Shown: positions 1 through 64,000 of the stretch, piece after piece
Layout of the letters: each line of letters begins with the position of its first letter
Numbering within the stretch: the first letter of the stretch is position 1
Source of the DNA: Nitrospirota bacterium
GTDB lineage: Bacteria; Nitrospirota; Leptospirillia; Leptospirillales; Leptospirillaceae
Length of the DNA: 64,000 bases
Assembly (NCBI GenBank): GCA_021810805.1
Contig: JAJZHW010000004.1
Location: forward strand, 1-64,000
Direction: 5' to 3'
The notes under the pieces: model-generated
The model's database searches: none
Told to the model about the DNA's origin: nothing
The model's input: the letters and a program-made list of their open reading frames with translations, nothing else
Translations under genes and position numbers: made by a program

Positions 1-105
1 CAGGGGGTTCTTTTTCCTTGAATTTTCTTTAATGATTGACTAGAATCATTGGCCTGAGATTCTTTTGACTATGGTTCCGTTTATTTCTTGTTTCCTCTTT
101 TTTAT

Positions 106-180
106 GGGCGATTAGCTCAGCGGTAGAGCACTGCCTTCACACGGCAGGGGTCACAGGTTCGAAACCTGTATCGCCCACCA
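106..180 (+). tRNA. tRNA-Val (anticodon CAC), CCA encoded
   Basis: Cloverleaf read by eye: acceptor GGGCGAT/ATCGCCC, anticodon stem CTGCC/GGCAG with loop TTCACAC, T-loop GGTTCGAAACC, terminal ACCA. Confidence 0.93.
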
Positions 181-190
181 TATTTTTTCT

Positions 191-997
191 TTAACTCCCC
201 CCCACCCCCATAATTTCAACTCTTCTTATATCCTTCCAAAGCCATGGAAGCTCTGTTGCATCCTGAACGTCTCCGACACGCTTTGATGAACATACAGGCC
301 TTTCTATTTTCTTTTTTATGAAGGTTTGATTCTCGTTTTTTTCCTTGTCTGCCATGACGAGTGAGAGTGGTGATTCGGTATATTGGCACCACCCGACAGA
401 GTCTCGGAAATATTTATGGGATGGCGCCCCCCCCCAAAAGGACAAGGTGACGGCCAGTTTTCCAAGGATGGACTCGATAGGATGGGCAAGTGCCACTGAA
501 AGGACCTCTTCCAGTGCCATGACATCATCTTCAGCCCGGTGTCTTTTGTCATGTTTGATACCGAGTGATTTGGCAAGATTTGACAGCTTATGATTTTTCT
601 CTTGAGGGAGCAATGATTTGAGAATAGGGACGGTATCGATTCCCGGATGTCCCAGAGGAGGGTGCTCTCGTCTCATTAGTTCTCTGTTGATCATTCCAAC
701 GTCGAATGACAAATTGTGGGCGATGATCACCGTATTTTGAAAGTTTTTTTCCTGATCTTTCCAATACTCTGAAAAGGTCGGGGCATTCTTCACCATCATG
801 TCATCGATTCCATGGATCCGCGTGTACATTTCTGGAATCGGGGTTTCCGGGTTTATCAGAGACGTTTCCTGCTTTTCTTTTCCAGATGGACCCCAGAGAG
901 AGTAGCTTATTTCAACAATCCTGGCTTCATTCTGGAAGAGCAGACCCGTTGTCTCCACATCGACGAAGAGCAGTTTTTCTTCTCCGTCAATCCACAT
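191..997 (-). CDS. DnaQ-like 3'-5' exonuclease (DEDDh family)
   Basis: ORF with FVDVETTGL, IAHNLSFDVGMINRE and HRAEDDVMALEEVL motifs. Confidence 0.85.
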   Translation of the reverse strand: MWIDGEEKLLFVDVETTGLLFQNEARIVEISYSLWGPSGKEKQETSLINPETPIPEMYTRIHGIDDMMVKNAPTFSEYWKDQEKNFQNTVIIAHNLSFDVGMINRELMRREHPPLGHPGIDTVPILKSLLPQEKNHKLSNLAKSLGIKHDKRHRAEDDVMALEEVLSVALAHPIESILGKLAVTLSFWGGAPSHKYFRDSVGWCQYTESPLSLVMADKEKNENQTFIKKKIERPVCSSKRVGDVQDATELPWLWKDIRRVEIMGVGGS

Positions 998-2105
998 GGT
1001 TCTCTGAACTTTCCCCTCGACGTGTCAGAACTCCAGAACCAATCAGTATATTCTCTTTGTCATAAAACGCTGCTATTTGCCCTTCCACAATCCCATCGCT
1101 AGCGACCTCCAAAGAGAATCGTAACAGGTCATTTGTTACCGGAAAGCAGGCAACAGGGGCCATCGTTGAACGGAATCTCACGTAAACCTTCTTGGCTTCA
1201 CTCCATAATCCGTTAAATAATGGTCCCATTGGATCTCTAATGGAAAAAGAATCTTCGAATAGATCGGACTTCTCGGAAAGCCATATTTTTTTTTCTGGGA
1301 GACTGATTGTATGGACGTAGAGTCGTCGTCCTCCAGCCACGGTTAACCCTCGTCGTTGACCTCTTGTGAGTCCGATAGCATTCGGTACTGATCCGAGTGT
1401 TTCTCCGGCTATTGTCTGGACTGTCCAAGGTGCGGGAGCTTCTCCGGAGTCGGTCTCTCGGAGAAAATCCGTCATTTTTTTTTCAGAGACGAAACATACC
1501 TCTTGGTTTTCCAAAAGTCCCTCCACCGGAAATCCGGCGGACTTCGCCAATTCTTTGACGTCCGATTTTGTCATCTCTCCTATCGGAAATAAGGTATTGT
1601 GTGGGGAGATTCCCTGGGTGCGGCTTAGGAAGTAAGATTGGTCCTTTGCCATGTCCTTGGCCATGGCGAGACCGGAAACACGAAAATCATCCGACATTCG
1701 CCATGAAGTGTAATGGCCAGTCGCCACCTTTGAGATCCCTTGCTTTTCTGCCCATTCTCTCAAAAGTGGTAGTTTGACCTTTTGATTGCAGGAGGTACAT
1801 GGATTGGGTGTTTCGCCCAAGCGATAGGATGCTTTGAAGGCGTCTACGACATCTGCTTTAAAGTTCAATTGTGCGTTTACGACCGCGTAGGGAATCCCAA
1901 TGATTTTTTCACAAAGGTATTCGACCATAGGGACATGGCAGCAGGTTCGCTCACCCCATCCTTTCTCGGACTCGGAAGGGCCCTCCTCCCAGATCTTAAG
2001 GATGACACCAGTGACTCGATATCCTTGCTTTTTTAGTAGCCAGGCGGAGACTGCCGAATCCACCCCGCCACTCATTCCTACAACGACTTCATGATTTTTT
2101 TTCAT
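987..2105 (-). CDS. mnmA: tRNA-specific 2-thiouridylase MnmA
   Basis: GMSGGVDSAVSAWLL PP-loop, GETPNPCTSCNQKVK, ATGHY, NQEVCFV motifs. Confidence 0.95.
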   Translation of the reverse strand: MKKNHEVVVGMSGGVDSAVSAWLLKKQGYRVTGVILKIWEEGPSESEKGWGERTCCHVPMVEYLCEKIIGIPYAVVNAQLNFKADVVDAFKASYRLGETPNPCTSCNQKVKLPLLREWAEKQGISKVATGHYTSWRMSDDFRVSGLAMAKDMAKDQSYFLSRTQGISPHNTLFPIGEMTKSDVKELAKSAGFPVEGLLENQEVCFVSEKKMTDFLRETDSGEAPAPWTVQTIAGETLGSVPNAIGLTRGQRRGLTVAGGRRLYVHTISLPEKKIWLSEKSDLFEDSFSIRDPMGPLFNGLWSEAKKVYVRFRSTMAPVACFPVTNDLLRFSLEVASDGIVEGQIAAFYDKENILIGSGVLTRRGESSENHVD

Positions 2106-2481
2106 TACCTTCGACTGTCTTTTCCTTGTTCATTCCTGTTGCCATCTCGCATTGCCCGTTAAAAATCACTCCCTCTTCGATCATAAGAACGGGAGTTTTT
2201 ATTTCGCCCTTAATGTTCGAAGGTTTGACGAATTGGATCGATTCCTGGGCAATGACCTTTCCGTTGACAGTCCCACCGCAGACGATTCTCCCGACATTGA
2301 CCGTTCCGGTGATAACGGCCCCGTCCCCTACGATGAGGGTGTTTTTTGAATGGATCTCCCCTTCAAGAACGCCATCAATTCGGACTGTTCCCTCGAATTG
2401 AAGGTAGCCACGGAAGAGTGTTTCCTTTCCAAGAAAGGCAATAATGTTGCCTTTTCCTGCATCTTGTCCGTTATGTTTCAT
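2089..2481 (-). CDS. Bactofilin family protein
   Basis: FLGKETLFRGYLQFEGTVRIDGVLEGEIHSKNTLIVGDGAVITGTVNVG beta-helix repeat. Confidence 0.88.
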   Translation of the reverse strand: MKHNGQDAGKGNIIAFLGKETLFRGYLQFEGTVRIDGVLEGEIHSKNTLIVGDGAVITGTVNVGRIVCGGTVNGKVIAQESIQFVKPSNIKGEIKTPVLMIEEGVIFNGQCEMATGMNKEKTVEGNEKKS

Positions 2482-3337
2482 CTGTTCTTCCTTCTTTAAG
2501 GGTGGCTTTTTCGGACAGCTTTGTGATCATTTCTTCGAGTTCGTCCATTCTATTAAAACTCAGCTCCACCTTCCAGCTTTTTTTCTCTTTTTTGATTCTT
2601 GCCCGACATCGAAGGGAGGCGCCCAGGACCTTTGCATTTTCACCTATCCATGCCTGTATTTTTGTATCTTTTTCTATGATTGTTTTTACAGGCTTAGCGA
2701 GTTGTTCCTCAAGGGCTCTGACTGAGAGTCCCTTGGAGACGATTCGATTTGCCCATTTCCTTTGGTCTTCGACGGGAATTCCCGAGAGGATCTTCGCATG
2801 GCCAAAGGTGATGTCACCTTTTCTCAAAATTTCCTTCACCTCTGAGTCCAGGTCCAGAAGCCTGAGATAGTTGGCTACTGTCGATCTTTTGAGGCCAAGA
2901 TGTTCGGAGATGTTTTCCTGGGTCCAATGAAACTCTTTTGAAAGCCTCTCGAGCCCTTCTCCGATTTCAAGGGCATTCAGATCGCTTCGTTTGAGGTTTT
3001 CCACGAGGGCGATTTCAAGAAGATCTTGATCGGTCATCTCCTTGATGATCGCGTCGATCTCCTTCCATCCGAGTTTTTCGGCGGCCCTCAGTCTTCTCTC
3101 CCCAGAGACAAGAGTATATGATCCGTTTCTCCTGACTGCGATGACTGGGTGAAGAAGTCCATGGCGTTCCATGGATTGGGTCAGCTCTTCGAGGGACTCT
3201 TCCGAGAATGTCTTTCTTGGCTGGAATGGATTGGCCTGGAGTTCTTTTATTGAAATCTTCGACGAGGGCCCTGAGGTCGCCCCCCCTTCATCTCCATACA
3301 GGGAGTCTATCCCCCTCCCGAGACTGATCTTAGCCAT
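2471..3337 (-). CDS. parB: Chromosome partitioning protein ParB
   Basis: LQANPFQPRKTFSEESLEELTQSM, SGERRLRAAEKLG, ENLKRSDLNALE; next to parA and parS. Confidence 0.95.
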   Translation of the reverse strand: MAKISLGRGIDSLYGDEGGATSGPSSKISIKELQANPFQPRKTFSEESLEELTQSMERHGLLHPVIAVRRNGSYTLVSGERRLRAAEKLGWKEIDAIIKEMTDQDLLEIALVENLKRSDLNALEIGEGLERLSKEFHWTQENISEHLGLKRSTVANYLRLLDLDSEVKEILRKGDITFGHAKILSGIPVEDQRKWANRIVSKGLSVRALEEQLAKPVKTIIEKDTKIQAWIGENAKVLGASLRCRARIKKEKKSWKVELSFNRMDELEEMITKLSEKATLKEGRTDET

Positions 3338-4100
3338 AGGCCAATATCTCCTTTGCCAATGTCATGTAGGATTGCGCTCCTTTTGAGAGGACATCATAGA
3401 GTACGGCCGGCTTCCCATGGCTTGGAGCCTCTCCAAGGGTCACATTTCGCGGGATCACGCAGGAGAAGACTTCCTCTGGAAAATGTTTTCTGAGTTCGTC
3501 GAGGACGGATGTTGACAATTTATTTCTCTTGTCAAACATCGTCGGAAGAATTCCTTCAATCTTCAGATCTGGGTTCCATCGCTGCCGAACGCGTTCCATT
3601 GTTTTGATGAGCTGCCCCAGACCCTCCAAAGCAAAAAATTCACATTGGACGGGGATCAAAACGGAGTTGGCTGCCACCAAGGCGTTGAGGGTGATAAAGC
3701 CCAGCGAGGGAGGACAATCAAGAAGGATGAAGTCGTACTGGGAGGTTGTTTCTTCTGAGAGCCGATCTTTCAGGATTCTTGCCCGTTCGTTTGGGTCGGC
3801 GCTGGCTATCTCCGGTTCAAATCCTGCCATTGATACAGAACAAGGGATAGCCTCAAGGAAGGGGAGGTCCGTCTTTTTTATTGTTTCCTTCATTTTTTTT
3901 GTTCCAGAGAGCAGTTCATAAGAAGAGAAGGGGGGGTGTCCTGCTGAGAGGCCAAGACCACTTGAGGTGTTTGATTGAGGGTCAAGATCGATGACGAGAA
4001 CCTTTTTTTCCTCTACTGCGAGTGAGGCGGCAAGGTTAATCGTTGTGGTGGTCTTTCCTACCCCGCCTTTTTGGTTCGCGATTGCTACAATTTGCCCCAT
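3330..4100 (-). CDS. parA: Chromosome partitioning ATPase ParA/Soj
   Basis: ANQKGGVGKTTTTINLAASLA deviant Walker A; DLDPQSNTSSGLG. Confidence 0.96.
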   Translation of the reverse strand: MGQIVAIANQKGGVGKTTTTINLAASLAVEEKKVLVIDLDPQSNTSSGLGLSAGHPPFSSYELLSGTKKMKETIKKTDLPFLEAIPCSVSMAGFEPEIASADPNERARILKDRLSEETTSQYDFILLDCPPSLGFITLNALVAANSVLIPVQCEFFALEGLGQLIKTMERVRQRWNPDLKIEGILPTMFDKRNKLSTSVLDELRKHFPEEVFSCVIPRNVTLGEAPSHGKPAVLYDVLSKGAQSYMTLAKEILAYG

Positions 4101-4120
4101 TTTGCGGCTCCTTCCGGGAA

Positions 4121-4136
4121 TGTTCCACGTGGAACA
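4121..4136. promoter_or_regulatory. parS centromere site
   Basis: Perfect 16-bp palindrome TGTTCCACGTGGAACA, close to consensus TGTTTCACGTGAAACA, directly upstream of parA. Confidence 0.93.
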
Positions 4137-4145
4137 TTTTTGAAT

Positions 4146-4751
4146 TCATCCAGAGAATTCAAGGAGAAAAAGGGAAAAAGTAATATGTTTTCCCCATTCA
4201 GAAACTCCCCCATTTATGACATAAGAACGGAGGGGAAGGCAAGCGTCGGATGAATCTTTTCCGAATCGGACAAAGAAACAGGGGGGTGTTGTGTGGGATT
4301 TTATATGTTTGTCTGAGAGGAAGTCGTCAATGGTGATGGCCTTCATGAAGACAAGTGGGGAAATGAGTGGACGATCCAATGCTGGAAGAATCGTTACGTT
4401 TGAAAGGGAGAGATGTCGGACGGCGTAGTCTAAAAAAACACGTTTTTTTTCGGTTCTTTCAATCAAAATGTAAGAATGATCTGGGTCTAGAATGGCAAGA
4501 ATAAGGCCAGGAGAACCATTTCCTGACCCGAAGTCTATGCGTGGGAAGGTGTCGGGCACTCTGGAGCGAAGAAAGAAGAAGGAGAGAATGGGCTCCAAGA
4601 GAAGATGCTCTCGGATCTGATCCTTGGAATGGTAACCCGTCAGGCGAATTCGGGAATTCCATTCAAGGAGAAGAGAGGTGTAGCGATCGAGGGATTCCAT
4701 CACTAAAGGGGAGAGGGTTGGAAAAAGAGAGGGAGACGGGAGAAGTGTCAT
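4146..4751 (-). CDS. rsmG: 16S rRNA (guanine-N7) methyltransferase RsmG
   Basis: IDFGSGNGSPGLILAILDP motif, position between parA and mnmG. Confidence 0.88.
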   Translation of the reverse strand: MTLLPSPSLFPTLSPLVMESLDRYTSLLLEWNSRIRLTGYHSKDQIREHLLLEPILSFFFLRSRVPDTFPRIDFGSGNGSPGLILAILDPDHSYILIERTEKKRVFLDYAVRHLSLSNVTILPALDRPLISPLVFMKAITIDDFLSDKHIKSHTTPPCFFVRFGKDSSDACLPLRSYVINGGVSEWGKHITFSLFLLEFSG

Positions 4752-6607
4752 GAGGGGGATGCTGGCTCTTTGGTAAGAAAAATTCGAAGGAGGTCGATCG
4801 CGCCAGGGGTCATTCCTCGAAGGGAGAGTGCCTCGTGAAGTGTGGCGGGGCGAGATTTTCGTAACCTTGTCCGAATCTCATTGGAAAGACCGGGAATCGG
4901 CTGATCGAAGAGGGAGGGGGGAATTGGAAGGTTCTCCATGCGATTCCATCGCTCTAGAGAAATTCGAACATAGCCTTCATATTTAATCTCTTGTTCGAGG
5001 GAATCAATCCAGAGAGAGGGCACTGAGGATATGTCGATTCGCTCCTCCTGAAGAAGTTGGCGAAGGGAGAGTTCTGGGGAGCGAAGGAGATGGTAGAGGG
5101 ATTTACCTCCGCGGCGGGAAGAGTGAAGGGTATTCCTCAATGCATTTTGAAAGTCGAATCGACTATTCATGTAAGATCTCTGGGGCTCAGAAAGAAGACC
5201 GAGTGCCGAGGCCTGAGGAGAAAGTCGATCGACAGCATTATCGTTTCGAATGTAAAGACGATTTTCAGCTCGGCTGGTAAACATACGGTAGGGTTCATCG
5301 ATGCTATGGGTGACGAGATCGTCGACCATCACCCCGATATAAGAGGACTGTCGGTCAGGAGTCCAGGGTGGCTGCCCTTGGGAAAATCGAGCTGCGTTGA
5401 TTCCTGCCACGAGACCCTGTCCTGCGGCTTCTTCATAGCCCGTCGTTCCGTTAATTTGACCGGCGAGAAAGAGATTGGGAAGGGATTTGACGGACAGGGT
5501 ATGGCGAAGTTGATCGGGAAAGACAAAGTCGTATTCGACGGCATACCCAGGGCGAAGAATCATGGATTTTTCAAGGCCAGGAATGGAGGAAAGAATTAAT
5601 TCCTGAACATCCACCGGGAGACTTGTGGAGATTCCATTGGGATAATATTCATCAATTCCCAATCCCTCGGGTTCGATAAAAACATGGTGAGTGAGGTGGT
5701 CGGGAAATTTTACAACCTTGTCTTCGATCGAAGGGCAGTATCGAGGCCCTATTCCATGAATTTTTCCCGAATAAAGAGGAGAACGATCGAGATTCTTTTG
5801 AATGACGTCTCGGGTCTGTTCCGTTGTATGGGTCAAATGACAAGGGAGAGGGGGGCCATCGAAAAAGAGAGAGGGGGGTAATGGAGCGAGCTGGGAGAAA
5901 AAGGGAGTCGGAGTGTCTCCCTGCTGAGGTTCCATTCTGGAGAAATCAATCGTCCGCCCTTTAAGCCGAGGAGGGGTCCCTGTCTTTAAGCGACCGAGGG
6001 AAAGTCCACATTTTTCCCTGAGAAATTCAGAGAGGGAGAGAGAGGCTCTTTCACCCCCCCGACCTCCTGATGTGGAGGAAAGCCCTATATGAAGGTGGCC
6101 ATTTAAGAATGTGCCAGAAGTTAAGACAAGTGTGGAAAAGGTGAGGCGGGAACCATCGGAGAGATGAAGGGCAGAAAGAAAATCCCCTTGGCGTTCGAGG
6201 GAGATGACTTCTCCCTGTCGGAGGAAAAGGGAGTTGTGGCCATCTAAAAGCTGGCGGGCCAGGGTACGATAACGATGGCGATCACACTGGGCTCGTATGG
6301 CCTGAACGGCAGCCCCTTTTCGGGTGTTAAGGATACGAAGTTGGAGGGCTGATTGATCTGCGAGAAGGCCCATTGCCCCACCCATGGCATCGATCTCGCG
6401 AACGATGTGACCTTTTCCAATTCCTCCGACAGAGGGATTACAAGACATTTGGCCTATAAGATCAAGATGCAGGGTCAAAAGGAGCGTCTTAACTCCGAGA
6501 CGAGCCGAGGCTAAGGCGGCTTCAATGCCTGCATGGCCTCCCCCAACAACAATAACATCCCAATGATTTTTATGAGTTTTCAGAAGAGTCATTATTTTCC
6601 AAGGCAA
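4748..6607 (-). CDS. mnmG: tRNA uridine-5-carboxymethylaminomethyl modification enzyme MnmG (GidA)
   Basis: VIVVGGGHAGIEAALASARLG FAD motif, SCNPSVGGIGKGHIVREIDAMGG. Confidence 0.97.
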   Translation of the reverse strand: MPWKIMTLLKTHKNHWDVIVVGGGHAGIEAALASARLGVKTLLLTLHLDLIGQMSCNPSVGGIGKGHIVREIDAMGGAMGLLADQSALQLRILNTRKGAAVQAIRAQCDRHRYRTLARQLLDGHNSLFLRQGEVISLERQGDFLSALHLSDGSRLTFSTLVLTSGTFLNGHLHIGLSSTSGGRGGERASLSLSEFLREKCGLSLGRLKTGTPPRLKGRTIDFSRMEPQQGDTPTPFFSQLAPLPPSLFFDGPPLPCHLTHTTEQTRDVIQKNLDRSPLYSGKIHGIGPRYCPSIEDKVVKFPDHLTHHVFIEPEGLGIDEYYPNGISTSLPVDVQELILSSIPGLEKSMILRPGYAVEYDFVFPDQLRHTLSVKSLPNLFLAGQINGTTGYEEAAGQGLVAGINAARFSQGQPPWTPDRQSSYIGVMVDDLVTHSIDEPYRMFTSRAENRLYIRNDNAVDRLSPQASALGLLSEPQRSYMNSRFDFQNALRNTLHSSRRGGKSLYHLLRSPELSLRQLLQEERIDISSVPSLWIDSLEQEIKYEGYVRISLERWNRMENLPIPPSLFDQPIPGLSNEIRTRLRKSRPATLHEALSLRGMTPGAIDLLRIFLTKEPASPS

Positions 6608-7914
6608 AAACGGGAAAAAACCCGATCATAAATTTCCTCTGTAGAAATCAATCCTATTCCATCTTCCAATAGATGACGGCCATGTTCAAGTGAAGAAAGT
6701 GCAAGATCAAATGTTCCAGAATTCAGGGCTTGTTCAGCTAAATTGAGAGATTTTAGAAAAGAAGAAAGGGCTTTTGCTTGACGCTCAGAGTCCAGGAGAG
6801 GATCGGTTGATTGTTGGTTTGAGTAAAAATTTTTTGTCAAAGAGGTCAGGGTGGAAAGTAGAGATCGTAAACCTTTTCGCGTACGCGCCGAAACAATAAA
6901 GTCAGGAGAGGACGAGGGCGGAGGAGGGGAAAGATCGGCCTTATTCCAAATGGTTAATGTCTTTGTTTTCGTGTGAAAGGGAAGGGTAGTGGGGGATTCT
7001 GGTGAGTTCACCCAAAGAAGCAAATCTACTTGGGAAATGGTTTTTCTAGCTTTGGCGATTCCCATGCCTTCAATAATGTCGTCGGATGAGCGAAAGCCGG
7101 CGGAGTCAAGAATCAATAAATCTCCAAAAGGGAGGGAGAGTCGTCCTTCCAGAAGATCTCGGGTAGTCCCAGGAAAAGGAGAAACAAGAGCCCTGTCAGA
7201 CTGGAGAATCCGATTAAAAAGAGAGGATTTTCCAGAGTTTGGAGGACCTGCGAGAAGGATAGAAAAGGAAGAAAAAGCCCGCTGATTTTTTTTAAAAAGA
7301 GAGATTTGATGTCGGGAAAAGGTCTGAAGAGAGTGAATCTGAGAAAGAAGAATATGATGGGGGTGGGAGTCTCTGTCTGAATCTAAATCTTCGGGGTAAT
7401 CAAGAAAGGCATAGAAAGAAGAGAGCAAATCCACAAATTGTTCTTTGAGCGCGTAAAGGGGATGCCGATTCGGCTGAGAAAATGATGTATGGGCAGAAAG
7501 AAATTCGGAATAGGTCGGGGCTGAAATCATTCGATGAAGGGATTCAGCCTTGAGAAGGGAGAGTTTTCCATTTTTGTAAGAACGGAGGGAAAATTCACCT
7601 GGTTTGGCCGGCCGAATTCCCTGAAGTTCAATTAAAGAAAGAAGAAATCGTATGTTTTGGGGGTTCCCGTGGCAATGAATCTCAATGACATCCTCTCCTG
7701 TGAGGGAATGGGGGCTGGGAAAAAAAAGAAGAAGGACAGTGTCGAGAGGAAGGCCGTTTAGAGTGGGAGAAAGCAGTGTCGCTTTTCGTGGTGAGGGGCA
7801 GGGGTGGCCGGGAAAAAGGGGGGAGATCTTTGGCCAAAGATTATCCCCTGAAAGGCGGAGAATGCCTACAGGTTGAGGGACGAGGGCCGTCACCGGGGCG
7901 ACGATGGGCTCCAT
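6592..7914 (-). CDS. mnmE: tRNA modification GTPase MnmE (TrmE)
   Basis: AGPPNSGKSSLFNRIL G1, PGTTRDLLEG, C-terminal FSRFCLGK. Confidence 0.95.
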   Translation of the reverse strand: MEPIVAPVTALVPQPVGILRLSGDNLWPKISPLFPGHPCPSPRKATLLSPTLNGLPLDTVLLLFFPSPHSLTGEDVIEIHCHGNPQNIRFLLSLIELQGIRPAKPGEFSLRSYKNGKLSLLKAESLHRMISAPTYSEFLSAHTSFSQPNRHPLYALKEQFVDLLSSFYAFLDYPEDLDSDRDSHPHHILLSQIHSLQTFSRHQISLFKKNQRAFSSFSILLAGPPNSGKSSLFNRILQSDRALVSPFPGTTRDLLEGRLSLPFGDLLILDSAGFRSSDDIIEGMGIAKARKTISQVDLLLWVNSPESPTTLPFHTKTKTLTIWNKADLSPPPPSSSPDFIVSARTRKGLRSLLSTLTSLTKNFYSNQQSTDPLLDSERQAKALSSFLKSLNLAEQALNSGTFDLALSSLEHGRHLLEDGIGLISTEEIYDRVFSRFCLGK

Positions 7915-7937
7915 ATTAAAAGGTCTCGGTAAAGGCC

Positions 7938-9494
7938 CTATTTGGCGGGAATCGTTTTAAAGACGTAGCGCATGAGAACATATTGTTGGCCGATAGTAAG
8001 AAGGTTGTTAACGATCCAGTAGAGAACGAGTCCTGATGGGAAATTTAAAAAGAAGAAGGTCATGACGACCGGGAGAAAAAGCATGATTTTCCGCTGCATG
8101 GGATCCGGAGTTGATGGGGTCAGTTTAGTTTGGATCACCATGGTGATCCCCATAATAATGGGGAAAATATAGTACGGGTCCTTAATGGAGAGATCGTGAA
8201 TCCAGAAAAGGAAGGGAGACTGTCTTAACTCAACGGTATTATTGAGGATGTTATACAAGGCGACAAAAACTGGAATCTGAACAAGAACAGGGAGACAACC
8301 GCCGAGGGGATTTATTCTTCGTTCCTTATAAAGCTCCATCATCGCGGCGTTGAGCTGGGCTTTGTCGTCTTTGTGTTTGGCCTGAAGTTTTTTAATCTCT
8401 GGTTGAAGTTGTTGCATCTGATTCATGGAGCGAAAGGACATGTAGGCGAGAGGAGAAAAAAGGATCTTGATCAACAGGGTGACAAAAATAATGGCAAACC
8501 CGTAGTTTTGCATATGGGAGTAAAGAGTCGAAAGAAAGACGAAGAGGAATTTGGCCAAAAAGCTGACCAGGGTAATCCTGCCGAAGACAAACCAACCAAA
8601 ATCGACTGTGTCGAGAAGACCAGGTTCGGCCGACTTGAGCAGGGAGTAGCGCTTGGGTTCGCCCGTAAGGACGAGAGAGGTGCGGGAATTGTTAAAGGAG
8701 AGCCTGATAAAGGAATTGGTCTTGTCTTTTATGATTTCCGTGGAGGCGGGAAAGCCCTTGAGAGAAATATAGCCGATAAAGTATTTTGTTTCATTCCCAA
8801 CCCAAGTCAATGCCGAGGGGGAGAAAACCTCCGAGATGTCCTTTTTAAATTCGTTCATCTTGCCATCGGGAGTCCCGTAAATCGGACCCTGAAATTCTGT
8901 CCCGATAAATTGAGTTTCGTCAGACATACCAAAGTTGAGGCCCGGAAGAAACACAAGGGAAAGATGGTCGGGATTGTCAATGGAGACAGTCACATGATAC
9001 CCCGTGGATGCCAGAGAGTAAGACAACGTGACGGGGTGGGAGTTGAAGGTGTAGAAAAGTGAAAGTGTCGAAGCCCCTGTTGTTACAGAAAGGTTCGTAG
9101 AGGTAATGGGGGCGCCGTTATATTCCGTTCGAAGAAGAGTGAGTGGGAGGAGGCCATTCTTGTCGTGAACGACGAGACCTCCTCCCATAAATCCAGGTTT
9201 TGAGCGGAGAAGATCTATATTTGATTTTTTGTCAGAGGAAAAATAAGACAAAAGCTTCCATCCGGTCATAGTTCCGGATGTTTGAGAAAAGGTCAGGCGA
9301 ATATCTTTATTCGACAAAGAGACAAGCGATGACTCCATGTCGTTAATCATGGGGACAGAAATAAGGTTGGAGGAGATAATTCCCTTGCTATTGGAAGGAG
9401 GGGGTGTCGGATTCTGGTGAGTTGAAAAATAATAATAGAGCAGAAAATTGAATCCTAAGACAATGGCGATGAGGGGGAGCATTTTTTTTAGCAT
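7938..9494 (-). CDS. yidC: Membrane protein insertase YidC
   Basis: Periplasmic domain plus YidC core (SFRSMNQMQQLQPEIKKLQAKHKDDKAQLNAAMMELYKE; NPLGGCLPVLVQIPVFVALY). Confidence 0.96.
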   Translation of the reverse strand: MLKKMLPLIAIVLGFNFLLYYYFSTHQNPTPPPSNSKGIISSNLISVPMINDMESSLVSLSNKDIRLTFSQTSGTMTGWKLLSYFSSDKKSNIDLLRSKPGFMGGGLVVHDKNGLLPLTLLRTEYNGAPITSTNLSVTTGASTLSLFYTFNSHPVTLSYSLASTGYHVTVSIDNPDHLSLVFLPGLNFGMSDETQFIGTEFQGPIYGTPDGKMNEFKKDISEVFSPSALTWVGNETKYFIGYISLKGFPASTEIIKDKTNSFIRLSFNNSRTSLVLTGEPKRYSLLKSAEPGLLDTVDFGWFVFGRITLVSFLAKFLFVFLSTLYSHMQNYGFAIIFVTLLIKILFSPLAYMSFRSMNQMQQLQPEIKKLQAKHKDDKAQLNAAMMELYKERRINPLGGCLPVLVQIPVFVALYNILNNTVELRQSPFLFWIHDLSIKDPYYIFPIIMGITMVIQTKLTPSTPDPMQRKIMLFLPVVMTFFFLNFPSGLVLYWIVNNLLTIGQQYVLMRYVFKTIPAK

Positions 9495-9527
9495 GTAACG
9501 GGTACTTTCTTTATATTGTGACAGAAA

Positions 9528-9728
9528 TCATGGAAGATCAACGCCACCAGGGTGGAAGGGGTGACACCGAAGAATCCTGAAGAGGGATTTAATCAGAGCT
9601 CGATGAAAAGGATACTGCTTGAAAGACAGGCGAGCATATTCCGAACAAGAGGGATAAAATCGACAGGACTGAGGAAGGAAGGGAGAGATATATCTCTGGT
9701 AAAGAGAAATCAGGCCCTGCATCGTCAT
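9528..9728 (-). CDS. yidD: Membrane protein insertion efficiency factor YidD
   Basis: [23 protein letters not shown]...[11 protein letters not shown]. Confidence 0.93.
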
Positions 9729-10048
9729 GCCTTCAAGCGTAAGAGCGTTTTTCGAGCTTGAACCATCTGGTCAAGAATCTGTTCGAATTTGGTTGTGAGT
9801 GCTGGATTCCGTCCCATGATGACATAGGAACCCGGAGGGAAGCCTTCGGTTAGGCGATAGGCTTCCTTAAGGCGTCTCCGAACGAAATTTCTGAACACCG
9901 CCTTCCCGATCTTTTTTCCCACGAGCACGCTAAGACGATGTTCGCTGGAAGTTTTGCAAAGAAGGACAAAGGAGGAGGAGACGACCTTTATGCCGGGAGA
10001 ATCAATGAGGCGTTGAATTTCGCCACGGGAAAGCGAGACAGGCTTCAA
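9725..10048 (-). CDS. rnpA: Ribonuclease P protein component
   Basis: [23 protein letters not shown] motif; rpmH-rnpA-yidD order. Confidence 0.93.
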
Positions 10049-10060
10049 TCTCTGAGGCGC

Positions 10061-10195
10061 TTAAACGGAAAGCTTATAACGACCCTTGGCACGTCTCTTT
10101 TTGATAACCTTTCGTCCGGCTGTGGTCGACATCCGCTTTCTGAAGCCGTGAGTCCGGGCTCGGCGAAGATTGCTCGGATTGAATGTCAAAGACAT
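10061..10195 (-). CDS. rpmH: 50S ribosomal protein L34
   Basis: Manual translation: [44 protein letters not shown] (44 aa); absent from supplied ORF track. Confidence 0.95.
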
Positions 10196-10227
10196 GAAGA
10201 ACTCCTTCTAAAAAAATCTGGAAAAAA

Positions 10228-10689
10228 TTAGTGATTGGTCTCTGGTACGATCTGAATCTTGAGTGAGCTATGAATGCCGTGTCCAAGGTTGACCGTAAGG
10301 GTGTGTTCTCCTAGTTCCCGGAGAGGTGTCTCGATGTGAATTTGTTTCTTATCGAGAACGATCTGATGGGAAGAGAGAAGGTCAACAATATGCATGGAGG
10401 TGACGGACCCAAAGATTTTATCATTTTGGCCGACTTTGACTGGGACGGGAAGGAGAAGCTCTGAAAGGCGTTGGGCCAGGTTCTGCAAGCGCTCTTTTTC
10501 TTTCATCGCCGCTTTGCGGATTTTTTCCTTGTGAACTTCCAAGGCTGCGATTTCGGCTTTTCCTGCCAAAACGCAAAGCTGGTTGGGAAGGAGAAAATTG
10601 CGAGCGTAGCCCGCCGAAACGGACACGAGATCCCCTGCGTCGCCAAGATTTTCAATGTGCTGTTTTAAGATAACATTTGTCTTGCCCAT
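10228..10689 (-). CDS. rplI: 50S ribosomal protein L9
   Basis: VILKQHIENLGDAGDLVSVSAGYARNFLLPNQLCV. Confidence 0.95.
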   Translation of the reverse strand: MGKTNVILKQHIENLGDAGDLVSVSAGYARNFLLPNQLCVLAGKAEIAALEVHKEKIRKAAMKEKERLQNLAQRLSELLLPVPVKVGQNDKIFGSVTSMHIVDLLSSHQIVLDKKQIHIETPLRELGEHTLTVNLGHGIHSSLKIQIVPETNH

Positions 10690-10868
10690 GGTCTCTCCAA
10701 ATTTTAAAAGTTAAACTTCAACACTATAACAGGGCGAGGCGGGGAAATCAATGAAAAATACTCTATTTGAAATACAGGCTGAGATTTCGGGGTCCCTCAT
10801 TGAAGAGAAGGAAAGAACGAGGGTAAACTCTTTAAAACGATGCAGTGTGATTCATTGTAGGAGAGCCG

Positions 10869-11975
10869 ATGAGAACAGGCTTTACGACGGGAGCCTGTGC
10901 CCAGGCGGGGGTCAAGGCCTCACTAGAGGCGCTGTTGGCAGGATCCTTTGGCGACAGTGTGTCGGTTAGACTTCCCAATGGCAAAGAGGCCCAATTTCAG
11001 ATTTTCAGAAAGATCAGTCTTCGTCTGGAAGGAGTGTGCGGGGCCGCCTGTTCAATTATTAAAGATGGCGGGGATGATCCCGATTGCACTCACGGGGCGG
11101 AAATCGAAGTTGAAGTGGTTCTGGATGAGGGGGGCGCTGTGGCGTTTGCGGCAGGCGAAGGAGTGGGAAAAATAACAAAGCCAGGCTTGTCACTTGCTGT
11201 AGGAGAGCCGGCCATTAACCCAGTTCCGCGACGTTTTATGGAAAAGGAATTTCAAAACGCAAAAAAAAATATAGAAAAGAAATTCGGCTTTCAAAATCCG
11301 GGAGTGATAATTAGGATTTCCATTGCCGATGGGGTGGAACGGTCGAAAAAAACATTAAACGAACGCTTGGGGATCGTTGGCGGACTGTCAATTCTTGGAA
11401 CAAAGGGCATCGTTGTTCCCTTTAGTACTGCAGCCTACCGATCGAGCATTTCCCAAGCGATGGATGTCGCTAAAGCGAGAGGCTTAGAGACAATCGTACT
11501 GACTACAGGGGGGCAAAGTGAAGGCTTTGCCATGAAGCTCTATCCAAACATTCCGGCCGAGGGTTTTATTCAGATAGGGGACTTTACAGGTTTTTCTGTA
11601 AAGGAGGCGGGGAAGAAAAAATTCTCAAAAATAGTAATGGCCGGGTTCCTTGGAAAATTTTCGAAGCTGGCCAAAGGGGTGACCCAAACTCATGCGGCGG
11701 GCTCTCAGGTGGACCTTGAGTTTCTTGCTGCAGTTGCCAAGGAAACGGGATCAAACGAGAAAATTTGCCAGGAAATCCGGTCTGCCAATACGGCTCGACA
11801 TGTGGGAGAAATCCTTGAGAGGGAAGGAAATCAGGAATTTTTCACAAGTCTGTGCCGGAAGATAATAAAGCATATTGAAAAGTTGACTCCTCACCCAGAA
11901 AACATCGAAGTTTTATTGACAAACTTTGAAGGTAAACTCGTCGGTTCGGCCCATAACCACTCGGAGGGCCGGTGA
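10869..11975 (+). CDS. cbiD: Cobalt-precorrin-5B C1-methyltransferase CbiD
   Basis: MRTGFTTGACAQAGVKASLEAL N-terminus; followed by cbiE/T/G/H. Confidence 0.93.
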   Translation: MRTGFTTGACAQAGVKASLEALLAGSFGDSVSVRLPNGKEAQFQIFRKISLRLEGVCGAACSIIKDGGDDPDCTHGAEIEVEVVLDEGGAVAFAAGEGVGKITKPGLSLAVGEPAINPVPRRFMEKEFQNAKKNIEKKFGFQNPGVIIRISIADGVERSKKTLNERLGIVGGLSILGTKGIVVPFSTAAYRSSISQAMDVAKARGLETIVLTTGGQSEGFAMKLYPNIPAEGFIQIGDFTGFSVKEAGKKKFSKIVMAGFLGKFSKLAKGVTQTHAAGSQVDLEFLAAVAKETGSNEKICQEIRSANTARHVGEILEREGNQEFFTSLCRKIIKHIEKLTPHPENIEVLLTNFEGKLVGSAHNHSEGR

Positions 11976-12643
11976 AAAATTCTCCCCGGATTTATCTCGT
12001 GGGGGTGGAGCCGGAAGGGGTTGACCCACACCGTCCTCCTCTTTCGGGTCTCCTTCAAAAGACCTGTCTTGTCATCGGGGGAAAAAGACATATTGACCCG
12101 CTTCGTGACCAAATGGGATCAGAGACAGAGTTTCTCCCGATTACTGCCAATATTCCCGAGGTGATCGAAAGGCTCAAGAGATTTCTGAAGGCGGATAAGG
12201 CGGAGGAAAATGCAATTGTCTTGGCGACGGGAGATCCGCTCTATTACGGAATTGGGACCCCAATCACCAAAGATCTTCCTCCGGAGAGTCTTGTTATCAT
12301 TCCCGCCACAACCCTTGTGCAGCGAGCTTTTTCCCTCCTCAGGGAGCCCTGGGACAAAGTTCGGGTGGGAAGCCTGCACAGCAAGAAGGACTCTCCAGCG
12401 ATTGTTCCTGGCCGGTGGGCGTTTTATACAGGAGGACCCCATGGGCCGGCAGATGTCTGCTCTCTTATCTTTGCCAAAAAATTCCTGATAAGGAATATGT
12501 CGGTCCTTGAGGAGATCGGGATGGAGGGAGAGCGGGTGAGACATTTTGACCGCATAGATTCAGAGAACGAGCTTCCAAAGGATATAAAGCCGCTCAACAT
12601 GGTGGTGTTAACGATAGAGGGAGCGGCAAATCATGGATCATGA
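11972..12643 (+). CDS. cbiE: Precorrin-6Y C5,15-methyltransferase CbiE subunit
   Basis: Tetrapyrrole methylase fold (IVLATGDPLYYGIGTPI), position between cbiD and cbiT. Confidence 0.88.
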   Translation: MKNSPRIYLVGVEPEGVDPHRPPLSGLLQKTCLVIGGKRHIDPLRDQMGSETEFLPITANIPEVIERLKRFLKADKAEENAIVLATGDPLYYGIGTPITKDLPPESLVIIPATTLVQRAFSLLREPWDKVRVGSLHSKKDSPAIVPGRWAFYTGGPHGPADVCSLIFAKKFLIRNMSVLEEIGMEGERVRHFDRIDSENELPKDIKPLNMVVLTIEGAANHGS

Positions 12644-13238
12644 ATCTCGCCTCTTCGGATTGCCCGAAGAGTCATTCGTATTCACTGTTCCCCGTAAGGG
12701 GTTAATAACAAAAACGGAAACAAGAGTCATTTCGCTGATGAAGCTTGACCTTCGCCCCGGGCAGGTTCTTTGGGATATTGGTGCGGGTTCGGGGTCTGTT
12801 GGGATCGAGGCCGCTCGGCTTGTTCACGATCTTAAGGTTATTGCCGTTGAAAAAGATGCAGCTGACTTTGAGTGTCTTCAAAAAAACATTGACGCCTTTG
12901 GTCTATCAGGACGGATTGAGGCTATCTTTGGAAAGGCCCCGGAGGCACTTTCCCAGGCCCCTTCACCGGATAGGGTCTTTATCGGTGGATCCGGCGGCCG
13001 CATGTCTGACCTTCTCGACTTCTGTTTGGAAAAGGGAAAATCCTTGGGAATCGTGGCGAACTTTGCGACGATCGAGAATCTGGCAGAAGCTCTTGATTGG
13101 GCAAAGAAAAAGAAGTTTTCACATGATATTGTCCACTTGCAGGTAGGGCGGGGCGTTCCCATCGTGGGGCTGACCAGAATCGAGGCGCAAAATCCTGTGA
13201 CCATTCTCTCCCTCTTTCCCGATGGGGTAACGCCATGA
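12633..13238 (+). CDS. cbiT: Precorrin-6Y decarboxylating methyltransferase CbiT subunit
   Basis: SAM motif LWDIGAGSGSVGIEAARL, FIGGSGGRMSDLLD. Confidence 0.9.
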   Translation: MDHESRLFGLPEESFVFTVPRKGLITKTETRVISLMKLDLRPGQVLWDIGAGSGSVGIEAARLVHDLKVIAVEKDAADFECLQKNIDAFGLSGRIEAIFGKAPEALSQAPSPDRVFIGGSGGRMSDLLDFCLEKGKSLGIVANFATIENLAEALDWAKKKKFSHDIVHLQVGRGVPIVGLTRIEAQNPVTILSLFPDGVTP

Positions 13239-14413
13239 GTCAGGGGGCTTCCCATGACAGATCTGACGCCCCGAAGCTGGCGGTGGCGACGATTACGCGA
13301 CCGGGCCTTCTCGTTGCGGCACGGATTGCTCAAGAGCATCATGCCGACCTTTATGTGTCGGAGAGGTATATCTCCCATATTCCGGAGGATCTCAAGCCGA
13401 CGGCAAAAACATTCGATGGAGTCATCAAGAACCTCTTGCCGGAGCTTTTTGCTGCCTATGATGGGATCATTCTCATCATGGCCCTGGGGATTGTCGTGCG
13501 ATCCATCGCGCGGCTTGCCGAAGACAAGACGAGGGATCCGGCGGTGCTCGTGGGTGATGTTCAGGGCCGTTTCCTCATCAGTGTCTTGTCGGGCCATAGC
13601 GGGGGGGCGAACCGGCTGACCGAGGAGATCGCCCGTACCACCGGAGCCATCCCTGTGGTCACCACGGGAACCGATGTCACCCAAACCGTTGCCCCTGATT
13701 TGATTGCCAAGGAAATGGGAGGAATCCTTACCCCCCACGACAATCTGAAGCGTGTCAGCTCCGCCATCGTTGACGGGGATCCGGTTCTCTTTTTGAATCT
13801 CGACAAGGTTCCCATTCCCTCTCTGGAAGGGGCGAAAAAACCAAATATTCTCATCGCCGACACTCTTCCCGAGCCCCTGCCCCCTCTTCGGGCTGGTGTC
13901 ACGATTACCCTCTCAACGACACCCCCATCATTGGGGGAGGGGGTCCAGACGCTTCAGATCGTCCCCCGGTGTCTCGGTGTGGGAATCGGATGCAACAGGG
14001 GAACAAGCTTGCAGGAAATCGAGGATCTCCTCAGTGAGGTCATGGCGCGTGAGGGTTGGCATCACGAGGCGATTCGGGCCTTTGGCACAATCGATCTGAA
14101 AAAAGATGAGGAAGGGATTCTTCAGCTGGCTGCGCGCAAGGGATTGCCGCTTTTTTTCTTTTCCCGAAGTCAGCTGGAAGAGATTCAGGTCCCGAATCCG
14201 TCGGGGGTCGTCAAACACTATGTCGGAACTCCATCCGTTGCCGAACCTTCGTCGATCCTTGCCCTGAAGATGTCTCCCCCTCCCTGGGCAGGAACCCCGG
14301 TTCTTGTCGTCGAAAAGGTGAAATCGAAAAATGTGACCTTGGCCATTGCCCGATGGTTCCCGGAGAACTTCCCCAATTCCTCTTCTAACAAAAATGGAAA
14401 AAATCATTCATGA
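13235..14413 (+). CDS. cbiG: Cobalt-precorrin 5A hydrolase CbiG
   Basis: IILIMALGIVVRSIARLAEDKTRDPAVLVGDVQGRFLISVLSGHSGGANRLTEEIA; C-terminal GIGCNRGTS. Confidence 0.92.
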   Translation: MSQGASHDRSDAPKLAVATITRPGLLVAARIAQEHHADLYVSERYISHIPEDLKPTAKTFDGVIKNLLPELFAAYDGIILIMALGIVVRSIARLAEDKTRDPAVLVGDVQGRFLISVLSGHSGGANRLTEEIARTTGAIPVVTTGTDVTQTVAPDLIAKEMGGILTPHDNLKRVSSAIVDGDPVLFLNLDKVPIPSLEGAKKPNILIADTLPEPLPPLRAGVTITLSTTPPSLGEGVQTLQIVPRCLGVGIGCNRGTSLQEIEDLLSEVMAREGWHHEAIRAFGTIDLKKDEEGILQLAARKGLPLFFFSRSQLEEIQVPNPSGVVKHYVGTPSVAEPSSILALKMSPPPWAGTPVLVVEKVKSKNVTLAIARWFPENFPNSSSNKNGKNHS

Positions 14414-15246
14414 CAAAATCATATTTGACTGAATCCTCTCCCGAAAAGGGAGGAATGCTGACCCTGGTCGGCTTTGGACCGGGGGCAGAGGACCATCTCA
14501 CCCCGATTGCAAAAAAGGCCATTGAAAAAGCAGATGTTGTCATTGGCTATCGCACCTACATCGATCTTGTCCGCCACCTGGTTAACGGCAAGGCGGTGAT
14601 CGAAACGGGAATGACCGAAGAGATCGATCGGGCGACCCAGGCGGTGGAGCTCGCTTATCAGGGGAAGCGTGTGGCACTGATCAGCAGTGGAGATGTCGGA
14701 ATTTACGGAATGGCAGGGCTTGCCTTCGAAGTCCTTGGAGAGAAGGGGTGGAGCGGGGACGAAATCGATGTCACCGTTCTTCCTGGCATCACGGCATTAT
14801 CGGCCTGTGCATCTCTTCTGGGCGCTCCTTTAATGCATGATTTTGCCTCTATCAGCCTCTCCGACCTCCTGACCCCTTGGGAGCTGATCCGGAAGCGTCT
14901 TGAAGCCGCTGCCATGGCCGATTTTGTGGTGGCGTTGTATAACCCACGCTCCTCGAAGAGAGTCCATCAGGTGGAGGAGGCGCGCGAAATCCTCCTCTCC
15001 CACCGAAGTCGAGAAACCCCTGTAGGAATCGTCAAAAGCGCGATGCGTGATGGAGAGACAGTCGTGATTACGACACTGGACCACATGCTCGACCACCCCA
15101 TCGGCATGCTGACAACAATCCTTGTGGGAAACTCCCAGACGCGCCTTCTGGCGGGACGGATGGTGACACCCCGTGGGTACCGCAACAAATATCACTTGGA
15201 AACGGGAGAACGGATCACCAAGAGGAAAGGATCTGGAACGGAATGA
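14410..15246 (+). CDS. cbiH: Precorrin-3B C17-methyltransferase (CbiH/CobJ)
   Basis: LVGFGPGAEDHLTPIAKKAIEKADVVIGYRTYIDLV; SSGDVGIYGMAGLAFEV. Confidence 0.92.
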   Translation: MTKSYLTESSPEKGGMLTLVGFGPGAEDHLTPIAKKAIEKADVVIGYRTYIDLVRHLVNGKAVIETGMTEEIDRATQAVELAYQGKRVALISSGDVGIYGMAGLAFEVLGEKGWSGDEIDVTVLPGITALSACASLLGAPLMHDFASISLSDLLTPWELIRKRLEAAAMADFVVALYNPRSSKRVHQVEEAREILLSHRSRETPVGIVKSAMRDGETVVITTLDHMLDHPIGMLTTILVGNSQTRLLAGRMVTPRGYRNKYHLETGERITKRKGSGTE

Positions 15247-15782
15247 CTGAGGCAGTGACGGAAAAGGGGCTGGTGATCGTTTACACCGGTGATGGCAAGG
15301 GAAAGACAACCGCCGCGTTGGGTCTTCTGTATCGGGCCTCAGGGTATCGAATGAAAGGTCTCATGGTTCAGTTCATGAAGGGTCGGATGCATTCGGGAGA
15401 GAGGGAAGCGGCCTCGACATCTTCCGATGGACTCATTACGATTGTTCCATTGGGAGAGGGGTTTACCTGGGAAACAAAGGATGCGGCGAGAGATCGTGCC
15501 GTGGCACAACAGGCCTTTGAGTATGCCCGAAAGGAAGCTCTCACCGGGGGGTACGACCTTGTGATCCTCGATGAAATCAACATAGCCCTTCGATACAATT
15601 ACATCGATGTTCCCCAGGTTCTGGCCCTTCTCGATGAGCGTCCAGAGCATCAAAATATAGTTTTGACAGGTAGGAATGCCCCGGATGCCATTTTGGAGCG
15701 GGCGGACCTTGTGACGGAGATGAAAATGATAAAACATCCCTTTGAGAAAGGGATTCTTGCACGGAAGGGGGTCGATTTTTAA
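15243..15782 (+). CDS. cobO: Cob(I)yrinic acid a,c-diamide adenosyltransferase (CobO/BtuR family)
   Basis: VYTGDGKGKTTAALGLLYRASGY P-loop; DLVILDEINIALRYNYI. Confidence 0.93.
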   Translation: MTEAVTEKGLVIVYTGDGKGKTTAALGLLYRASGYRMKGLMVQFMKGRMHSGEREAASTSSDGLITIVPLGEGFTWETKDAARDRAVAQQAFEYARKEALTGGYDLVILDEINIALRYNYIDVPQVLALLDERPEHQNIVLTGRNAPDAILERADLVTEMKMIKHPFEKGILARKGVDF

Positions 15783-16336
15783 TGGCGCTTCTCAAGATAG
15801 CAAAAATGGGAAATCCCGTTCTGAGAAAAATTGCCGAACCGGTCTCGAAGGAAGAAATCAGCCGGCGGGAATTCCAGCAGTTTTTGGACGATATGATTGA
15901 GACGATGAAGGATGAGGATGGGTTGGGTCTGGCCGCCCCTCAGGTCCACGTCTCTAAGCAGGTGGTCATTATCGAAAGTCTCGACGACCCTCGCTCCGAA
16001 GAGGGCCCACCCACCCCGCTTCTGGTCCTGATCAATCCGGTCTTCAAATACATGTCCAAGGAAACAAGAACGGGGTGGGAAGGGTGTCTGTCTCTCGACA
16101 ACCTTCGAGGAAAGGTCACCCGGTCGCGGGCGGTAAAGCTTGAGGCTCTGGGGAGAAAAGGAGAGACCATTGTTCTCGACTGGGAGGAGTTTCCTGCTGT
16201 CGTCCTGCAGCACGAGATCGACCACTTGAGGGGCCATCTCTTCGTCGACAAAATGAAGGACATGTCGACGCTGACCCACCTCGGGGAGTTCCATCGCTAC
16301 TGGATCAAGGGAGACAAGGACGTCGAAGAGGTCTAA
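15782..16336 (+). CDS. def: Peptide deformylase
   Basis: GLGLAAPQ, EGCLSL, QHEIDHLRG motifs. Confidence 0.95.
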   Translation: MALLKIAKMGNPVLRKIAEPVSKEEISRREFQQFLDDMIETMKDEDGLGLAAPQVHVSKQVVIIESLDDPRSEEGPPTPLLVLINPVFKYMSKETRTGWEGCLSLDNLRGKVTRSRAVKLEALGRKGETIVLDWEEFPAVVLQHEIDHLRGHLFVDKMKDMSTLTHLGEFHRYWIKGDKDVEEV

Positions 16337-16351
16337 GATCAGTCCCGTGTC

Positions 16352-17095
16352 TCATGGCCTTTTCGAAGGTTTTTGGGAAATCCCGGCAAGAAGGGAAAGT
16401 GTGGCCTCCCGAGGATCCGGTGCGGCAAGAATAGGGCGTCCGACCACAAGCAGGTCGGATCCTTCCGACAGGGCCTCTTGGGGGGAGCGGGCATTCACCT
16501 GGTCGTCACCGGCTCCGGTTGGCCCTGTGGGCCGGATCCCTGGGGTCACAAGGAAAGGCTCTTCTCCCCAGAGCTGCCGCGCCCGAGACAGCTCCCCCGG
16601 AGACATGACAAGGCCGTCCGCTCCCGATTGAAGGGCGACCGATCCCAGACGGGTCACCCCTTCTTCCCGGCTTTTGTACCCCATCGCTTTTACCTCATCC
16701 TCCGTCAGGTGCGTTAACAGAGTAACCGCAATCAGGGCGGCGGGGTCCGGACCCGATCGATCCAAAGAGCGTCGGGCGGCCGCGACCATCGCGGCACCCC
16801 CCTGGGCGTGGATCGTCACCATGCGGATGGCTGGAGAGGGGAGCCGGGAAAGTGTCTCCAGGAGGGTATTGGGAATATCGTGCCATTTGAGGTCAAGAAA
16901 GACCGGGAGGCCCAGACTCTCAGAAATCTGAAGAAAATCCTGCCCCCAAGAGAGAAAGGGAACCGGTCCGCACTTGACCATTCCAAACAGGGGTCCTATA
17001 TCCTTAAGCACAGAGATTCCCTGATTTTTATCCGTTAGATCGAGGGCAAGACACAGGGGATTCTTCAACCCTAACCGTTTTCGTACTCCGCTCAT
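16352..17095 (-). CDS. pyrF: Orotidine 5'-phosphate decarboxylase
   Basis: LALDLTD, VFLDLKWHDIPNTL, VTPGIRPTG motifs. Confidence 0.93.
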   Translation of the reverse strand: MSGVRKRLGLKNPLCLALDLTDKNQGISVLKDIGPLFGMVKCGPVPFLSWGQDFLQISESLGLPVFLDLKWHDIPNTLLETLSRLPSPAIRMVTIHAQGGAAMVAAARRSLDRSGPDPAALIAVTLLTHLTEDEVKAMGYKSREEGVTRLGSVALQSGADGLVMSPGELSRARQLWGEEPFLVTPGIRPTGPTGAGDDQVNARSPQEALSEGSDLLVVGRPILAAPDPREATLSLLAGISQKPSKRP

Positions 17096-17982
17096 AACAA
17101 GCGTCCCGCCACTTTGTCGATGACGAAGGTATCATAGCGCTCCCCTGCGACCTCCCGAACGGCTCCGCCCAGTCCCGAAAGAACCCTCTTCACCTCTGTC
17201 GACTCCTCTTTGGAAACTCCCGAACAGATCATCCGTCCTTGCGGTAGGAGGCGGGCATAGAGAAGGGGAGCAAACGTGCAAAGAACCCCTCCCGTGACAT
17301 TGGCCAGGATCATCCCGAAGTCTCTGAAGGCTGTTTGCGGCAGCGGCTCTTCTAGGGAAAGGGAGACCTCGGCTCGGTTCTCCATGCCATTATCAGCAAG
17401 GTTCTGACGGGTGGCCTCGACGGCATAGGGATCATTGTCGATGGCAAAAAGAGTGGCCTTCTTCATCAATTGGAGGGCCGCCACTCCGAGAATGCCCGTT
17501 CCGGATCCGAAGTCAAGAATGAATAGTGAGGGGTCGCCCCATGTTTCTGCCGTTTCCACAATGAGTTCAAGACAGGCATAGGTGGTTTCATGGAGACCGG
17601 TGCCAAAGGCCATCTGAGGGTCAACACGAATGCGTTCGGGAAAAGACGGGTCATGGTGATCTTCCCAAGAGGGGGTCACAAGAAGGGTTGTTCCCACGGA
17701 AAAACTCTTGAATCCCTGATCCTTCCATATTTCCTGCCAATCTTCCTGTCGGGCCTCATCGGTCGTGATTTCCCCTGCGCCGAGAGAGGCGAGGGCTGAC
17801 TCCATGAGAAGCCATTCCGATGAGGTGGGGTTCGGGGGAATGAAAACGAGCCGACAAGGCTCACCTTCTTCGATGAGAACGGCAGAGGAGACATGGCCAT
17901 TTAACCAGGAAAGAATGCCCTCCATATCCTCCGATGAGCAGGTGAGGGAGGCAAAGGTATAAGAGGGGGGAGAAGGGGGCAA
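17092..17982 (-). CDS. prmA: Ribosomal protein L11 methyltransferase
   Basis: RVDPQMAFGTGLHETTYACLELI, LDFGSGTGILGVAAL, MILANVTGGVL. Confidence 0.92.
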   Translation of the reverse strand: MPPSPPSYTFASLTCSSEDMEGILSWLNGHVSSAVLIEEGEPCRLVFIPPNPTSSEWLLMESALASLGAGEITTDEARQEDWQEIWKDQGFKSFSVGTTLLVTPSWEDHHDPSFPERIRVDPQMAFGTGLHETTYACLELIVETAETWGDPSLFILDFGSGTGILGVAALQLMKKATLFAIDNDPYAVEATRQNLADNGMENRAEVSLSLEEPLPQTAFRDFGMILANVTGGVLCTFAPLLYARLLPQGRMICSGVSKEESTEVKRVLSGLGGAVREVAGERYDTFVIDKVAGRLL

Positions 17983-17991
17983 TGGCGCTCC

Positions 17992-19050
17992 TCAGGGGTT
18001 AAATGTCAGGGTATAGAGAGAGGTTCCCGGTGTCTCAAAGATGAGGTCGAGGCGATGGGCACCATAAGTCTGGTGGGAGACAATGGAATACATACGGGAC
18101 CGTTTCACCTGAAGGACGGACTGAGACTGGGGAGTGATGGTGGTATCGGTTCCCGCCTCATTCATGTTCAGGGGATGCCCATCGACTAGGACGATGACCG
18201 TTCCCGCCACCTGGTGTCGCGGTCTCCTCATCACGGCATTCACACCGCGGCCCTGGTAGTAGACGGTAAGAGAAGGAGGTGTCCCCTGAATTAATTTTCC
18301 CGAAAAAACATGATCCGGAGTCGATGACCAATTTCCTTTTAAAATAATTGAGTTGTTAATTACTGAGTGGCCTATGTAATCGTGATCATCCAGATGAAAT
18401 CCCGAAGGATTTCCCAAATGTCCGCGATCGGTTCCCGCATAGAGTTCCGGGGTGAGGTCGGGTGAGAAGGAGGTGGAGTCGGGATTTTCGGTGGAGGGCG
18501 AGGGGAGATGAAGAGCCGCTACAATACTGTTTTCAAGCTCATCGTATCCTCCCTCGCCAATGGAATGGTAGAGAAGGGTTCCCGTGGGCGAATAGAGGTA
18601 GTCCGATGGCCAGTAATGATTTTTAAAACGATCCCAGAGACGACGATCCTTATCGAGAACAACAGGAAAATCGATATGGTATTGGGCGATCGCCCTCGCC
18701 ACCCGTTCAGGACGCGCGGCAAAGTCAAATTCGGGAGAGTGAATCCCGATGATGATCAACCCTTTATCCTTGTATTTTTGGTAAATCGCATTAAGGTGGG
18801 GAAAGGTTCTTATGCAATTGATGCAGGTATAGTCCCAAAAGTCGTAGAGCACGACCTTCCCTGTGAGTGAGGGAGGGGATGTTAGCCCATGGCCATCGAC
18901 CCACCCACCGTTGCCTTCGAGCGTGATAGTGGCGGAAAGGGAAGGGGACGCGTGGAAAATGAGCAGAAAGAGCCCGGTGAAGAGGGCGAGAAAACGGCCT
19001 AGAGGAGAATTCTTGCGGGAAGCAGTGATTCTAGTCTGATTCATGGGCAA
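17992..19050 (-). CDS. Exported TlpA/DipZ-like thioredoxin-fold protein with additional C-terminal domain
   Basis: Signal-like N-terminus; WDYTCINCIRTFPHLNAIYQKYKDKGLIIIGIHSPEF (CxxC). Confidence 0.8.
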   Translation of the reverse strand: MPMNQTRITASRKNSPLGRFLALFTGLFLLIFHASPSLSATITLEGNGGWVDGHGLTSPPSLTGKVVLYDFWDYTCINCIRTFPHLNAIYQKYKDKGLIIIGIHSPEFDFAARPERVARAIAQYHIDFPVVLDKDRRLWDRFKNHYWPSDYLYSPTGTLLYHSIGEGGYDELENSIVAALHLPSPSTENPDSTSFSPDLTPELYAGTDRGHLGNPSGFHLDDHDYIGHSVINNSIILKGNWSSTPDHVFSGKLIQGTPPSLTVYYQGRGVNAVMRRPRHQVAGTVIVLVDGHPLNMNEAGTDTTITPQSQSVLQVKRSRMYSIVSHQTYGAHRLDLIFETPGTSLYTLTFNP

Positions 19051-19089
19051 AGACTCCCGGCACGAGTTTTCTAAAGGGGGCTAAAAAAC

Positions 19090-19117
19090 AAAAGGAAGGC
19101 CCGAAGGCCCTCCTTTT
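19090..19117 (-). terminator. Rho-independent terminator of OFOR operon 1
   Basis: Stem AAAAGGA-x-GGCC / GGCC-x-TCCTTTT with CGAA loop, followed on the minus strand by TGTTTTTT. Confidence 0.82.
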
Positions 19118-19145
19118 GGTGAATCGATCATATTCTAAATGACGG

Positions 19146-19430
19146 TCAGGGATGCTTTCCTGTCCATGATTCCGGCCGAAAGCCTTCTTTGGAAAGCTCA
19201 AAGGTGTCCTTCAGATCGGTAATCATGATCATCTTGATGGCATGGTGCTTGGCAAGATCATCACAGATTCCAACGCAGATCTCGCACCCCTTGCAGCGAT
19301 CGACGGCGACAAAGGCCGTCTTGGCGGCATTGTCGTAAAGGATCGTGTTCGCTTCGGGACAATACTGGGTACAGAGACGACAGGCTGTTTCGCTACAGAT
19401 GGCTTGATCGATATGCGCAACAAGATACAA
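19146..19430 (-). CDS. 2-oxoacid:ferredoxin oxidoreductase, delta (2x[4Fe-4S] ferredoxin) subunit, copy 1
   Basis: CRLCTQYCPEAN and CKGCEICVGIC motifs; operon with gamma/beta/alpha. Confidence 0.85.
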   Translation of the reverse strand: MYLVAHIDQAICSETACRLCTQYCPEANTILYDNAAKTAFVAVDRCKGCEICVGICDDLAKHHAIKMIMITDLKDTFELSKEGFRPESWTGKHP

Positions 19431-19451
19431 GGGATTTCTCCTTTAGTTAGA

Positions 19452-20147
19452 TCAGACGGAGGCCTTTTCGGTCTTTGCGGCCCAGCCGTGATCCTGGGCA
19501 TATTGGTAGGCGGCGGAAATAACAGCCATGTTGCTCTTAAGGAGCTGCTCTTTCTTGGCGAACTTTTTCTCGATGACGTTATCCAGGGCGGCCGTTCCTC
19601 CAGACACGACAAATCCCTTTCCAAGGAAACGTTCCCGCACCGACTGTTCCAGTGATTCCATCGAGGGGATGCCCAGGATGGAGGCAATGGCTCCAACCAT
19701 GGCCATGTTCGTCGCCAAATCGGTTCCACCGACCTCCCGCGCCATCGTGGTGGCCGGAAGGTAGTGAATTCTGGCCTGACGCTCTTCAAGCTCTCGAACT
19801 TCATCGGGCTGCAGGGGAATCGGGGTATCCGAGTTGATGAGCACCACACCGTTCTGCTTGAGTCCGGAATAGAACGGCATCGTGTAGGATTTTCCATGGG
19901 TGATCACCTGAGGATGGAATATCATGATGACGTTGGGATAGATGATCTCGCCGATTTCGTAAATCTTGTCGATGGCAATGCGGACATAGGATTCAACCGG
20001 AGCCATGCGCTTCTCGGAGCCGAAAAAGGGAACCAGGGTGCTTTCTCCGCCGTTGATGACCATCCCGTTGCTCAGGATGTGAGAGGCGGTCACGACTCCC
20101 TGACCGCCGATACCGGCCATACGGATGTTGTAACGCTTGAGTTGCAT
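19452..20147 (-). CDS. 2-oxoacid:ferredoxin oxidoreductase, gamma subunit, copy 1
   Basis: IRMAGIGGQGVVTASHIL...FGSEKRMAPVESYVRIA. Confidence 0.9.
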   Translation of the reverse strand: MQLKRYNIRMAGIGGQGVVTASHILSNGMVINGGESTLVPFFGSEKRMAPVESYVRIAIDKIYEIGEIIYPNVIMIFHPQVITHGKSYTMPFYSGLKQNGVVLINSDTPIPLQPDEVRELEERQARIHYLPATTMAREVGGTDLATNMAMVGAIASILGIPSMESLEQSVRERFLGKGFVVSGGTAALDNVIEKKFAKKEQLLKSNMAVISAAYQYAQDHGWAAKTEKASV

Positions 20148-20203
20148 GGTGAATTCTCCTTCAATTGGGGGAGGGGATCGTTATACGCTCCCCTCCCGGG
20201 TCC

Positions 20204-21097
20204 TTACTCCTGCTTCTTGGCTTTCTTGGAGGTGTCGATGGACTCGAGATAGGCTTTGGCCTCATCGGAGATGATCTCCATGAAACCGTAACGCTTCGAT
20301 TCGATATCCCGGGCGTCGTCAAGAACCTTAGGCGTGGGAATCGCGTATTCGATGTTGCAGGATGTGTAGGCCTGAATAAAGGTGGGGCCGACCTCTCGAG
20401 CGATCATCACAGCTTTTCGAATGACTGAGGCGACACGGGTGGGGTTGGTGGGTGTAAGACGGGCAATGTAGGCCACCCCAGAGGTCTGGGCCAGTCCAAT
20501 CATATCCATCTTGTCAAAGAGCTTTCCTTTGGGGGCCATCTTTAGGAGGGCTCCGCGTTCGGTCATTCCGCTCTCCTGCCCTCCGGTGTTTCCGTAGACC
20601 TCGTTGTCCAGCATGATCGTCGTGAAGCGCTCCTTGCGGAACCAGGAGTGCATGACCGCGCTGAATCCAATGTCGGCCAGTCCGCCATCGCCGGCCATCA
20701 CAACCACGTCTTTGGCCTGATCCTTGAAGCGAACTTCAAGACCCCGTTTGAGACCGGAGGCAACGGCATTCGTATCGCCATAGTTACCATAGATGAAGGG
20801 GATGGAGGTCTGCGTCAAGGCGAGACGCCCGCAGCCGGCCGTTCCGATCAGGATCGTATGTTCGGGGTTGGGGAGACCCACCATGGTCAGACGGATAAAA
20901 AGGGTCATGGCGCATCCGGCACACATGGGATGCTCTTCAAGAACCTCCTTGAAGGAGCCCATCTCGGAGACCTTTTTCTGCTTGCCGTAGGGGCCGCGCT
21001 CGACCAGGTCGACGTATTCCTTGGTCATGTACTTCTCCCAGCCGGGAGTAATCGTCATATTCTTAAAGCTCATCGGTCTGCTCCATATTGTTCGCAT
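20204..21097 (-). CDS. 2-oxoacid:ferredoxin oxidoreductase, beta (TPP) subunit, copy 1
   Basis: HPMCAGCAMTL, AGDGGLADIGFSAVMHSWFRKERFTTIMLDNEVYGNTGGQESG. Confidence 0.92.
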   Translation of the reverse strand: MRTIWSRPMSFKNMTITPGWEKYMTKEYVDLVERGPYGKQKKVSEMGSFKEVLEEHPMCAGCAMTLFIRLTMVGLPNPEHTILIGTAGCGRLALTQTSIPFIYGNYGDTNAVASGLKRGLEVRFKDQAKDVVVMAGDGGLADIGFSAVMHSWFRKERFTTIMLDNEVYGNTGGQESGMTERGALLKMAPKGKLFDKMDMIGLAQTSGVAYIARLTPTNPTRVASVIRKAVMIAREVGPTFIQAYTSCNIEYAIPTPKVLDDARDIESKRYGFMEIISDEAKAYLESIDTSKKAKKQE

Positions 21098-21155
21098 GTC
21101 CCCTAAGGGACAACATTGACGGATTGGTTGGTCGTTGCAGTTTCTTTAAGATTCC

Positions 21156-22400
21156 CTAGAACACAAATTTCTTGTGGGGGAAGATGGTCTGAAGGATCAT
21201 CTCCGTCGGCATGGACATGCCGCCGTACACCCGAGGACCGGGAACGATCTCTGCCTTGGAATATCCGTACAGAGCGGTCACGATTTCCCGGTGAAGCCAT
21301 CCCATGTAATTGAACTCGGGGACGATGATCCTCTTCGCGTGCTTGCAGGCCTCGCGAAGTTCCGGCGTGGGGAAGGGGCGAAGGGAGCGGACCTTGATGA
21401 GTCCGATCTTGGTATGATGCTCCTCTTCCGCCTGACGGACGGCCTCTCTCGACTGGGAGACGGCGCTTCCGGAAGCGATCAGCATGATTTCAGCGTCTGG
21501 GTTGACGACTTCAATGAGTCCGCCCATGTATTTGTTGATATAGCGACGGGAGCGCTCATTGGCGGCCCAGACCTCCTGTTGCCACGAGGCATGCACCTGA
21601 TAGCTGATGAAGTTGCTCTTCTGGATCGGTGCGTCACGGGAGAGACGGGCCGGCGGATTCTCGTTATCCATGGCGGGAACCGCTTCAGCATAGGGATCTC
21701 TCGGAGGAAGCTTGATGTCTTTGGAGGGCATGCTGACATAGCCTCGAGCGTGGGTCACAAAGAAACCATCCACAGCGACGGCCACAGGTAAGGTGATCTC
21801 GGGGCGCTCGGAGATGATGAAGGCCTTCATTGTGTAGTCAAAGAAGTCCTGCTGGTTTTCCCCATGGAAGAGAATCAAGCCGGAGTTCAGGAGGTAGGCA
21901 AGTTCCACATTGTCAGGCTGAATGGCGAGGGGGGCATTCACCACACGGCACATGATCAGAAGAACGGCGGGAATACGTCCTCCCGGCCAGGAGGCAATCA
22001 CTTCCATGCCTCTCATGAGGCCGGGGCCGGCGGTGGCCGTCATCGAGCGGGCGCCTGCCCGGGATGAGCCGGCAATTGCCGACATCACGCCAATTTCTTC
22101 CTCTCCGCGGAAGTATTCCTTGACATATCCTTCTGCCCAAAGTGAACCAACCTGCTGCATGGTCTCACTCTGGGGAGTGATTGGGTAGGAGATGGCGACG
22201 TCGACATTGGAGCGGCGAATGGCCTCCTTGGCGGCTTCGGATCCCGTAATGAAAGCCCTTTCCCGAGGGGCCTCGAAGAACATGTACTCAGGGGTCACGA
22301 TCTTTTGGCGATCTCCTGCGGAGAGCTCGCTCTCAGTCGTTCCCTTGATCTCGGGGGCTTTCCCTGCCTGGACGTCCTTGACTCCTGCCGAATCAGACAT
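21156..22400 (-). CDS. 2-oxoacid:ferredoxin oxidoreductase, alpha subunit, copy 1
   Basis: FITGSEAAKEAIRRSNVDVAISYPITPQSETMQQVGSL; GSSRAGARSMTATAGPGLMRGMEVI. Confidence 0.92.
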   Translation of the reverse strand: MSDSAGVKDVQAGKAPEIKGTTESELSAGDRQKIVTPEYMFFEAPRERAFITGSEAAKEAIRRSNVDVAISYPITPQSETMQQVGSLWAEGYVKEYFRGEEEIGVMSAIAGSSRAGARSMTATAGPGLMRGMEVIASWPGGRIPAVLLIMCRVVNAPLAIQPDNVELAYLLNSGLILFHGENQQDFFDYTMKAFIISERPEITLPVAVAVDGFFVTHARGYVSMPSKDIKLPPRDPYAEAVPAMDNENPPARLSRDAPIQKSNFISYQVHASWQQEVWAANERSRRYINKYMGGLIEVVNPDAEIMLIASGSAVSQSREAVRQAEEEHHTKIGLIKVRSLRPFPTPELREACKHAKRIIVPEFNYMGWLHREIVTALYGYSKAEIVPGPRVYGGMSMPTEMILQTIFPHKKFVF

Positions 22401-22684
22401 TCATGACTCCTTAATATGGAAGATGGTCAGTGAAGAAAGAAGAAAAACGCGAAAGCTGGATTGGACCGGGCCAGGATTCCAAATCAAGGGCTCAAACGAG
22501 CCTCGAGATTGAAAAGATGGCGAGTCGGGAAGGAAGTTGAGATGGCCGGAATGGCCTCTCCTTCAGCTTCTCAATTGGGCGCATCGTTGAACCTCAGGAA
22601 TGGAGACTTCCTTTCCGGGTGTCACCATATGCGTGCCAAATCTTCAATCAGCCTGCGACAACGACATTATCCAGCGTTCAAATA

Positions 22685-22713
22685 CACTATCACCAGTGCT
22701 CAAATCAAGTCAA
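22685..22713 (-). promoter_or_regulatory. Possible sigma-70-like promoter for OFOR operon 1
   Basis: Minus strand TTGACT-N16-GATAGT (TTGACTTGATTTGAGCACTGGTGATAGT). Confidence 0.4.
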
Positions 22714-22826
22714 ACTCTTGCAAGAATCACTAGGAAATATTGGAAGGGAGAAAAGATGACGTATTTGATTATCCTTCATGAATCTGAGCTTTTGTTATAG
22801 CCAAAAAAAACTCATGGCTATGATCC

Positions 22827-23426
22827 CTACTCCGCGTGTTCGTCGAGCCCCGCGGCCAGATCGTGACGAAATTCTTCCGGGATATGAAGGGCCTTTGTCT
22901 CATCCCATTTCCAGTCAGGGCGTTTTTCAGGATACTTCACAAGGTTTTGTGCATGGGCAATTCCATCGGGAGTTGCACCCCATGGTGTAAAGCCCGAAGT
23001 GGAGAGCAGGGAAGAGATCGCACGGGTCAGGCTGTGAAAGGGGGCATGATCTCTTACATCGATATGGATATGGCCGGTCGGAGGGAGGGCATGGTCATCA
23101 AAGAGGAGAACTCGACCGTAGGAGCCTTGAATGGTGTCGAGATGCTTCAGGATCAGCTCCAGCCGAGACTTTGGAATCCCGACAAGCAGGGTCACACCTG
23201 AAGAAAAGGTGAGAGTGTCTGCCGGCTTAAAGTCTGAAACATGTGCCGTGTCCAGAGAGGGAATCTTTTCTTCGAGGAATCGAAGGAGGTCTCGGCGTTC
23301 CTTATCAGTGTCATTCCATCCCCAGCGGGTTGATGACCCGATCATGAGAACCGGTCTTTCGGATGTCAGGATGAGATGGGCCAGGGAATGCACATCATGG
23401 GAGGTCTCGTTTTTAGGTGCCATCAT
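22827..23426 (-). CDS. Uncharacterised protein at the distal end of the hydrogenase-4-like operon
   Basis: 199-aa ORF co-directional with the complex; no family recognised by eye. Confidence 0.65.
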   Translation of the reverse strand: MMAPKNETSHDVHSLAHLILTSERPVLMIGSSTRWGWNDTDKERRDLLRFLEEKIPSLDTAHVSDFKPADTLTFSSGVTLLVGIPKSRLELILKHLDTIQGSYGRVLLFDDHALPPTGHIHIDVRDHAPFHSLTRAISSLLSTSGFTPWGATPDGIAHAQNLVKYPEKRPDWKWDETKALHIPEEFRHDLAAGLDEHAE

Positions 23427-23531
23427 CGTCTCTTGGATATAGTGTGGTTGGTCAAGACCAGATCAATAATGCGAGAAGCCGTGAGGTCAAAGATACCCCG
23501 GAATGGGTCTGGGAGAATGTTCCCTTAGGAT

Positions 23532-24065
23532 CTATGGTAAGGGGCTCCGGATCTCCAAATCAAGGACAGGTGAATCGGAATGTGTCTTGGCAGGAGAAAA
23601 GCTCCGACGGATAGCGTCGGCAATCTCTTCCGGTCGGGGAGGGCAACCGGGAACGGTGAGGTTGGGAGACATATCCTCTGTCACTCCATTATGGATGGCA
23701 TAGCTTCCCCGAAAGACGCCCCCATTGATGGCGCAGTCACCCACTGCAAGGAGCCGCTTGGGAGAGGGCATGGCCTGGTATGTCTTTTCGAGGGCCTCTT
23801 TCATATGGCAAGAGAGGGGACCTGTAACCAGAAGAATATCCGCATGGCGGGGGGAGGCCACAAAGGAAAAGCCCTGACTCGACAGGGAGTGGACAGGGTT
23901 TTCCAAAGCCCAGAGTTCCAACTCGCACCCATTGCAGGAGCCGGAATCGAGATGACGGATGGAGGCGCTGCGGCTGTACTCACAGGGGGAGGTCCGCTCT
24001 GGTTTGTGCATGCGGGACTCTGTCAGATTTCCCGATTTCAAGATTTTCCAAAGTAGCTTCCACAT
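23532..24065 (-). CDS. NuoB/HyfI/HycG-like Fe-S subunit of hydrogenase-4-like complex
   Basis: SGSCNGCELELWALENP, AVGDCAINGG, VPGCPPRPEEI (four N2-cluster-type Cys retained). Confidence 0.87.
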   Translation of the reverse strand: MWKLLWKILKSGNLTESRMHKPERTSPCEYSRSASIRHLDSGSCNGCELELWALENPVHSLSSQGFSFVASPRHADILLVTGPLSCHMKEALEKTYQAMPSPKRLLAVGDCAINGGVFRGSYAIHNGVTEDMSPNLTVPGCPPRPEEIADAIRRSFSPAKTHSDSPVLDLEIRSPLP

Positions 24066-24073
24066 GGTGCCTC

Positions 24074-25603
24074 CTAGAGGTCGGAGCCGCTGTAGCTTGG
24101 ATTAAAGGATTTATTGATCAGCGGAAAATCAGCCACGAGGTTCCCGGGAACTGAGGCTTCAAGTGCATGCCAGAGGAGGGGAGAGCCTTCGGCGATATGA
24201 GCGCTCTCGATCGTCTTGCCCGGACGAATACGGACCCATCCGAGTACCTCTCCCCGGAACCCCTCCACAATTCCAAGGCCTTCACGGGAGAGCGGGATGT
24301 CAGGAAGTGTCGAGCATATGTCTGGTCCGGGGAAATTTGTCAAAAGGGCATGGACTAGGTGAAGAGACTCGAAGATCTCGAAAAAGCGGATCCGGACGCG
24401 TGCGGCGACATCGCCCACATGGTCCAGGGCCAGTGCTGGCGAAAACCGATGGACAGGATCCTCCCGGTGATCAATGCGAAGATCCCATCCCTGACCGCTG
24501 GCTCTCCCTGCCACCCCTCCAATCCCGAGGCGAATCGCAATCTCAGGGGAAAGGATCCCGGTATTTTGAAAGCGGTCCTGCAGCCCTCCATGATCACTGT
24601 AGATTCTTTCGAGGAGAGAAACCTCTGAGAGTAGGTCGTCGGTCTCTTGAAGAAGAGCGTCCACCATCTGGGGAGAGAGAAACGTGGAGACCCCCCCTGG
24701 AACGATCGTGTCAAAGAGGAGGCGATGGCCGAAGTGGGTCAGATTATGACGATGCATACGCTCCCTGAGAGGGCCGAAGAGAGAGAGTGCGACCCCTAAG
24801 CCGGCATCGTTTCCAAGGGCTCCCAGATCTCCAATGTGGTTGGCGATGCGTTCTCTTTCCAACAAGAGGGCCCGGACAAAGCGAATGCCTTCAGAGACCT
24901 CAATATTGAGAGCTTCTTCCACAGCCTTTGAAAAGGCGAGGCTGGTGGCGACCGCTGAGTCTCCCGAGATGCGTGACGCCAGGCGAGCCCCTTCAAAGAG
25001 GGTCCGACCCCGAAACAGAGAGTCGATCCCCTTGTGGACATAGCCCATTCGGGTCTCGAGTCTCAGAACTTTCTCCCCGACGACAGAAAAACGGAAATGG
25101 CCCGGTTCGATGATGCCGGCATGGACCGGGCCCACGGGAATCTCATGGACGCCCTCGCCGCGAACCCTGACGAAGGGGTAGTCCTCAGGCGCGAAGGGTT
25201 GATGGAGGGATGGTCGCCCCTCCGCGAGCGGGGGGACAAGCCAGAGGCCATGATCGGACCAGGGACGAAGATCGGTCAGTCCCTCGGGAAGAAGTCCAAA
25301 GAGATCGGCGATGGTTCGCTCAAAGCGGCCGGCGGTGGGAAAAATTGAGGAGAGTGAGGGGAAGCTTAAAGAATCTTTTGGAAGGGAGAGGGAAAGCAGG
25401 ACGACCCCTTCCCGAAGAATCAGGCTTGCCCGGATCGACGAGGGTGAGTCGGCCCAGAGAGCGAGAAGCCGGGCACCGGAATGAGCGAGAAAGTGGGCCT
25501 CCCCCCGGTATCTTTCTGGGGAATCAAAAGACAGAGTGGCGTGAGGGATCGCTCCGTGGAAGGAATCAAACCCGGTTTCCGGTGAGAAGTTGTTACCCTC
25601 CAA
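24074..25603 (-). CDS. NuoCD/HyfG/HycE-like large subunit lacking [NiFe]-binding cysteines
   Basis: MGYVHKGIDSLFRG...ASRISGDSAVATSLAFSKAVEEAL...C-terminal NKSFNPSYSGSDL. Confidence 0.87.
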   Translation of the reverse strand: MEGNNFSPETGFDSFHGAIPHATLSFDSPERYRGEAHFLAHSGARLLALWADSPSSIRASLILREGVVLLSLSLPKDSLSFPSLSSIFPTAGRFERTIADLFGLLPEGLTDLRPWSDHGLWLVPPLAEGRPSLHQPFAPEDYPFVRVRGEGVHEIPVGPVHAGIIEPGHFRFSVVGEKVLRLETRMGYVHKGIDSLFRGRTLFEGARLASRISGDSAVATSLAFSKAVEEALNIEVSEGIRFVRALLLERERIANHIGDLGALGNDAGLGVALSLFGPLRERMHRHNLTHFGHRLLFDTIVPGGVSTFLSPQMVDALLQETDDLLSEVSLLERIYSDHGGLQDRFQNTGILSPEIAIRLGIGGVAGRASGQGWDLRIDHREDPVHRFSPALALDHVGDVAARVRIRFFEIFESLHLVHALLTNFPGPDICSTLPDIPLSREGLGIVEGFRGEVLGWVRIRPGKTIESAHIAEGSPLLWHALEASVPGNLVADFPLINKSFNPSYSGSDL

Positions 25604-27077
25604 TGCTCACTCCCAACGACAGAATGGCCTTCTGATAAATCTCGTAAAGAGGAGCAGGAAAAAAGGTTCCAAGGAGCAGTGCCATTCCCAGATGGATCCA
25701 GATGGGGAAGAATGTCAGGCGCGAATGGGAGCGAGAAGGGGAGATTTCCGGCGTTGCCGTTTCACCCCCGCTCATCTCAAGGATGCGAAAAATCAGAACG
25801 CCAAAGGTGATAAACAGGGCAAGAAGGAGAAAGGGGACGGCGTAGGGGATCCTTTTGATGGCTTCGGCCATGATCAAAAGCTCGCTGGCAAACAGGGCAA
25901 ACGGAGGAAGGCCGGTAATGGCCAGTCCTCCGGTCAGGAGGGCCCGGGAAAGCCCTGGAGTTCGGGCGGCAATCTCTCGGATGGATGGGATCTTCTGGGA
26001 TCCCGAGGTTTGAACGATATGTCCCACGGCAAAAAAGATCGCCGATTTCACGAGGCTATGAGTGGTCATATGGAGAAGCCCCGCAAATGTGGCCAGCGGT
26101 CCACCGATGCCGAAGGCCAGGGTGGCGAGCCCCATGTGTTCGATGGAGGAATAGGCAAAGAGGCGCTTGATGTCCTGTCTCTTCCACATCGATATCGAGG
26201 CGAGAAGAACGGAGACAAAACCAAATCCCATAAGAAGATCCGAAGGCATTGGGCTATGGAGGGCCCCATCTGCCAGGATCTTTACCCTCAGAATGGCATA
26301 GAGGGCTACGTTAAGCAGGAGTCCGGAAAGGACGGCGGAGATGGGGGTGGGACCCTCGGCGTGGGCATCCGGAAGCCAGTTGTGAAGCGGGACCAGGCCA
26401 ACCTTTGTGCCATACCCCACGACAAAGAAGACGAAGGCCAGGGAGATGACCGTGGGTTCAAGCTGGGTTTTGACCGTCAGGAGGTGAGTGAGAAGAAGGG
26501 CTGTTCCTCCCGGCCCCAGGGTCTTTTCCGAGGCAAAGTAGAGAAGGATTGTGCCGAAGAGAGCCTGGGCAATGCCGACCCCGCAGAGAATGAAGTACTT
26601 CCAAGAGGCCTTGATGGCCGCGGGGGTCCGGGTCCACCCAACGAGAAGGACTGTCGCCAGGGTGGCCCCCTCGAGGGCCACCCAAAGAAGACCGAGATTG
26701 TTGCTGGCCAGAACGACGATCATTGTGAGGACGAAGAGCTGGTAAAGGGCGAGGTAGAGGCGCGTTCGCTCCGGGGTGAGGTGGCCATGCTCTCCTTCGA
26801 TCGTCATGTACCGAAGGGAGAAAAAGGAGGTGGTGGCGGCCACCCCCCCGGTAATGACGAGAAAAAGGGAGGAGAGGCTGTCGACAAAGAGATTTTCGTC
26901 GAGCGCGATCAGGGGGCCCTGCGTGTCGACCCTGATCGCCAAAAGGAGAGTCAGGGCAAAGGTGACGAGAGAAAACAAAATATTGACAGCAGAAGCAAAT
27001 CTTTTATGGCCCCAGAGGCCGAGAAAGAGTGCTCCGGACATGGGGACGACAAGAATCAGGACAAGAATCACGGTCAC
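25593..27077 (-). CDS. HyfF/NuoN-like antiporter-type membrane subunit
   Basis: WVALEGATLATVLLVG..., KVGLVPLHNWLPDAHAEGPTPISAVLSGLLLNVALYA. Confidence 0.88.
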   Translation of the reverse strand: MTVILVLILVVPMSGALFLGLWGHKRFASAVNILFSLVTFALTLLLAIRVDTQGPLIALDENLFVDSLSSLFLVITGGVAATTSFFSLRYMTIEGEHGHLTPERTRLYLALYQLFVLTMIVVLASNNLGLLWVALEGATLATVLLVGWTRTPAAIKASWKYFILCGVGIAQALFGTILLYFASEKTLGPGGTALLLTHLLTVKTQLEPTVISLAFVFFVVGYGTKVGLVPLHNWLPDAHAEGPTPISAVLSGLLLNVALYAILRVKILADGALHSPMPSDLLMGFGFVSVLLASISMWKRQDIKRLFAYSSIEHMGLATLAFGIGGPLATFAGLLHMTTHSLVKSAIFFAVGHIVQTSGSQKIPSIREIAARTPGLSRALLTGGLAITGLPPFALFASELLIMAEAIKRIPYAVPFLLLALFITFGVLIFRILEMSGGETATPEISPSRSHSRLTFFPIWIHLGMALLLGTFFPAPLYEIYQKAILSLGVSIGG

Positions 27078-27748
27078 TCCGTCGGGGTATTGTCCATATG
27101 CTTCAGATCGAAACTCTCAAAGGTTTCCCGTATTTGAAAAAAGAAAATACCAAAGACGAATGTTCCCACGAGGACATCGAAGGCCACCCCCAGCTCCACC
27201 ACCATGGGCATCCCATAGGTGGCATTGATGGCCGAGAAAAAAAGGGCGTTCTCCATTCCGAGAAAGCCCAAAACCTGGGTGACGGCCTTGCGTCGGGTGA
27301 TCATCATGAGAAAGGAGAGGAGGAGCGCGGCCAACCCCACCCCGATCAGGCCCCGGGAGACGGTATTGGCCATTTCGGAGATGGGGGCTGACAGGGCGAA
27401 GGAGAAGACGACGACGAAGAGCCCTGCCACCATGGTCGTGGGAACGTTGAGAAGCACCTCCACCTCTCCCCGGATATGGAGCCGCTCGAGAAGGCGGAAG
27501 AGAAGAAATGGCAGGAGCAGAACCTTGAAGGCCAGGGTGAAAAGGGCGGAGAAAAAGAGGTGAGGCTCTTTCGCGGCAAGAGCCACCGAAAGAGTGCTCA
27601 AGGTCAGCAGGATCCCTTGAAGGGCAAAAATCCGGACAAGCGATCCCATCCTTCTCATTGCCAGCATGGCGAAGGAGGAGAGGAGAAGGGCGCTTCCAAG
27701 AAAGCCGACGAGAGGGCTGGTGGGGGGATGAAGAAGAGAGGGTGTCAT
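27074..27748 (-). CDS. HyfE-like membrane subunit (NuoK-related)
   Basis: Polytopic ORF in HyfE position; start placed at MTPSLLHPPTSPLVGFLG, not the ORF-track start which overlaps the upstream gene. Confidence 0.72.
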   Translation of the reverse strand: MTPSLLHPPTSPLVGFLGSALLLSSFAMLAMRRMGSLVRIFALQGILLTLSTLSVALAAKEPHLFFSALFTLAFKVLLLPFLLFRLLERLHIRGEVEVLLNVPTTMVAGLFVVVFSFALSAPISEMANTVSRGLIGVGLAALLLSFLMMITRRKAVTQVLGFLGMENALFFSAINATYGMPMVVELGVAFDVLVGTFVFGIFFFQIRETFESFDLKHMDNTPTE

Positions 27749-27749
27749 C

Positions 27750-28715
27750 TCAGACCTCGAGGACAAAGTGGAGAAGGAATCCCAGTGTGGAGAGGAGATA
27801 GGCCAAAGCCGTGAATTCCGGGATCCGGAAGATGCGAAGCTTGGCAAAAATCGATTCGATCAGGGCGATCCCGGCTCCGAGAACAAAGAGCTTCCCCAGA
27901 AGCGCCACTAACCCGACAAGAAGCGAGAGGGGGGAAAGACCTCGGGAGATCCCCAGGGGGGCGAAAAAATCTATCCCCAGAAGGAGGTAGAGGAGGAGCT
28001 TTTGCATCGAGCCCCACTCCATCAACGCCAGGAGAGGGCCTGAATATTCGAGGAGCATGGCCTCATGAATCATTGTCAGTTCGAGGTGAGTCGAGGGGTT
28101 GTCGATGGGAAGACGGGCATTTTCGCCGAGAAAGACCAGGATGAAGGCCATGGCGGCGATCAGAAGACTGGGATGAAAGGGAGAATGCCCCAAGGAAAAG
28201 GAGTGGAGGATGGAGGGGATGGCGGTGGATCCCGACCAAAGGGAGACGGTGAAAAGAATCATGAGGGTGGCCGGTTCGGTCAGGAATGCCACCATCATCT
28301 CCCGCCGTCCCCCCATGTCTCCGAAGGGGGTTCCCAGATCCATGGCCGCAGCGGCCATGGCAAAACGCGCCAGGGAGAAAAGCCCCACAAGCGTCACCGC
28401 GTCGGCCACGGGGGCAAGGGGAGGGGATACCATCAGAAAGGGAATCAGCAGCGAGGCGCCGGCCATGATGAAAAAGAAAAGCGGGGGAACGAAAAGGAAG
28501 AGGTAGGAGTGTCCTTCGGGGAGGATCGTCTCCTTTCGAAGAAGTCGGAGAATGTTTCTCCAGGGCTGAAGAAGGCCGGCGGGCCGGCGGTTCTGGAGAA
28601 TCGCCCGGACAACCCCAATCCAGCCGTAGAGAAGAGGCGCAAGGAAAATGACAAAAAGCATTTGAAGAAGGGAGATGGTCCACCCAAAAGAGGGAAAAGT
28701 CGGGATTAATGCCAT
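27750..28715 (-). CDS. HyfC/HycD/NuoH-like membrane subunit
   Basis: FLAPLLYGWIGVVRAILQNRRPAGLLQPWRNILRLLRKE; MIHEAMLLEYSGPLLAL. Confidence 0.85.
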   Translation of the reverse strand: MALIPTFPSFGWTISLLQMLFVIFLAPLLYGWIGVVRAILQNRRPAGLLQPWRNILRLLRKETILPEGHSYLFLFVPPLFFFIMAGASLLIPFLMVSPPLAPVADAVTLVGLFSLARFAMAAAAMDLGTPFGDMGGRREMMVAFLTEPATLMILFTVSLWSGSTAIPSILHSFSLGHSPFHPSLLIAAMAFILVFLGENARLPIDNPSTHLELTMIHEAMLLEYSGPLLALMEWGSMQKLLLYLLLGIDFFAPLGISRGLSPLSLLVGLVALLGKLFVLGAGIALIESIFAKLRIFRIPEFTALAYLLSTLGFLLHFVLEV

Positions 28716-30829
28716 CTCAGCACCGAGAGAAGAATGATGAGGGTGGTAAAGCTATAGATCAGATAGACCGAGATGCGTCCGGAGCGAACCCGCTCCGCGG
28801 CTTCGGCCAGAGCGATGAAGAGTCGGAAAAGGGGGCGGTAAAGAAGGGGCCAGTGGGGATCTTCCACCGAAAGATCAAAGACGGGGTCAGGGTCCTCCGG
28901 AGTGGGAAGGTGCCGTTTCATGGAGAAAAAGACAGGAAAGAAATGGCGAATCGGCTGGGCGAAGGACTCGGCGGAGGCCTGGGAGCGTCCGGAGAGCTCC
29001 CTGTAGCCGCATCCCCATGGAGGTGCCGACCGCATTTTTCCCCGCCTGGTCCCCCAATAAAGCCAGAAGACCGGAAGAGTCAGGATCCCGACAAGTGCGA
29101 GCAGAAGGAGGGGGGATGAAGAGGGCCCCGCTGGGGGGAGGGGCAGAAGCCAGGCCCATCCATAAGCTTCAGGCGGTACGGTAAGGGAGGTCGCCGTCAG
29201 CGGTGACACGACCTTGACCACTTCCTTCAGGACAAGGCCAGGTAAGAGTCCGAGGAGGAGGGATCCCAAGGCCAGCCATCCCATGCCCAGCATCTCGAGG
29301 AGGGAGCACTCATGGGCTGCCTTGGCTCCTTCTGATCGGGGCAGGCCGAGATAGCCCACGCCGAAGAACTTGAGAAAGGCCATGGCAGCAAGGGCGGAGG
29401 CAAGAACAAGGATGGCTGCCCCAAAAAGAACGGAGCTCCGCTGGATAGTTCCAGAGAGATCACGAGCCTGCAATGTCGCCTGGAGAAGGAGCCATTCCGA
29501 GGCGAAGCCGTTGGTCGGGGGGATTCCGGAGATGGAGAGGACACCAAGGAGAACCAAGGTCCCGGAGCGGGGCATATGGCGGAGAAGTCCCCCCATCCGG
29601 TTGAGATTTGTCTCTCCGGTTGCATGGATCATGGTGCCGGCTCCGAGAAAGAGAAGACTTTTGAAAAATGCATGGTTGAGAGCATGGAAAAGTGCGGCAG
29701 AAAGAGCCAAGGTTCCTGGAAGGGGGTGGCCTGTTTTGAGATAGAGAATCCCGAGGCCTGTTCCCAAAAGGATGATGCCGATATTTTCAAGGGAGGAGTA
29801 AGCCAGAAGGGCCTTGGGTGCCGATTGGAGAATGGCGTGAAGAATTCCGAATAGGGCCATAAAAGCCCCTGTGACCATAAGAAGGATTCCGAAGGAGGAG
29901 GCAAGCTGATGGAGCCCCACCAGCTCGAAGAGGGCCCGGATAAGGCCGTAAATGGCGGCCTTGAGCATGACGCCGCTTAGCAGGGCAGAGGCCGGAGTCG
30001 GTGCCGCCGGATGTGCCAGAGGAAGCCAGACATGGAGAGGGAGAAGTCCTGCCTTGGCCCCGAAGCCCAGAAGAAAGAGAAGGGAGGCGAGGAGGGCGCC
30101 CTTGGGGGAGAGGTGGCTCTGGCTCAGCGCCTCAAAGGAAAATGAGCTCAGGGAGACGATGGAAGAAGGGGTTTCCCGGATGGACAGCAGGGCAAAGGAA
30201 GCCAAAATCAGGAGGCTTCCTCCATGGGCCAGCAGAAGGGTGAGGTATCCGGCTCGCCGGACCTCGGGGGTCTTGTCCCCGGACAGGATCAAAAAGAAGG
30301 AGGCGACAGCCATCACCTCCCAGAAAACCATGAAGGAATAGGCATCGTCGGCGAGGAAGACCCCGCCTGTAAAAAAGAGAAAAAGGGTCGTGCGCGAGAG
30401 AAGCTCGGCGACCCTCTTCGTGGCCATATCCTTGGTATAACCGGCGGAAAAAAGGAGAACTCCCGTCGAGGCCCCTCCTAAAAGAAGAAGAAAAAAACTC
30501 GCGAGGGGATCCTGGCGCAGATGAATGAAGAGGTCGGGAATGCCGCCAGGAAGGACGAGACGGATGTCAGATCCTGCCAGAAGTCCCCGAAGTCCGGAGA
30601 ACGTCAGTGCCAGGGTTTCCAGGGAGAGCAGGAGAAAGATTGGCGTGGCAAAGGTTGGACGTCTTGTCAGAAGCCAGGCGCCGGCAAGCCCTGTCACCAG
30701 AAGAGCAAGGAGGGTCGAAAGGCTGAAGAAAAGAGGCGTTGCCGAAAGAGAGGTCACGGATGTGTCATCTTTCCCTGAGGCCGGGATGTTCCTGTGGAAC
30801 TCTAAGGGGCAGGGTGAGAAGGTGTTCAA
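28706..30829 (-). CDS. HyfB/HycC/NuoL-like antiporter-type membrane subunit
   Basis: SFMVFWEVMAVASFFLIL, GFGAKAGLLPLHVWLPLAHPAAPTPASALLSGVMLKAAIYGLIRALFE. Confidence 0.87.
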   Translation of the reverse strand: MNTFSPCPLEFHRNIPASGKDDTSVTSLSATPLFFSLSTLLALLVTGLAGAWLLTRRPTFATPIFLLLSLETLALTFSGLRGLLAGSDIRLVLPGGIPDLFIHLRQDPLASFFLLLLGGASTGVLLFSAGYTKDMATKRVAELLSRTTLFLFFTGGVFLADDAYSFMVFWEVMAVASFFLILSGDKTPEVRRAGYLTLLLAHGGSLLILASFALLSIRETPSSIVSLSSFSFEALSQSHLSPKGALLASLLFLLGFGAKAGLLPLHVWLPLAHPAAPTPASALLSGVMLKAAIYGLIRALFELVGLHQLASSFGILLMVTGAFMALFGILHAILQSAPKALLAYSSLENIGIILLGTGLGILYLKTGHPLPGTLALSAALFHALNHAFFKSLLFLGAGTMIHATGETNLNRMGGLLRHMPRSGTLVLLGVLSISGIPPTNGFASEWLLLQATLQARDLSGTIQRSSVLFGAAILVLASALAAMAFLKFFGVGYLGLPRSEGAKAAHECSLLEMLGMGWLALGSLLLGLLPGLVLKEVVKVVSPLTATSLTVPPEAYGWAWLLPLPPAGPSSSPLLLLALVGILTLPVFWLYWGTRRGKMRSAPPWGCGYRELSGRSQASAESFAQPIRHFFPVFFSMKRHLPTPEDPDPVFDLSVEDPHWPLLYRPLFRLFIALAEAAERVRSGRISVYLIYSFTTLIILLSVLRWH

Positions 30830-30948
30830 AATAATAGTTCACTGCGTTCAGTATACTACATTTACTGGGGGGGCGGAAGGGGGAATGAAAAGCCGATCGG
30901 CTTGAAAAAGGCGGAGAAGGGACCTAGGATGAAGGAGGAGGTGCAAAA

Positions 30949-31269
30949 ATGCGTGAGGATCCGCGAGACATCCAGCAAAACGAAGTGGCGAGAGAGATCG
31001 AACGAAGCCAGGGACCCATCCCCTGGTGGATGGTCATCCTGATCGTCATCGTCTATGCGACGGCGATTATCCTCTCCCTTCCGATTCTGGGAAACCGGAC
31101 AGGACAGAATATCAACACCTTTTTTTCTCCCGACCATAAGAGGGGAACCTTTGATTTTGGCACGGTTGGCGGAGGCGCCTATCTCGCGGGCGGCTTCTTT
31201 GTCATTTATTATGTCTTTATGATCCGTCCTCGCAGGATGCTCAAGAAGAAAAGCCAGAAGCTTCCCTGA
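30949..31269 (+). CDS. Small membrane protein of unknown function
   Basis: 106-aa ORF with two hydrophobic segments (WWMVILIVIVYATAIILSL; AYLAGGFFVIYYVFMI). Confidence 0.6.
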   Translation: MREDPRDIQQNEVAREIERSQGPIPWWMVILIVIVYATAIILSLPILGNRTGQNINTFFSPDHKRGTFDFGTVGGGAYLAGGFFVIYYVFMIRPRRMLKKKSQKLP

Positions 31270-31271
31270 CC

Positions 31272-32138
31272 ATGATTTCGTCCCCCCGTCCCCTCCGGGA
31301 AAAGGTGCTTTCTTCGGTTCTCTTTTTTCTCACGGCGCTCTCTACGACCTTTGCGGGGGCCCTTCTCGCCGGGAAAGATCCCCTCGCCTCTCCCGCAGAT
31401 TTTTGGTCTGGCCTTCCTTATTCTCTCACCCTTCTTTTCATTCTTTCTGCGCACGAAGCCGGGCATTTCTTTATGGCACGCCACCACGGTGTCGACTCCC
31501 CTCTTCCCTGGTTCATCCCGGCGCCCACACTCGTGGGAACATTCGGGGCGCTTATTCGCCTGCCCCGCCTTCCGGGATCCCGCCTTGCCCTTTTTGACAT
31601 TGGCCTGGCCGGTCCTGTGGCCGGACTCGTCCCCTCAATCCTCGCCCTCGCTGCAGGAATTGAGATGTCGAGCGTTGTGGGAGTCGATCCGGGATCCGGC
31701 AAGGGAATGATTCTTGGGGAATCGCTCCTTTTCAAAGGAGTCGAATGGATTTTCGGTGTGGAAAATGGCCCGGGACAGACCCTTCTTCTCTCTCCAGTGG
31801 GTTTTGCAGGATGGGTGGGTCTTCTGGTGACGGCGCTCAACCTGCTTCCGGTGGCGCAGCTTGATGGGGGCCATATTTCTTATGCCCTCTTCGGAAAAAG
31901 GGCCCGTTACGTTTCCTGGGGGCTCATCCTTGCCATGGGGGCCTTGGGGGCTTGGGGGTGGAAGGGGTGGTGGATTTTCGGGGGTCTGATCCTTCTTCTC
32001 GGCCCCGTGCATCCCGACCCTCGAGAGTCTGCCGAGTCCGAGGAAGATCTTCCGTTGTCCCGGAAGATCTGGGGAGTGCTGGCGGCGATTATTTTGTGTC
32101 TGGTCTTTGTCCCTGACCCCCTTCGTCCTGCCGGATAG
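31272..32138 (+). CDS. M50-family (site-2-protease-like) membrane metalloprotease
   Basis: HEAGHFF and NLLPVAQLDGGHISYALFG motifs. Confidence 0.88.
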   Translation: MISSPRPLREKVLSSVLFFLTALSTTFAGALLAGKDPLASPADFWSGLPYSLTLLFILSAHEAGHFFMARHHGVDSPLPWFIPAPTLVGTFGALIRLPRLPGSRLALFDIGLAGPVAGLVPSILALAAGIEMSSVVGVDPGSGKGMILGESLLFKGVEWIFGVENGPGQTLLLSPVGFAGWVGLLVTALNLLPVAQLDGGHISYALFGKRARYVSWGLILAMGALGAWGWKGWWIFGGLILLLGPVHPDPRESAESEEDLPLSRKIWGVLAAIILCLVFVPDPLRPAG

Positions 32139-32985
32139 TCCCGACCATCCATTCATGAATGAGACCGTTGCTCGCGACCACCACGGGAGCGTCAAGTCGA
32201 AAGGGAGCCCCCGTCCCCTCGGTCACCCGTCCGCCGGCTTCGCCCACGATCAATGTTCCCGCGGCCGTATCCCAGGGGGAGAGGTCGAGCTCCCAAAATC
32301 CGTCGAGGACGCCCATAGCCACATGACAAAGGTCGAGGGCGGCTGACCCTGAGCGTCGGATTCCCTGGGCCCCACGGGAAAATTTTTCGAAGTGGTCAAG
32401 ATTACGAAGGGTCGGGCCGTCGGCCTGCCGGTAGGAAAATCCGGTGCACAGGAGAGAACGCTCCGGATCGCTGACCTCGGAGACCCCAATCGGAGATCCG
32501 TTCAGGGTGGCTCCCTGACCGATCAGGGCTTCGAAGTTCATTCTTCGGAGGGGATCCGAGACGAGTCCGTAAAGAACCTTGCCGTTCTGTTCGTAGGCGA
32601 TGGAGATGCAGAAGGCCGGATAACGATGGGCATAGTTTGTGGTTCCGTCGAGGGGGTCGATGATCCATCGTCCGGAGGGACGATGTGAGTGGTTGTTTTC
32701 CGAGGCATTGCCATTTCGGGCGCCGCTCTCTTCGGCAAGAAAGCCATGCTCGGGGAAGGCTGCGGAGAGGATTCCGATGATCGTCTTTTCCGAAGCTAGG
32801 TCGATCTCCGTCACGAGATTGATCCGTCCTTTGAATCCGACCTCGATTTTTCGGGTCAGCCCCTCCCGAAGGATCTCTCCGGCTTTTTCAGCCGCGTGTC
32901 GGGCCGCATCCTGAAGGCAAGTGAGAAAAAGGGGGTCGGTGTCTTGTGGGGGAGGGCCGGCCTCAGTCCTGTGATGGCTCTTCAC
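32089..32985 (-). CDS. Inositol monophosphatase family protein
   Basis: WIIDPLDGTTNYAHRYPAFCISIAYE, SPWDTAAGTLIVGEAGGRVT; GTG start at 32985 assumed because the longer ORF overlaps the next plus-strand gene. Confidence 0.85.
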   Translation of the reverse strand: MKSHHRTEAGPPPQDTDPLFLTCLQDAARHAAEKAGEILREGLTRKIEVGFKGRINLVTEIDLASEKTIIGILSAAFPEHGFLAEESGARNGNASENNHSHRPSGRWIIDPLDGTTNYAHRYPAFCISIAYEQNGKVLYGLVSDPLRRMNFEALIGQGATLNGSPIGVSEVSDPERSLLCTGFSYRQADGPTLRNLDHFEKFSRGAQGIRRSGSAALDLCHVAMGVLDGFWELDLSPWDTAAGTLIVGEAGGRVTEGTGAPFRLDAPVVVASNGLIHEWMVGTIRQDEGGQGQRPDTK

Positions 32986-33135
32986 AAATGGCTCCTTCGG
33001 GGAGTGTGGGGGCGGATTCGGTCTCGTGGCAGACGAGTCCGGACGGACAAGGGTCTTCGTGGACGGTGGGACTATCCATCGGAGGCCCTCTTGTATGATA
33101 ATGGAAAAAGCCGGATTTTTCTTCGAGGAGGTTCC

Positions 33136-33678
33136 ATGTTTGTCACGATTACTTTCATTCGGTGGCTCCACCTTGTGGGAGCCGCGGCCCTTGTCGGGGG
33201 AATGGTTCTTCAACTCTTTGTTGTCAGCCCCCTCTTGTCATGGGTCGACCCGGCGATTCGGGGAAAGCTCGCCAAGAAAGCGACTGATTTTTATCTTCCC
33301 GTTTTTTGGGTCAGCCTCTCTCTGCTCATCATCACCGGGGCCTTCGTGATTTTCGACAGGCTTGTCTCCCTTGAAAATATGGTCTTTCCCTATAAGAACT
33401 CCTATGAGACCTTCTGGCTTCTCAAGCTGAGCTTCGTGGGAGGAATCGCGCTTCTCGGAATCGTCATCGCGAAAATCTCGGGAGAGATTCGCCAGACGAC
33501 CCGCCAGCAGTTCTCGCAGGCCCCTGACTCCGAGACCACCCTTCGCCTTGAGGAAAAGAAGTCCAGACTGCGTCATACCGTGGGACTTCTCCGGAACCTC
33601 AACGTTGTCCTGGGAATCTTTGTTCTGCTCTGGGCGGCGGTTCTTCAGAATATTTTCGGACTTCTGATCCTGCGTTAG
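33136..33678 (+). CDS. CopD-like integral membrane protein
   Basis: FIRWLHLVGAAALVGGMVLQLFVVSPLL and further TM helices; start at internal ATG. Confidence 0.6.
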   Translation: MFVTITFIRWLHLVGAAALVGGMVLQLFVVSPLLSWVDPAIRGKLAKKATDFYLPVFWVSLSLLIITGAFVIFDRLVSLENMVFPYKNSYETFWLLKLSFVGGIALLGIVIAKISGEIRQTTRQQFSQAPDSETTLRLEEKKSRLRHTVGLLRNLNVVLGIFVLLWAAVLQNIFGLLILR

Positions 33679-33721
33679 GATCGGGTCCGGGCAACTACCA
33701 ACCCTCCGCAGCGGAGCTCTC

Positions 33722-35284
33722 TTGGCCTATCTTTTTGACCGGAAAAAACTACAGAAAAAGTCCCTGGACAGAAAAATTCCCACCACGATGGCCACCCAGC
33801 ACCCCGATAACGCCGCTCCCCCTTATTGGAAGGGGAACCAGGACCCCTTCATCAGCACTCTCGATGAGATTGAAGAGTGTTATCGCAGCTATATTGATAT
33901 CGGCTGTCAGGAGTACATGTGGGATTGGGAAGGGAAGTATGTCGACGAAGGGGTGGTGGAGAAGCTTTTTTCCACCCATTACGACTACTTCAAGGAAAAT
34001 CAGATCGGCAAGGACCTCTTCCTGACCTTCCGGCTCCCCAATATCTGGTACGAAAAGGAATATCGGATTGCCCGGGCCTATATCGGGATTCTGACCTTCG
34101 AAGACCTGGCCCGCGATCTCAAACTCAAGACCCCCCCGGTCTTCGAGGTGATCCTGCCCATGACCGACGAAGGGCAGAAGATGCTTTACCTCCAGCAAAC
34201 CTTTCGTAAGATCGCCAAGCTCAAGAATCAGGTCTTTGACGAAGAGGGGACGGTGAAGGATTCCTCCTACCTTCAGGTCATTCCCCTCGTGGAAGGTGTC
34301 TCGGAGCTGACCGCGTCAAGAAAGATTCTTCACGACTATGTGAATCTTCACGACCGGGAATACGGAACAAAGCCGGTCTATCTCCGCCCCTTCATCGCCC
34401 GCTCCGATCCGGCCCTGAACGCAGGGATCGTGCCGGCAACCATTGCCGCCAAGGTCGCACTCTCCGAGTATTACCATTTTGAGGAAGAGACCGGCATTCC
34501 TGTCTTTCCCATCATGGGAGTCGGCTCGCTTCCCTTTCGGGGGGGCCTCTCCCCGTGGAATGTTCCCCATTTTATCGAGGAATATCCGGGCGTCCGGACG
34601 GTCACCGTCCAGTCGGCCTTCCGATACGACTACCCCCAGGAGGATGTTCGCGAAGCCATCACCCTTCTGAACCGCTCGCTGCCGGGCTCGGTCCCGCTCG
34701 CCTATACCCCCGAAGAGGTCAAGGCCGGCGAACGGCTCGTCGAGATTTTTTCAGACCACTACCGCAAGACGATCGAAGAGGTGGCAGACGTGGTGAACCG
34801 CGTCTCCTCCCGCATTCCTCCCCGCCGGGAGAGAAAGCTGCACATCGGCCTCTTTGGATATTCCCGGGGGATCGGGCAGAAGCAGCTTCCCCGGGCGATC
34901 GGCTTTACGGCCTCGCTTTACTCCCTTGGCATTCCTCCGGAGCTCATCGGCACAGGGCGGGGAATCGCCCAGGCCATACGGGAGGGGCTGGGCGATCACC
35001 TCTCTCTTTTTTATCGGCGGCTCAAGGATGACATGCAGGATGCCGGCAACTTCCTGAACAAGGAGAACCTCGAGTTCCTCGCCTCCGAGGATCAGGCCTG
35101 GAGAACCGTCAAGGAGGACATCGACCTGATCGAGGACTTCTTCAAGATCACTCTCGGTCCGGTGACGATCGAGCACTACCTCCACCGGAACTTCGTGTCG
35201 AGCATCTATTTCCTCATGCAGGAGGAAAAGGATTTCTCGGAATATCTCCTCAATGCGGGAATCCTTCGCCGTTCTCTGGGGTAG
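33722..35284 (+). CDS. ppcA: Archaeal-type phosphoenolpyruvate carboxylase
   Basis: RKIPTTMATQHPDNAAPPYW N-terminal signature and about 520 aa length typical of the PpcA family; TTG start. Confidence 0.9.
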   Translation: MAYLFDRKKLQKKSLDRKIPTTMATQHPDNAAPPYWKGNQDPFISTLDEIEECYRSYIDIGCQEYMWDWEGKYVDEGVVEKLFSTHYDYFKENQIGKDLFLTFRLPNIWYEKEYRIARAYIGILTFEDLARDLKLKTPPVFEVILPMTDEGQKMLYLQQTFRKIAKLKNQVFDEEGTVKDSSYLQVIPLVEGVSELTASRKILHDYVNLHDREYGTKPVYLRPFIARSDPALNAGIVPATIAAKVALSEYYHFEEETGIPVFPIMGVGSLPFRGGLSPWNVPHFIEEYPGVRTVTVQSAFRYDYPQEDVREAITLLNRSLPGSVPLAYTPEEVKAGERLVEIFSDHYRKTIEEVADVVNRVSSRIPPRRERKLHIGLFGYSRGIGQKQLPRAIGFTASLYSLGIPPELIGTGRGIAQAIREGLGDHLSLFYRRLKDDMQDAGNFLNKENLEFLASEDQAWRTVKEDIDLIEDFFKITLGPVTIEHYLHRNFVSSIYFLMQEEKDFSEYLLNAGILRRSLG

Positions 35285-35322
35285 ATCGCAACCCGGAGAG
35301 TTTCCACCCAAGGAGAAATGAC

Positions 35323-35631
35323 GTGGCAAAGTCCCTGGAAAAAAGGCTCTTTCTCAAGATCGTCATGCCGGTGCTGGTTCTCGTCGTCATTTCGTGGGTC
35401 CTTTATACCGTCAAGGATCCCCTGATGAAGGGAGCCGCTTCCGTCGCCCTGATGTTCTTTCTGGCCTTTTCCTTCTTCATTCTCCGCAAGCAGTGGCAGG
35501 AGAGGGAGGACTTTAAGGTTCCCACCTGGCTATTCGTCACCCTGATCACCGTGTTGATCCTTTTCCTCACCGGAGTCGGTGTTCTGCCGATCGTCACCAT
35601 GTTCACAAAGCCTCCCTCCTCCTACCCCTGA
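35323..35631 (+). CDS. Small membrane protein of unknown function
   Basis: 102-aa ORF with about three hydrophobic segments, GTG start after an AAGGAG RBS. Confidence 0.6.
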   Translation: MAKSLEKRLFLKIVMPVLVLVVISWVLYTVKDPLMKGAASVALMFFLAFSFFILRKQWQEREDFKVPTWLFVTLITVLILFLTGVGVLPIVTMFTKPPSSYP

Positions 35632-35643
35632 GGAGGAGTTTTT
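35616..35643 (+). terminator. Rho-independent terminator
   Basis: CTCCTCCT-ACCCCTG-AGGAGGAG then TTTTT. Confidence 0.78.
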
Positions 35644-35714
35644 GACACCTCTTGTGGTGTCGATGCCACAAAAGGCCGGGGAAATCTGACACAGGCCGTG
35701 GTGATTCTGCCACA
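35643..35714 (+). promoter_or_regulatory. Duplicated enhancer-like element upstream of lpxC
   Basis: TGACAC-N5-GTGGTG-N4-TGCCACA at 35643-35670 and again at 35687-35714 (44 bp period). Confidence 0.65.
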
Positions 35715-35775
35715 CCGATGGAAATGGCTTCCTTCCTAAACAATTCCCAATCTGAGATTTTTGAAAGTCCTTCCC

Positions 35776-35793
35776 TTGGCATGAAGATTGCAT
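35776..35793 (+). promoter_or_regulatory. Candidate sigma-54 (-24/-12) promoter upstream of lpxC
   Basis: TTGGCATGAAGATTGCAT versus consensus YTGGCACGNNNNTTGCW; correct GG/GC spacing. Confidence 0.68.
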
Positions 35794-35847
35794 GACCTCC
35801 GTTGTGAAACGTGTCGGTCTGCCAACTGCAGGGAACGGAGGGAAGAG

Positions 35848-36771
35848 GTGAGGCTTCAGAAGACGCTCGTTCGACCGGTTGAAATCCGGGGGGTGGGGCT
35901 GCATTCGGGACGGGAGGTCTCCCTTGTCCTTCGTCCGGCTCCGGAGAACCATGGTATTGTGTTTCACCGCTCCGATCTGGGGTCGGTGTACATCCCTGCC
36001 CACGTTCGCTTTGTCAGCCGTGAACGCTCGACTCTCTCGACGGTTCTCTTTGACGGTCAAGCAACGGTTCAGACAGTCGAGCATCTTCTTTCCGCCCTCT
36101 CCGGACTTTCTGTGGATAATGTCATTGCCGAAGTGGACGGGGCAGAGCTTCCCATCCTCGACGGCTCCGCGAAAAATGTCATCGAGGCCATTCGGGAGGG
36201 GGGGCTCTGCGAGCAGAAAAAGAAGCAGTCCTTCTATCGCATCACCCGCCCGGAAGAATTTTCCTCTGAGGGACGATTCCTCTCGGTGGCTCCATCGGAG
36301 ACCTTCGAGGTGGATTATGAGATCGATTTCGGAGGGGGACTGGTGCAGCGCGCGGTCTTTACCCTTTCAGAAGGTCTCTACGACGAGGAGATTTCCCGGG
36401 CTAAGACCTTCTGCTTCGAGTCCGACATTCAGAAGATGCGTTCGATGGGTCTTGCCAAGGGGGGAAGTCTCTCCAATGCCTTGGTCATGGGGAAGGACGC
36501 CCTGATCAATCCGGAGCAGCAGACCTACGACGATGAATTTGTCCGGCACAAGATTCTCGACTTTCTCGGGGATATGCGCCTTTTGGATCGTCCGATCCTG
36601 GGACGGTTTGTCGTTCGCCGAGGAGGACATGCCTTCCATACCGATTGTCTGCGGACGCTTTGGGAAAGTGGGAACCTGAGCCTTCCTTTGGTTCCCTCCC
36701 CCCAGCCTTCGGCCCCCTCCGCCTCCCGGAGCCGAAAAGGGGCGGTCTCTCTGAGCCCGGCCCTCCGTTAA
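35848..36771 (+). CDS. lpxC: UDP-3-O-acyl-N-acetylglucosamine deacetylase
   Basis: QKTLVRPVEIRGVGLHSGREVSLVLRPA, TVEHLLSALSGLSVDN, ELPILDGSA; GTG start with GGAGGGAAGAG RBS. Confidence 0.94.
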   Translation: MRLQKTLVRPVEIRGVGLHSGREVSLVLRPAPENHGIVFHRSDLGSVYIPAHVRFVSRERSTLSTVLFDGQATVQTVEHLLSALSGLSVDNVIAEVDGAELPILDGSAKNVIEAIREGGLCEQKKKQSFYRITRPEEFSSEGRFLSVAPSETFEVDYEIDFGGGLVQRAVFTLSEGLYDEEISRAKTFCFESDIQKMRSMGLAKGGSLSNALVMGKDALINPEQQTYDDEFVRHKILDFLGDMRLLDRPILGRFVVRRGGHAFHTDCLRTLWESGNLSLPLVPSPQPSAPSASRSRKGAVSLSPALR

Positions 36772-37036
36772 ATAAGGCATCTGTCGTTGTCAGGCGGAGC
36801 TCGTCTCGGCCGCCTGAGCAAAGAGGTCAAGACTCTTCGCACCTTTTTGACCTCCCCCGAGCCTTCTGGCCCATGTCTTCTCGCCTCCAATCCAAGCATG
36901 ATCCCCTCTCAAGAGATTATTTCTCCCTTCCCGATTCCTTTTCTTGGCATATCTGAAGAAAATACGAACCTCTTGTGATGATTTCTCGGGGTGTCACAGG
37001 AAAAATGAGGGGGGAAGTCAAAGGGGCTTCAGGTCA

Positions 37037-37336
37037 TCACTTTCTGGCGAGGGAGGGAAAGGAGAGCACGAGGGGGGAGGAGCCGGCTTTCGTCTGGCAG
37101 GCGAGCCGGAGATTGGTCTCGAGAAGCATGGCTTTAGAGAGAAAGTCTTCCAGAGGATTGCGGGGGGGAAGGGAGTCGAGTCCTTCGACAACCTTCACGA
37201 GGCATGTTGCGCAGGCTGACTCTCCGGCACAGAAAAATCCAAAGGCGATCCCCTGGTCGATGGCCCCCTGCAAGAGCGGATGTCCTTCAGGAATCTCGAT
37301 TTCCCGGTCAACTTCGATAATTCTGACGGTGGGCAA
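37037..37336 (-). CDS. 2Fe-2S ferredoxin-like protein
   Basis: CAGESACATCLVKV...LRLAC. Confidence 0.82.
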   Translation of the reverse strand: MPTVRIIEVDREIEIPEGHPLLQGAIDQGIAFGFFCAGESACATCLVKVVEGLDSLPPRNPLEDFLSKAMLLETNLRLACQTKAGSSPLVLSFPSLARK

Positions 37337-37372
37337 GGCACACTCCTTCCGGAAAGAGGATCACTCGGGGAT

Positions 37373-37996
37373 TTAGTGGCCGAAGAGGCGGCTCACAAGA
37401 CCTCGGGCGGCCGTCTGGGCGACCGTCAGGAAGGGGGCTGGTGTGGTGGGAAAAAAAAGACGTTCGTAGCCGCGTCCCTCTCCGATCCCCTCCCAGACGA
37501 TGCGGTGAAGGCGGCGATCGTAGATTCGGGAAAAGAAGCGAACCTGCTCGGCCCCTCCCCCCACTTCGGCGTACTGGATCTGGGATTCGAGAAGATAGCG
37601 GACCCCGAGCCTTTTCGCAAAGGACTGGGTTGCCTCCATTCCCTTGATGCTGTGAACGGAAATGTGCGGAGACATCAAGGCCCATTTGCCGGCAAGGAGA
37701 GGGTCAACCGCGAGATGTTGGCGAAGCTGGGCGCTGGTCAGCAAAGTCGAAGAAGGAATCTTTTTTGAAAGCTCCTGGTCGAGAAATTCTGACAGGGCTT
37801 TGGCTTCGGCTTTCGTGTCGTCACCCGGGACCACTGGCGTGATGGCGATCCGGTGTCGGGAGAGATCCTTCACGGAAAACTGTCCGCTCGAATAAAGCTC
37901 GGTGGAGAGGTTGTTGATTGTGTCCTGGCATCCGGGGAGCAGGATCAGCCCCCCCAGAAGCAGGAAAGAGTGAAGGAGGCGGTTATTCCGGGTCAT
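37373..37996 (-). CDS. Putative lipoprotein
   Basis: MTRNNRLLHSFLLLGGLILLPGCQ lipobox; start moved inside the longer ORF. Confidence 0.65.
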   Translation of the reverse strand: MTRNNRLLHSFLLLGGLILLPGCQDTINNLSTELYSSGQFSVKDLSRHRIAITPVVPGDDTKAEAKALSEFLDQELSKKIPSSTLLTSAQLRQHLAVDPLLAGKWALMSPHISVHSIKGMEATQSFAKRLGVRYLLESQIQYAEVGGGAEQVRFFSRIYDRRLHRIVWEGIGEGRGYERLFFPTTPAPFLTVAQTAARGLVSRLFGH

Positions 37997-38420
37997 CCGA
38001 CCGGTCCGAAAGTTGGAGAAAGTCCATATTGGGAGGGGTCTTTCTGAGGATCCCTTCCTTGGCGAAGATCGGCACGTTTCCGCGAATGGCGATGGCGACC
38101 GCGTCGCTTGGCCGGGCGTCGATGGAAAACTCGGCGTTTTCCGAAAGGAGATGGAGGGTGGCAAAGTAGGCCTCCCCCTCGAGACGGCTGATGACGACCG
38201 AGAGGAGTTTGACCGTGATGGAGTCGAGAAGAGAGACGAAAAGATCATGGGTCTGCGGTCTCTCGGGCCTTGTGCGAGCCAGCCCCATGGAGATGGCTTG
38301 GGCTTCAAAGGGCCCGACCCAGACGGGGAGCGTCCATTCGCGAGACTCATCCTGGAGAATGAGAATATAGGCCTGATTCGATGAATCGAAAAAAATTTCC
38401 CTGACAAAAACTTCGACCAT
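37983..38420 (-). CDS. Bifunctional nuclease (BFN/DUF151) domain protein
   Basis: VGPFEAQAISMGL, ARPSDAVAIAIRGNVPIFAKEGIL. Confidence 0.88.
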   Translation of the reverse strand: MVEVFVREIFFDSSNQAYILILQDESREWTLPVWVGPFEAQAISMGLARTRPERPQTHDLFVSLLDSITVKLLSVVISRLEGEAYFATLHLLSENAEFSIDARPSDAVAIAIRGNVPIFAKEGILRKTPPNMDFLQLSDRSDDPE

Positions 38421-38590
38421 AAAAAACTCCTGAACGGGAGGAGATTCGACCCCATCTCCTGATCGTGAGGTCCGCAAGACCCCCTTGGGGGCTTTTCTCT
38501 ATTCTAGCACTCCCTACAGACAACAGAAAAAGACGAGGTCGTCATTTGCCAGTTCGCACGGTCTCGGGACCATAGTCCGGTCTTTCCCTC

Positions 38591-39688
38591 CTATTCGGAG
38601 GTGTGTCGGATCCATTCGGGCCGCTCGATGTCTCCGGAGGGGGGTTCCTGGAGGGGGACTCCCGTGAGAATCGGGGCCTCCTCTTCGAAGGAGAGGGCGG
38701 GCGACCCTTGGCTCGCTGCCGTAGGAAGGTCTTCCTCTCGGTCCGGAGTCCCCTCGTGGATGGAGGAGGTCTCCGGTTCGGTCGGGAGTTCCGGGGAACC
38801 GTTGTTCGTGGAGAGGGTCTCCGGGGACGAGGCCTGAGTTCGGGGAAGATCCGGCATGAATCCCTCTCCGATGCTCTCCCAGATATTCTGGAGGGCCGAG
38901 AAGAGGGCCCCTCGCTTTGTCCTGTCGGCGCCTTCTCCCAATATAATGCCACCGAGCTTCAGCCCCATGACAAAGCGTTTCTGGTGGGAGGGGCCGGACT
39001 CTTCGATAAGAACTGTCTCAGGAACCAAGCCAAAGTTCTGCTGCGCCCACTTCTGGATCAAGAGTTTGTAGTTCGGGGGATTCTTCGGTCGTTCCCGGTG
39101 AGGGGGCGGTGCCGATCGGGGAGGGGGAGCGGCGGCGAGCAATGGCTCCGGGACGACCGCTCTCCGAGCTTCCCGAGGAGGAGCGGCCTCGATGGCCCGA
39201 AGGATCTCCTGGAGGGGCTGGGCGAACCAGGGAATCAGAATTTGGCGGGTCGTCTCGAGGCCATACTCGCAGTAAATGGCGGCGGTCAGGGCCTCGAAGG
39301 TGTCGGCCAACAGGGAGGCATTCTCGCGCTCTCCTGAAGAGTTGCTGCCCTTTCCGAGGATCATGTACGAACCGAGATCCATTCGGCGGGCGATCGATGC
39401 CAGGGTCTGGGTGCTGACGATGGTCGAGAAGACCTGCCCCACCTCTCCTTCGGTCGCCTGTGGCCACATGTTGAGAAGATATTCGCTGACAATGAGTCCG
39501 ACAACGCGGTCTCCAAGAAACTCAAGACGCTCATAGTTGGGAATGGGCTTCTTGCGTCCGCGTTCGTGAGAGGCCGAGCGGTGGGTCAGGGCCTCCTCGA
39601 TGCGGAAGCTGTCCTTAAAGGGGAGGCCGAGCATCCGGATCAGAGTCTCCGCGGGTTTGGGGGTATTTCCTTGCCTCACATCTCCCAA
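38591..39688 (-). CDS. rnc: Ribonuclease III with extended linker and C-terminal tail
   Basis: YERLEFLGDRVVGLIVSEYL, LLADTFEALTAAIYCEYG; dsRBD-like segment PPNYKLLIQKWAQQNFGLVPETVL. Confidence 0.88.
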   Translation of the reverse strand: MGDVRQGNTPKPAETLIRMLGLPFKDSFRIEEALTHRSASHERGRKKPIPNYERLEFLGDRVVGLIVSEYLLNMWPQATEGEVGQVFSTIVSTQTLASIARRMDLGSYMILGKGSNSSGERENASLLADTFEALTAAIYCEYGLETTRQILIPWFAQPLQEILRAIEAAPPREARRAVVPEPLLAAAPPPRSAPPPHRERPKNPPNYKLLIQKWAQQNFGLVPETVLIEESGPSHQKRFVMGLKLGGIILGEGADRTKRGALFSALQNIWESIGEGFMPDLPRTQASSPETLSTNNGSPELPTEPETSSIHEGTPDREEDLPTAASQGSPALSFEEEAPILTGVPLQEPPSGDIERPEWIRHTSE

Positions 39689-39904
39689 CGGGTCCTCCAG
39701 TCAAAGGTGATAATCCATAGGCATCGCGGAGTTCAATTCTCCGGATCCTGCTTTGGTAATGAATTTTTACGATGATTTCAGGTTCCGGAGAGATAAGGTA
39801 ACTCTGCGGGAACGTTAGGTCATTGTAGCATATTTTCCGGAAAAGTAGGGCGGTGGAAGAGAAAAATCCCCTCAGAGTGTCGAGTACTTCCCAAGGAGGA
39901 GTCC

Positions 39905-40768
39905 TCAGGTGATGGGAGGCGATGGGGGCTGACAGAAGCGGCAAAAATAGAGGGAGCGGGCCTCGACCGTGACCCTCTGAATAGGAAGACCGCAGCGGAG
40001 ACAGGGTTGGCCTTCGCGGCCATAGACGGCGTGAAATCTCTGGTACCCCCCCGGGGATCCGTCCTCCTGGCGGTAGGAATGAATGGTCGAACCTCCGACG
40101 GAGATGGCGGCTTCAAGGATCTCGTGCAGGCTTCGGGAGAGGCGACGGGCTTCTCCAGAAGAGAGGGAGCCGGCGGGACGAAAGGGGGAGAGCCCCGCAT
40201 CAAAGAGAATCTCGGCCATATAAATATTGCCGATCCCGGAGAGGAGGAAGGGGTCGGTCAGCGCCTTCCGGAGGGGAGTCGCCAGGGAATCAAAAATCTC
40301 CTGGATTGCTGGGCCATCGAGAGTGAGGGCATCGGGTCCGGTGCCGGAGAGAAGATGTGACTGCTGCCGGCTTCTGGAGATCTCGAGCCGTCCGAATCGT
40401 CGCGGGTCGCTCCATGCGAGGACCATCTCCTCTTCGGGGAGAAGAATTTCAAGGTGCGTGTGAGGGGGGCGGGGGGAGTGGTAAGGCCGTCGATCCCAGC
40501 GCCCCGACATGCCAAAGCGCGAGAGGAGGAGGAAGGCGGGCTCCTGATGGCAGGAACGGTCGGGCCCCTCGGAAAAAGCCGGCAGGAAGGAGAGGATCAG
40601 GGTCTTTCCCTGGCGGAGGATCGGTCCTCCGATCAGGGGGGCGGAGGCAGGTCGAAGGGGGCTCGCCCAGATATCCTGACGAAGAGGGGTGATCGACGCG
40701 ATCTTGCGGCCGATGAAAAAAGGAAGAATCGACCGTCGGGTGGTTTCGACTTCGGGAAGTTCCGGCAA
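39905..40768 (-). CDS. mutM: Formamidopyrimidine-DNA glycosylase
   Basis: TTG start giving (M)PELPEVETTRR; C-terminal zinc finger CLRCGLPIQRVTVEARSLYFCRFCQ. Confidence 0.9.
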   Translation of the reverse strand: MPELPEVETTRRSILPFFIGRKIASITPLRQDIWASPLRPASAPLIGGPILRQGKTLILSFLPAFSEGPDRSCHQEPAFLLLSRFGMSGRWDRRPYHSPRPPHTHLEILLPEEEMVLAWSDPRRFGRLEISRSRQQSHLLSGTGPDALTLDGPAIQEIFDSLATPLRKALTDPFLLSGIGNIYMAEILFDAGLSPFRPAGSLSSGEARRLSRSLHEILEAAISVGGSTIHSYRQEDGSPGGYQRFHAVYGREGQPCLRCGLPIQRVTVEARSLYFCRFCQPPSPPIT

Positions 40769-40802
40769 GGGGAGCTCCAGAAAAGGGGAGGATCTGACTC
40801 CA

Positions 40803-41846
40803 TCATAGCGCGGCAAGAGATCCGTGGCCATAGAGAAGCATGGCGAGGGCGAGGCCGGTAACGGAGACGAAGAGCCAGAGGAAGACCCCCGAGGCCAGGG
40901 GGCGGACCCCAAAACGGAGAATTCGGGATAGGTGCGTCTCAAGTCCCATGGCCGCCATGGCAACTGCCAGAATGGCGGCGTCCCCTCCCTGAAGGAGGTG
41001 CAGGATCCCGGGGGGGAGGGGAAGGAGGAAGTTGAGAAGAACCACCCCGGCAAAGGCGCCGACAAACCAGGGAACATGTCTCTTGCCCCGGGCCAGCGAG
41101 GGATTCTCGGAGCGGGCGCGCGCCAGGACGTAGGCCTCCAGGAGCAGAATGACAGGGAGAAGGAGCGCCACCCGGGTCAGTTTGAGAAGCGTGGCCAGCT
41201 CCAGCGCCTCCTTGGAGTAGGGAAGCGTGGCGCCGACCACCTGGCCGATTTCGTGGATGGAGGCGCCGGACCAGGCGCCGTAAACCTCGGGAGGCAGATG
41301 AAGAAGGCGCCGAACGACGGGGTAGAGAAACATCGAGAGAGTCCCGAAGAGGGTCACCGTGGCCACCGAGTACGCGACCTCTTCATCCTTTCCCCGGATT
41401 ACCCCGTTGGCGGCGACGATGGCCGAGGCTCCACAGATGGCGGTGCCGGTGCCCAGAAGGAGGGAGAGGCTGTCGGGAAGGCCCCGGAGCCGGCCGAACC
41501 ACAGGGCCGCGAGATAGACCGAGGCAATGATGGAAAGATCGAGAATCAGGCCGCGAAGGCCGATGCCGGCAAGCGCCCGGGCGGAAAAGTCGAAGCCGAG
41601 ACCGACGATGCCCACCCGGAGAAGGGTCCGAAAGGAAAAGGAAATCCCGGGATCGAGAGAGACGGGAAGGGGCCGGACATTCCGGACGACAATGCCGAAC
41701 AGGATGGCCAGGAGAATGGGGCCAGCGACGGCAATGCCCGTAAGCTTGGCGATTTCCCGGCTGGTCAGCGTCGCGAGAATCGCCAGGATAATGGAGAGTG
41801 CCATCCCCGGAAGAAGGAGGCGCAAGGAGGGGAGAATACGGCTCAA
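40803..41846 (-). CDS. YeiH/UPF0324 family membrane protein
   Basis: GTGTAICGASAIVAANGVIRGKDEEVAYSVATVTLFGTLSMFLYP; GAWSGASIHEIGQVVGA. Confidence 0.87.
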   Translation of the reverse strand: MSRILPSLRLLLPGMALSIILAILATLTSREIAKLTGIAVAGPILLAILFGIVVRNVRPLPVSLDPGISFSFRTLLRVGIVGLGFDFSARALAGIGLRGLILDLSIIASVYLAALWFGRLRGLPDSLSLLLGTGTAICGASAIVAANGVIRGKDEEVAYSVATVTLFGTLSMFLYPVVRRLLHLPPEVYGAWSGASIHEIGQVVGATLPYSKEALELATLLKLTRVALLLPVILLLEAYVLARARSENPSLARGKRHVPWFVGAFAGVVLLNFLLPLPPGILHLLQGGDAAILAVAMAAMGLETHLSRILRFGVRPLASGVFLWLFVSVTGLALAMLLYGHGSLAAL

Positions 41847-41971
41847 GGGGGACCTTTGTCAATGAGAAAACGGTGGCATCCTGTGGCAAGTCCATGTAAC
41901 ATTACCATGGATGATTCTATCGGGATGACGGGCCTGTGTGCCATTGTCTTTTCTAATCGGCAAACAAAGGG

Positions 41972-43045
41972 TTGCGAATGGGACAGGAAGAGGAGTGGAA
42001 GGGATTTGTGGACGAGTGGGGGGCCTTGACAGGGCGCCGCATCGCCGGACGGGTTCCCCTCACGGGAGATGCCTCCAACCGGCGATATTTTCGCGTTCGG
42101 TTCGAGGGCGAAGACCTTCCCCGGACGGCCATCCTCATGGAGCGGCAGGGAACCCTGGGGTTCAAGAAGTCGGAAGAGGCGGTGTCGGGGGGAGCGCCGG
42201 AGCCCCCGGGAGATCCGTTCCTTCTGGTGGCCGACGCCTTCGGCGACTTGGGGCTCCCCGTTCCCTCCATTTACCATCGCCTCCCTGACGGATCGAAGAC
42301 CCTTCAGGAGGATCTGGGGGACGAGACCTTTTTTTCCTGTCTCGAGCGCCAGCCGGGGGAGGAGGAGTCTCTGACCGAAAGGGCCCTGGCCCTTCTTGTC
42401 AGGATTCAGTCTGCTCAGCCGGAGGGGGCCCTCACCTGGGTGCGGGATCGGGCCTATTCCCGGGAGCTGATCCGATGGGAATTCGAACACTTTGTGGAAT
42501 ACGGCCTGGCGGGGGCTCCGGAGAGGGATCTCCGGCGGATTCGGGAGGGCTTCGACCGGGAGGCGGCCGATCTGGCCGGAGAGGCGGTCAAGGTTTTTGT
42601 CCACCGGGACTACCATTCCCGAAACATCATGGTCCGCCCTGATGGCTCCCTGGCTCTGATCGATTTCCAGGACCTTCTCTGGGGATCCCCTTACTATGAT
42701 CTGGCCTCGCTTCTCTTCGACGCCTACCGTACCGTTCCTCTGGAAAAGATCGAGAAGGCCCTGGACCGCTATCTTGCCCTGGCACGGCAGGCGGGGGTCT
42801 TGCCGACGGTATCGAACGAGGAGGCCATGGAGAGGCTGTGTCGCCATGCCTTTCAGCGAAATCTCAAGGCCTGTGGGCGCTTCTTCTACATTGCCGATGT
42901 CAAGAAAAATCCCGCCTTCCTGGCATCGGTGGCAGGCACCCACGCCAACATGCTGCGGATCGTGGGCCGGGTCCCCTCCCTTGCGCCACTCTACGAGACC
43001 TTTTCCTCCTCCCTGCGCTTCCCGGACGCCTCCCCCTCCCCATGA
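41972..43045 (+). CDS. amgK: Sugar kinase of the aminoglycoside phosphotransferase family (AmgK-like)
   Basis: GDASNRRYFRV, FVHRDYHSRNIMVRPDGSLALIDFQDLLWGSPYYDLASLL; adjacent to MurU-like gene. Confidence 0.8.
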   Translation: MRMGQEEEWKGFVDEWGALTGRRIAGRVPLTGDASNRRYFRVRFEGEDLPRTAILMERQGTLGFKKSEEAVSGGAPEPPGDPFLLVADAFGDLGLPVPSIYHRLPDGSKTLQEDLGDETFFSCLERQPGEEESLTERALALLVRIQSAQPEGALTWVRDRAYSRELIRWEFEHFVEYGLAGAPERDLRRIREGFDREAADLAGEAVKVFVHRDYHSRNIMVRPDGSLALIDFQDLLWGSPYYDLASLLFDAYRTVPLEKIEKALDRYLALARQAGVLPTVSNEEAMERLCRHAFQRNLKACGRFFYIADVKKNPAFLASVAGTHANMLRIVGRVPSLAPLYETFSSSLRFPDASPSP

Positions 43046-43785
43046 GACTCTGCGGATTTATCCTGGCCGCGGGTTTGGGCACCCGGATTCGCCCGCTCTT
43101 TCCGGATCTTCCTAAACCTCTGGTTCCGGTGGGAGGTCGACCGGCCATTGCCTGGTCGATCGACCTTCTTGTCCGGGCGGGGGTATCGCGGATTGTCGTC
43201 AATACTCACCACAAACGGGAGATGATGCGCCAGGTGCTTCCGGACCTTATGCCTCCGGGTATCGAGCTCTTTCTTTCCGAAGAGGAGAGTCTTCTGGGAA
43301 CGGGGGGAGGGATCGCCCATGCCCAAAAGTATTTCGATGGCTTCGACTGGCTTCTGATCGCCAATGCCGATATTCTCTCCCCCCTCTCCCTTCGCTCCTT
43401 CTGGAAGCGCGCCGTTCGGGAGGACTCCTTGGCCCACCTCGTGCTTTCTCCTGACGGTCCCGAAAGCGAGCGGGGACGGATTGGACGCAGACGTGGGGGA
43501 GCCCTCTGGCTGCCCCCGGCAGGAGGGGGAGAACCTCCCTCCGGGGTGAGTCCTGGCGTCTTTGTGGGTATGCACATCGTCCGTCCGGAGGTCTTTCGTG
43601 GGGTGGATAGTCGCACAGCCCCTTCGGTGATTGAGATCTATCGGAGACGGCTGGCCGAAGGCGGGCGGCTTCGGGCCAGCTTTACCCGATCATTCTGGGT
43701 CGATCTGGGGACGGAAGATGGATATCGGCGCGCCGCGCAATATCTTGAAGGCGGCGGGGATCGAGTCCGGCAGGAGGAGGGGTGA
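43042..43785 (+). CDS. murU: Nucleotidyltransferase, MurU-like (MurNAc-1-P uridylyltransferase)
   Basis: FILAAGLGTRIRPLFPDLPKPLVPVGGRPAI; ATG overlaps amgK stop. Confidence 0.78.
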   Translation: MRLCGFILAAGLGTRIRPLFPDLPKPLVPVGGRPAIAWSIDLLVRAGVSRIVVNTHHKREMMRQVLPDLMPPGIELFLSEEESLLGTGGGIAHAQKYFDGFDWLLIANADILSPLSLRSFWKRAVREDSLAHLVLSPDGPESERGRIGRRRGGALWLPPAGGGEPPSGVSPGVFVGMHIVRPEVFRGVDSRTAPSVIEIYRRRLAEGGRLRASFTRSFWVDLGTEDGYRRAAQYLEGGGDRVRQEEG

Positions 43786-44944
43786 TCTGCCCCAGGACGG
43801 CAGGGGAGGAGGCCCCGGTCACCTCGGGGAGATTGCCGGGACGTCCCGCCAGGGTCAGGAGGGAGAGGTAGGCAAAGGCCATCGATTCGATCGCCTGAGA
43901 GGGATATCCCCGTTCGGCAGAGGAGATCACGGGAAGTCCGGTACGTCGGGCGATCCGTTTCATGAGCTCCGGATTTCGTGCGCCCCCTCCCCCGACGATG
44001 ATTTCCTCCGGGGAGGAGGGGAGCCAGGGGAGCGCCCGCGCGACGCCGGCCGCTGTCAGTTCTGCGAGGGTGGAAAGAAGGTTGTCCGACCTTTCCGGAG
44101 AAAGGCCGGAGGATGAGCCACCTTCGTTGCCCATAAGGCGACCCAAGATCTCTTGCATCCGCTCTTCGCCCCACTCCTCCCGTCCGGTCGACTTGGGGGG
44201 GGGAAGGGAAAAGTAAGGATCGGAAAGGAGCCAGTCGAGGAGGTGGGGCTCCGGATGGCCCCGGCGAGCGGAAGCGCCATCGCGGTCAAAGGCGAGGGCT
44301 CCTCCCGACAGGTGGGAGATCGCGAGATCGAGGAGCATGTTGCCGGGGCCGGTGTCGAATGCCGTTACCGGAAGTCCCGATCCGACAGGAGGGAGGCCGG
44401 TGAGATTGGCGATTCCTCCGATGTTGAGGAAGGCGCGGGAGCGCTTCCCGGCGAAGAGGGCGCGGTGAAGGATCGGGGCGAGGGGCGCCCCATGGCCTCC
44501 TTTCGCCACATCGGCCCCCCGGAACTGGCTGACCACAGGGGTGCGAAAGAGCTGAGCCAGGGGAAAGGGCTGTGAGGCCTGATAGGAGACCCCCCGGGCG
44601 AGAGGGGTGGAGGAGAAAAAACTCAACGGGTGGGGTTTGGGGTGGTGGCGGACGGTGATCCCGTGTGTTCCGATGGAATCGAGGTCGTCGGGAGTCAGCC
44701 CCGAATCAGCAAGAAGTCGGTGGGCCAGAGATTCTTCCATTGACACCAGAAGGTCGGCAATGTCGGGCATGTGCCGCGAGGGGGAGCCGGTCTCTTCCCC
44801 TCCCTCCATCCAGTGTTTGAGATCCTTCCGGAAAGGGTCCGAAAAGGGAAGTTCAAGAAAAGAGGCCAGACGGAGCGTTCCGTTTTCGACAACGATGAGC
44901 GATCCGTCCACTCCATCGAGAGAGGTTCCGCACATGAAGCCCAT
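43682..44944 (-). CDS. anmK: Anhydro-N-acetylmuramic acid kinase
   Basis: MGFMCGTSLDGVDGSLI, GTHGITVRH, LNIGGIANLTGL, AFDTGPGNMLLD. Confidence 0.87.
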   Translation of the reverse strand: MGFMCGTSLDGVDGSLIVVENGTLRLASFLELPFSDPFRKDLKHWMEGGEETGSPSRHMPDIADLLVSMEESLAHRLLADSGLTPDDLDSIGTHGITVRHHPKPHPLSFFSSTPLARGVSYQASQPFPLAQLFRTPVVSQFRGADVAKGGHGAPLAPILHRALFAGKRSRAFLNIGGIANLTGLPPVGSGLPVTAFDTGPGNMLLDLAISHLSGGALAFDRDGASARRGHPEPHLLDWLLSDPYFSLPPPKSTGREEWGEERMQEILGRLMGNEGGSSSGLSPERSDNLLSTLAELTAAGVARALPWLPSSPEEIIVGGGGARNPELMKRIARRTGLPVISSAERGYPSQAIESMAFAYLSLLTLAGRPGNLPEVTGASSPAVLGQITPPPAGLDPRRLQDIARRADIHLPSPDRPRMIG

Positions 44945-45593
44945 CGCCACCAAAGGAGAGTCTTTTGGTCTCTCTGCCACCTTTGTCCTTTCGGTTGCCG
45001 ATCCGCACCAGATGCCGCCTCCCGGAGAGGGATCCATCGTGGGTCTGGCCGGTCGGTCAAATGTGGGCAAGTCTTCCCTGATCAACCGCCTGACGGAAAC
45101 GGGGGGGCTCGCCCGCACCGGCAAGCGTCCGGGCGCCACCACCCTCCCGAACCTTTACCGGATTTATTCGGGGGGATATTTTCTCGACTTCCCCGGCTAT
45201 GGATACATGAACCGGGGGCAGAGCACCAAGGCCAGCTCGCAGGATGCCTCTACGAGGATCGTTGAGGCCCGAGCGGATATTCGGAGGGTCCTGCTCCTCG
45301 TCGATGCCCGAAGGGAGCCGCTTCCCTTGGATATGGAGGCCGCCCGATGGTTTCGAATGATGTCCATTCCAGTCACAATCGTGGTGACCAAGACGGATAC
45401 CCTCTCGCGAAACGGTCGGGACGTTCCCCTGCGGAGCTGGAGACGATGGATCCAGGAGGAGGGCGATGAGGGGGTGGCCGGACCCTATCCTGTGAGCGCC
45501 CGGACGGGAGAGGGGCTACCGGAGCTGGTCCGGCATGTCCGGGAGGTTCTTGCCGAGGGAGTGGCTGGGGCCGAGGGAGTTACTGAGGGATGA
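44934..45593 (+). CDS. engB: Ribosome biogenesis GTP-binding protein YsxC/EngB
   Basis: VGLAGRSNVGKSSLINRL, PGATTLPNLY, DFPGYGYMNRG; start at MKPIATKGESF. Confidence 0.9.
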   Translation: MKPIATKGESFGLSATFVLSVADPHQMPPPGEGSIVGLAGRSNVGKSSLINRLTETGGLARTGKRPGATTLPNLYRIYSGGYFLDFPGYGYMNRGQSTKASSQDASTRIVEARADIRRVLLLVDARREPLPLDMEAARWFRMMSIPVTIVVTKTDTLSRNGRDVPLRSWRRWIQEEGDEGVAGPYPVSARTGEGLPELVRHVREVLAEGVAGAEGVTEG

Positions 45594-46680
45594 CCGCTCC
45601 CGTCGAGCTTCCCGTTCCATTTTCCCGGCGGGCATAGATGGCCACATAGGAGTGGGCTCGAAGTTTTTCAAGCCAGAGCCGGAGCCGCTTTTCCGTCGTC
45701 TTTTTTGTCAGCGTATTCAGAATGGTCTGCTTGATGTCGTCAAACTTCTGATACGGCTGGGCTTCCCGTGAAAGAACCTTGATGATGTAAATCCCCCGCC
45801 CCGTCTGAATGAGACCGCTTGTCTTTCCCACCGGAACCGAAAATGCCGGCCCGATAAGCTCGGGGAGAAGCTGGTCCTTTGTCAGATTTCCCAAGACCCC
45901 CCCCGATTCGGCGTTGGGTCCCTGGGACTCCGAACCGGCGAGCATCTCGAAGTCGTCCCCCCGGCTGATCTGTCGAAGAATGTGCTCCCCCTTTTTTCGG
46001 ACCTGGGCGACCTGGGCCGGGGTAGGATTGTCCGGAAGGGCTAGAAAGATGTCGGCGAGGGAGACGTGGGAGGGGAGGCGATAGTCATCCCGATGTTTGA
46101 GAAAGTAGTCCCGAACCTCATCGGGGCTGATGACCACTGTGGAGCGAACCTCCTGGTTGACGAGCTTCATCACCGTCAGCTGTTTTTTGAGTTTCTTGCG
46201 GTACTGGTGAAAGGTCAGTCCCTGGGAGGCAAGGGCGTTCTTGAGCTGCCACCTCTCCTGGATGTTGTTTTTTTGCATGATGTCGTCGATGGCATGATCG
46301 ACCTCGTCATCGGTGACGGAAAGGCCGAGACGATCCGCCTCTTCAAGCTCAAGCCTCTCGTTGATCTTCTTCATCATGACGTTATATTCGAGGGAGGCCA
46401 CAAGCTGGAGATAGGCGGGACCCTGATAGGTGGCATGGATCTTCTCGAAGGTCGGCTTGAGCTCCCGATCGACCTCGCTCTTCGTGATGGAGTGGTGGTT
46501 GACCACGGCCATGATGCTGTCGAGCATGACGCCATCATCAGCGCGTGACTCTCCGGCAAGGAAGAGGGACGCTCCCGCGAAAAGAAAAAATGAGAGAAAG
46601 GCCGGGGTCAGCGGCGGCATCATCCGCCTCATGGAAGAGGGAAGAGACGCCATTCTCGGGCAGAGACGGGAAAAAGTCAT
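45580..46680 (-). CDS. surA: SurA-like peptidyl-prolyl isomerase/chaperone
   Basis: Signal-like N-terminus; parvulin domain (VSLADIFLALPDNPTPAQ...VGKTSGLIQTGRGIYIIKVL). Confidence 0.83.
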   Translation of the reverse strand: MTFSRLCPRMASLPSSMRRMMPPLTPAFLSFFLFAGASLFLAGESRADDGVMLDSIMAVVNHHSITKSEVDRELKPTFEKIHATYQGPAYLQLVASLEYNVMMKKINERLELEEADRLGLSVTDDEVDHAIDDIMQKNNIQERWQLKNALASQGLTFHQYRKKLKKQLTVMKLVNQEVRSTVVISPDEVRDYFLKHRDDYRLPSHVSLADIFLALPDNPTPAQVAQVRKKGEHILRQISRGDDFEMLAGSESQGPNAESGGVLGNLTKDQLLPELIGPAFSVPVGKTSGLIQTGRGIYIIKVLSREAQPYQKFDDIKQTILNTLTKKTTEKRLRLWLEKLRAHSYVAIYARRENGTGSSTGAVIPQ

Positions 46681-46759
46681 GCGGGCCTCTCAAAGATCAT
46701 GATGCGTTGTTGATACCGTTGTTCAAATTCTCCGTTCTCCCCCGAGGAGGATTCCGGGA

Positions 46760-47677
46760 TCAGGGATGGGAGAGAGAGAGGGTGGATTGATATTTTGGCA
46801 CAATGACCAATTTCTCCGAGTCTATTTTTTCCGAGAACCACCGAGTCAGCTCGGATTTTCGAGACCGCTCCTGAAGAGTTCTTTCGATCTTTTTCCGGAC
46901 CTCCCGGAAGGGCGGTGTCCGGGGGGGGATGATCTTGACGAGCTTCAAAATGTGATACCCGTAGGGGGATGAGAGGAGCTGACTGAGCTCCCCCGGCTTC
47001 ATCGAAAAGGCCACGGAGAAAAGGGCCGGCATCTCTCCAAGGGAGAAAGGGGGAAGAAGTCCTCCCTCGGCGCTCTCGGGAGAGAGGGATTTTACTTTGG
47101 CCAGCGCCGAGAATGAGCTCCCTGCCGTGAGTGCGGCAAGAATGGCCTTCCCTTCATCCTCCGAGCGAACAACAATGTCCCGAACAAGAGCGCGCTCGGG
47201 AAGGGCAAAGTGATCCTTCTCCCGATTGTATTCTGCGAGGGCCATTTTGCGGGAGATCTCAGGTGTGTGAGCGATAAGTTCCGCGGTCTTGAGAAGGAGA
47301 AGCTTTCTCCTCACCAAGTCGTCGGAAAGGACCGGGGGACCTCCGCCCTCTGGGGCGGAAAGGCCCATGATCCTCTTTGTCTCATCCTGGACCTCTTCCG
47401 GGGTGACGGTCACCCCCCTCTTGTCGGCAGCCTCGAGGAGAAGACGGTCATAGAGGGTCTCCTCGAAGACCGTCTTTGCAAGGGCGGGAGGCCAGCTTTC
47501 GAAAGAACGATCTGAGACCTTTCCCAGCCCCATGAACCGGGCGGTGTCCCGCAGGTCGGCGACGGTGACAGGTTTCCCGGCGAGGGTGGCGACGGCCCCC
47601 TCCGCGGAGGGGCTCTTCGGGTGGCAGGAGGTGAGAAGGGTCAGAAAGAGAAAGGCCAGCCCGGTCCGTCGTGTCAT
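46760..47677 (-). CDS. PpiC/parvulin-type peptidyl-prolyl isomerase lipoprotein
   Basis: LLTSCHP lipobox; ALVRDIVVRSEDEGKAILAAL...SFSALAKVKSLSPESAEGGLLPPFSLGEMP. Confidence 0.82.
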   Translation of the reverse strand: MTRRTGLAFLFLTLLTSCHPKSPSAEGAVATLAGKPVTVADLRDTARFMGLGKVSDRSFESWPPALAKTVFEETLYDRLLLEAADKRGVTVTPEEVQDETKRIMGLSAPEGGGPPVLSDDLVRRKLLLLKTAELIAHTPEISRKMALAEYNREKDHFALPERALVRDIVVRSEDEGKAILAALTAGSSFSALAKVKSLSPESAEGGLLPPFSLGEMPALFSVAFSMKPGELSQLLSSPYGYHILKLVKIIPPRTPPFREVRKKIERTLQERSRKSELTRWFSEKIDSEKLVIVPKYQSTLSLSHP

Positions 47678-48561
47678 TTCTTGGCGGTAGATGTCGCTCC
47701 CATCAGCTCGCCCAGGCTCTTCTGGTTGATCGTGATCTTGGTCTTGGCCCGAAGGGAGTTGAGATATTTTTGGTAGAGATCCTGCTTCATCCGCGAGGTC
47801 AGGTATTGGGTGATCCCGGCCTTGGCCTGATCGAAGGAGAGAAGAGTGCCTGAGACCTGTTTGTCAATCTTGAAGTAGTGGATCCCGTCCTTGAGGGCGA
47901 TGGGTCCGGTCACCTTTCCGGCAGGAACGCCAAAAAAGAACTTGGCAAACTGTGGCGGCACGGTGCCTTCAAAGATCTTTCCCACCGGTCCCCCCTTGAA
48001 TTTTTTCACCGCCCGGGAAAAGCCCCCTTTTCGGTGGAGGGTCGAGACGACACGGTCGGCGGTCTTCTGATCGGGCAGGATGAGTTGGCGAACCTCGACA
48101 TAGCCGGGCTGTTTGATCTCCTGACGATGCTTGTCGAAGTAGGTCTTCACGTCGGCATCGGTCACCTTGACCTTGTCGTCGACCTGGCTTTTGACGAGCG
48201 CCTGCCTGAGAATGCGGTTCCTGTCGTCTTCGATTTTTTTCCGGATGTCGGGACGGTTGGCGAGCCCTTCTTGCTCGGCCGCTTCGGAAATCAGTGTATT
48301 GTCGATCAGGCGGTTCAGCACGTCGCTGGGGACCGAGGCCGGGGCAGAGGCGGGAAGGTTCATCGACTTGATCGAGCTCTGGAGGGACTCCTTTGAAATC
48401 TCCCGTGTCCCCACCTTGGCCACGACGTTGTCGGGAAGGGTCTGGTGACATCCGGCCGACAAGGCAAGGGTGGTCAGAAGTGCCAGCGGGAGAGCTTTGC
48501 TCCGGACGCCAGAGGGAGAAAGCAAGAATGAGACGGAGCCGAATACAGGACGAGAATTCAA
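47674..48561 (-). CDS. PpiC/parvulin-type peptidyl-prolyl isomerase lipoprotein
   Basis: LALSAGCHQ lipobox; YVEVRQLILPDQKTADRVVSTLHRKGGFSRAVKKF; KVTGPIALKDGIHYFKI. Confidence 0.82.
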   Translation of the reverse strand: MNSRPVFGSVSFLLSPSGVRSKALPLALLTTLALSAGCHQTLPDNVVAKVGTREISKESLQSSIKSMNLPASAPASVPSDVLNRLIDNTLISEAAEQEGLANRPDIRKKIEDDRNRILRQALVKSQVDDKVKVTDADVKTYFDKHRQEIKQPGYVEVRQLILPDQKTADRVVSTLHRKGGFSRAVKKFKGGPVGKIFEGTVPPQFAKFFFGVPAGKVTGPIALKDGIHYFKIDKQVSGTLLSFDQAKAGITQYLTSRMKQDLYQKYLNSLRAKTKITINQKSLGELMGATSTAKK

Positions 48562-48704
48562 TGAAGCCTCCTTACATTGTTGTGACGGCCGGGGCAGTGG
48601 GGTTTTGCCGCCGATTTTCCATAGGACTCGCCCTTTTCCTTGTCGTCCCCGACAGGGCCCGACAGGGAAGGGTGGCTGGCGAACAGGGGTTTCTGATCCG
48701 GACT

Positions 48705-51700
48705 TTATCGTTTCTCCTCCGGCCGGGCCGGTGGGGCTAATGGAGGAAGACGTTTGAGGTCTTCAAGAAGGAGAAGCGGAAGGGTCCGGAGAATTTTCCA
48801 GGAGCCGTCGGCCTGGAAGGAGAGGCGATCTCCGAAAAGGTCGAGGGCCGGCCCGACGATCTCTTTGGGAAGGGCCCCCTGGCGTTGCTTCATCAGAATG
48901 TCCCGATCGCGGATGATGACCTCCGAAAATCCGGTTCGGGTCGCCAGGATCCGGATTCTGGCTCCGGTCAGCAGGGCCCGAGCCTCTCGGGGAAGGGGGC
49001 CGAAGCGATCAATCAACTCCTCCTCAATGCGGACAACATCATCCATCTTACCAGCATGAGCGAGGCGTCTGTAAAAGTCAATTCTTTCAGAGGGATGTTC
49101 GATATAGTCTTCGGGGATCCGGGCCTCCGTTTTCCATTCGACACGGGCCGGCTCTTCTCCCGGGGGTGGGGGAGTTTCCGAGGAAATGGCCGCCACGGCC
49201 TCCTCAACCATTTCAAGGTAGAGGTCGAGTCCTACCATGGCGACCTGCCCTGTCTGCTGGTGGCCCAAAAGGCTTCCGGCTCCCCGAATCTCAAGGTCCC
49301 GCATGGCGATCTGATAGCCCGCCCCCAGCTCCGAGTGGGCCGTCAGGGTATGGAGCCTCTTTTTGGCCACATCTCCCAGAGCCTCCTCGGCAGGGGTCAT
49401 GAAGTAGGCGTAGGCCTGCTGGCCTCCGCGTCCCACCCGCCCCCGGAGCTGGTAGAGCTCGGCAATGCCGAACATGTCGGCACGGTTGATCACGATGGTG
49501 TTGGCATAGGGGATGTCGAGGCCCGATTCGACGATAGTGGTGGAGACCAGGATCCGGCTCTCACGGCGAAGGAATTTTCCCATGACCGCCTCGATCTCTT
49601 CCTCCCCCATCTGTCCGTGGGCGTAGGCGACCCCCGCCTCGGGAAAGAGTGTGGCGAGATAGCGGGCCCAGCGGGCAATGGAGGAGACCCTGTTGTGGAT
49701 GAAAAAAACCTGTCCTTCCCGGGCCAGCTCCCGGTCGATGATCTCCCGGATGCGTTCCCGGTCGAAGCGGATGATGGCTGTTTTTATGGCCTTGCGTCCC
49801 TGGGGTGGGGTCATGATGAAGCTGATCCCTTTGAGTCCCGACATGGCCATCTGGAGAGTCCGGGGGATGGGGGTGGCCGAGAGGGTCAGTCGGTCGACAT
49901 TCGGAAATCGGGCGGCGAGGTTTTCTTTCTGTCGGACCCCGAAGCGCTGCTCTTCGTCGATGACAAGCAGCCCCAGATCGCGAAACTCGACGGCCGAGGA
50001 GAGAAGGGCCGTTGTCCCGACCACGATGTCGGTTTCTCCTTTGCGGAGCCTTTCCCGGACAAGTTTCTGCTCCGAGGAGGAGACCATTCGGGAGAGGCTT
50101 TCAATCCTGACCGGAAATCCGGCAAAACGGTTCTTGAAGGTCTCGTGGTGCTGGAGAGCCAGAAGGGTTGTGGGAACGAGGACTGCCACCTGCTTTCCGT
50201 CGGCTACGGCCCGGATTGCCGCCCGCATGGCGACTTCGGTCTTTCCGAATCCCACATCTCCCAGAATGAGGCGGTCCATGGGCGTCGGATTTTCCATGTC
50301 GGAAAGAACTGACTGAATGGCCTCTTCCTGGTCGGGGGTGAGATCGTAGGGAAAGGACTGGTCGAATTCCCGGGTCAGGATTGATTCGGGGGAGAAGGCA
50401 AACCCTTCGGCCGTCTTTCGTTTGGCATAGAGCATGACCAGATCGGCCGAGATTTTCTCGACCTGCCTCCGAACTCGGGATTTCGTCTGGGCCCAGGACT
50501 TTCCTCCAAGACGATCGATCCGGGGAGTCGATCCTTCCGGGCCCTGGTAAGGAAGAAGCTGGTCCATCTGCTCCACCGAAAGATAGAAGCGGTCGCCTCC
50601 AAGATATTCGATGACGGCAAACTCTCCCCGGGTCGTCCCCACCGAGACCTCCTGGAGGCCGCGGTAGCGTCCGATTCCCTGGTGAAGATGGACGACATAA
50701 TCTCCGTCGGTAAAGGTGGGCCGATCCCGTCGATAGACCTGGGTGCTGGTGGAGAAGGAGCGAAAAGGAGGGCGGGACACCGGCTTTTTGAAGAGCCAGG
50801 TGTCGGAAAGGATTAGAAGATTGTCGAGGGGAAGTTCAAAGGCCTCTTCCACGTCTCCCGGCAACAGGGTGACGGGCATCCGGCCCTCTCCCGCGGAGAG
50901 AGGATCGAAGGAGGTGATATAGGGGATCTCGGCCGCCTCAAGAATGTCGCCGATCCGGCTCAGCTGTCCGCGGGTGCGGCAAAAGATGACCGTTCGACAT
51001 CCCGGCGGCTGACGTTCAATCTCGGAGATGAAGGAGACTTGGCGATCGATCCGGTCGGAGGGAACGGGCCCCAGTAATGGAGGAAGACCTTGCGGGGCCT
51101 TTTCCGTGACGGTAAGACAGGGAACAATCTCTTCCCATTCCTTCCGGGACCTTGGCAAAAAGAAGGCCTTGTCGGGGGAGGGAAGAAAGGCTTTTTCCTC
51201 CGGCGACAGTCCCTTCCATCCTTCTTCAATCCGGGTGATCCAGTCGGAACTTCTCGCCAGGACGGCGTCCCAGTCGTCCACCAAGATCATAATGTCCGGT
51301 CGGCTAAGCACGGGAGCTGCCGTCTCGGGAAAGAGCGACGGAAGAAACCGCTCGATGCCGGGAGGAAAAGGAAGGGAGAGGTGGCGGTCCAGCCACTCCC
51401 GGGCCGGGGCCTCGAGAGTCGAAGATGCCGGGGTGATCCATTCGTGGCTGGGAAGAAGGTCGACCGAGGCCACGGGCTCCACAGAGCGCTGGGTGTTGGG
51501 GTCGAAGGAGCGGATAGAGCGGATCTCCAGATCGTCCCATTCCAGACGCACCGGACGGCGGCGATCGGTGGAGTAGAGGTCGATCAGGGCCCCCCGCACC
51601 GAAAACTCTCCGGGCGCCGTCACCTGGGGAACACGGACATACCCCTGGGCCAGAAGGGTTTCAACGACTGATTGGGGATCTTCTTCCATGCCCGTCTGGA

Positions 51701-52139
51701 GGGTGCGGCGAACCGAGGTCAGAAGGGGAGGGGAGAGGGTTCTTCGGAGAACGGCGGCGACGGGAGAGACGACCACATCGGGTGGGGCCGAAGAGGCAAG
51801 GCGGTCGAGGGCATGGATCCGCTCTGCCCGGATAAAGTCGGCGGGGCTCTCCCGTTCGTAGGGAAGGACCTCCTCTTCGGGAAAGAGGAGCACATCGGGT
51901 TCCAGGTCCAGAAGGAGCGGGGCGGAACGGATTTCTTCCACGAGGCGGAGGGCCCGCTCGGGAGTGGAAGTCAGCACCCAGAAGATCTCCTTCCGCCCCG
52001 TCCGGCGAAGAAGTCCGGGAAGAAGGGCAAATCCTTCCCGGGCGATGCCGGGGATTTCCTGGGAGACGGCGCGCTCGTCTGGAGAGGAATGTGTTTTAAG
52101 AAAGGCCTCGAGAGTTCGCCAAACGGGAGAGGAATTCAC
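48705..52139 (-). CDS. mfd: Transcription-repair coupling factor Mfd
   Basis: LGDVGFGKTEVAMRAA, DEEQRFGVRQKENL, UvrB-homology N-terminus; GTG start at 52139 assumed. Confidence 0.95.
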   Translation of the reverse strand: MNSSPVWRTLEAFLKTHSSPDERAVSQEIPGIAREGFALLPGLLRRTGRKEIFWVLTSTPERALRLVEEIRSAPLLLDLEPDVLLFPEEEVLPYERESPADFIRAERIHALDRLASSAPPDVVVSPVAAVLRRTLSPPLLTSVRRTLQTGMEEDPQSVVETLLAQGYVRVPQVTAPGEFSVRGALIDLYSTDRRRPVRLEWDDLEIRSIRSFDPNTQRSVEPVASVDLLPSHEWITPASSTLEAPAREWLDRHLSLPFPPGIERFLPSLFPETAAPVLSRPDIMILVDDWDAVLARSSDWITRIEEGWKGLSPEEKAFLPSPDKAFFLPRSRKEWEEIVPCLTVTEKAPQGLPPLLGPVPSDRIDRQVSFISEIERQPPGCRTVIFCRTRGQLSRIGDILEAAEIPYITSFDPLSAGEGRMPVTLLPGDVEEAFELPLDNLLILSDTWLFKKPVSRPPFRSFSTSTQVYRRDRPTFTDGDYVVHLHQGIGRYRGLQEVSVGTTRGEFAVIEYLGGDRFYLSVEQMDQLLPYQGPEGSTPRIDRLGGKSWAQTKSRVRRQVEKISADLVMLYAKRKTAEGFAFSPESILTREFDQSFPYDLTPDQEEAIQSVLSDMENPTPMDRLILGDVGFGKTEVAMRAAIRAVADGKQVAVLVPTTLLALQHHETFKNRFAGFPVRIESLSRMVSSSEQKLVRERLRKGETDIVVGTTALLSSAVEFRDLGLLVIDEEQRFGVRQKENLAARFPNVDRLTLSATPIPRTLQMAMSGLKGISFIMTPPQGRKAIKTAIIRFDRERIREIIDRELAREGQVFFIHNRVSSIARWARYLATLFPEAGVAYAHGQMGEEEIEAVMGKFLRRESRILVSTTIVESGLDIPYANTIVINRADMFGIAELYQLRGRVGRGGQQAYAYFMTPAEEALGDVAKKRLHTLTAHSELGAGYQIAMRDLEIRGAGSLLGHQQTGQVAMVGLDLYLEMVEEAVAAISSETPPPPGEEPARVEWKTEARIPEDYIEHPSERIDFYRRLAHAGKMDDVVRIEEELIDRFGPLPREARALLTGARIRILATRTGFSEVIIRDRDILMKQRQGALPKEIVGPALDLFGDRLSFQADGSWKILRTLPLLLLEDLKRLPPLAPPARPEEKR

Positions 52140-52146
52140 AGAGGGG

Positions 52147-52686
52147 TCAGCCTTGGGGAGAGGTGTAACGGGAGAGAATTCGGTCGATGAGTCCGGTGGT
52201 GGAGGAGTCCGGCACCAGGGGAATGGAGCGGACGATGCCCTGCCTTGCCAGCACCAGGTCACTTCCCACAATCTTCTCCACTGGCCAGTCGCCTCCCTTG
52301 ACAAGAACGTCGGGCAGGATCTGCTCGATCAGTGTCCGGGGGGTCTCTTCGTCGAAGAAGGTCACATAGGAAACACATTCGAGGCCTGCCATGACAATGG
52401 CCCGGTTGGCTTCGGGAACGATGGGGCGGTTGGGGCCCTTCAGGGTGGAGACGGATCTGTCGGTGTTGAGGGCGACGACAAGAATGTCTCCCAGGGCCCG
52501 GGCCTTCTCGAGAACCTCGATATGGCCGGCGTGGAGAAGGTCGAAGCAGCCGTTGGTGAAGACGACCCGCTCTCCCTTGGCCCGCCGGGGGGAAAGGGAG
52601 CGAAGAAGATCGTCCACCGGCAAGATCTTGGATCGGGTTCCGGCGAAGGGGAAAGATGACTCGCATGGCTGAGAGGAGGACCTCAT
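52147..52686 (-). CDS. D-glycero-beta-D-manno-heptose-1-phosphate adenylyltransferase (RfaE2/HldE C-terminal type)
   Basis: VFTNGCFDLLHAGHIEVLEKARALGDILVVALNTDRSVSTLKGPNRPI. Confidence 0.9.
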   Translation of the reverse strand: MRSSSQPCESSFPFAGTRSKILPVDDLLRSLSPRRAKGERVVFTNGCFDLLHAGHIEVLEKARALGDILVVALNTDRSVSTLKGPNRPIVPEANRAIVMAGLECVSYVTFFDEETPRTLIEQILPDVLVKGGDWPVEKIVGSDLVLARQGIVRSIPLVPDSSTTGLIDRILSRYTSPQG

Positions 52687-52703
52687 GGTGAAAGGGCTCC
52701 CCC

Positions 52704-53297
52704 CTAGTTTCCGGAGGAGAAAAGAATCTCCTCCACCATCTCGCACAGGGCGTGTCCCAGGGTGATGTGGGTCTCCTGGATCCGCGGGGTCAACGGGGAG
52801 GGAACGATGAAGGGAATCTCAACGAGATTCTTCATCCGTCCGCCCGATCCGCCTCCGAAGCCGATGGTCCGGATTCCGATCTCCCGGGCCTTTTCCAGAG
52901 CCAGAAGAACATTTTTCGAGTTTCCGCTGGTACTCAGCCCGATGGCCAGATCCCCCGGACGCCCGTAGGCCTCCATTTCCCTGGCGAAGACGAATTCATA
53001 TCCGTAGTCGTTTCCGATGCTGGTCAGTGTCGGCATTCCGGTTCCCAGGGCAATGGCGGGAAGGGCGGAGCGGTTTTTGTAGAAACGGCTGACAAGCTCC
53101 CCGGCAATGTGGGCGGCATCGGAAGAGGAGCCGCCGTTGCCGAAGATGAGGAGCTTCCCGCCTCGTTCAAAGGTTTCCACAATGAGCCGGGTGGCCTTCT
53201 CCATCAGGGGAAGGGAGGTGCGAAGGAATTCCTCCTTGGTCCGGATGCTGTCACGAAAGACCGCCTCGAGGCGGGAGGAGAGGGTTTTGGTGTCCAT
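52704..53297 (-). CDS. gmhA: Phosphoheptose isomerase GmhA
   Basis: GGKLLIFGNGGSSSDAAHIAGELVSRF; SIS-domain motif LAIGLSTSGNSKNVLLAL. Confidence 0.92.
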   Translation of the reverse strand: MDTKTLSSRLEAVFRDSIRTKEEFLRTSLPLMEKATRLIVETFERGGKLLIFGNGGSSSDAAHIAGELVSRFYKNRSALPAIALGTGMPTLTSIGNDYGYEFVFAREMEAYGRPGDLAIGLSTSGNSKNVLLALEKAREIGIRTIGFGGGSGGRMKNLVEIPFIVPSPLTPRIQETHITLGHALCEMVEEILFSSGN

Positions 53298-53326
53298 GGC
53301 GAAAAAGAACTCCTTGATAGGGGGAA

Positions 53327-54670
53327 TCAGGCCTTTGCGCGCGTTTTCTCCAGGGCTCGGCGGAAACGTGCCGCAGCTTCGCCAACAACCCGGTCGTCGT
53401 GGCAGGTGGAGAGAAAGAGAGCTTCGAACTGGGAGGGGGGGAGAAGAAGTCCCTCGTTTCTGGCCTCCTGGTGGAAAATGGAGAAGAGCCGAACGTCGGA
53501 GTGCTCGGCTGAAGCAAGATCGGTAACTTTTTTGTCGGAGAAGAAGAGGGTCATCATCGAGCCCATCCGGTTGATCTGCAGGGGGAGTCCCACCTGCTGG
53601 GCAGACCGGGAAATCTCCTCCGCCAGGATGCGGGCCTTTTCTTCGAGGAGGGAGTAAAGGGCCGGAGTCCGGAGCCGGGTCAGTGTGGCGAGTCCTGCGG
53701 CCATGGCCACGGGGTTTCCCGAAAGGGTTCCGGCCTGATAAACCGGTCCCTCCGGGGCGATCATCTTCATGATGTCTTCCCGGCCTCCATAGGCCCCCAC
53801 CGGCATCCCTCCTCCAATGATCTTGCCCAGAAGAGTGAGATCCGGTTCCATTCCGAAGAGGACCTGGGCCGCGCCGTAGGTGAGGCGGAAGCCGGTGATC
53901 ACTTCGTCCGCAATGAGAAGGGCCCCATTTTCCTGGGTCACGTCCCGGGCAGCCATGAGGAATTCCTCGTCGGGAAGAACGACCCCCATGTTTCCGGCCA
54001 CCGGCTCGAGAATGAGGGCGGCGATCGTCTTGCCTTCCCGACGGAAAAAGTCGCGGAGAGCCTCCGTGTCGTTGTAGGCAAGAACGATGGTGTCGTGGAC
54101 CACGGCCTCGGGGACGCCGGCCGAGGTGGGGATCCCGAAGGTGGCTCCCCCGGACCCGGCCTTGACCAGAAGCGCATCGGAGTGGCCATGGTAGCCTCCG
54201 GCAAACTTGACGATACGCGTCCGTCCGGTAAAGGCACGGGCAAGGCGCAGGGCGCTCATGGCGGCCTCGGTTCCGGAATTCACGAATCGCACCCGATCGA
54301 GCCCGGGAATGGCACGGGTGACGGCTTCGCCCAGCAGAATCTCCGGCTCGGAAAGCGCTCCGAAGGAGAGCCCTCGCGAGGCGGTGTCCGTGATGGCAGC
54401 CAGCACATCGGGATCGGCGTGTCCAAGGATGAGGGGGCCAAAGGAGAGAACGAAGTCGATGTATTCCCGGCCGTCAAGATCGGTTACATAAGCTCCGGAA
54501 CCCTTCCGGATGACTACAGGATGTCCGCCCACCGCCTTGTAGGCGCGAACGGGGCTGCTCACACCCCCGGGAAAAATGGCACACGCTTTTTTATAGCCTT
54601 CTTCAGAGTTCAAGAGATGCTCCTGTGTTTGTATCCCCGTTTTTGCCGAACCACCCAATGTCCCGTGCAA
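53327..54670 (-). CDS. hemL: Glutamate-1-semialdehyde 2,1-aminomutase
   Basis: FPGGVSSPVRAYKAVGGHPVVIRKGSGAYVTDLDGREYIDFVLSFGPLILGHADP; LLGKIIGGGMPVGAYGG. Confidence 0.95.
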   Translation of the reverse strand: MHGTLGGSAKTGIQTQEHLLNSEEGYKKACAIFPGGVSSPVRAYKAVGGHPVVIRKGSGAYVTDLDGREYIDFVLSFGPLILGHADPDVLAAITDTASRGLSFGALSEPEILLGEAVTRAIPGLDRVRFVNSGTEAAMSALRLARAFTGRTRIVKFAGGYHGHSDALLVKAGSGGATFGIPTSAGVPEAVVHDTIVLAYNDTEALRDFFRREGKTIAALILEPVAGNMGVVLPDEEFLMAARDVTQENGALLIADEVITGFRLTYGAAQVLFGMEPDLTLLGKIIGGGMPVGAYGGREDIMKMIAPEGPVYQAGTLSGNPVAMAAGLATLTRLRTPALYSLLEEKARILAEEISRSAQQVGLPLQINRMGSMMTLFFSDKKVTDLASAEHSDVRLFSIFHQEARNEGLLLPPSQFEALFLSTCHDDRVVGEAAARFRRALEKTRAKA

Positions 54671-54796
54671 TGTCCCAAAAGTTTCTTCGATCGGGAAGAC
54701 TTTTTCCTGTTATTTTATCTGAATTTCTCATTATAGCAGATTTTTTGTCGATCGAAAAGGGCGTGTGGGGCTCGTTTATCGGTCAGGAACGTGTGC

Positions 54797-55651
54797 TCAG
54801 TACCCCGATCCGGTCCCTTGGGAGGATTGAAGGGTCTTGGCCACGGCGAGCCCCAAAAAGACCAGTGAGACCAAGCTCGGAACGAGGGCTCGGAGAGGGG
54901 CCGGCAACGCGGGACGAACGGTGAGGATCCGTTGGGTGAGGCTTCCAAAGAGGAGGGCGAGGTAGAGGGCTCCAATGACATAAAAGGAGATGTCCACATA
55001 CTCCCGGCCGACCAGCAGGAGCCCCCCCAGGGCGATTCCTGGCTCAGCTCCCCGCAGGGGAATCCGCCCGGGGGGGGACAGAAGCATGGCGAGCCAGACG
55101 GCGGAGAGTCCTCCCGCGAGCTGTCCAAGAAGAAGGCTCCCGGAGAGGGGGGAGAGGGCGCCAAGGGTGGCCGTTGTCAAAAAAATGGGGGCGAGAGCGG
55201 GACGAGCCAGTCCCGAATTCGTGGAGCGAACGGGGAGGATCTGGGCCAGGAGCCAGAGTCCAATGATTTCGGCGAGGAGAAGACTTCCGGATGACGGATG
55301 GCGCCGAAGGAGGGGAAAGAGGAGGATCAGGGAGGAGATGACAAGGGTCAGGCTCTCCGGAATCCAGGGGGAGTGTCGTTTCAAAAGCCATCGAAAGGCG
55401 AATGAGAGGAGAGCCAGAGCCGGAATCCAGTCCATTGGACGAGAGGGGTTGGCCAGATGAAGGATCGAAGGTCTGTCAAAGAGAAAAAATGCCAGAAAGA
55501 TTCCTGAAAGCACGATGAGGTCGCCGGTCAGTGGCCAGGAATTGGACCGAGAAAAGCGGGAGGAAAGCCAGAGCAGGAGGAGTGTTGAAAAAAAGGGAAA
55601 AAAGGCTGGTCGCATGAGGTCGACGGCGGGCCAAATTGATAGGGTGTCCAT
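54797..55651 (-). CDS. Polytopic membrane protein of unknown function
   Basis: 285-aa ORF with many hydrophobic segments. Confidence 0.6.
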   Translation of the reverse strand: MDTLSIWPAVDLMRPAFFPFFSTLLLLWLSSRFSRSNSWPLTGDLIVLSGIFLAFFLFDRPSILHLANPSRPMDWIPALALLSFAFRWLLKRHSPWIPESLTLVISSLILLFPLLRRHPSSGSLLLAEIIGLWLLAQILPVRSTNSGLARPALAPIFLTTATLGALSPLSGSLLLGQLAGGLSAVWLAMLLSPPGRIPLRGAEPGIALGGLLLVGREYVDISFYVIGALYLALLFGSLTQRILTVRPALPAPLRALVPSLVSLVFLGLAVAKTLQSSQGTGSGY

Positions 55652-55694
55652 CAGGGGGTCCCCAGGAAAAGGAAGATCGGGATTTAATAAAAAA

Positions 55695-55719
55695 GGCAGG
55701 GACGGTCATCGCCCCTGCC
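55695..55719 (-). terminator. Rho-independent terminator of yceI-like gene
   Basis: GGCAGGG/CCCTGCC hairpin followed on the minus strand by TTTTTTATTA. Confidence 0.8.
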
Positions 55720-55728
55720 GTAAAGAGC

Positions 55729-56382
55729 TCAGTTATTTGTTCGGATTCCTTCGACGCTGATATAGAGATGAATCGTGTCGCCGATCATGCCGGGATAGGT
55801 GGTGACTCCGAAGTCGCTGCGCTTGATGGTTCCCTCGGCATCATAGCCGGAGAGGTAGCCACCCCAAGGCTTGGGAAGGGCCGAGACCAGTCCCGCTCCC
55901 ACCTCGTGGATTTTGAGGCGCACCGTCCGGGTCTTTCCATGAAGCGTCAGCTTGCCGGTCAGAATCCCCGTCTTTTTCCCGGTTTTTTTGTAGGAATGGG
56001 AGACAAAGCGGAGGGTGGGGAAGGTTTTGGCGTCGAGGAAGTCAGGCCCACGAAGGTCCTTGTCTCTCATGGCGTGGTTGGTGTCGATACTGTTCGCAGC
56101 AATCTTGATGTCCACATCGGTCTTGTCCTTCGACAGGAGGTAGTGCCCGGAGACCTTGTCGAATCGGCCGACAGCCGTTGCGACGCCGGCATGGCCAACA
56201 GTAAAGGTGACAGAGGTGTGGTCAGGGTCGATCCTGTAGAGGCCTGACGGGTCGCCAGTCGCGGTTTTGTAGGAGTCCGCATGGGAAAGAGTTGGGGCAA
56301 GAAAACCTGCAGAAAGGAGAACGAGTGAAAGGGCCGGGGCAAGAAGGCGCCGCCGGGTTTGGAAAAGAATTGTCCGAGACAT
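55729..56382 (-). CDS. YceI family exported protein
   Basis: YRIDPDHTSVTFTVGHAGVATAVGRFDKVSGHY; signal peptide; start at internal ATG. Confidence 0.88.
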   Translation of the reverse strand: MSRTILFQTRRRLLAPALSLVLLSAGFLAPTLSHADSYKTATGDPSGLYRIDPDHTSVTFTVGHAGVATAVGRFDKVSGHYLLSKDKTDVDIKIAANSIDTNHAMRDKDLRGPDFLDAKTFPTLRFVSHSYKKTGKKTGILTGKLTLHGKTRTVRLKIHEVGAGLVSALPKPWGGYLSGYDAEGTIKRSDFGVTTYPGMIGDTIHLYISVEGIRTNN

Positions 56383-56588
56383 GGATGCTCCTAGGGTGAG
56401 AGTGTTTGGAATTCGAAGGACGCGAGATCTTTTTTTAATTTCGTCCATTTTCATAAAGCTTAAAGTGATTCTACACCAGATATTGTTTTAATGCAAACAT
56501 AATTTCTCCGTTGAAGAGGATTCTCGTTGAGGGATAAGATAGAAACATTCGGGTCAGGATTGTTTGGCGAAAATGGGAGGGGTCCAGC

Positions 56589-57188
56589 GTGCAACGGTCA
56601 CCCGAGGAGATTCGGAAAGAGCTGTCGACGCATATTTCGCGAATGATCTGTCAGTGTCGGGAGTCTTCCTGGCTCTGCCTCGAGCGCTCTCTCGAGATGG
56701 ATTGGGGGGGGGGAGGAGAGATGGAAGAGAAATTTTCAGATCTTGACCGGCTTTTTTCCGGCCTGCTTGACGATCTCTCCCGGGATGGCTCACGGCCCCA
56801 GCTGGCCCGGGTTGCCCGAAAGTCCGAATTTCTCGAAGACCGGTTTGAGGAGCTCGATAGTCTCTTGAGGAATCGACCGCGGAGAAAGCGGGCCGCCCTT
56901 CCTTGGGAAAAGTTTTTTCGAATGGGGGCCGGGGGCGGGGGGGAGAATCCCTCTTCGAGAAATGACCGGGACCTCCTCGGCAAGCATTGCCGGACAGTCG
57001 GCGTTCCAGAGACCGCCTCCATCGAGGAGATTCGCAGAAAGGTTCGCTCCCTGCTCAAGGAGAACCACCCGGACATGCGGGCGGGAGACCGGAGCGGAGA
57101 GGGGCGAATGCGCGACATTTTGGAGTCTTACAGCTTTCTTAAAAGATACTACGGGGTCATGCCCGAAACGCACAGCAGGGAGGATTGA
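56589..57188 (+). CDS. J-domain-like protein (HPD-containing C-terminus)
   Basis: VGVPETASIEEIRRKVRSLLKENHPDMRAG...ILESYSFLKRYYG; alternative start at 56721. Confidence 0.65.
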   Translation: MQRSPEEIRKELSTHISRMICQCRESSWLCLERSLEMDWGGGGEMEEKFSDLDRLFSGLLDDLSRDGSRPQLARVARKSEFLEDRFEELDSLLRNRPRRKRAALPWEKFFRMGAGGGGENPSSRNDRDLLGKHCRTVGVPETASIEEIRRKVRSLLKENHPDMRAGDRSGEGRMRDILESYSFLKRYYGVMPETHSRED

Positions 57189-57192
57189 ACTG

Positions 57193-57477
57193 ATGGAGCC
57201 GGTCGAGGTCAATGATCCGGAAAAAATTCAGGAAATTCTCAAGGGAATTGTCTTGACGGGGTCGGGATTTGTGACGACATGTCTGCTGGAGGATGTCTGG
57301 GATGCCGGTCTGACCTATCCCGACTACTTCAAGGCGGCAGGAGTCGACCCCACCGCCTCTCTCCATGGCCAGTCGCCTGCTTGGGAAACCTACCATCTTC
57401 GTCAGGGCAAAAAAGTGGTCAATGTTTATGGAATGGGCTCTCGGGGACGGCGGATTCATGTGACGGAGACTCCCTGA
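57193..57477 (+). CDS. Uncharacterised small protein
   Basis: MEPVEVNDPEKIQEILKGIVLTGSG...; co-directional between J-domain-like and DUF1841-like ORFs. Confidence 0.6.
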   Translation: MEPVEVNDPEKIQEILKGIVLTGSGFVTTCLLEDVWDAGLTYPDYFKAAGVDPTASLHGQSPAWETYHLRQGKKVVNVYGMGSRGRRIHVTETP

Positions 57478-57506
57478 TCCAGTGAGAATGCGAGGAGATA
57501 AGGTCG

Positions 57507-57911
57507 ATGCTATTTGATGAAGACATTCTCGAACACGTGCGCTTGGTGGCGCGAGAAGGCGACCGCTCGGGAGAGGATCGCGATCTCGTCGAAATCCTTT
57601 CGATGCATCCTGAGTTCGATGCTCTTTGGAACGATCCGGCGGTTGATCCCTCTCGGCCAATGGATGTCGGAGAGGTAAAGGTGAATCCGCTGGTTCACAT
57701 TGCCCTTCACCTTGTTGTGGCTCGGCAGATCCGTCAGGGTGTGCCTTCTCAGGCCAAAAAGGCTTACCTCCATTTGGTGGAGCGAGGAGAGGAGCCCCAT
57801 GAGGCCCTTCACCTGATGATGGGGTGCTACGGGCAGCTTTATTTTGAGTCGGTCCGAAAAAGCGATGCCTTCGATGAGTCCCGTTATGTTCAGGGTCTGG
57901 CGAGGCTCTAG
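57507..57911 (+). CDS. DUF1841-like protein
   Basis: NPLVHIALHLVVARQIRQG...HEALHLMMGCYGQLYF. Confidence 0.7.
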   Translation: MLFDEDILEHVRLVAREGDRSGEDRDLVEILSMHPEFDALWNDPAVDPSRPMDVGEVKVNPLVHIALHLVVARQIRQGVPSQAKKAYLHLVERGEEPHEALHLMMGCYGQLYFESVRKSDAFDESRYVQGLARL

Positions 57912-57974
57912 TCAGGGATTTTAGGAGAATTGGAGAGTTCTTTTTTGTTTTGGAAAGATCGGGCAACTCCGTCC

Positions 57975-58004
57975 TTGACTTGCACCATCAATGGAATCTA
58001 AAAT
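57975..58004 (+). promoter_or_regulatory. Sigma-70-like promoter upstream of candidate small RNA
   Basis: TTGACT-N18-TAAAAT. Confidence 0.6.
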
Positions 58005-58009
58005 TTACG

Positions 58010-58170
58010 GACCTCAACCTTTGGTCAAAATTTTACGGTGTGGCGCTTTCAAGGCCTTGCCGAAAAGATCGGGAGAGACTCCCTGCGTCTCTTCTGGGAA
58101 TTTTTCAATCCAGAGGTGGTGGCATCGAGCCCCCGGGCTCCTATTGTGGAGAGGGCATGACTTGAGGTGT
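58010..58170 (+). ncRNA. Candidate 6S-like structured small RNA
   Basis: Closing helix ACCTCAA/TTGAGGT plus CCTTT/AGAGG; apical hairpin GAAAA..AGAGAC-TCCCTGC-GTCTCT..TTTTC; 3'-side hairpin GAGCC-CCCG-GGCTC; 5' end falls a few nt after the -10 box. Confidence 0.45.
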
Positions 58171-58243
58171 TTTCCTCATTGACGGGTAAGGGGTTAATCC
58201 CTTCCCTGTCGTTAACTCTTCACTGTCTCGCGGCATAAGTGTT

Positions 58244-58390
58244 GAGGGTTCCAGTGGGTCCCGTCCACTCCCGGTCCTGAACCGGAACCCGGCAAAGAGG
58301 ATCAGAAAGAGGTATTTCGGTAAAGCTTTGACGTTGTCGACGATTTACCGACATATGGCCCGGAACTCCCGGCGAGAATCTTCGGGCCTT
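58244..58390 (+). promoter_or_regulatory. Candidate structured 5' leader of OFOR operon 2
   Basis: Three-way junction (GGGTT/AACCC, AGTGG/CCACT, CCGGT/ACCGG), hairpin TCGGTAAA/TTTACCGA and hairpin GGCCCG/CGGGCC in series. Confidence 0.45.
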
Positions 58391-58425
58391 CACGGTATGA
58401 CCGCAATTAATCGAGGAGTAGAGCC

Positions 58426-59646
58426 ATGGCGACGCAGACAGATTCCCGGGTTCCCCAGATTGGTCAGCGCAACAAAAAAAACCAGCTGATCACGGATCCC
58501 AATGAACTTTTTTTCCTCTCCCCCCGTACCCCAAACTTTCTGACCGGATCCGAAGTCATTCGGGAGGCTGTCAGACGCTCCAGTGTGGACTTTTCCGTGG
58601 CCTATCCCATCACGCCCCAGTCGGAGGCCTCGTCCCTCGTCGGTGAACTCTATGCCGAGGGTTATGTGGGCGACTACATGCGCGGTGAATCTGAGTTTGC
58701 AGTGATGGGAGAGTGTGCGGGAGCCGCCTTTGCGGGAGCCCGTGTCTTCACCACAACGGCGGGACCCGGAACGTTGCGTGCCTTTGAAAACTTCCCCATG
58801 TGGGCCGGAAGCCGCCTTCCCATCCAGGTCGTCTTCACGGTGCGAGGAATCAACTCCCCCCTGACCATTCAGCCGGATACCCTGGAAATCGCCTTCATGC
58901 TGGAGACGGGAATGCTCCTGTGGCATGCGGAATCGGCCCAGGATCTCTTTGACTTCATGCTCAAAGGCTACTACGTCGCCGAACAGCCGGAAGTCCACCT
59001 TCCCATCGGGGTGATCTGTGACGGCTTCTTTGTGACCCATACGAAAGATATGGTCATGATGACTCCCGAGGACAGAACCCTTCCCCATTACGATCCCTAT
59101 CGCAGTCCGGTCGTCTGCATGGACATGGAAGTTCCCCCTGTCCGGATGATGCGGGATCCCTTCGTGATGAAGTCAAATTACATCAGCTACATGACCCATG
59201 CCAGCTGGCAGCTTGAAATTCGGGCGGCCATTGAGCGCTCTCGGAAACACACCATTCCGCTTCTCGATGGTCTGATCGAGGTGGAAAACTCCGATGCGGA
59301 AATCATGCTGATTGCTTCGGGGACGGCAGTCTCCCAGGCCCGCGAGGCCATTCGCCTCTTCCGGGATAAAGGTGTCCGGGTGGGATTGGTCAAGATCAAA
59401 ACCCTTCGCCCCTTCCCCACGGAAGAGATCCGCAAGGCGACAGAGCATGCGAAGCATATCTTTGTTCCCGAATTCAACGTGGCGGGATGGCTCGCCCGGG
59501 AAATCAAGTCCACGATCGACCGCAACCACCGTGTGGTGGCAGGTCCCCACGTGGCCGGGGGGATGACCATGCCTCCGGAAATTATCGTCGAGGAAATCGA
59601 AAAACATATGGCTCATCGCCGGAATAAGGAGCTCGTCCATGGCTAA
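58426..59646 (+). CDS. 2-oxoacid:ferredoxin oxidoreductase, alpha subunit, copy 2
   Basis: FLTGSEVIREAVRRSSVDFSVAYPITPQSEASSLVGELYAEGYVGDYMRGESEFAVMGECAGAAFAGARVFTTTAGPG. Confidence 0.93.
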   Translation: MATQTDSRVPQIGQRNKKNQLITDPNELFFLSPRTPNFLTGSEVIREAVRRSSVDFSVAYPITPQSEASSLVGELYAEGYVGDYMRGESEFAVMGECAGAAFAGARVFTTTAGPGTLRAFENFPMWAGSRLPIQVVFTVRGINSPLTIQPDTLEIAFMLETGMLLWHAESAQDLFDFMLKGYYVAEQPEVHLPIGVICDGFFVTHTKDMVMMTPEDRTLPHYDPYRSPVVCMDMEVPPVRMMRDPFVMKSNYISYMTHASWQLEIRAAIERSRKHTIPLLDGLIEVENSDAEIMLIASGTAVSQAREAIRLFRDKGVRVGLVKIKTLRPFPTEEIRKATEHAKHIFVPEFNVAGWLAREIKSTIDRNHRVVAGPHVAGGMTMPPEIIVEEIEKHMAHRRNKELVHG

Positions 59647-60523
59647 CCGCATTCAGATCAACAAAGAATTTGTCGACATCATGCCGCAAGACTATCTTGA
59701 TCTTGTGGAGAGTGGAACCTTTGAAAGCCCCAATAGAGGCTGGAAGGACTTTGGAACGGCGACCGAACTGATTGCCGAGCATTCGCTTTGTGCCGGATGT
59801 CCCGAGTCGATTGCTTTCCGCCACATCATGGCCTCCATCCCGAACCCTGAAGATACGGTCATGGTAGGGTCGACGGGCTGTACAAGCTTGGTCTTTCCGA
59901 TGATTGCCGTGCACAATATTCACTCCCTCTTCGGAAATCAGAATGCGATTGCCACCGGACTCAAGCGGGCCCTCGCCGTTCGTTTTCCTGACAGGATCAA
60001 GGATGTCATTGTCCTGGCCGGTGACGGAGCGACCGTCGATATCGGTCTCGATATGACCCTCCAGTCCTGGTTCCGGAAGGAACGCTTCACCACCATCTGT
60101 TTCGACAATGAACTCTATGCCAACACGGGGGGACAGGAATCCGGTCTGATGCAGAAGGGATTCCTTGCAAAGATGGCTCCCGTCGGAAAGCGCTTCGACA
60201 AGGTCCGTCTCCCGGAAATTGCTCGGGAGTCCGGGTGCGACTATGTGGCCATTATGACCGCCAGCAAGCCGAGCCTCGTGGAGAAGGTCATCAAGCAGGC
60301 CGTTCTCATTGCCCGGGAGGTCGGACCGACCTACATTCAGATCTATACCCCCTGCATCCTTGAAATCGGAAAGCAGAGCATGGAAGGTCTCCAGGAAATG
60401 AGAACCTCAGAGGCTCCGGGTGAACGGTTCAAGTTCCGGGAGTTCATTTCTCCGGAGGCCCAGTCCTTCCTCGATGGCCTGGCCGAGAAAAAGAAGGCCG
60501 AAAAGATCGCTGCCACAACCTAA
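59639..60523 (+). CDS. 2-oxoacid:ferredoxin oxidoreductase, beta (TPP) subunit, copy 2
   Basis: HSLCAGCPESIAFR, AGDGATVDIGLDMTLQSWFRKERFTTICFDNELYANTGGQESG. Confidence 0.93.
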   Translation: MANRIQINKEFVDIMPQDYLDLVESGTFESPNRGWKDFGTATELIAEHSLCAGCPESIAFRHIMASIPNPEDTVMVGSTGCTSLVFPMIAVHNIHSLFGNQNAIATGLKRALAVRFPDRIKDVIVLAGDGATVDIGLDMTLQSWFRKERFTTICFDNELYANTGGQESGLMQKGFLAKMAPVGKRFDKVRLPEIARESGCDYVAIMTASKPSLVEKVIKQAVLIAREVGPTYIQIYTPCILEIGKQSMEGLQEMRTSEAPGERFKFREFISPEAQSFLDGLAEKKKAEKIAATT

Positions 60524-60538
60524 CCCCCGGGAGATCCA

Positions 60539-61228
60539 ATGAAAAAGCGCATCAATATCCGCATGTCGGGCTTGGGTGGACAAGGGGTCGTGACCTCTGC
60601 CCATCTGATGGCGATGGCCGCGGCTCACGAAGGAAAGTTTGCCATTTCGAACCCCTTTTTCGGGGCAGAAAAGCGCATGGCTCCGGCCGAGTCCTATGTT
60701 CGAATCGGCGAGGAGAAAATTTTCGACCGTGGCGAGCTGGTCTTTCCCCATGTGGTGATGGTCTATCACCCACAGGTCATTACCATGGGTAAGAGCTACA
60801 CGATGCCTTTCTATTCGGGAATCAAGGACGGTGGACTCATTATCATCAATGATGACATCGAGCTCCTCACCGATGAAGAGAAAAGTGACCTCGCCAAGAA
60901 AAAGATCACCGTCTATTACGTCCCGGCGACAAAGATTGCCTTGGAACTCGCTGGCACCGAGCTGGCCACCAATATGGGAATGTTGGGGGCTCTGGCTGGC
61001 CTCACCCATGCGGTGACAATGGATGGGCTTGATAAGGCGCTTCAGGATCGTTTTGGAAAGAAATACGTCGCATCGGGAGGAACGGCCACCCTCGACGAGG
61101 CGATCAAGAAGAAGTTTGCCAAAAAAGAAATGCTTCTCCAAAAGAACCTTGAGACCATCCGCAGGACGTTCGATGAGGCAGAAGCCTTTGCCAAAAAGAA
61201 CCCCGCCTTTGCGGTCAACGTCAGCTAA
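60539..61228 (+). CDS. 2-oxoacid:ferredoxin oxidoreductase, gamma subunit, copy 2
   Basis: IRMSGLGGQGVVTSAHLMAMAAAHEGKFAISNPFFGAEKRMAPAESYVRIG. Confidence 0.92.
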   Translation: MKKRINIRMSGLGGQGVVTSAHLMAMAAAHEGKFAISNPFFGAEKRMAPAESYVRIGEEKIFDRGELVFPHVVMVYHPQVITMGKSYTMPFYSGIKDGGLIIINDDIELLTDEEKSDLAKKKITVYYVPATKIALELAGTELATNMGMLGALAGLTHAVTMDGLDKALQDRFGKKYVASGGTATLDEAIKKKFAKKEMLLQKNLETIRRTFDEAEAFAKKNPAFAVNVS

Positions 61229-61252
61229 CCAGAAGAATCAGGAAGGGTATCG

Positions 61253-61465
61253 ATGTATAATGTGGCAGAGGTAAATGCCGAAGCCTGCGTCGCTCAGAAG
61301 GGATGCCGGCTGTGTATTATGTATTGCCCCGAGGCCAACTGCATCCAGCTCGACTCCCAGAAGATGAAGGCAGTTATTGTGGAGTCCCGATGTAAAGGAT
61401 GTGAACTCTGCGTGGTTGTGTGCGATGCGGCAAAGCACAACGCCATTAAGATGGTGGCCCGTTAG
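61253..61465 (+). CDS. 2-oxoacid:ferredoxin oxidoreductase, delta (2x[4Fe-4S] ferredoxin) subunit, copy 2
   Basis: CRLCIMYCPEANC and CKGCELCVVVC. Confidence 0.87.
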   Translation: MYNVAEVNAEACVAQKGCRLCIMYCPEANCIQLDSQKMKAVIVESRCKGCELCVVVCDAAKHNAIKMVAR

Positions 61466-61513
61466 TCTCTGAAACTTGACAGACCTGTCGCTGACGGCTG
61501 TTGAAAAATAAAG

Positions 61514-61542
61514 AACGGGAGGATTTTGTCCTCCCGTTTTTT
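61514..61542 (+). terminator. Rho-independent terminator of OFOR operon 2
   Basis: AACGGGAGGA-TTTTG-TCCTCCCGTT then T-run. Confidence 0.87.
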
Positions 61543-61575
61543 CCCTCCTCTCCCTCCTACACCAGAGACAAAGAC

Positions 61576-61875
61576 ATGACATTCGGCAGAGAATCTTCGG
61601 ATGACTATTCCCCCTCGGATTTGGCCCTCTCGGAGTCATTTTTACGGGTGGAGGCTGCCATAAAAGAGTTTCATGCCCTTCTCGACGGTGCCAACAGTTT
61701 TGCCGGCTCCCCCCATCTCTCTGCTGAAGACAGAAAGAATCGTCTGGTGGCCTCTCAGGCGTTACGCGACAGTGCGACGATCTATCTGGACTGGGGGTGG
61801 CATTACCTCGGACGTCTCTACGACCTTCCCAACCCCCATGCTGCTGAGGATTTTGACGAGGAAGATCTCGTCTAG
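61576..61875 (+). CDS. Small acidic protein of unknown function downstream of OFOR operon 2
   Basis: ORF beginning MTFGRESSDDYS (99 aa) ending in an acidic AAEDFDEEDLV tail. Confidence 0.55.
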   Translation: MTFGRESSDDYSPSDLALSESFLRVEAAIKEFHALLDGANSFAGSPHLSAEDRKNRLVASQALRDSATIYLDWGWHYLGRLYDLPNPHAAEDFDEEDLV

Positions 61876-61957
61876 GATCTTCTCTGCCTTTGTGAGACAA
61901 CCCCGCCCTGTTCTCTCCGGATAAGATCTTTTCTGTTCTTCTGCCAAAGTTCGAATA

Positions 61958-62740
61958 TCAGAAAAAGCCTTTCAGTATCTCCACCATTGGATTGACGTCG
62001 GATTTTCCCTTCGATGAGAGAGGAAGAGTCACGAGATAGGTTTCCCGCGTCTTTTTGGGATCATCCTGTGTCACGGTGAGCTGAAGGGAGAGGGAGGCCC
62101 TGTCGACCAGGGCTTCGTTGAAAGGAATGTTGAAATACAGTAAGCCTCCGACCTTGCCGCCAGGGAGGATGGAGGCCTTGTCCGGAAAGGCCTTGTAGGC
62201 AAGGTCCCGGCCAAAGGGAGACGAGGCGGGGGAGGGTTGGGAAAAAGGGGTCGGCAGGACCCAGATCATTGACCCCAGACCCAGTGTCACGATGGTGAAG
62301 AGAATCAGTCCGGTGTAGTAAAGGGATTTCTTGATGTTCTGGTAAGGGACATTGGCCTGCCAGGCAATGTCAAAGGCTTCCGACGGTGAAATGTTTCGAT
62401 AGGATTTGCCGACATAGTTGAGAAAAAGAGAGGTGGGCTCGACGTGAACGGATTGGCCCGGATGTGAGGAGGCGACCACAAGAAGGATCGGAAGAACATG
62501 TTCCCTCCAGAGACCATGGGATCCGAACAGATTATGGGTGTCCTGAGCCAGGTGGTAGGAGCGGATTCCTAAGGTAATTCCGGTATGGGGAAGGATCCGG
62601 ACGACGGGCAGAGTCTGCGGGTCGGGGTGGGAGAGCGGGCGGAAGTGGTAGAACGAGGAGCAAGAGGCCACAAGGAAGGTGAGAAGGGTCAGGAGGGACA
62701 TCCCCCTGAAAAGGCGGACCTGCCGCCGGAAATCAGTCAT
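61958..62740 (-). CDS. Putative lipoprotein/membrane protein
   Basis: MSLLTLLTFLVASCSS lipobox near N-terminus and internal TM segment; start at internal ATG. Confidence 0.6.
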   Translation of the reverse strand: MTDFRRQVRLFRGMSLLTLLTFLVASCSSFYHFRPLSHPDPQTLPVVRILPHTGITLGIRSYHLAQDTHNLFGSHGLWREHVLPILLVVASSHPGQSVHVEPTSLFLNYVGKSYRNISPSEAFDIAWQANVPYQNIKKSLYYTGLILFTIVTLGLGSMIWVLPTPFSQPSPASSPFGRDLAYKAFPDKASILPGGKVGGLLYFNIPFNEALVDRASLSLQLTVTQDDPKKTRETYLVTLPLSSKGKSDVNPMVEILKGFF

Positions 62741-63266
62741 GCTGTCGATTCTCCGCTTCGTTGGCAAAGGATATCTTGACGAGAATGCTGTAGGCGTAGA
62801 CCAAAAGTAGAACGATGACGACATAGAGAATAAGTTGAAGAGAGTGATAGGAGAACATCCCGAAGCGTTCGCTCTCCTTGTACGAGGACTGGGCTTCCAC
62901 CAGAAGAATGCGGCGGATCGTGGAGATGATGCCGATCAGGATAAAGGAAGCGATAGGAAACCGCCGTCGACCCAAATAGCTCAGCATGATCCAGAGAAGC
63001 TCCAGGATGATCACCACAAAGAGCATGTCGTTGATGAGCTGCAGAACGGAATCAGTCGTCAGCGTGGTCAGGTTGAGGGCCGAGTGGACCAGGACGATAA
63101 CGGCTCCGGACATGAGAAAGATGGCTACGATCAGATGGATGAAGTCGTCGATCCGGAGAAGAACCTTCCGAAGCTTTTGGACAAATTCCAGATGTATGTC
63201 CTGGCGAGAGGTTGGGGTGTGTGGCGGGGAAGAGGTCTTGGAGGACGGGGAGGGAAGATCGGTCAT
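62733..63266 (-). CDS. PsiE-like (phosphate-starvation-inducible E family) membrane protein
   Basis: DMLFVVIILELLWIMLSYLGRRRFPIASFILIGIISTIRRILL. Confidence 0.75.
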   Translation of the reverse strand: MTDLPSPSSKTSSPPHTPTSRQDIHLEFVQKLRKVLLRIDDFIHLIVAIFLMSGAVIVLVHSALNLTTLTTDSVLQLINDMLFVVIILELLWIMLSYLGRRRFPIASFILIGIISTIRRILLVEAQSSYKESERFGMFSYHSLQLILYVVIVLLLVYAYSILVKISFANEAENRQHD

Positions 63267-64000
63267 GGATGATCCTTTCTGGGGGAGGAGCTCTCCGGGG
63301 AGGGGGCCATGATGTTTTTTCGAAGCTCAGAGAGGGCCCCGGAAATGCGTGTGAGGGAGACCTCACGACCGAGAAGGATCAGAACGTCGAAAATCCCGGG
63401 GCTGACGGTCTTGCCGGTCAGCGCCACCCGAACGGGCTGGGCGAGATCGCCAAGCTTCCGGTTTTGGGCCTCTCCGATCTGAGTAAAGACGTTCTTCAAT
63501 GTCTCGGCGTTCCATTCCTGAAGAGAGCCCAGGGCGGTCAAAAGAGAGTCGAGGATGGGAATGCTATCCGTCCTAAGTGCCTTCTCCCGGGCTGCCGGGT
63601 CAATGGTCAAGGCGCGGTCGAGAAATGGGTGGGAGCTTTCGGCAAGCTCTGCGAGGGTGCGTGCACGTCCTTTGAGAAGTCCCATGACATGGGCCCGATA
63701 GTCAGGATCCGAACTTCCGGGGAGGGGCTCCTCGATCGGGGCGAGAAGCTCTGTGGCCAGAGGGGCAAGGGCTGCGTCGGGAGAGTTCTTGATATAGTGG
63801 GCATTGAGCCAGAGAAGCTTTTCCGGGTTGAAGACACTGGGGGAGGAGCCCACATGGTCGAGATCAAAAAGGGCGATCAGCTCTTCCCGGGAAAAAATTT
63901 CCTGATCCTTGTGGGACCATCCGAGGCGAACAAGATAGTTGGCCAGGGCATGGGGGAGATACCCCATGTCGCGGTAGGCCATGACCGAGGTCGCCCCGTG
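63263..64000 (-). CDS. gltX: Glutamyl-tRNA synthetase, C-terminal part (truncated by window end)
   Basis: MAYRDMGYLPHALANYLVRLGWSHKDQEIFSREELIALFDL; frame stays open to the window edge. Confidence 0.9.
   Translation of the reverse strand, partial: HGATSVMAYRDMGYLPHALANYLVRLGWSHKDQEIFSREELIALFDLDHVGSSPSVFNPEKLLWLNAHYIKNSPDAALAPLATELLAPIEEPLPGSSDPDYRAHVMGLLKGRARTLAELAESSHPFLDRALTIDPAAREKALRTDSIPILDSLLTALGSLQEWNAETLKNVFTQIGEAQNRKLGDLAQPVRVALTGKTVSPGIFDVLILLGREVSLTRISGALSELRKNIMAPSPESSSPRKDHP

Follow-up and report, generated by a model that had tools for sequence, protein, structure and literature searches.

The gene at the center of this study, ehrL, encodes a HycE/HyfG-like large subunit of 509 aa that is read from a TTG start. 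It lies in a 64-kb window (the whole stretch of DNA that was analyzed, 64,000 nucleotides) from a member of the Nitrospirota. As shown in Table 1, ehrL is the fifth of six genes in a hyfB-C-E-F-G-I-like operon that runs from position 30829 to position 23532, with successive genes either overlapping or separated by a gap of 8 bases. Pfam matches in EhrL comprised the 30-kDa (NuoC) and 49-kDa (NuoD) domains of complex I, and the NiFe-hydrogenase match was sub-threshold. The operon contained no HycF/HyfH (HycF/NuoI-type), HycB, HycH, HycI or maturation genes, and no HycB, HycF or FdhF-like gene was found adjoining it in the window. True plasmid-borne hydrogenase operons, which were fetched for comparison, carried HycF/HyfH, HycB, HycH and HycI, with hyp genes beside them.

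Table 1. Features of the ehr operon (positions in the window).
Feature	Coordinates	Strand	Remarks
HyfB-like antiporter-type membrane subunit	28706..30829	-	pump residues kept
HyfC/NuoH-like membrane anchor	27750..28715	-	
HyfE-like membrane subunit	27074..27847	-	true start probably downstream of ORF start
HyfF-like antiporter-type membrane subunit	25593..27077	-	pump residues kept
EhrL, HycE/HyfG-like large subunit	24074..25603	-	NuoC-like N-terminal and NuoD/hydrogenase-large-subunit-like domains, without Ni ligands
E166 codon	25106..25108	-	equivalent of proton-donating HycE E193 / MbhL E21
R211-I-S213-G-D215-S216 codons	24956..24973	-	replace HycE RVCGIC
N501-P-S503-Y-S-G506-S-D508 codons	24080..24103	-	replace HycE DPCYSCTD
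EhrS, HyfI/NuoB-like small subunit	23532..24065	-	four proximal-cluster cysteines C44, C47, C111, C141 kept
EhrS C44-N-G-C47 codons	23925..23936	-	[NiFe] hydrogenase CxxC spacing, unlike the adjacent cysteines of complex I (PMC7684303)

A first-pass annotation had proposed that RISGDS and NPSYSG stand, within homologous flanks, where HycE carries its two CxxC pairs, and that all four Ni ligands are lost. Among solved structures, the best match to EhrL was E. coli HycE (7z0s_E, E 4.8e-44; HMMER), followed by P. furiosus MbhL. In the HMMER alignment to HycE, RVCGIC and RISGDS were in register, as were DPCYSC and NPSYSG, and in the MbhL alignment RISGDS likewise fell on the first CxxC pair. When EhrL was aligned with HycE, HyfG, NuoCD and about 60 homologs by using MAFFT, HycE C241, C244, C531 and C534 corresponded to EhrL S213, S216, S503 and G506, and no set of four Ni-ligating cysteines was recovered at other positions; indeed, none could lie elsewhere, because C430 is the only cysteine in EhrL. 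As a positive control, the HycE-type proteins of two genomes of the same phylum (G062 and G087), aligned together with EhrL, showed the complete CCCC set; the method is therefore capable of detecting them when they are present. The proposed loss of the Ni ligands was thus confirmed. The annotation had also held that the protein cannot be a conventional [NiFe] hydrogenase and had pointed to hyp maturation genes as a check. Consistent with this, neither HypD nor HycI was found in the host genome (1.87 Mb, 88.7% complete), in which NuoD of an ordinary complex I was the only PF00374 protein found. Among the related Nitrospirota genomes in which HypD was looked for, 24 were at least 90% complete and had an Ehr-type hit; 10 of these 24 lacked HypD. 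Judged from the sequence, EhrL cannot bind [NiFe] in the usual manner and has almost certainly no part in H2 turnover; the loss of H2 chemistry in Ehr is close to certain.

The AlphaFold model of EhrL (pLDDT 85.9, pTM 0.89) gave HycE as its best structural match (Z 43.6, 495 residues, 2.5 Å), with complex I 49-kDa subunits next (Z about 40). In this match the last residue of EhrL, L509, was aligned to HycE R537, the mature C-terminus left after HycI cleavage. The ehrL stop codon thus lies one residue past D508, at the mature HycE terminus; EhrL has no cleavable C-terminal extension, and the gene therefore encodes an already processed form. The hydrogenase domain of HycE is given as residues 182-537 (PMC9474812). 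In a 73-row IQ-TREE tree, which is unrooted, contains several long-branched rows and was built without the published Ehr reference sequences from Geobacter or Sulfobacillus, a branch with 100/100 support parted all cysteine-less, non-NuoD sequences from every [NiFe] and NuoD sequence, placing EhrL outside the bona fide [NiFe] hydrogenases. The protein had been assigned beforehand to the energy-converting-hydrogenase-related (Ehr) complexes, a class said to bridge group 4 hydrogenases and complex I. The class assignment stood, inasmuch as both the absence of CxxC Ni motifs and the operon make-up fit the complexes described in Geobacter (GSU0739-0745), Sulfobacillus, Margulisbacteria and comammox Nitrospira (PMC7894505, PMC4378227, PMC6349859, PMC10284858). 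For the bridging the analysis gave no support, given that the tree is unrooted and that the pocket resembles that of a hydrogenase without its metal rather than a stage intermediate to complex I.

To characterize this pocket, residues singled out in the structural study of FHL (PMC9474812) were located in EhrL. The proton relay of the hydrogenase was retained, with HycE E193, R478, H284, E437 and R395 corresponding to EhrL E166, R450, H256, E409 and R367, respectively, and all five were invariant across the 51 main-group sequences examined. Three pocket positions were changed: HycE D192 to I165, S283 to N255 and the canopy D529 to N501, the last being Asn where hydrogenases and complex I carry a strictly conserved Asp. 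The His that binds the quinone headgroup in complex I (Nqo4 H38) was absent, the beta1-beta2 loop of EhrL reading I165-E166 versus His-Gly in NuoD, and the quinone Tyr (Nqo4 Y87) was likewise absent, with Gly in its place in the aligned DR motif. NuoD also carries Lys where HycE has R478. A complex-I-like quinone mechanism is therefore unsupported, because the quinone His is missing, Gly occupies the Tyr position and the canopy Asp is replaced by Asn (PMC9474812, PMC7684303). In EhrS, the cluster cysteines C44, C47, C111 and C141 were invariant. The HyfB-like and HyfF-like subunits both keep equivalents of the TM5 Glu, TM7 Lys and TM12 Glu; the NuoK glutamates were not found at the aligned positions of the HyfE-like subunit, nor are they in E. 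coli HyfE. We found no mention of the proton relay, the CxxC proximal-cluster motif, the missing quinone His or N501 in the Ehr literature searched. Two variant arrangements were also observed. Four genomes (G040, G074, G090 and G101; loci L139, L142, L146 and L147) form a minor Ehr group with a HycF-like ferredoxin gene, in which the pocket reads A/T-T-S-G/A and the canopy Asp is kept in three of four. Two others (G025 and G071; loci L144 and L148) carry two different tandem Ehr operons, of which one has an RxSGT and the other an RxSGD pocket motif.

The residues that replace the Ni ligands are themselves conserved. With few exceptions, R-x-S-G-D-[ST] and N-K-S-F-N-x-S-Y were common to 15 Nitrospirota and 39 mostly proteobacterial sequences, the full motifs RxSGD[ST] and NKSFNxSY[SA]G being near-invariant. 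In the 51 main-group sequences, the four Ni-ligand positions were occupied by S/A (one C), S/T (one A), S/N and G/A. Against its two nearest relatives, ehrL had a dN/dS of 0.07 to 0.08, with dS near saturation. Near-invariant motifs together with this low ratio exclude decay of EhrL, and the conservation of the replacement residues across the class likewise excludes chance or sequencing error. By the evidence of these sequences, the Ehr complex is maintained by selection.

A pattern scan of GTDB genomes yielded at least 583 confirmed Ehr relatives, and many of the 80 that were listed belong to Burkholderiales, Rhizobiales and Gallionellales. The six-gene operon is conserved across the phylum Nitrospirota, where its occurrence is patchy (4 of the 13 genomes of genus g14), and the same six-gene set was found in Rhizobium plasmid pRL11 and in Variovorax; the Rhodococcus set is reordered. 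That actinobacterial operon, on plasmid pRZP3 (L156), has the small-subunit gene first and transposase and integrase genes close by. A Burkholderia cenocepacia conjugative plasmid (L158) carries a very divergent relative in which the genes are rearranged and the NKSFN motif is missing. On a Rhizobium plasmid (CP050084.1, 72558-73814), an Ehr large subunit is annotated, misleadingly, as hydrogenase expression protein HypE. In the neighborhoods examined, no neighboring gene family spanned the Ehr class and no conserved donor or acceptor gene adjoined the operon; neighborhood clustering, which was hampered by shadow ORFs in GC-rich genomes, was used solely for the statement on shared families.

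In the host genus, the ehr operon is followed by a gene for a 199-aa PF02552-like protein and then by porABCD, so that in every stretch read through to its end ehr lies directly upstream of por and in the same orientation; other genera of the family, as far as they were read, did not show this linkage. In the sister genome G011, all six ehr genes are missing between the upstream neighbors and the 199-aa gene, and por is kept. At the junction (L154, 9480-9960), about 105 upstream-side bases remain together with roughly the final 40 of ehrS, and no second ehr copy was found in this 78% complete assembly. G011 has thus undergone a clean loss of the ehr operon with retention of por, and ehr is therefore dispensable, at least in the G011 lineage. 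The 199-aa protein (22827-23426, minus strand) contains no Cys, has a weak match to CODH/ACS epsilon (PF02552) and adjoins porA where read. It was considered as an electron-input subunit of Ehr and rejected, since it was found only in the host genus and stays by porA in the ehr-less G011; it goes with por. Its AlphaFold model was poor (pLDDT 56) and a PDB profile search returned chance hits only; it may be a fifth, cofactor-free subunit as in Hydrogenobacter-type 2-oxoacid oxidoreductases. A second 2-oxoacid:ferredoxin oxidoreductase-like set lies at 58426-61228 (plus strand), and its alpha subunit, the only one compared, is 51% identical to that beside the ehr operon.

Taken together, ehrL is the large-subunit gene of an Ehr complex of six subunits, and we think it reasonably probable that this complex couples H2-independent redox chemistry in what was the [NiFe] pocket to ion pumping. 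Pumping as such is likely. A mobile low-potential carrier would deliver electrons to the proximal cluster; ferredoxin is the likeliest candidate, at modest odds, and a mobile donor is suggested because no NuoI/HycF-type subunit is encoded. The emptied pocket would then be the site where a proton-consuming organic substrate is reduced, E166 being the putative proton donor. This substrate would most simply be a quinone, an identification for which we put the chances at a little under even. More tentatively, and with doubt prevailing, Ehr might add a third type of catalyst to the complex I superfamily: its metal-free pocket would keep the hydrogenase proton relay, be lined by Asn/Ser where the canopy Asp and Ni ligands would otherwise stand, and couple substrate reduction to ion pumping by a mechanism that differs from that of complex I.

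The redox reaction proposed for Ehr should be reversible, and the host has 2-oxoacid:ferredoxin oxidoreductases and probably fixes carbon through the reductive TCA cycle. Ehr could then run backwards in this organism, the proton gradient driving a quinol:ferredoxin reductase that feeds reduced ferredoxin to the neighboring 2-oxoacid:ferredoxin oxidoreductase for CO2 fixation. The consistent position of ehr upstream of por in the host genus speaks for this, and how Nitrospirota/Nitrospinota autotrophs obtain low-potential ferredoxin is an unsolved question (PMC9040806, PMC3578206). Nevertheless, we regard it as rather unlikely: the linkage is absent from the other genera of the family covered, many of the listed Ehr carriers are Rhizobiales and Burkholderiales, and within one genus (probably Nitrospira) only some genomes carry Ehr. 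This patchiness within genera, together with the G011 deletion that spared the oxidoreductase genes, indicates that Ehr is not an obligate ferredoxin supplier. Electrons might instead come from a separate formate dehydrogenase, as in formate hydrogenlyase, and pass to an acceptor other than protons. The fold and operon are nearest to FHL/hydrogenase-4, Geobacter Ehr subunits rise on formate (PMC7894505) and an FDH-Ehr has been proposed in Margulisbacteria (PMC6349859), but the lack of HycB, HycF and FdhF-like genes in and around the operon in the window makes a formate-linked complex improbable here.

Two further accounts were weighed. Archaeal MBS is another complex I relative without Ni ligands (PMC7684303), and an Ehr that reduced sulfur (polysulfide) in the same way would use the proximal cluster as catalyst. 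This is quite improbable, since MBS catalysis needs a shortened loop with three Cys, whereas EhrS keeps its CxxC and four Cys; moreover, MBS retains two large-subunit cysteines, neither of which is found in Ehr, and lacks the MbhL E21 equivalent (PMC7684303) that Ehr keeps. That the locus is merely a degenerate, non-functional hydrogenase remnant accords with the lost active site and with the description of Geobacter Ehr as non-functional (PMC13194489), but open frames, six-gene synteny, the low dN/dS, a near-invariant pocket across phyla and intact pump residues leave it scarcely any probability. Because of this conservation it is refuted as a general account, and purifying selection on EhrL sits badly with the Geobacter description. 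Ehr complexes are common in soil and rhizosphere Proteobacteria and in Nitrospirota. Their mechanism is narrowed by the residue inventory to a proton-dependent reaction with no metal and no complex-I-type quinone His; the inventory also points to residues for point mutants, and the host genus, with por beside ehr and one natural deletion, offers a comparative test.

Compared with known systems, EhrL shares with NuoCD/NuoD of complex I the fold, the fused C/D domains (as in E. coli) and the proton-path residues His, Glu and Arg. It differs in having no quinone His, Gly at the Tyr, Arg for the canopy Lys and Asn for the canopy Asp; the proximal cluster is bound by CNGC rather than by the adjacent CC of N2, and there is no NADH module. 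P. furiosus MBS belongs to the same superfamily and has also lost its Ni ligands (PMC7684303), with the difference in the cluster loop noted above, whereas P. furiosus MBH, a further member, keeps them all. E. coli FHL/hydrogenase-4 (HycE, HyfG) is closest in fold, in its fused 30-kDa domain and in its proton relay; our complex lacks the Ni ligands, HycF/HyfH, HycB, HycH, HycI and the C-terminal extension and has Asn at D529 and S283. Of the group 4 [NiFe] hydrogenase features, the four Ni cysteines, HypD, HycI and the cleavable extension are thus absent. Published Ehr complexes, noted to lack the CxxC motifs, to be of unknown function and to occur also in Nitrospira (PMC10284858), agree in their Hyf/Nuo-like membrane subunits, retained small subunit and large subunit without CxxC Ni motifs. 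The host lineage is another one, and no difference in kind was found in this comparison, which was made from published descriptions. With a large subunit homologous to group 4 hydrogenases and NuoD but without Ni CxxC motifs, two antiporter-like subunits and NuoH-, HyfE- and NuoB-like subunits, the complex fits this already described class, to which the present analysis adds a residue inventory, the C-terminus match, evidence of purifying selection and a natural deletion.

Follow-up and report, generated by a model that had tools for sequence, protein, structure and literature searches.

A predicted sigma-54 enhancer array upstream of lpxC in Nitrospirota

In this study, we analyzed a repeated sequence upstream of lpxC in a 64-kb window (the whole stretch of Nitrospirota DNA considered here) and conclude that it is very probably an enhancer, a row of upstream activating sites at which a sigma-54 activator (bEBP) would switch on a promoter that drives lpxC as a single gene. 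This gene encodes the committed step of outer-membrane lipid A synthesis, a pathway that in E. coli is set mainly by degradation of LpxC. The proposal of the preliminary description that the repeats are enhancer-binding-protein sites is strongly supported, as far as sequence can speak to it, by their distance from the promoter, their helical phase, the sigma-54 promoter of lpxC, and their conservation in relatives.

The dyad array and the lpxC promoter

The lpxC region contains the following features, with dyad distances counted from the dyad start to the first T of the -24 element (TGG).

35323-35631, plus strand: small membrane-protein ORF of 102 aa, the upstream neighbor of lpxC
35616-35638, plus strand: terminator-like hairpin, an 8-bp stem followed by TTTTT, ending the upstream gene
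35632-35649, no strand: degenerate putative outermost dyad, starting 145 bp before TGG and fitting the dyad register
35643-35649, no strand: TGACACC, right half-site of the outermost dyad and first block of copy 1 in the preliminary description
35653-35670, no strand: dyad A, TGTGGTGTCGATGCCACA, at a distance of 124 bp, with no mismatches to TGTGG-N8-CCACA
35676-35693, no strand: dyad B, CCGGGGAAATCTGACACA, 101 bp upstream, with a degenerate left half and the right half TGACACA at 35687-35693
35697-35714, no strand: dyad C, CGTGGTGATTCTGCCACA, at a distance of 80 bp, inside the phylum-wide modal distance of 78-83 bp
35777-35791, plus strand: predicted sigma-54 promoter (-24/-12), TGGCATGAAGATTGC, an exact match to the consensus TGGCAY-N5-TTGC
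35848-36771, plus strand: lpxC, UDP-3-O-acyl-GlcNAc deacetylase (PF03331, E=9e-90)

Because the gene upstream ends in a terminator-like hairpin, lpxC would have a promoter of its own, from which transcription is predicted to start near 35803. The true start codon of lpxC is most likely the GTG at 35848, which is preceded by a GGAGG ribosome site and gives an N-terminus that agrees with those of orthologs; it is preferred over the TTG at 35788 because the latter falls within the -12 element. The 102-aa upstream ORF had no match in a Pfam search, and the same ORF neighbors lpxC in most genomes of the window's family. An archaeal-type phosphoenolpyruvate carboxylase gene (PF14010, 33722-35284) lies two genes upstream of lpxC.

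The repeat had been described as an exact pair of a three-part element, TGACAC-N5-GTGGTG-N4-TGCCACA, with fixed blocks and spacer lengths but different spacer bases. Both copies (35643-35670 and 35687-35714) are indeed free of mismatches and offset by 44 bp, and their spacer bases differ. With up to three mismatches allowed, these are the only two matches in the window (mean of 0.01 in shuffled windows), and a scan of the host assembly (1.87 Mb, 88.7% complete) at the same tolerance found no third copy, while the reversed-pattern control gave no matches. The three-part block did not hold up as the functional unit. What is conserved in relatives is instead an 18-bp dyad, TGTGG-N8-CCACA, and the exact three-part block is not kept even in the closest relative, G015. 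Each three-part copy consists of the right half of one dyad plus the entire next dyad, and its two occurrences reflect the periodicity of the array, which repeats about every two helical turns. TGACAC is thus the half-site of a neighboring dyad and lacks conservation ahead of the first copy. The putative site is therefore taken to be the 18-bp dyad, with the consensus TGTGK-N8-MCACA. What looked like an exact duplication is better described as repeated putative binding sites than as a recent duplication, since the spacers differ and G015 has only one full dyad copy; the differing spacers and the varying number of good sites among close relatives argue that the array was kept or built by selection.

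The dyads lie about two helical turns apart (21-23 bp) on one face of the helix. Counting from the -24 element, they start at 80, 101 (half), 124, and 145 bp (weak), and at least two helically phased dyads (124, 101 [half], and 80 bp) occupy the region about 80-150 bp upstream. The individual sites differ in quality. Dyad A has counterparts at 123-124 bp in G015, G008, G013, G009, G017, G016, and G011. Dyad B is weak when taken alone (rank 47-192 in the window); its orthologs are TGTGGAAAATCTGACACA, also at 101 bp, in G008 and a CGTGG form in G013. The outermost dyad also scores weakly, ranking 13-93 in the window depending on the matrix; its half-site is not conserved in G015 and G008, and the same place in G009 reads TGCCAC-N5-GTGGCA.

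A weight matrix built from 21 sites of other families, with no members of the window's family, ranked the dyad at 35697 first and that at 35653 second among the 63,983 positions of the window. A family matrix that excluded the window's species placed the same two dyads on top, with dyad A at rank 1. The rule for picking dyads was framed after the window's family had been viewed, so this matrix test is independent in species and not in concept.

Sigma-54 promoters require a bound activator. We propose a model, with looping and oligomerization steps taken from established sigma-54 biology, in which each 18-bp dyad would be read by a dimer of a bEBP with a Fis-type HTH. Since the sites lie on one helix face 21-23 bp apart, the dimers could assemble cooperatively, upon phosphorylation, into an AAA+ oligomer, which would loop to the closed complex of RNA polymerase-sigma-54 at the -24/-12 elements, and ATP hydrolysis by the bEBP would then open the lpxC promoter. 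A search for an IHF-like site between the enhancer and the promoter, with up to two mismatches, found none.

Conservation at lpxC and size of the regulon

When the lpxC regions of the window's family were fetched and oriented alike, the dyads and the sigma-54 promoter were found at lpxC across 18 family genomes, and the best dyad exceeded shuffled sequences at p<0.05 in 17 of the 18. The 18-bp dyad recurs as TGTGGCATTGATGCCACA in G015, TGTGGCAGACCTGCCACA in G008, TGTGGCAAAAATGCAACA in G009, TGTGGCGGAGTTACCACA in G004, and GGTGGCATTTTTTCCACA in G017. About 22 bp further on, relatives carry a second dyad, often weaker, that ends in TGACACA or TGCGACA. The site at 80 bp is not universal in the family, and the sites of most relatives lie at 101-124 or 112-138 bp. 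Both dyads are inside a longer inverted repeat, GGTGGCATTTTTTCC ... GGAAAAAATGCGACAC, in one clade of the genus (L008, L009, and L011), and this repeat is conserved beyond the need of the sites.

To look past the family, we located LpxC in 193 of 197 phylum genomes and inspected 53 regions upstream of lpxC, drawn from roughly two dozen other families. A sigma-54 promoter matching 10/10 consensus positions is present in 37 of these 53 regions (0.06 expected from shuffles). In 20 of 33 high-scoring cases, the best-scoring TGT-N12-ACA dyad was placed 78-83 bp ahead of the TGG (binomial p ~1e-17, an overstated value because the loci are treated as independent). An ungapped promoter-anchored profile of 18 loci, made with no selection for dyads, has as its most informative upstream column -63 C, in the right half-site of a dyad at -79, and next -78 G, in its left half-site. 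Half-site variants TGTGT and TGTTG were seen on direct inspection of lpxC loci. Two strong TGTTGT-type dyads 32-34 bp apart are found upstream of lpxC at L131, L132, and L214 (families f24 and f28), at about 110 and 140 bp or at 133 and 165 bp, a spacing of three turns instead of two. At L206 (G057, family f15), the lpxC promoter has an intact -24 element, a degenerate -12 element, TGGCATTATTTTTGT, and a TGT-N12-ACA dyad upstream; this may be a decaying or altered sigma-54 promoter. By this comparison, the predicted lpxC switch is conserved across nearly the whole phylum, and phylogenetic footprinting, which the preliminary description had put forward as a check, thus recovered the dyads and the sigma-54 promoter at lpxC in close relatives as well as in other families. 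That description would have given up its reading if two things were found together, a lack of other genomic copies and a lack of conservation at lpxC. Of these, the lack of copies holds, and the lack of conservation clearly does not.

The wider copies that a genome-wide scan might have revealed were not found, and a multigene regulon is not visible. Across 21 family genomes, all four exact matches to the stricter dyad TGTNGCA-N4-TGCNACA are located at lpxC; one-mismatch matches add three more lpxC loci, with a total that is not above the reversed-pattern control. In the 197 phylum genomes, this strict pattern had no association with lpxC outside the window's family and is too strict given the TGTGT and TGTTG variants. 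The loose dyad TGTGG-N8-CCACA with one mismatch gave 36 matches genome-wide versus 33 in the control, which is background, and so it cannot define a regulon alone. The enhancer thus looks, from the distribution of its sites, to serve essentially lpxC alone.

An association of the dyad with other -24/-12 promoters was also sought, and nine other exact sigma-54-like sites in the host genome, some of them within coding sequence, had no nearby dyad. Several exact sigma-54 promoters were noted elsewhere in this genome. One, TGGCATCCCTTTTGC (L061, G000:C10:17757-17771), precedes a cytochrome bd-like oxidase gene that is divergent from a PAS-domain bEBP gene, likely a bEBP/target pair. Another (L062, G000:C16:20072-20086) precedes genes for a small CxxC protein and an IscA-like protein, with a palindrome, CGTTTCAGTACGAAACG, upstream to which a different bEBP may bind. 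A third, TGGCATGTCTATTGC (L069, G000:C21:40829-40843), lies upstream of flagellar rod genes (flgF/flgG-like).

Candidate activators and alternative readings

The host genome encodes RpoN (C19:252564) and six bEBPs with strong Sigma54_activat matches: NifA (above the cut-off), an NtrX-like regulator with an NtrY-like kinase, a flagellar FlrC-like regulator, two PAS-domain bEBPs, and the member of a kinase/lipoprotein/regulator operon (C12). We compared these with the bEBPs of six other genomes, all from outside the large family f10, with four of the sampled bEBP loci giving no full ORF. Only the NtrX-like regulator is represented by an ortholog in each of these six genomes (clade support 100/98), and these orthologs share a similar recognition helix, [DE]R[ST]xL[HY][RK][RK][IL]. 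For NifA, the PAS-domain bEBP near trpE, the FlrC-like regulator, and the C12 regulator, two or more of the sampled genomes had no clear ortholog in each case. Within the window's family, the NtrX-like ortholog is present in 16 of 21 genomes, and the remaining five genomes are 66-81% complete.

Because its orthologs are present in the sampled lineages that carry the lpxC enhancer, the NtrX-like response regulator (contig C8), whose partner is the NtrY-like membrane kinase, is our leading candidate for the activator and plausibly fills this role; the argument is one of orthology and assumes that the enhancer has kept one and the same regulator since the common ancestor. The C8 protein scored 475 bits against the NCBIfam NtrX model NF051870, whose cut-off is 600, and is called NtrX-like only. 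With an NtrY-like membrane kinase as its partner, the signal would be expected to come from the envelope or from redox state. A search for autoregulation found no dyad upstream of any of the six bEBP operons, the NtrX-like operon included.

A less probable reading is that the same enhancer is served by another bEBP, either the C12 response regulator, whose operon resembles glrK-qseG-glrR, or the PAS-domain bEBP near trpE. GlrR/QseF recognizes TGTC-N10-GACA, with an identical 18-bp geometry (PMC8745638), the kinase/lipoprotein/regulator order of the C12 operon is conserved throughout the window's family, and E. coli GlrR also serves envelope genes (PMC6075780). Against this, orthologs of the C12 and C16b regulators are missing from several genomes in which the enhancer is present at lpxC. 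The C12 regulator moreover reads GSFTSA where GAFTGA is expected, its GlrR score of 275 falls below the cut-off of 763, the lipoprotein of its operon shows no similarity to QseG, and the dyad has G at position 4, not C as in GlrR sites. E. coli GlrR matches all host bEBPs at 33-49% identity, and no GlrR ortholog was found in the host genome, where the best score against the GlrR model was 350 (cut-off 763). A GlrR identity of the C12 regulator was rejected on the basis of the scores, the GSFTSA motif, and the family-only distribution. The C12 protein itself (L053 3931-5370, G000:C12:131430-132866) is a family-wide GSFTSA bEBP with no ortholog outside the family, and its operon is followed by a gene for a hemerythrin-like GGDEF/EAL protein.

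The dyads could also be operators for a repressor or another regulator unrelated to sigma-54, as dyads alone do not specify a protein class and TGTGG-N8-CCACA could be read by other dimeric regulators. We consider this improbable, since throughout the phylum the dyads accompany a sigma-54 promoter, a promoter type that needs a bound activator, and lie at 78-83 bp or further from it with no promoter overlap. Least likely of all is a structural origin, as part of the upstream gene's terminator hairpin or as a leftover mobile or repeat element: a terminator-like hairpin does lie just upstream and both dyads form one larger inverted repeat in the G017 clade, but the terminator is a separate element, the genome holds two copies only, with differing spacers, and conservation tracks the half-site bases and the helical register.

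Related systems and implications

The closest precedent for a bEBP-served enhancer at lpxC is DVU2934 of D. vulgaris, a sigma-54 response-regulator bEBP with GAFTGA and a validated site upstream of lpxC. In that organism, lpxC (DVU2917) was the only DAP-chip target of DVU2934, whose motif was found only in two close Desulfovibrio relatives (Rajeev 2011, PMC3333781; PMC4641369). By sequence, lpxC likewise appears as the single target here, as the three-part element in the host and the exact strict dyads in the family occur only at lpxC. DVU2934 differs in belonging to another phylum and to an operon with a kinase and an HD-GYP regulator, and the likeness concerns the target and the regulator class; its motif is printed only as a figure. 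The GlrR/QseF sites of E. coli and Proteus are alike in being 18-bp dyads with TGT...ACA ends, several of them upstream of a sigma-54 promoter and with envelope-related targets. However, those targets are glmY and rpoE and not lpxC, and the window dyads read TGTG...CACA and CGTG...CACA and so depart from the GlrR/QseF consensus.

Two further systems touch on the same gene. In Leptospira, a sigma-54-type promoter is predicted upstream of lpxC (PMC12655853). The Leptospira genome has an NtrC-like EbpB (LIC_11549), and which of EbpB and EbpA acts on lpxC is not assigned there (PMC12655853). The best NCBIfam match of the host's NtrY-like kinase is the kinase family LIC_11548, at 283 bits and below the cut-off. 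The Leptospira case differs in that the lpxC promoter is predicted only and activator sites are not described. In a Rhodobacter sphaeroides ntrYX mutant, lpxC transcripts change 8.8-fold (PMC7240162), which similarly links an NtrX-type regulator to envelope synthesis. The effect in R. sphaeroides is, however, indirect and in the repressing direction, with no NtrX site at lpxC, and the proposed motif is GCA-N9-TGC, not TGTGG-N8-CCACA. We found no earlier report of an lpxC sigma-54 enhancer in Nitrospirota in the open-access literature. This kind of control is already known, and the phylum-wide case in Nitrospirota appears to be unreported.

If our reading is true, the array would place a transcriptional gate on lipid A synthesis, replacing or added to the control of LpxC by proteolysis that is known in E. 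coli. A deep-rooted lpxC enhancer in a whole phylum, together with the parallel in Desulfovibrio and probably that in Leptospira, suggests that signal-gated transcription of lpxC is widespread. An older proposal holds that sigma-54 controls the bacterial exterior (PMC3162934), and the lpxC enhancer supports it; what our analysis adds is deep, phylum-wide conservation and a named candidate activator. The result would tie outer-membrane synthesis in a concrete way to a conserved membrane two-component system, of which the NtrX-like part is a candidate, in bacteria that include leaching acidophiles and probably nitrifiers.
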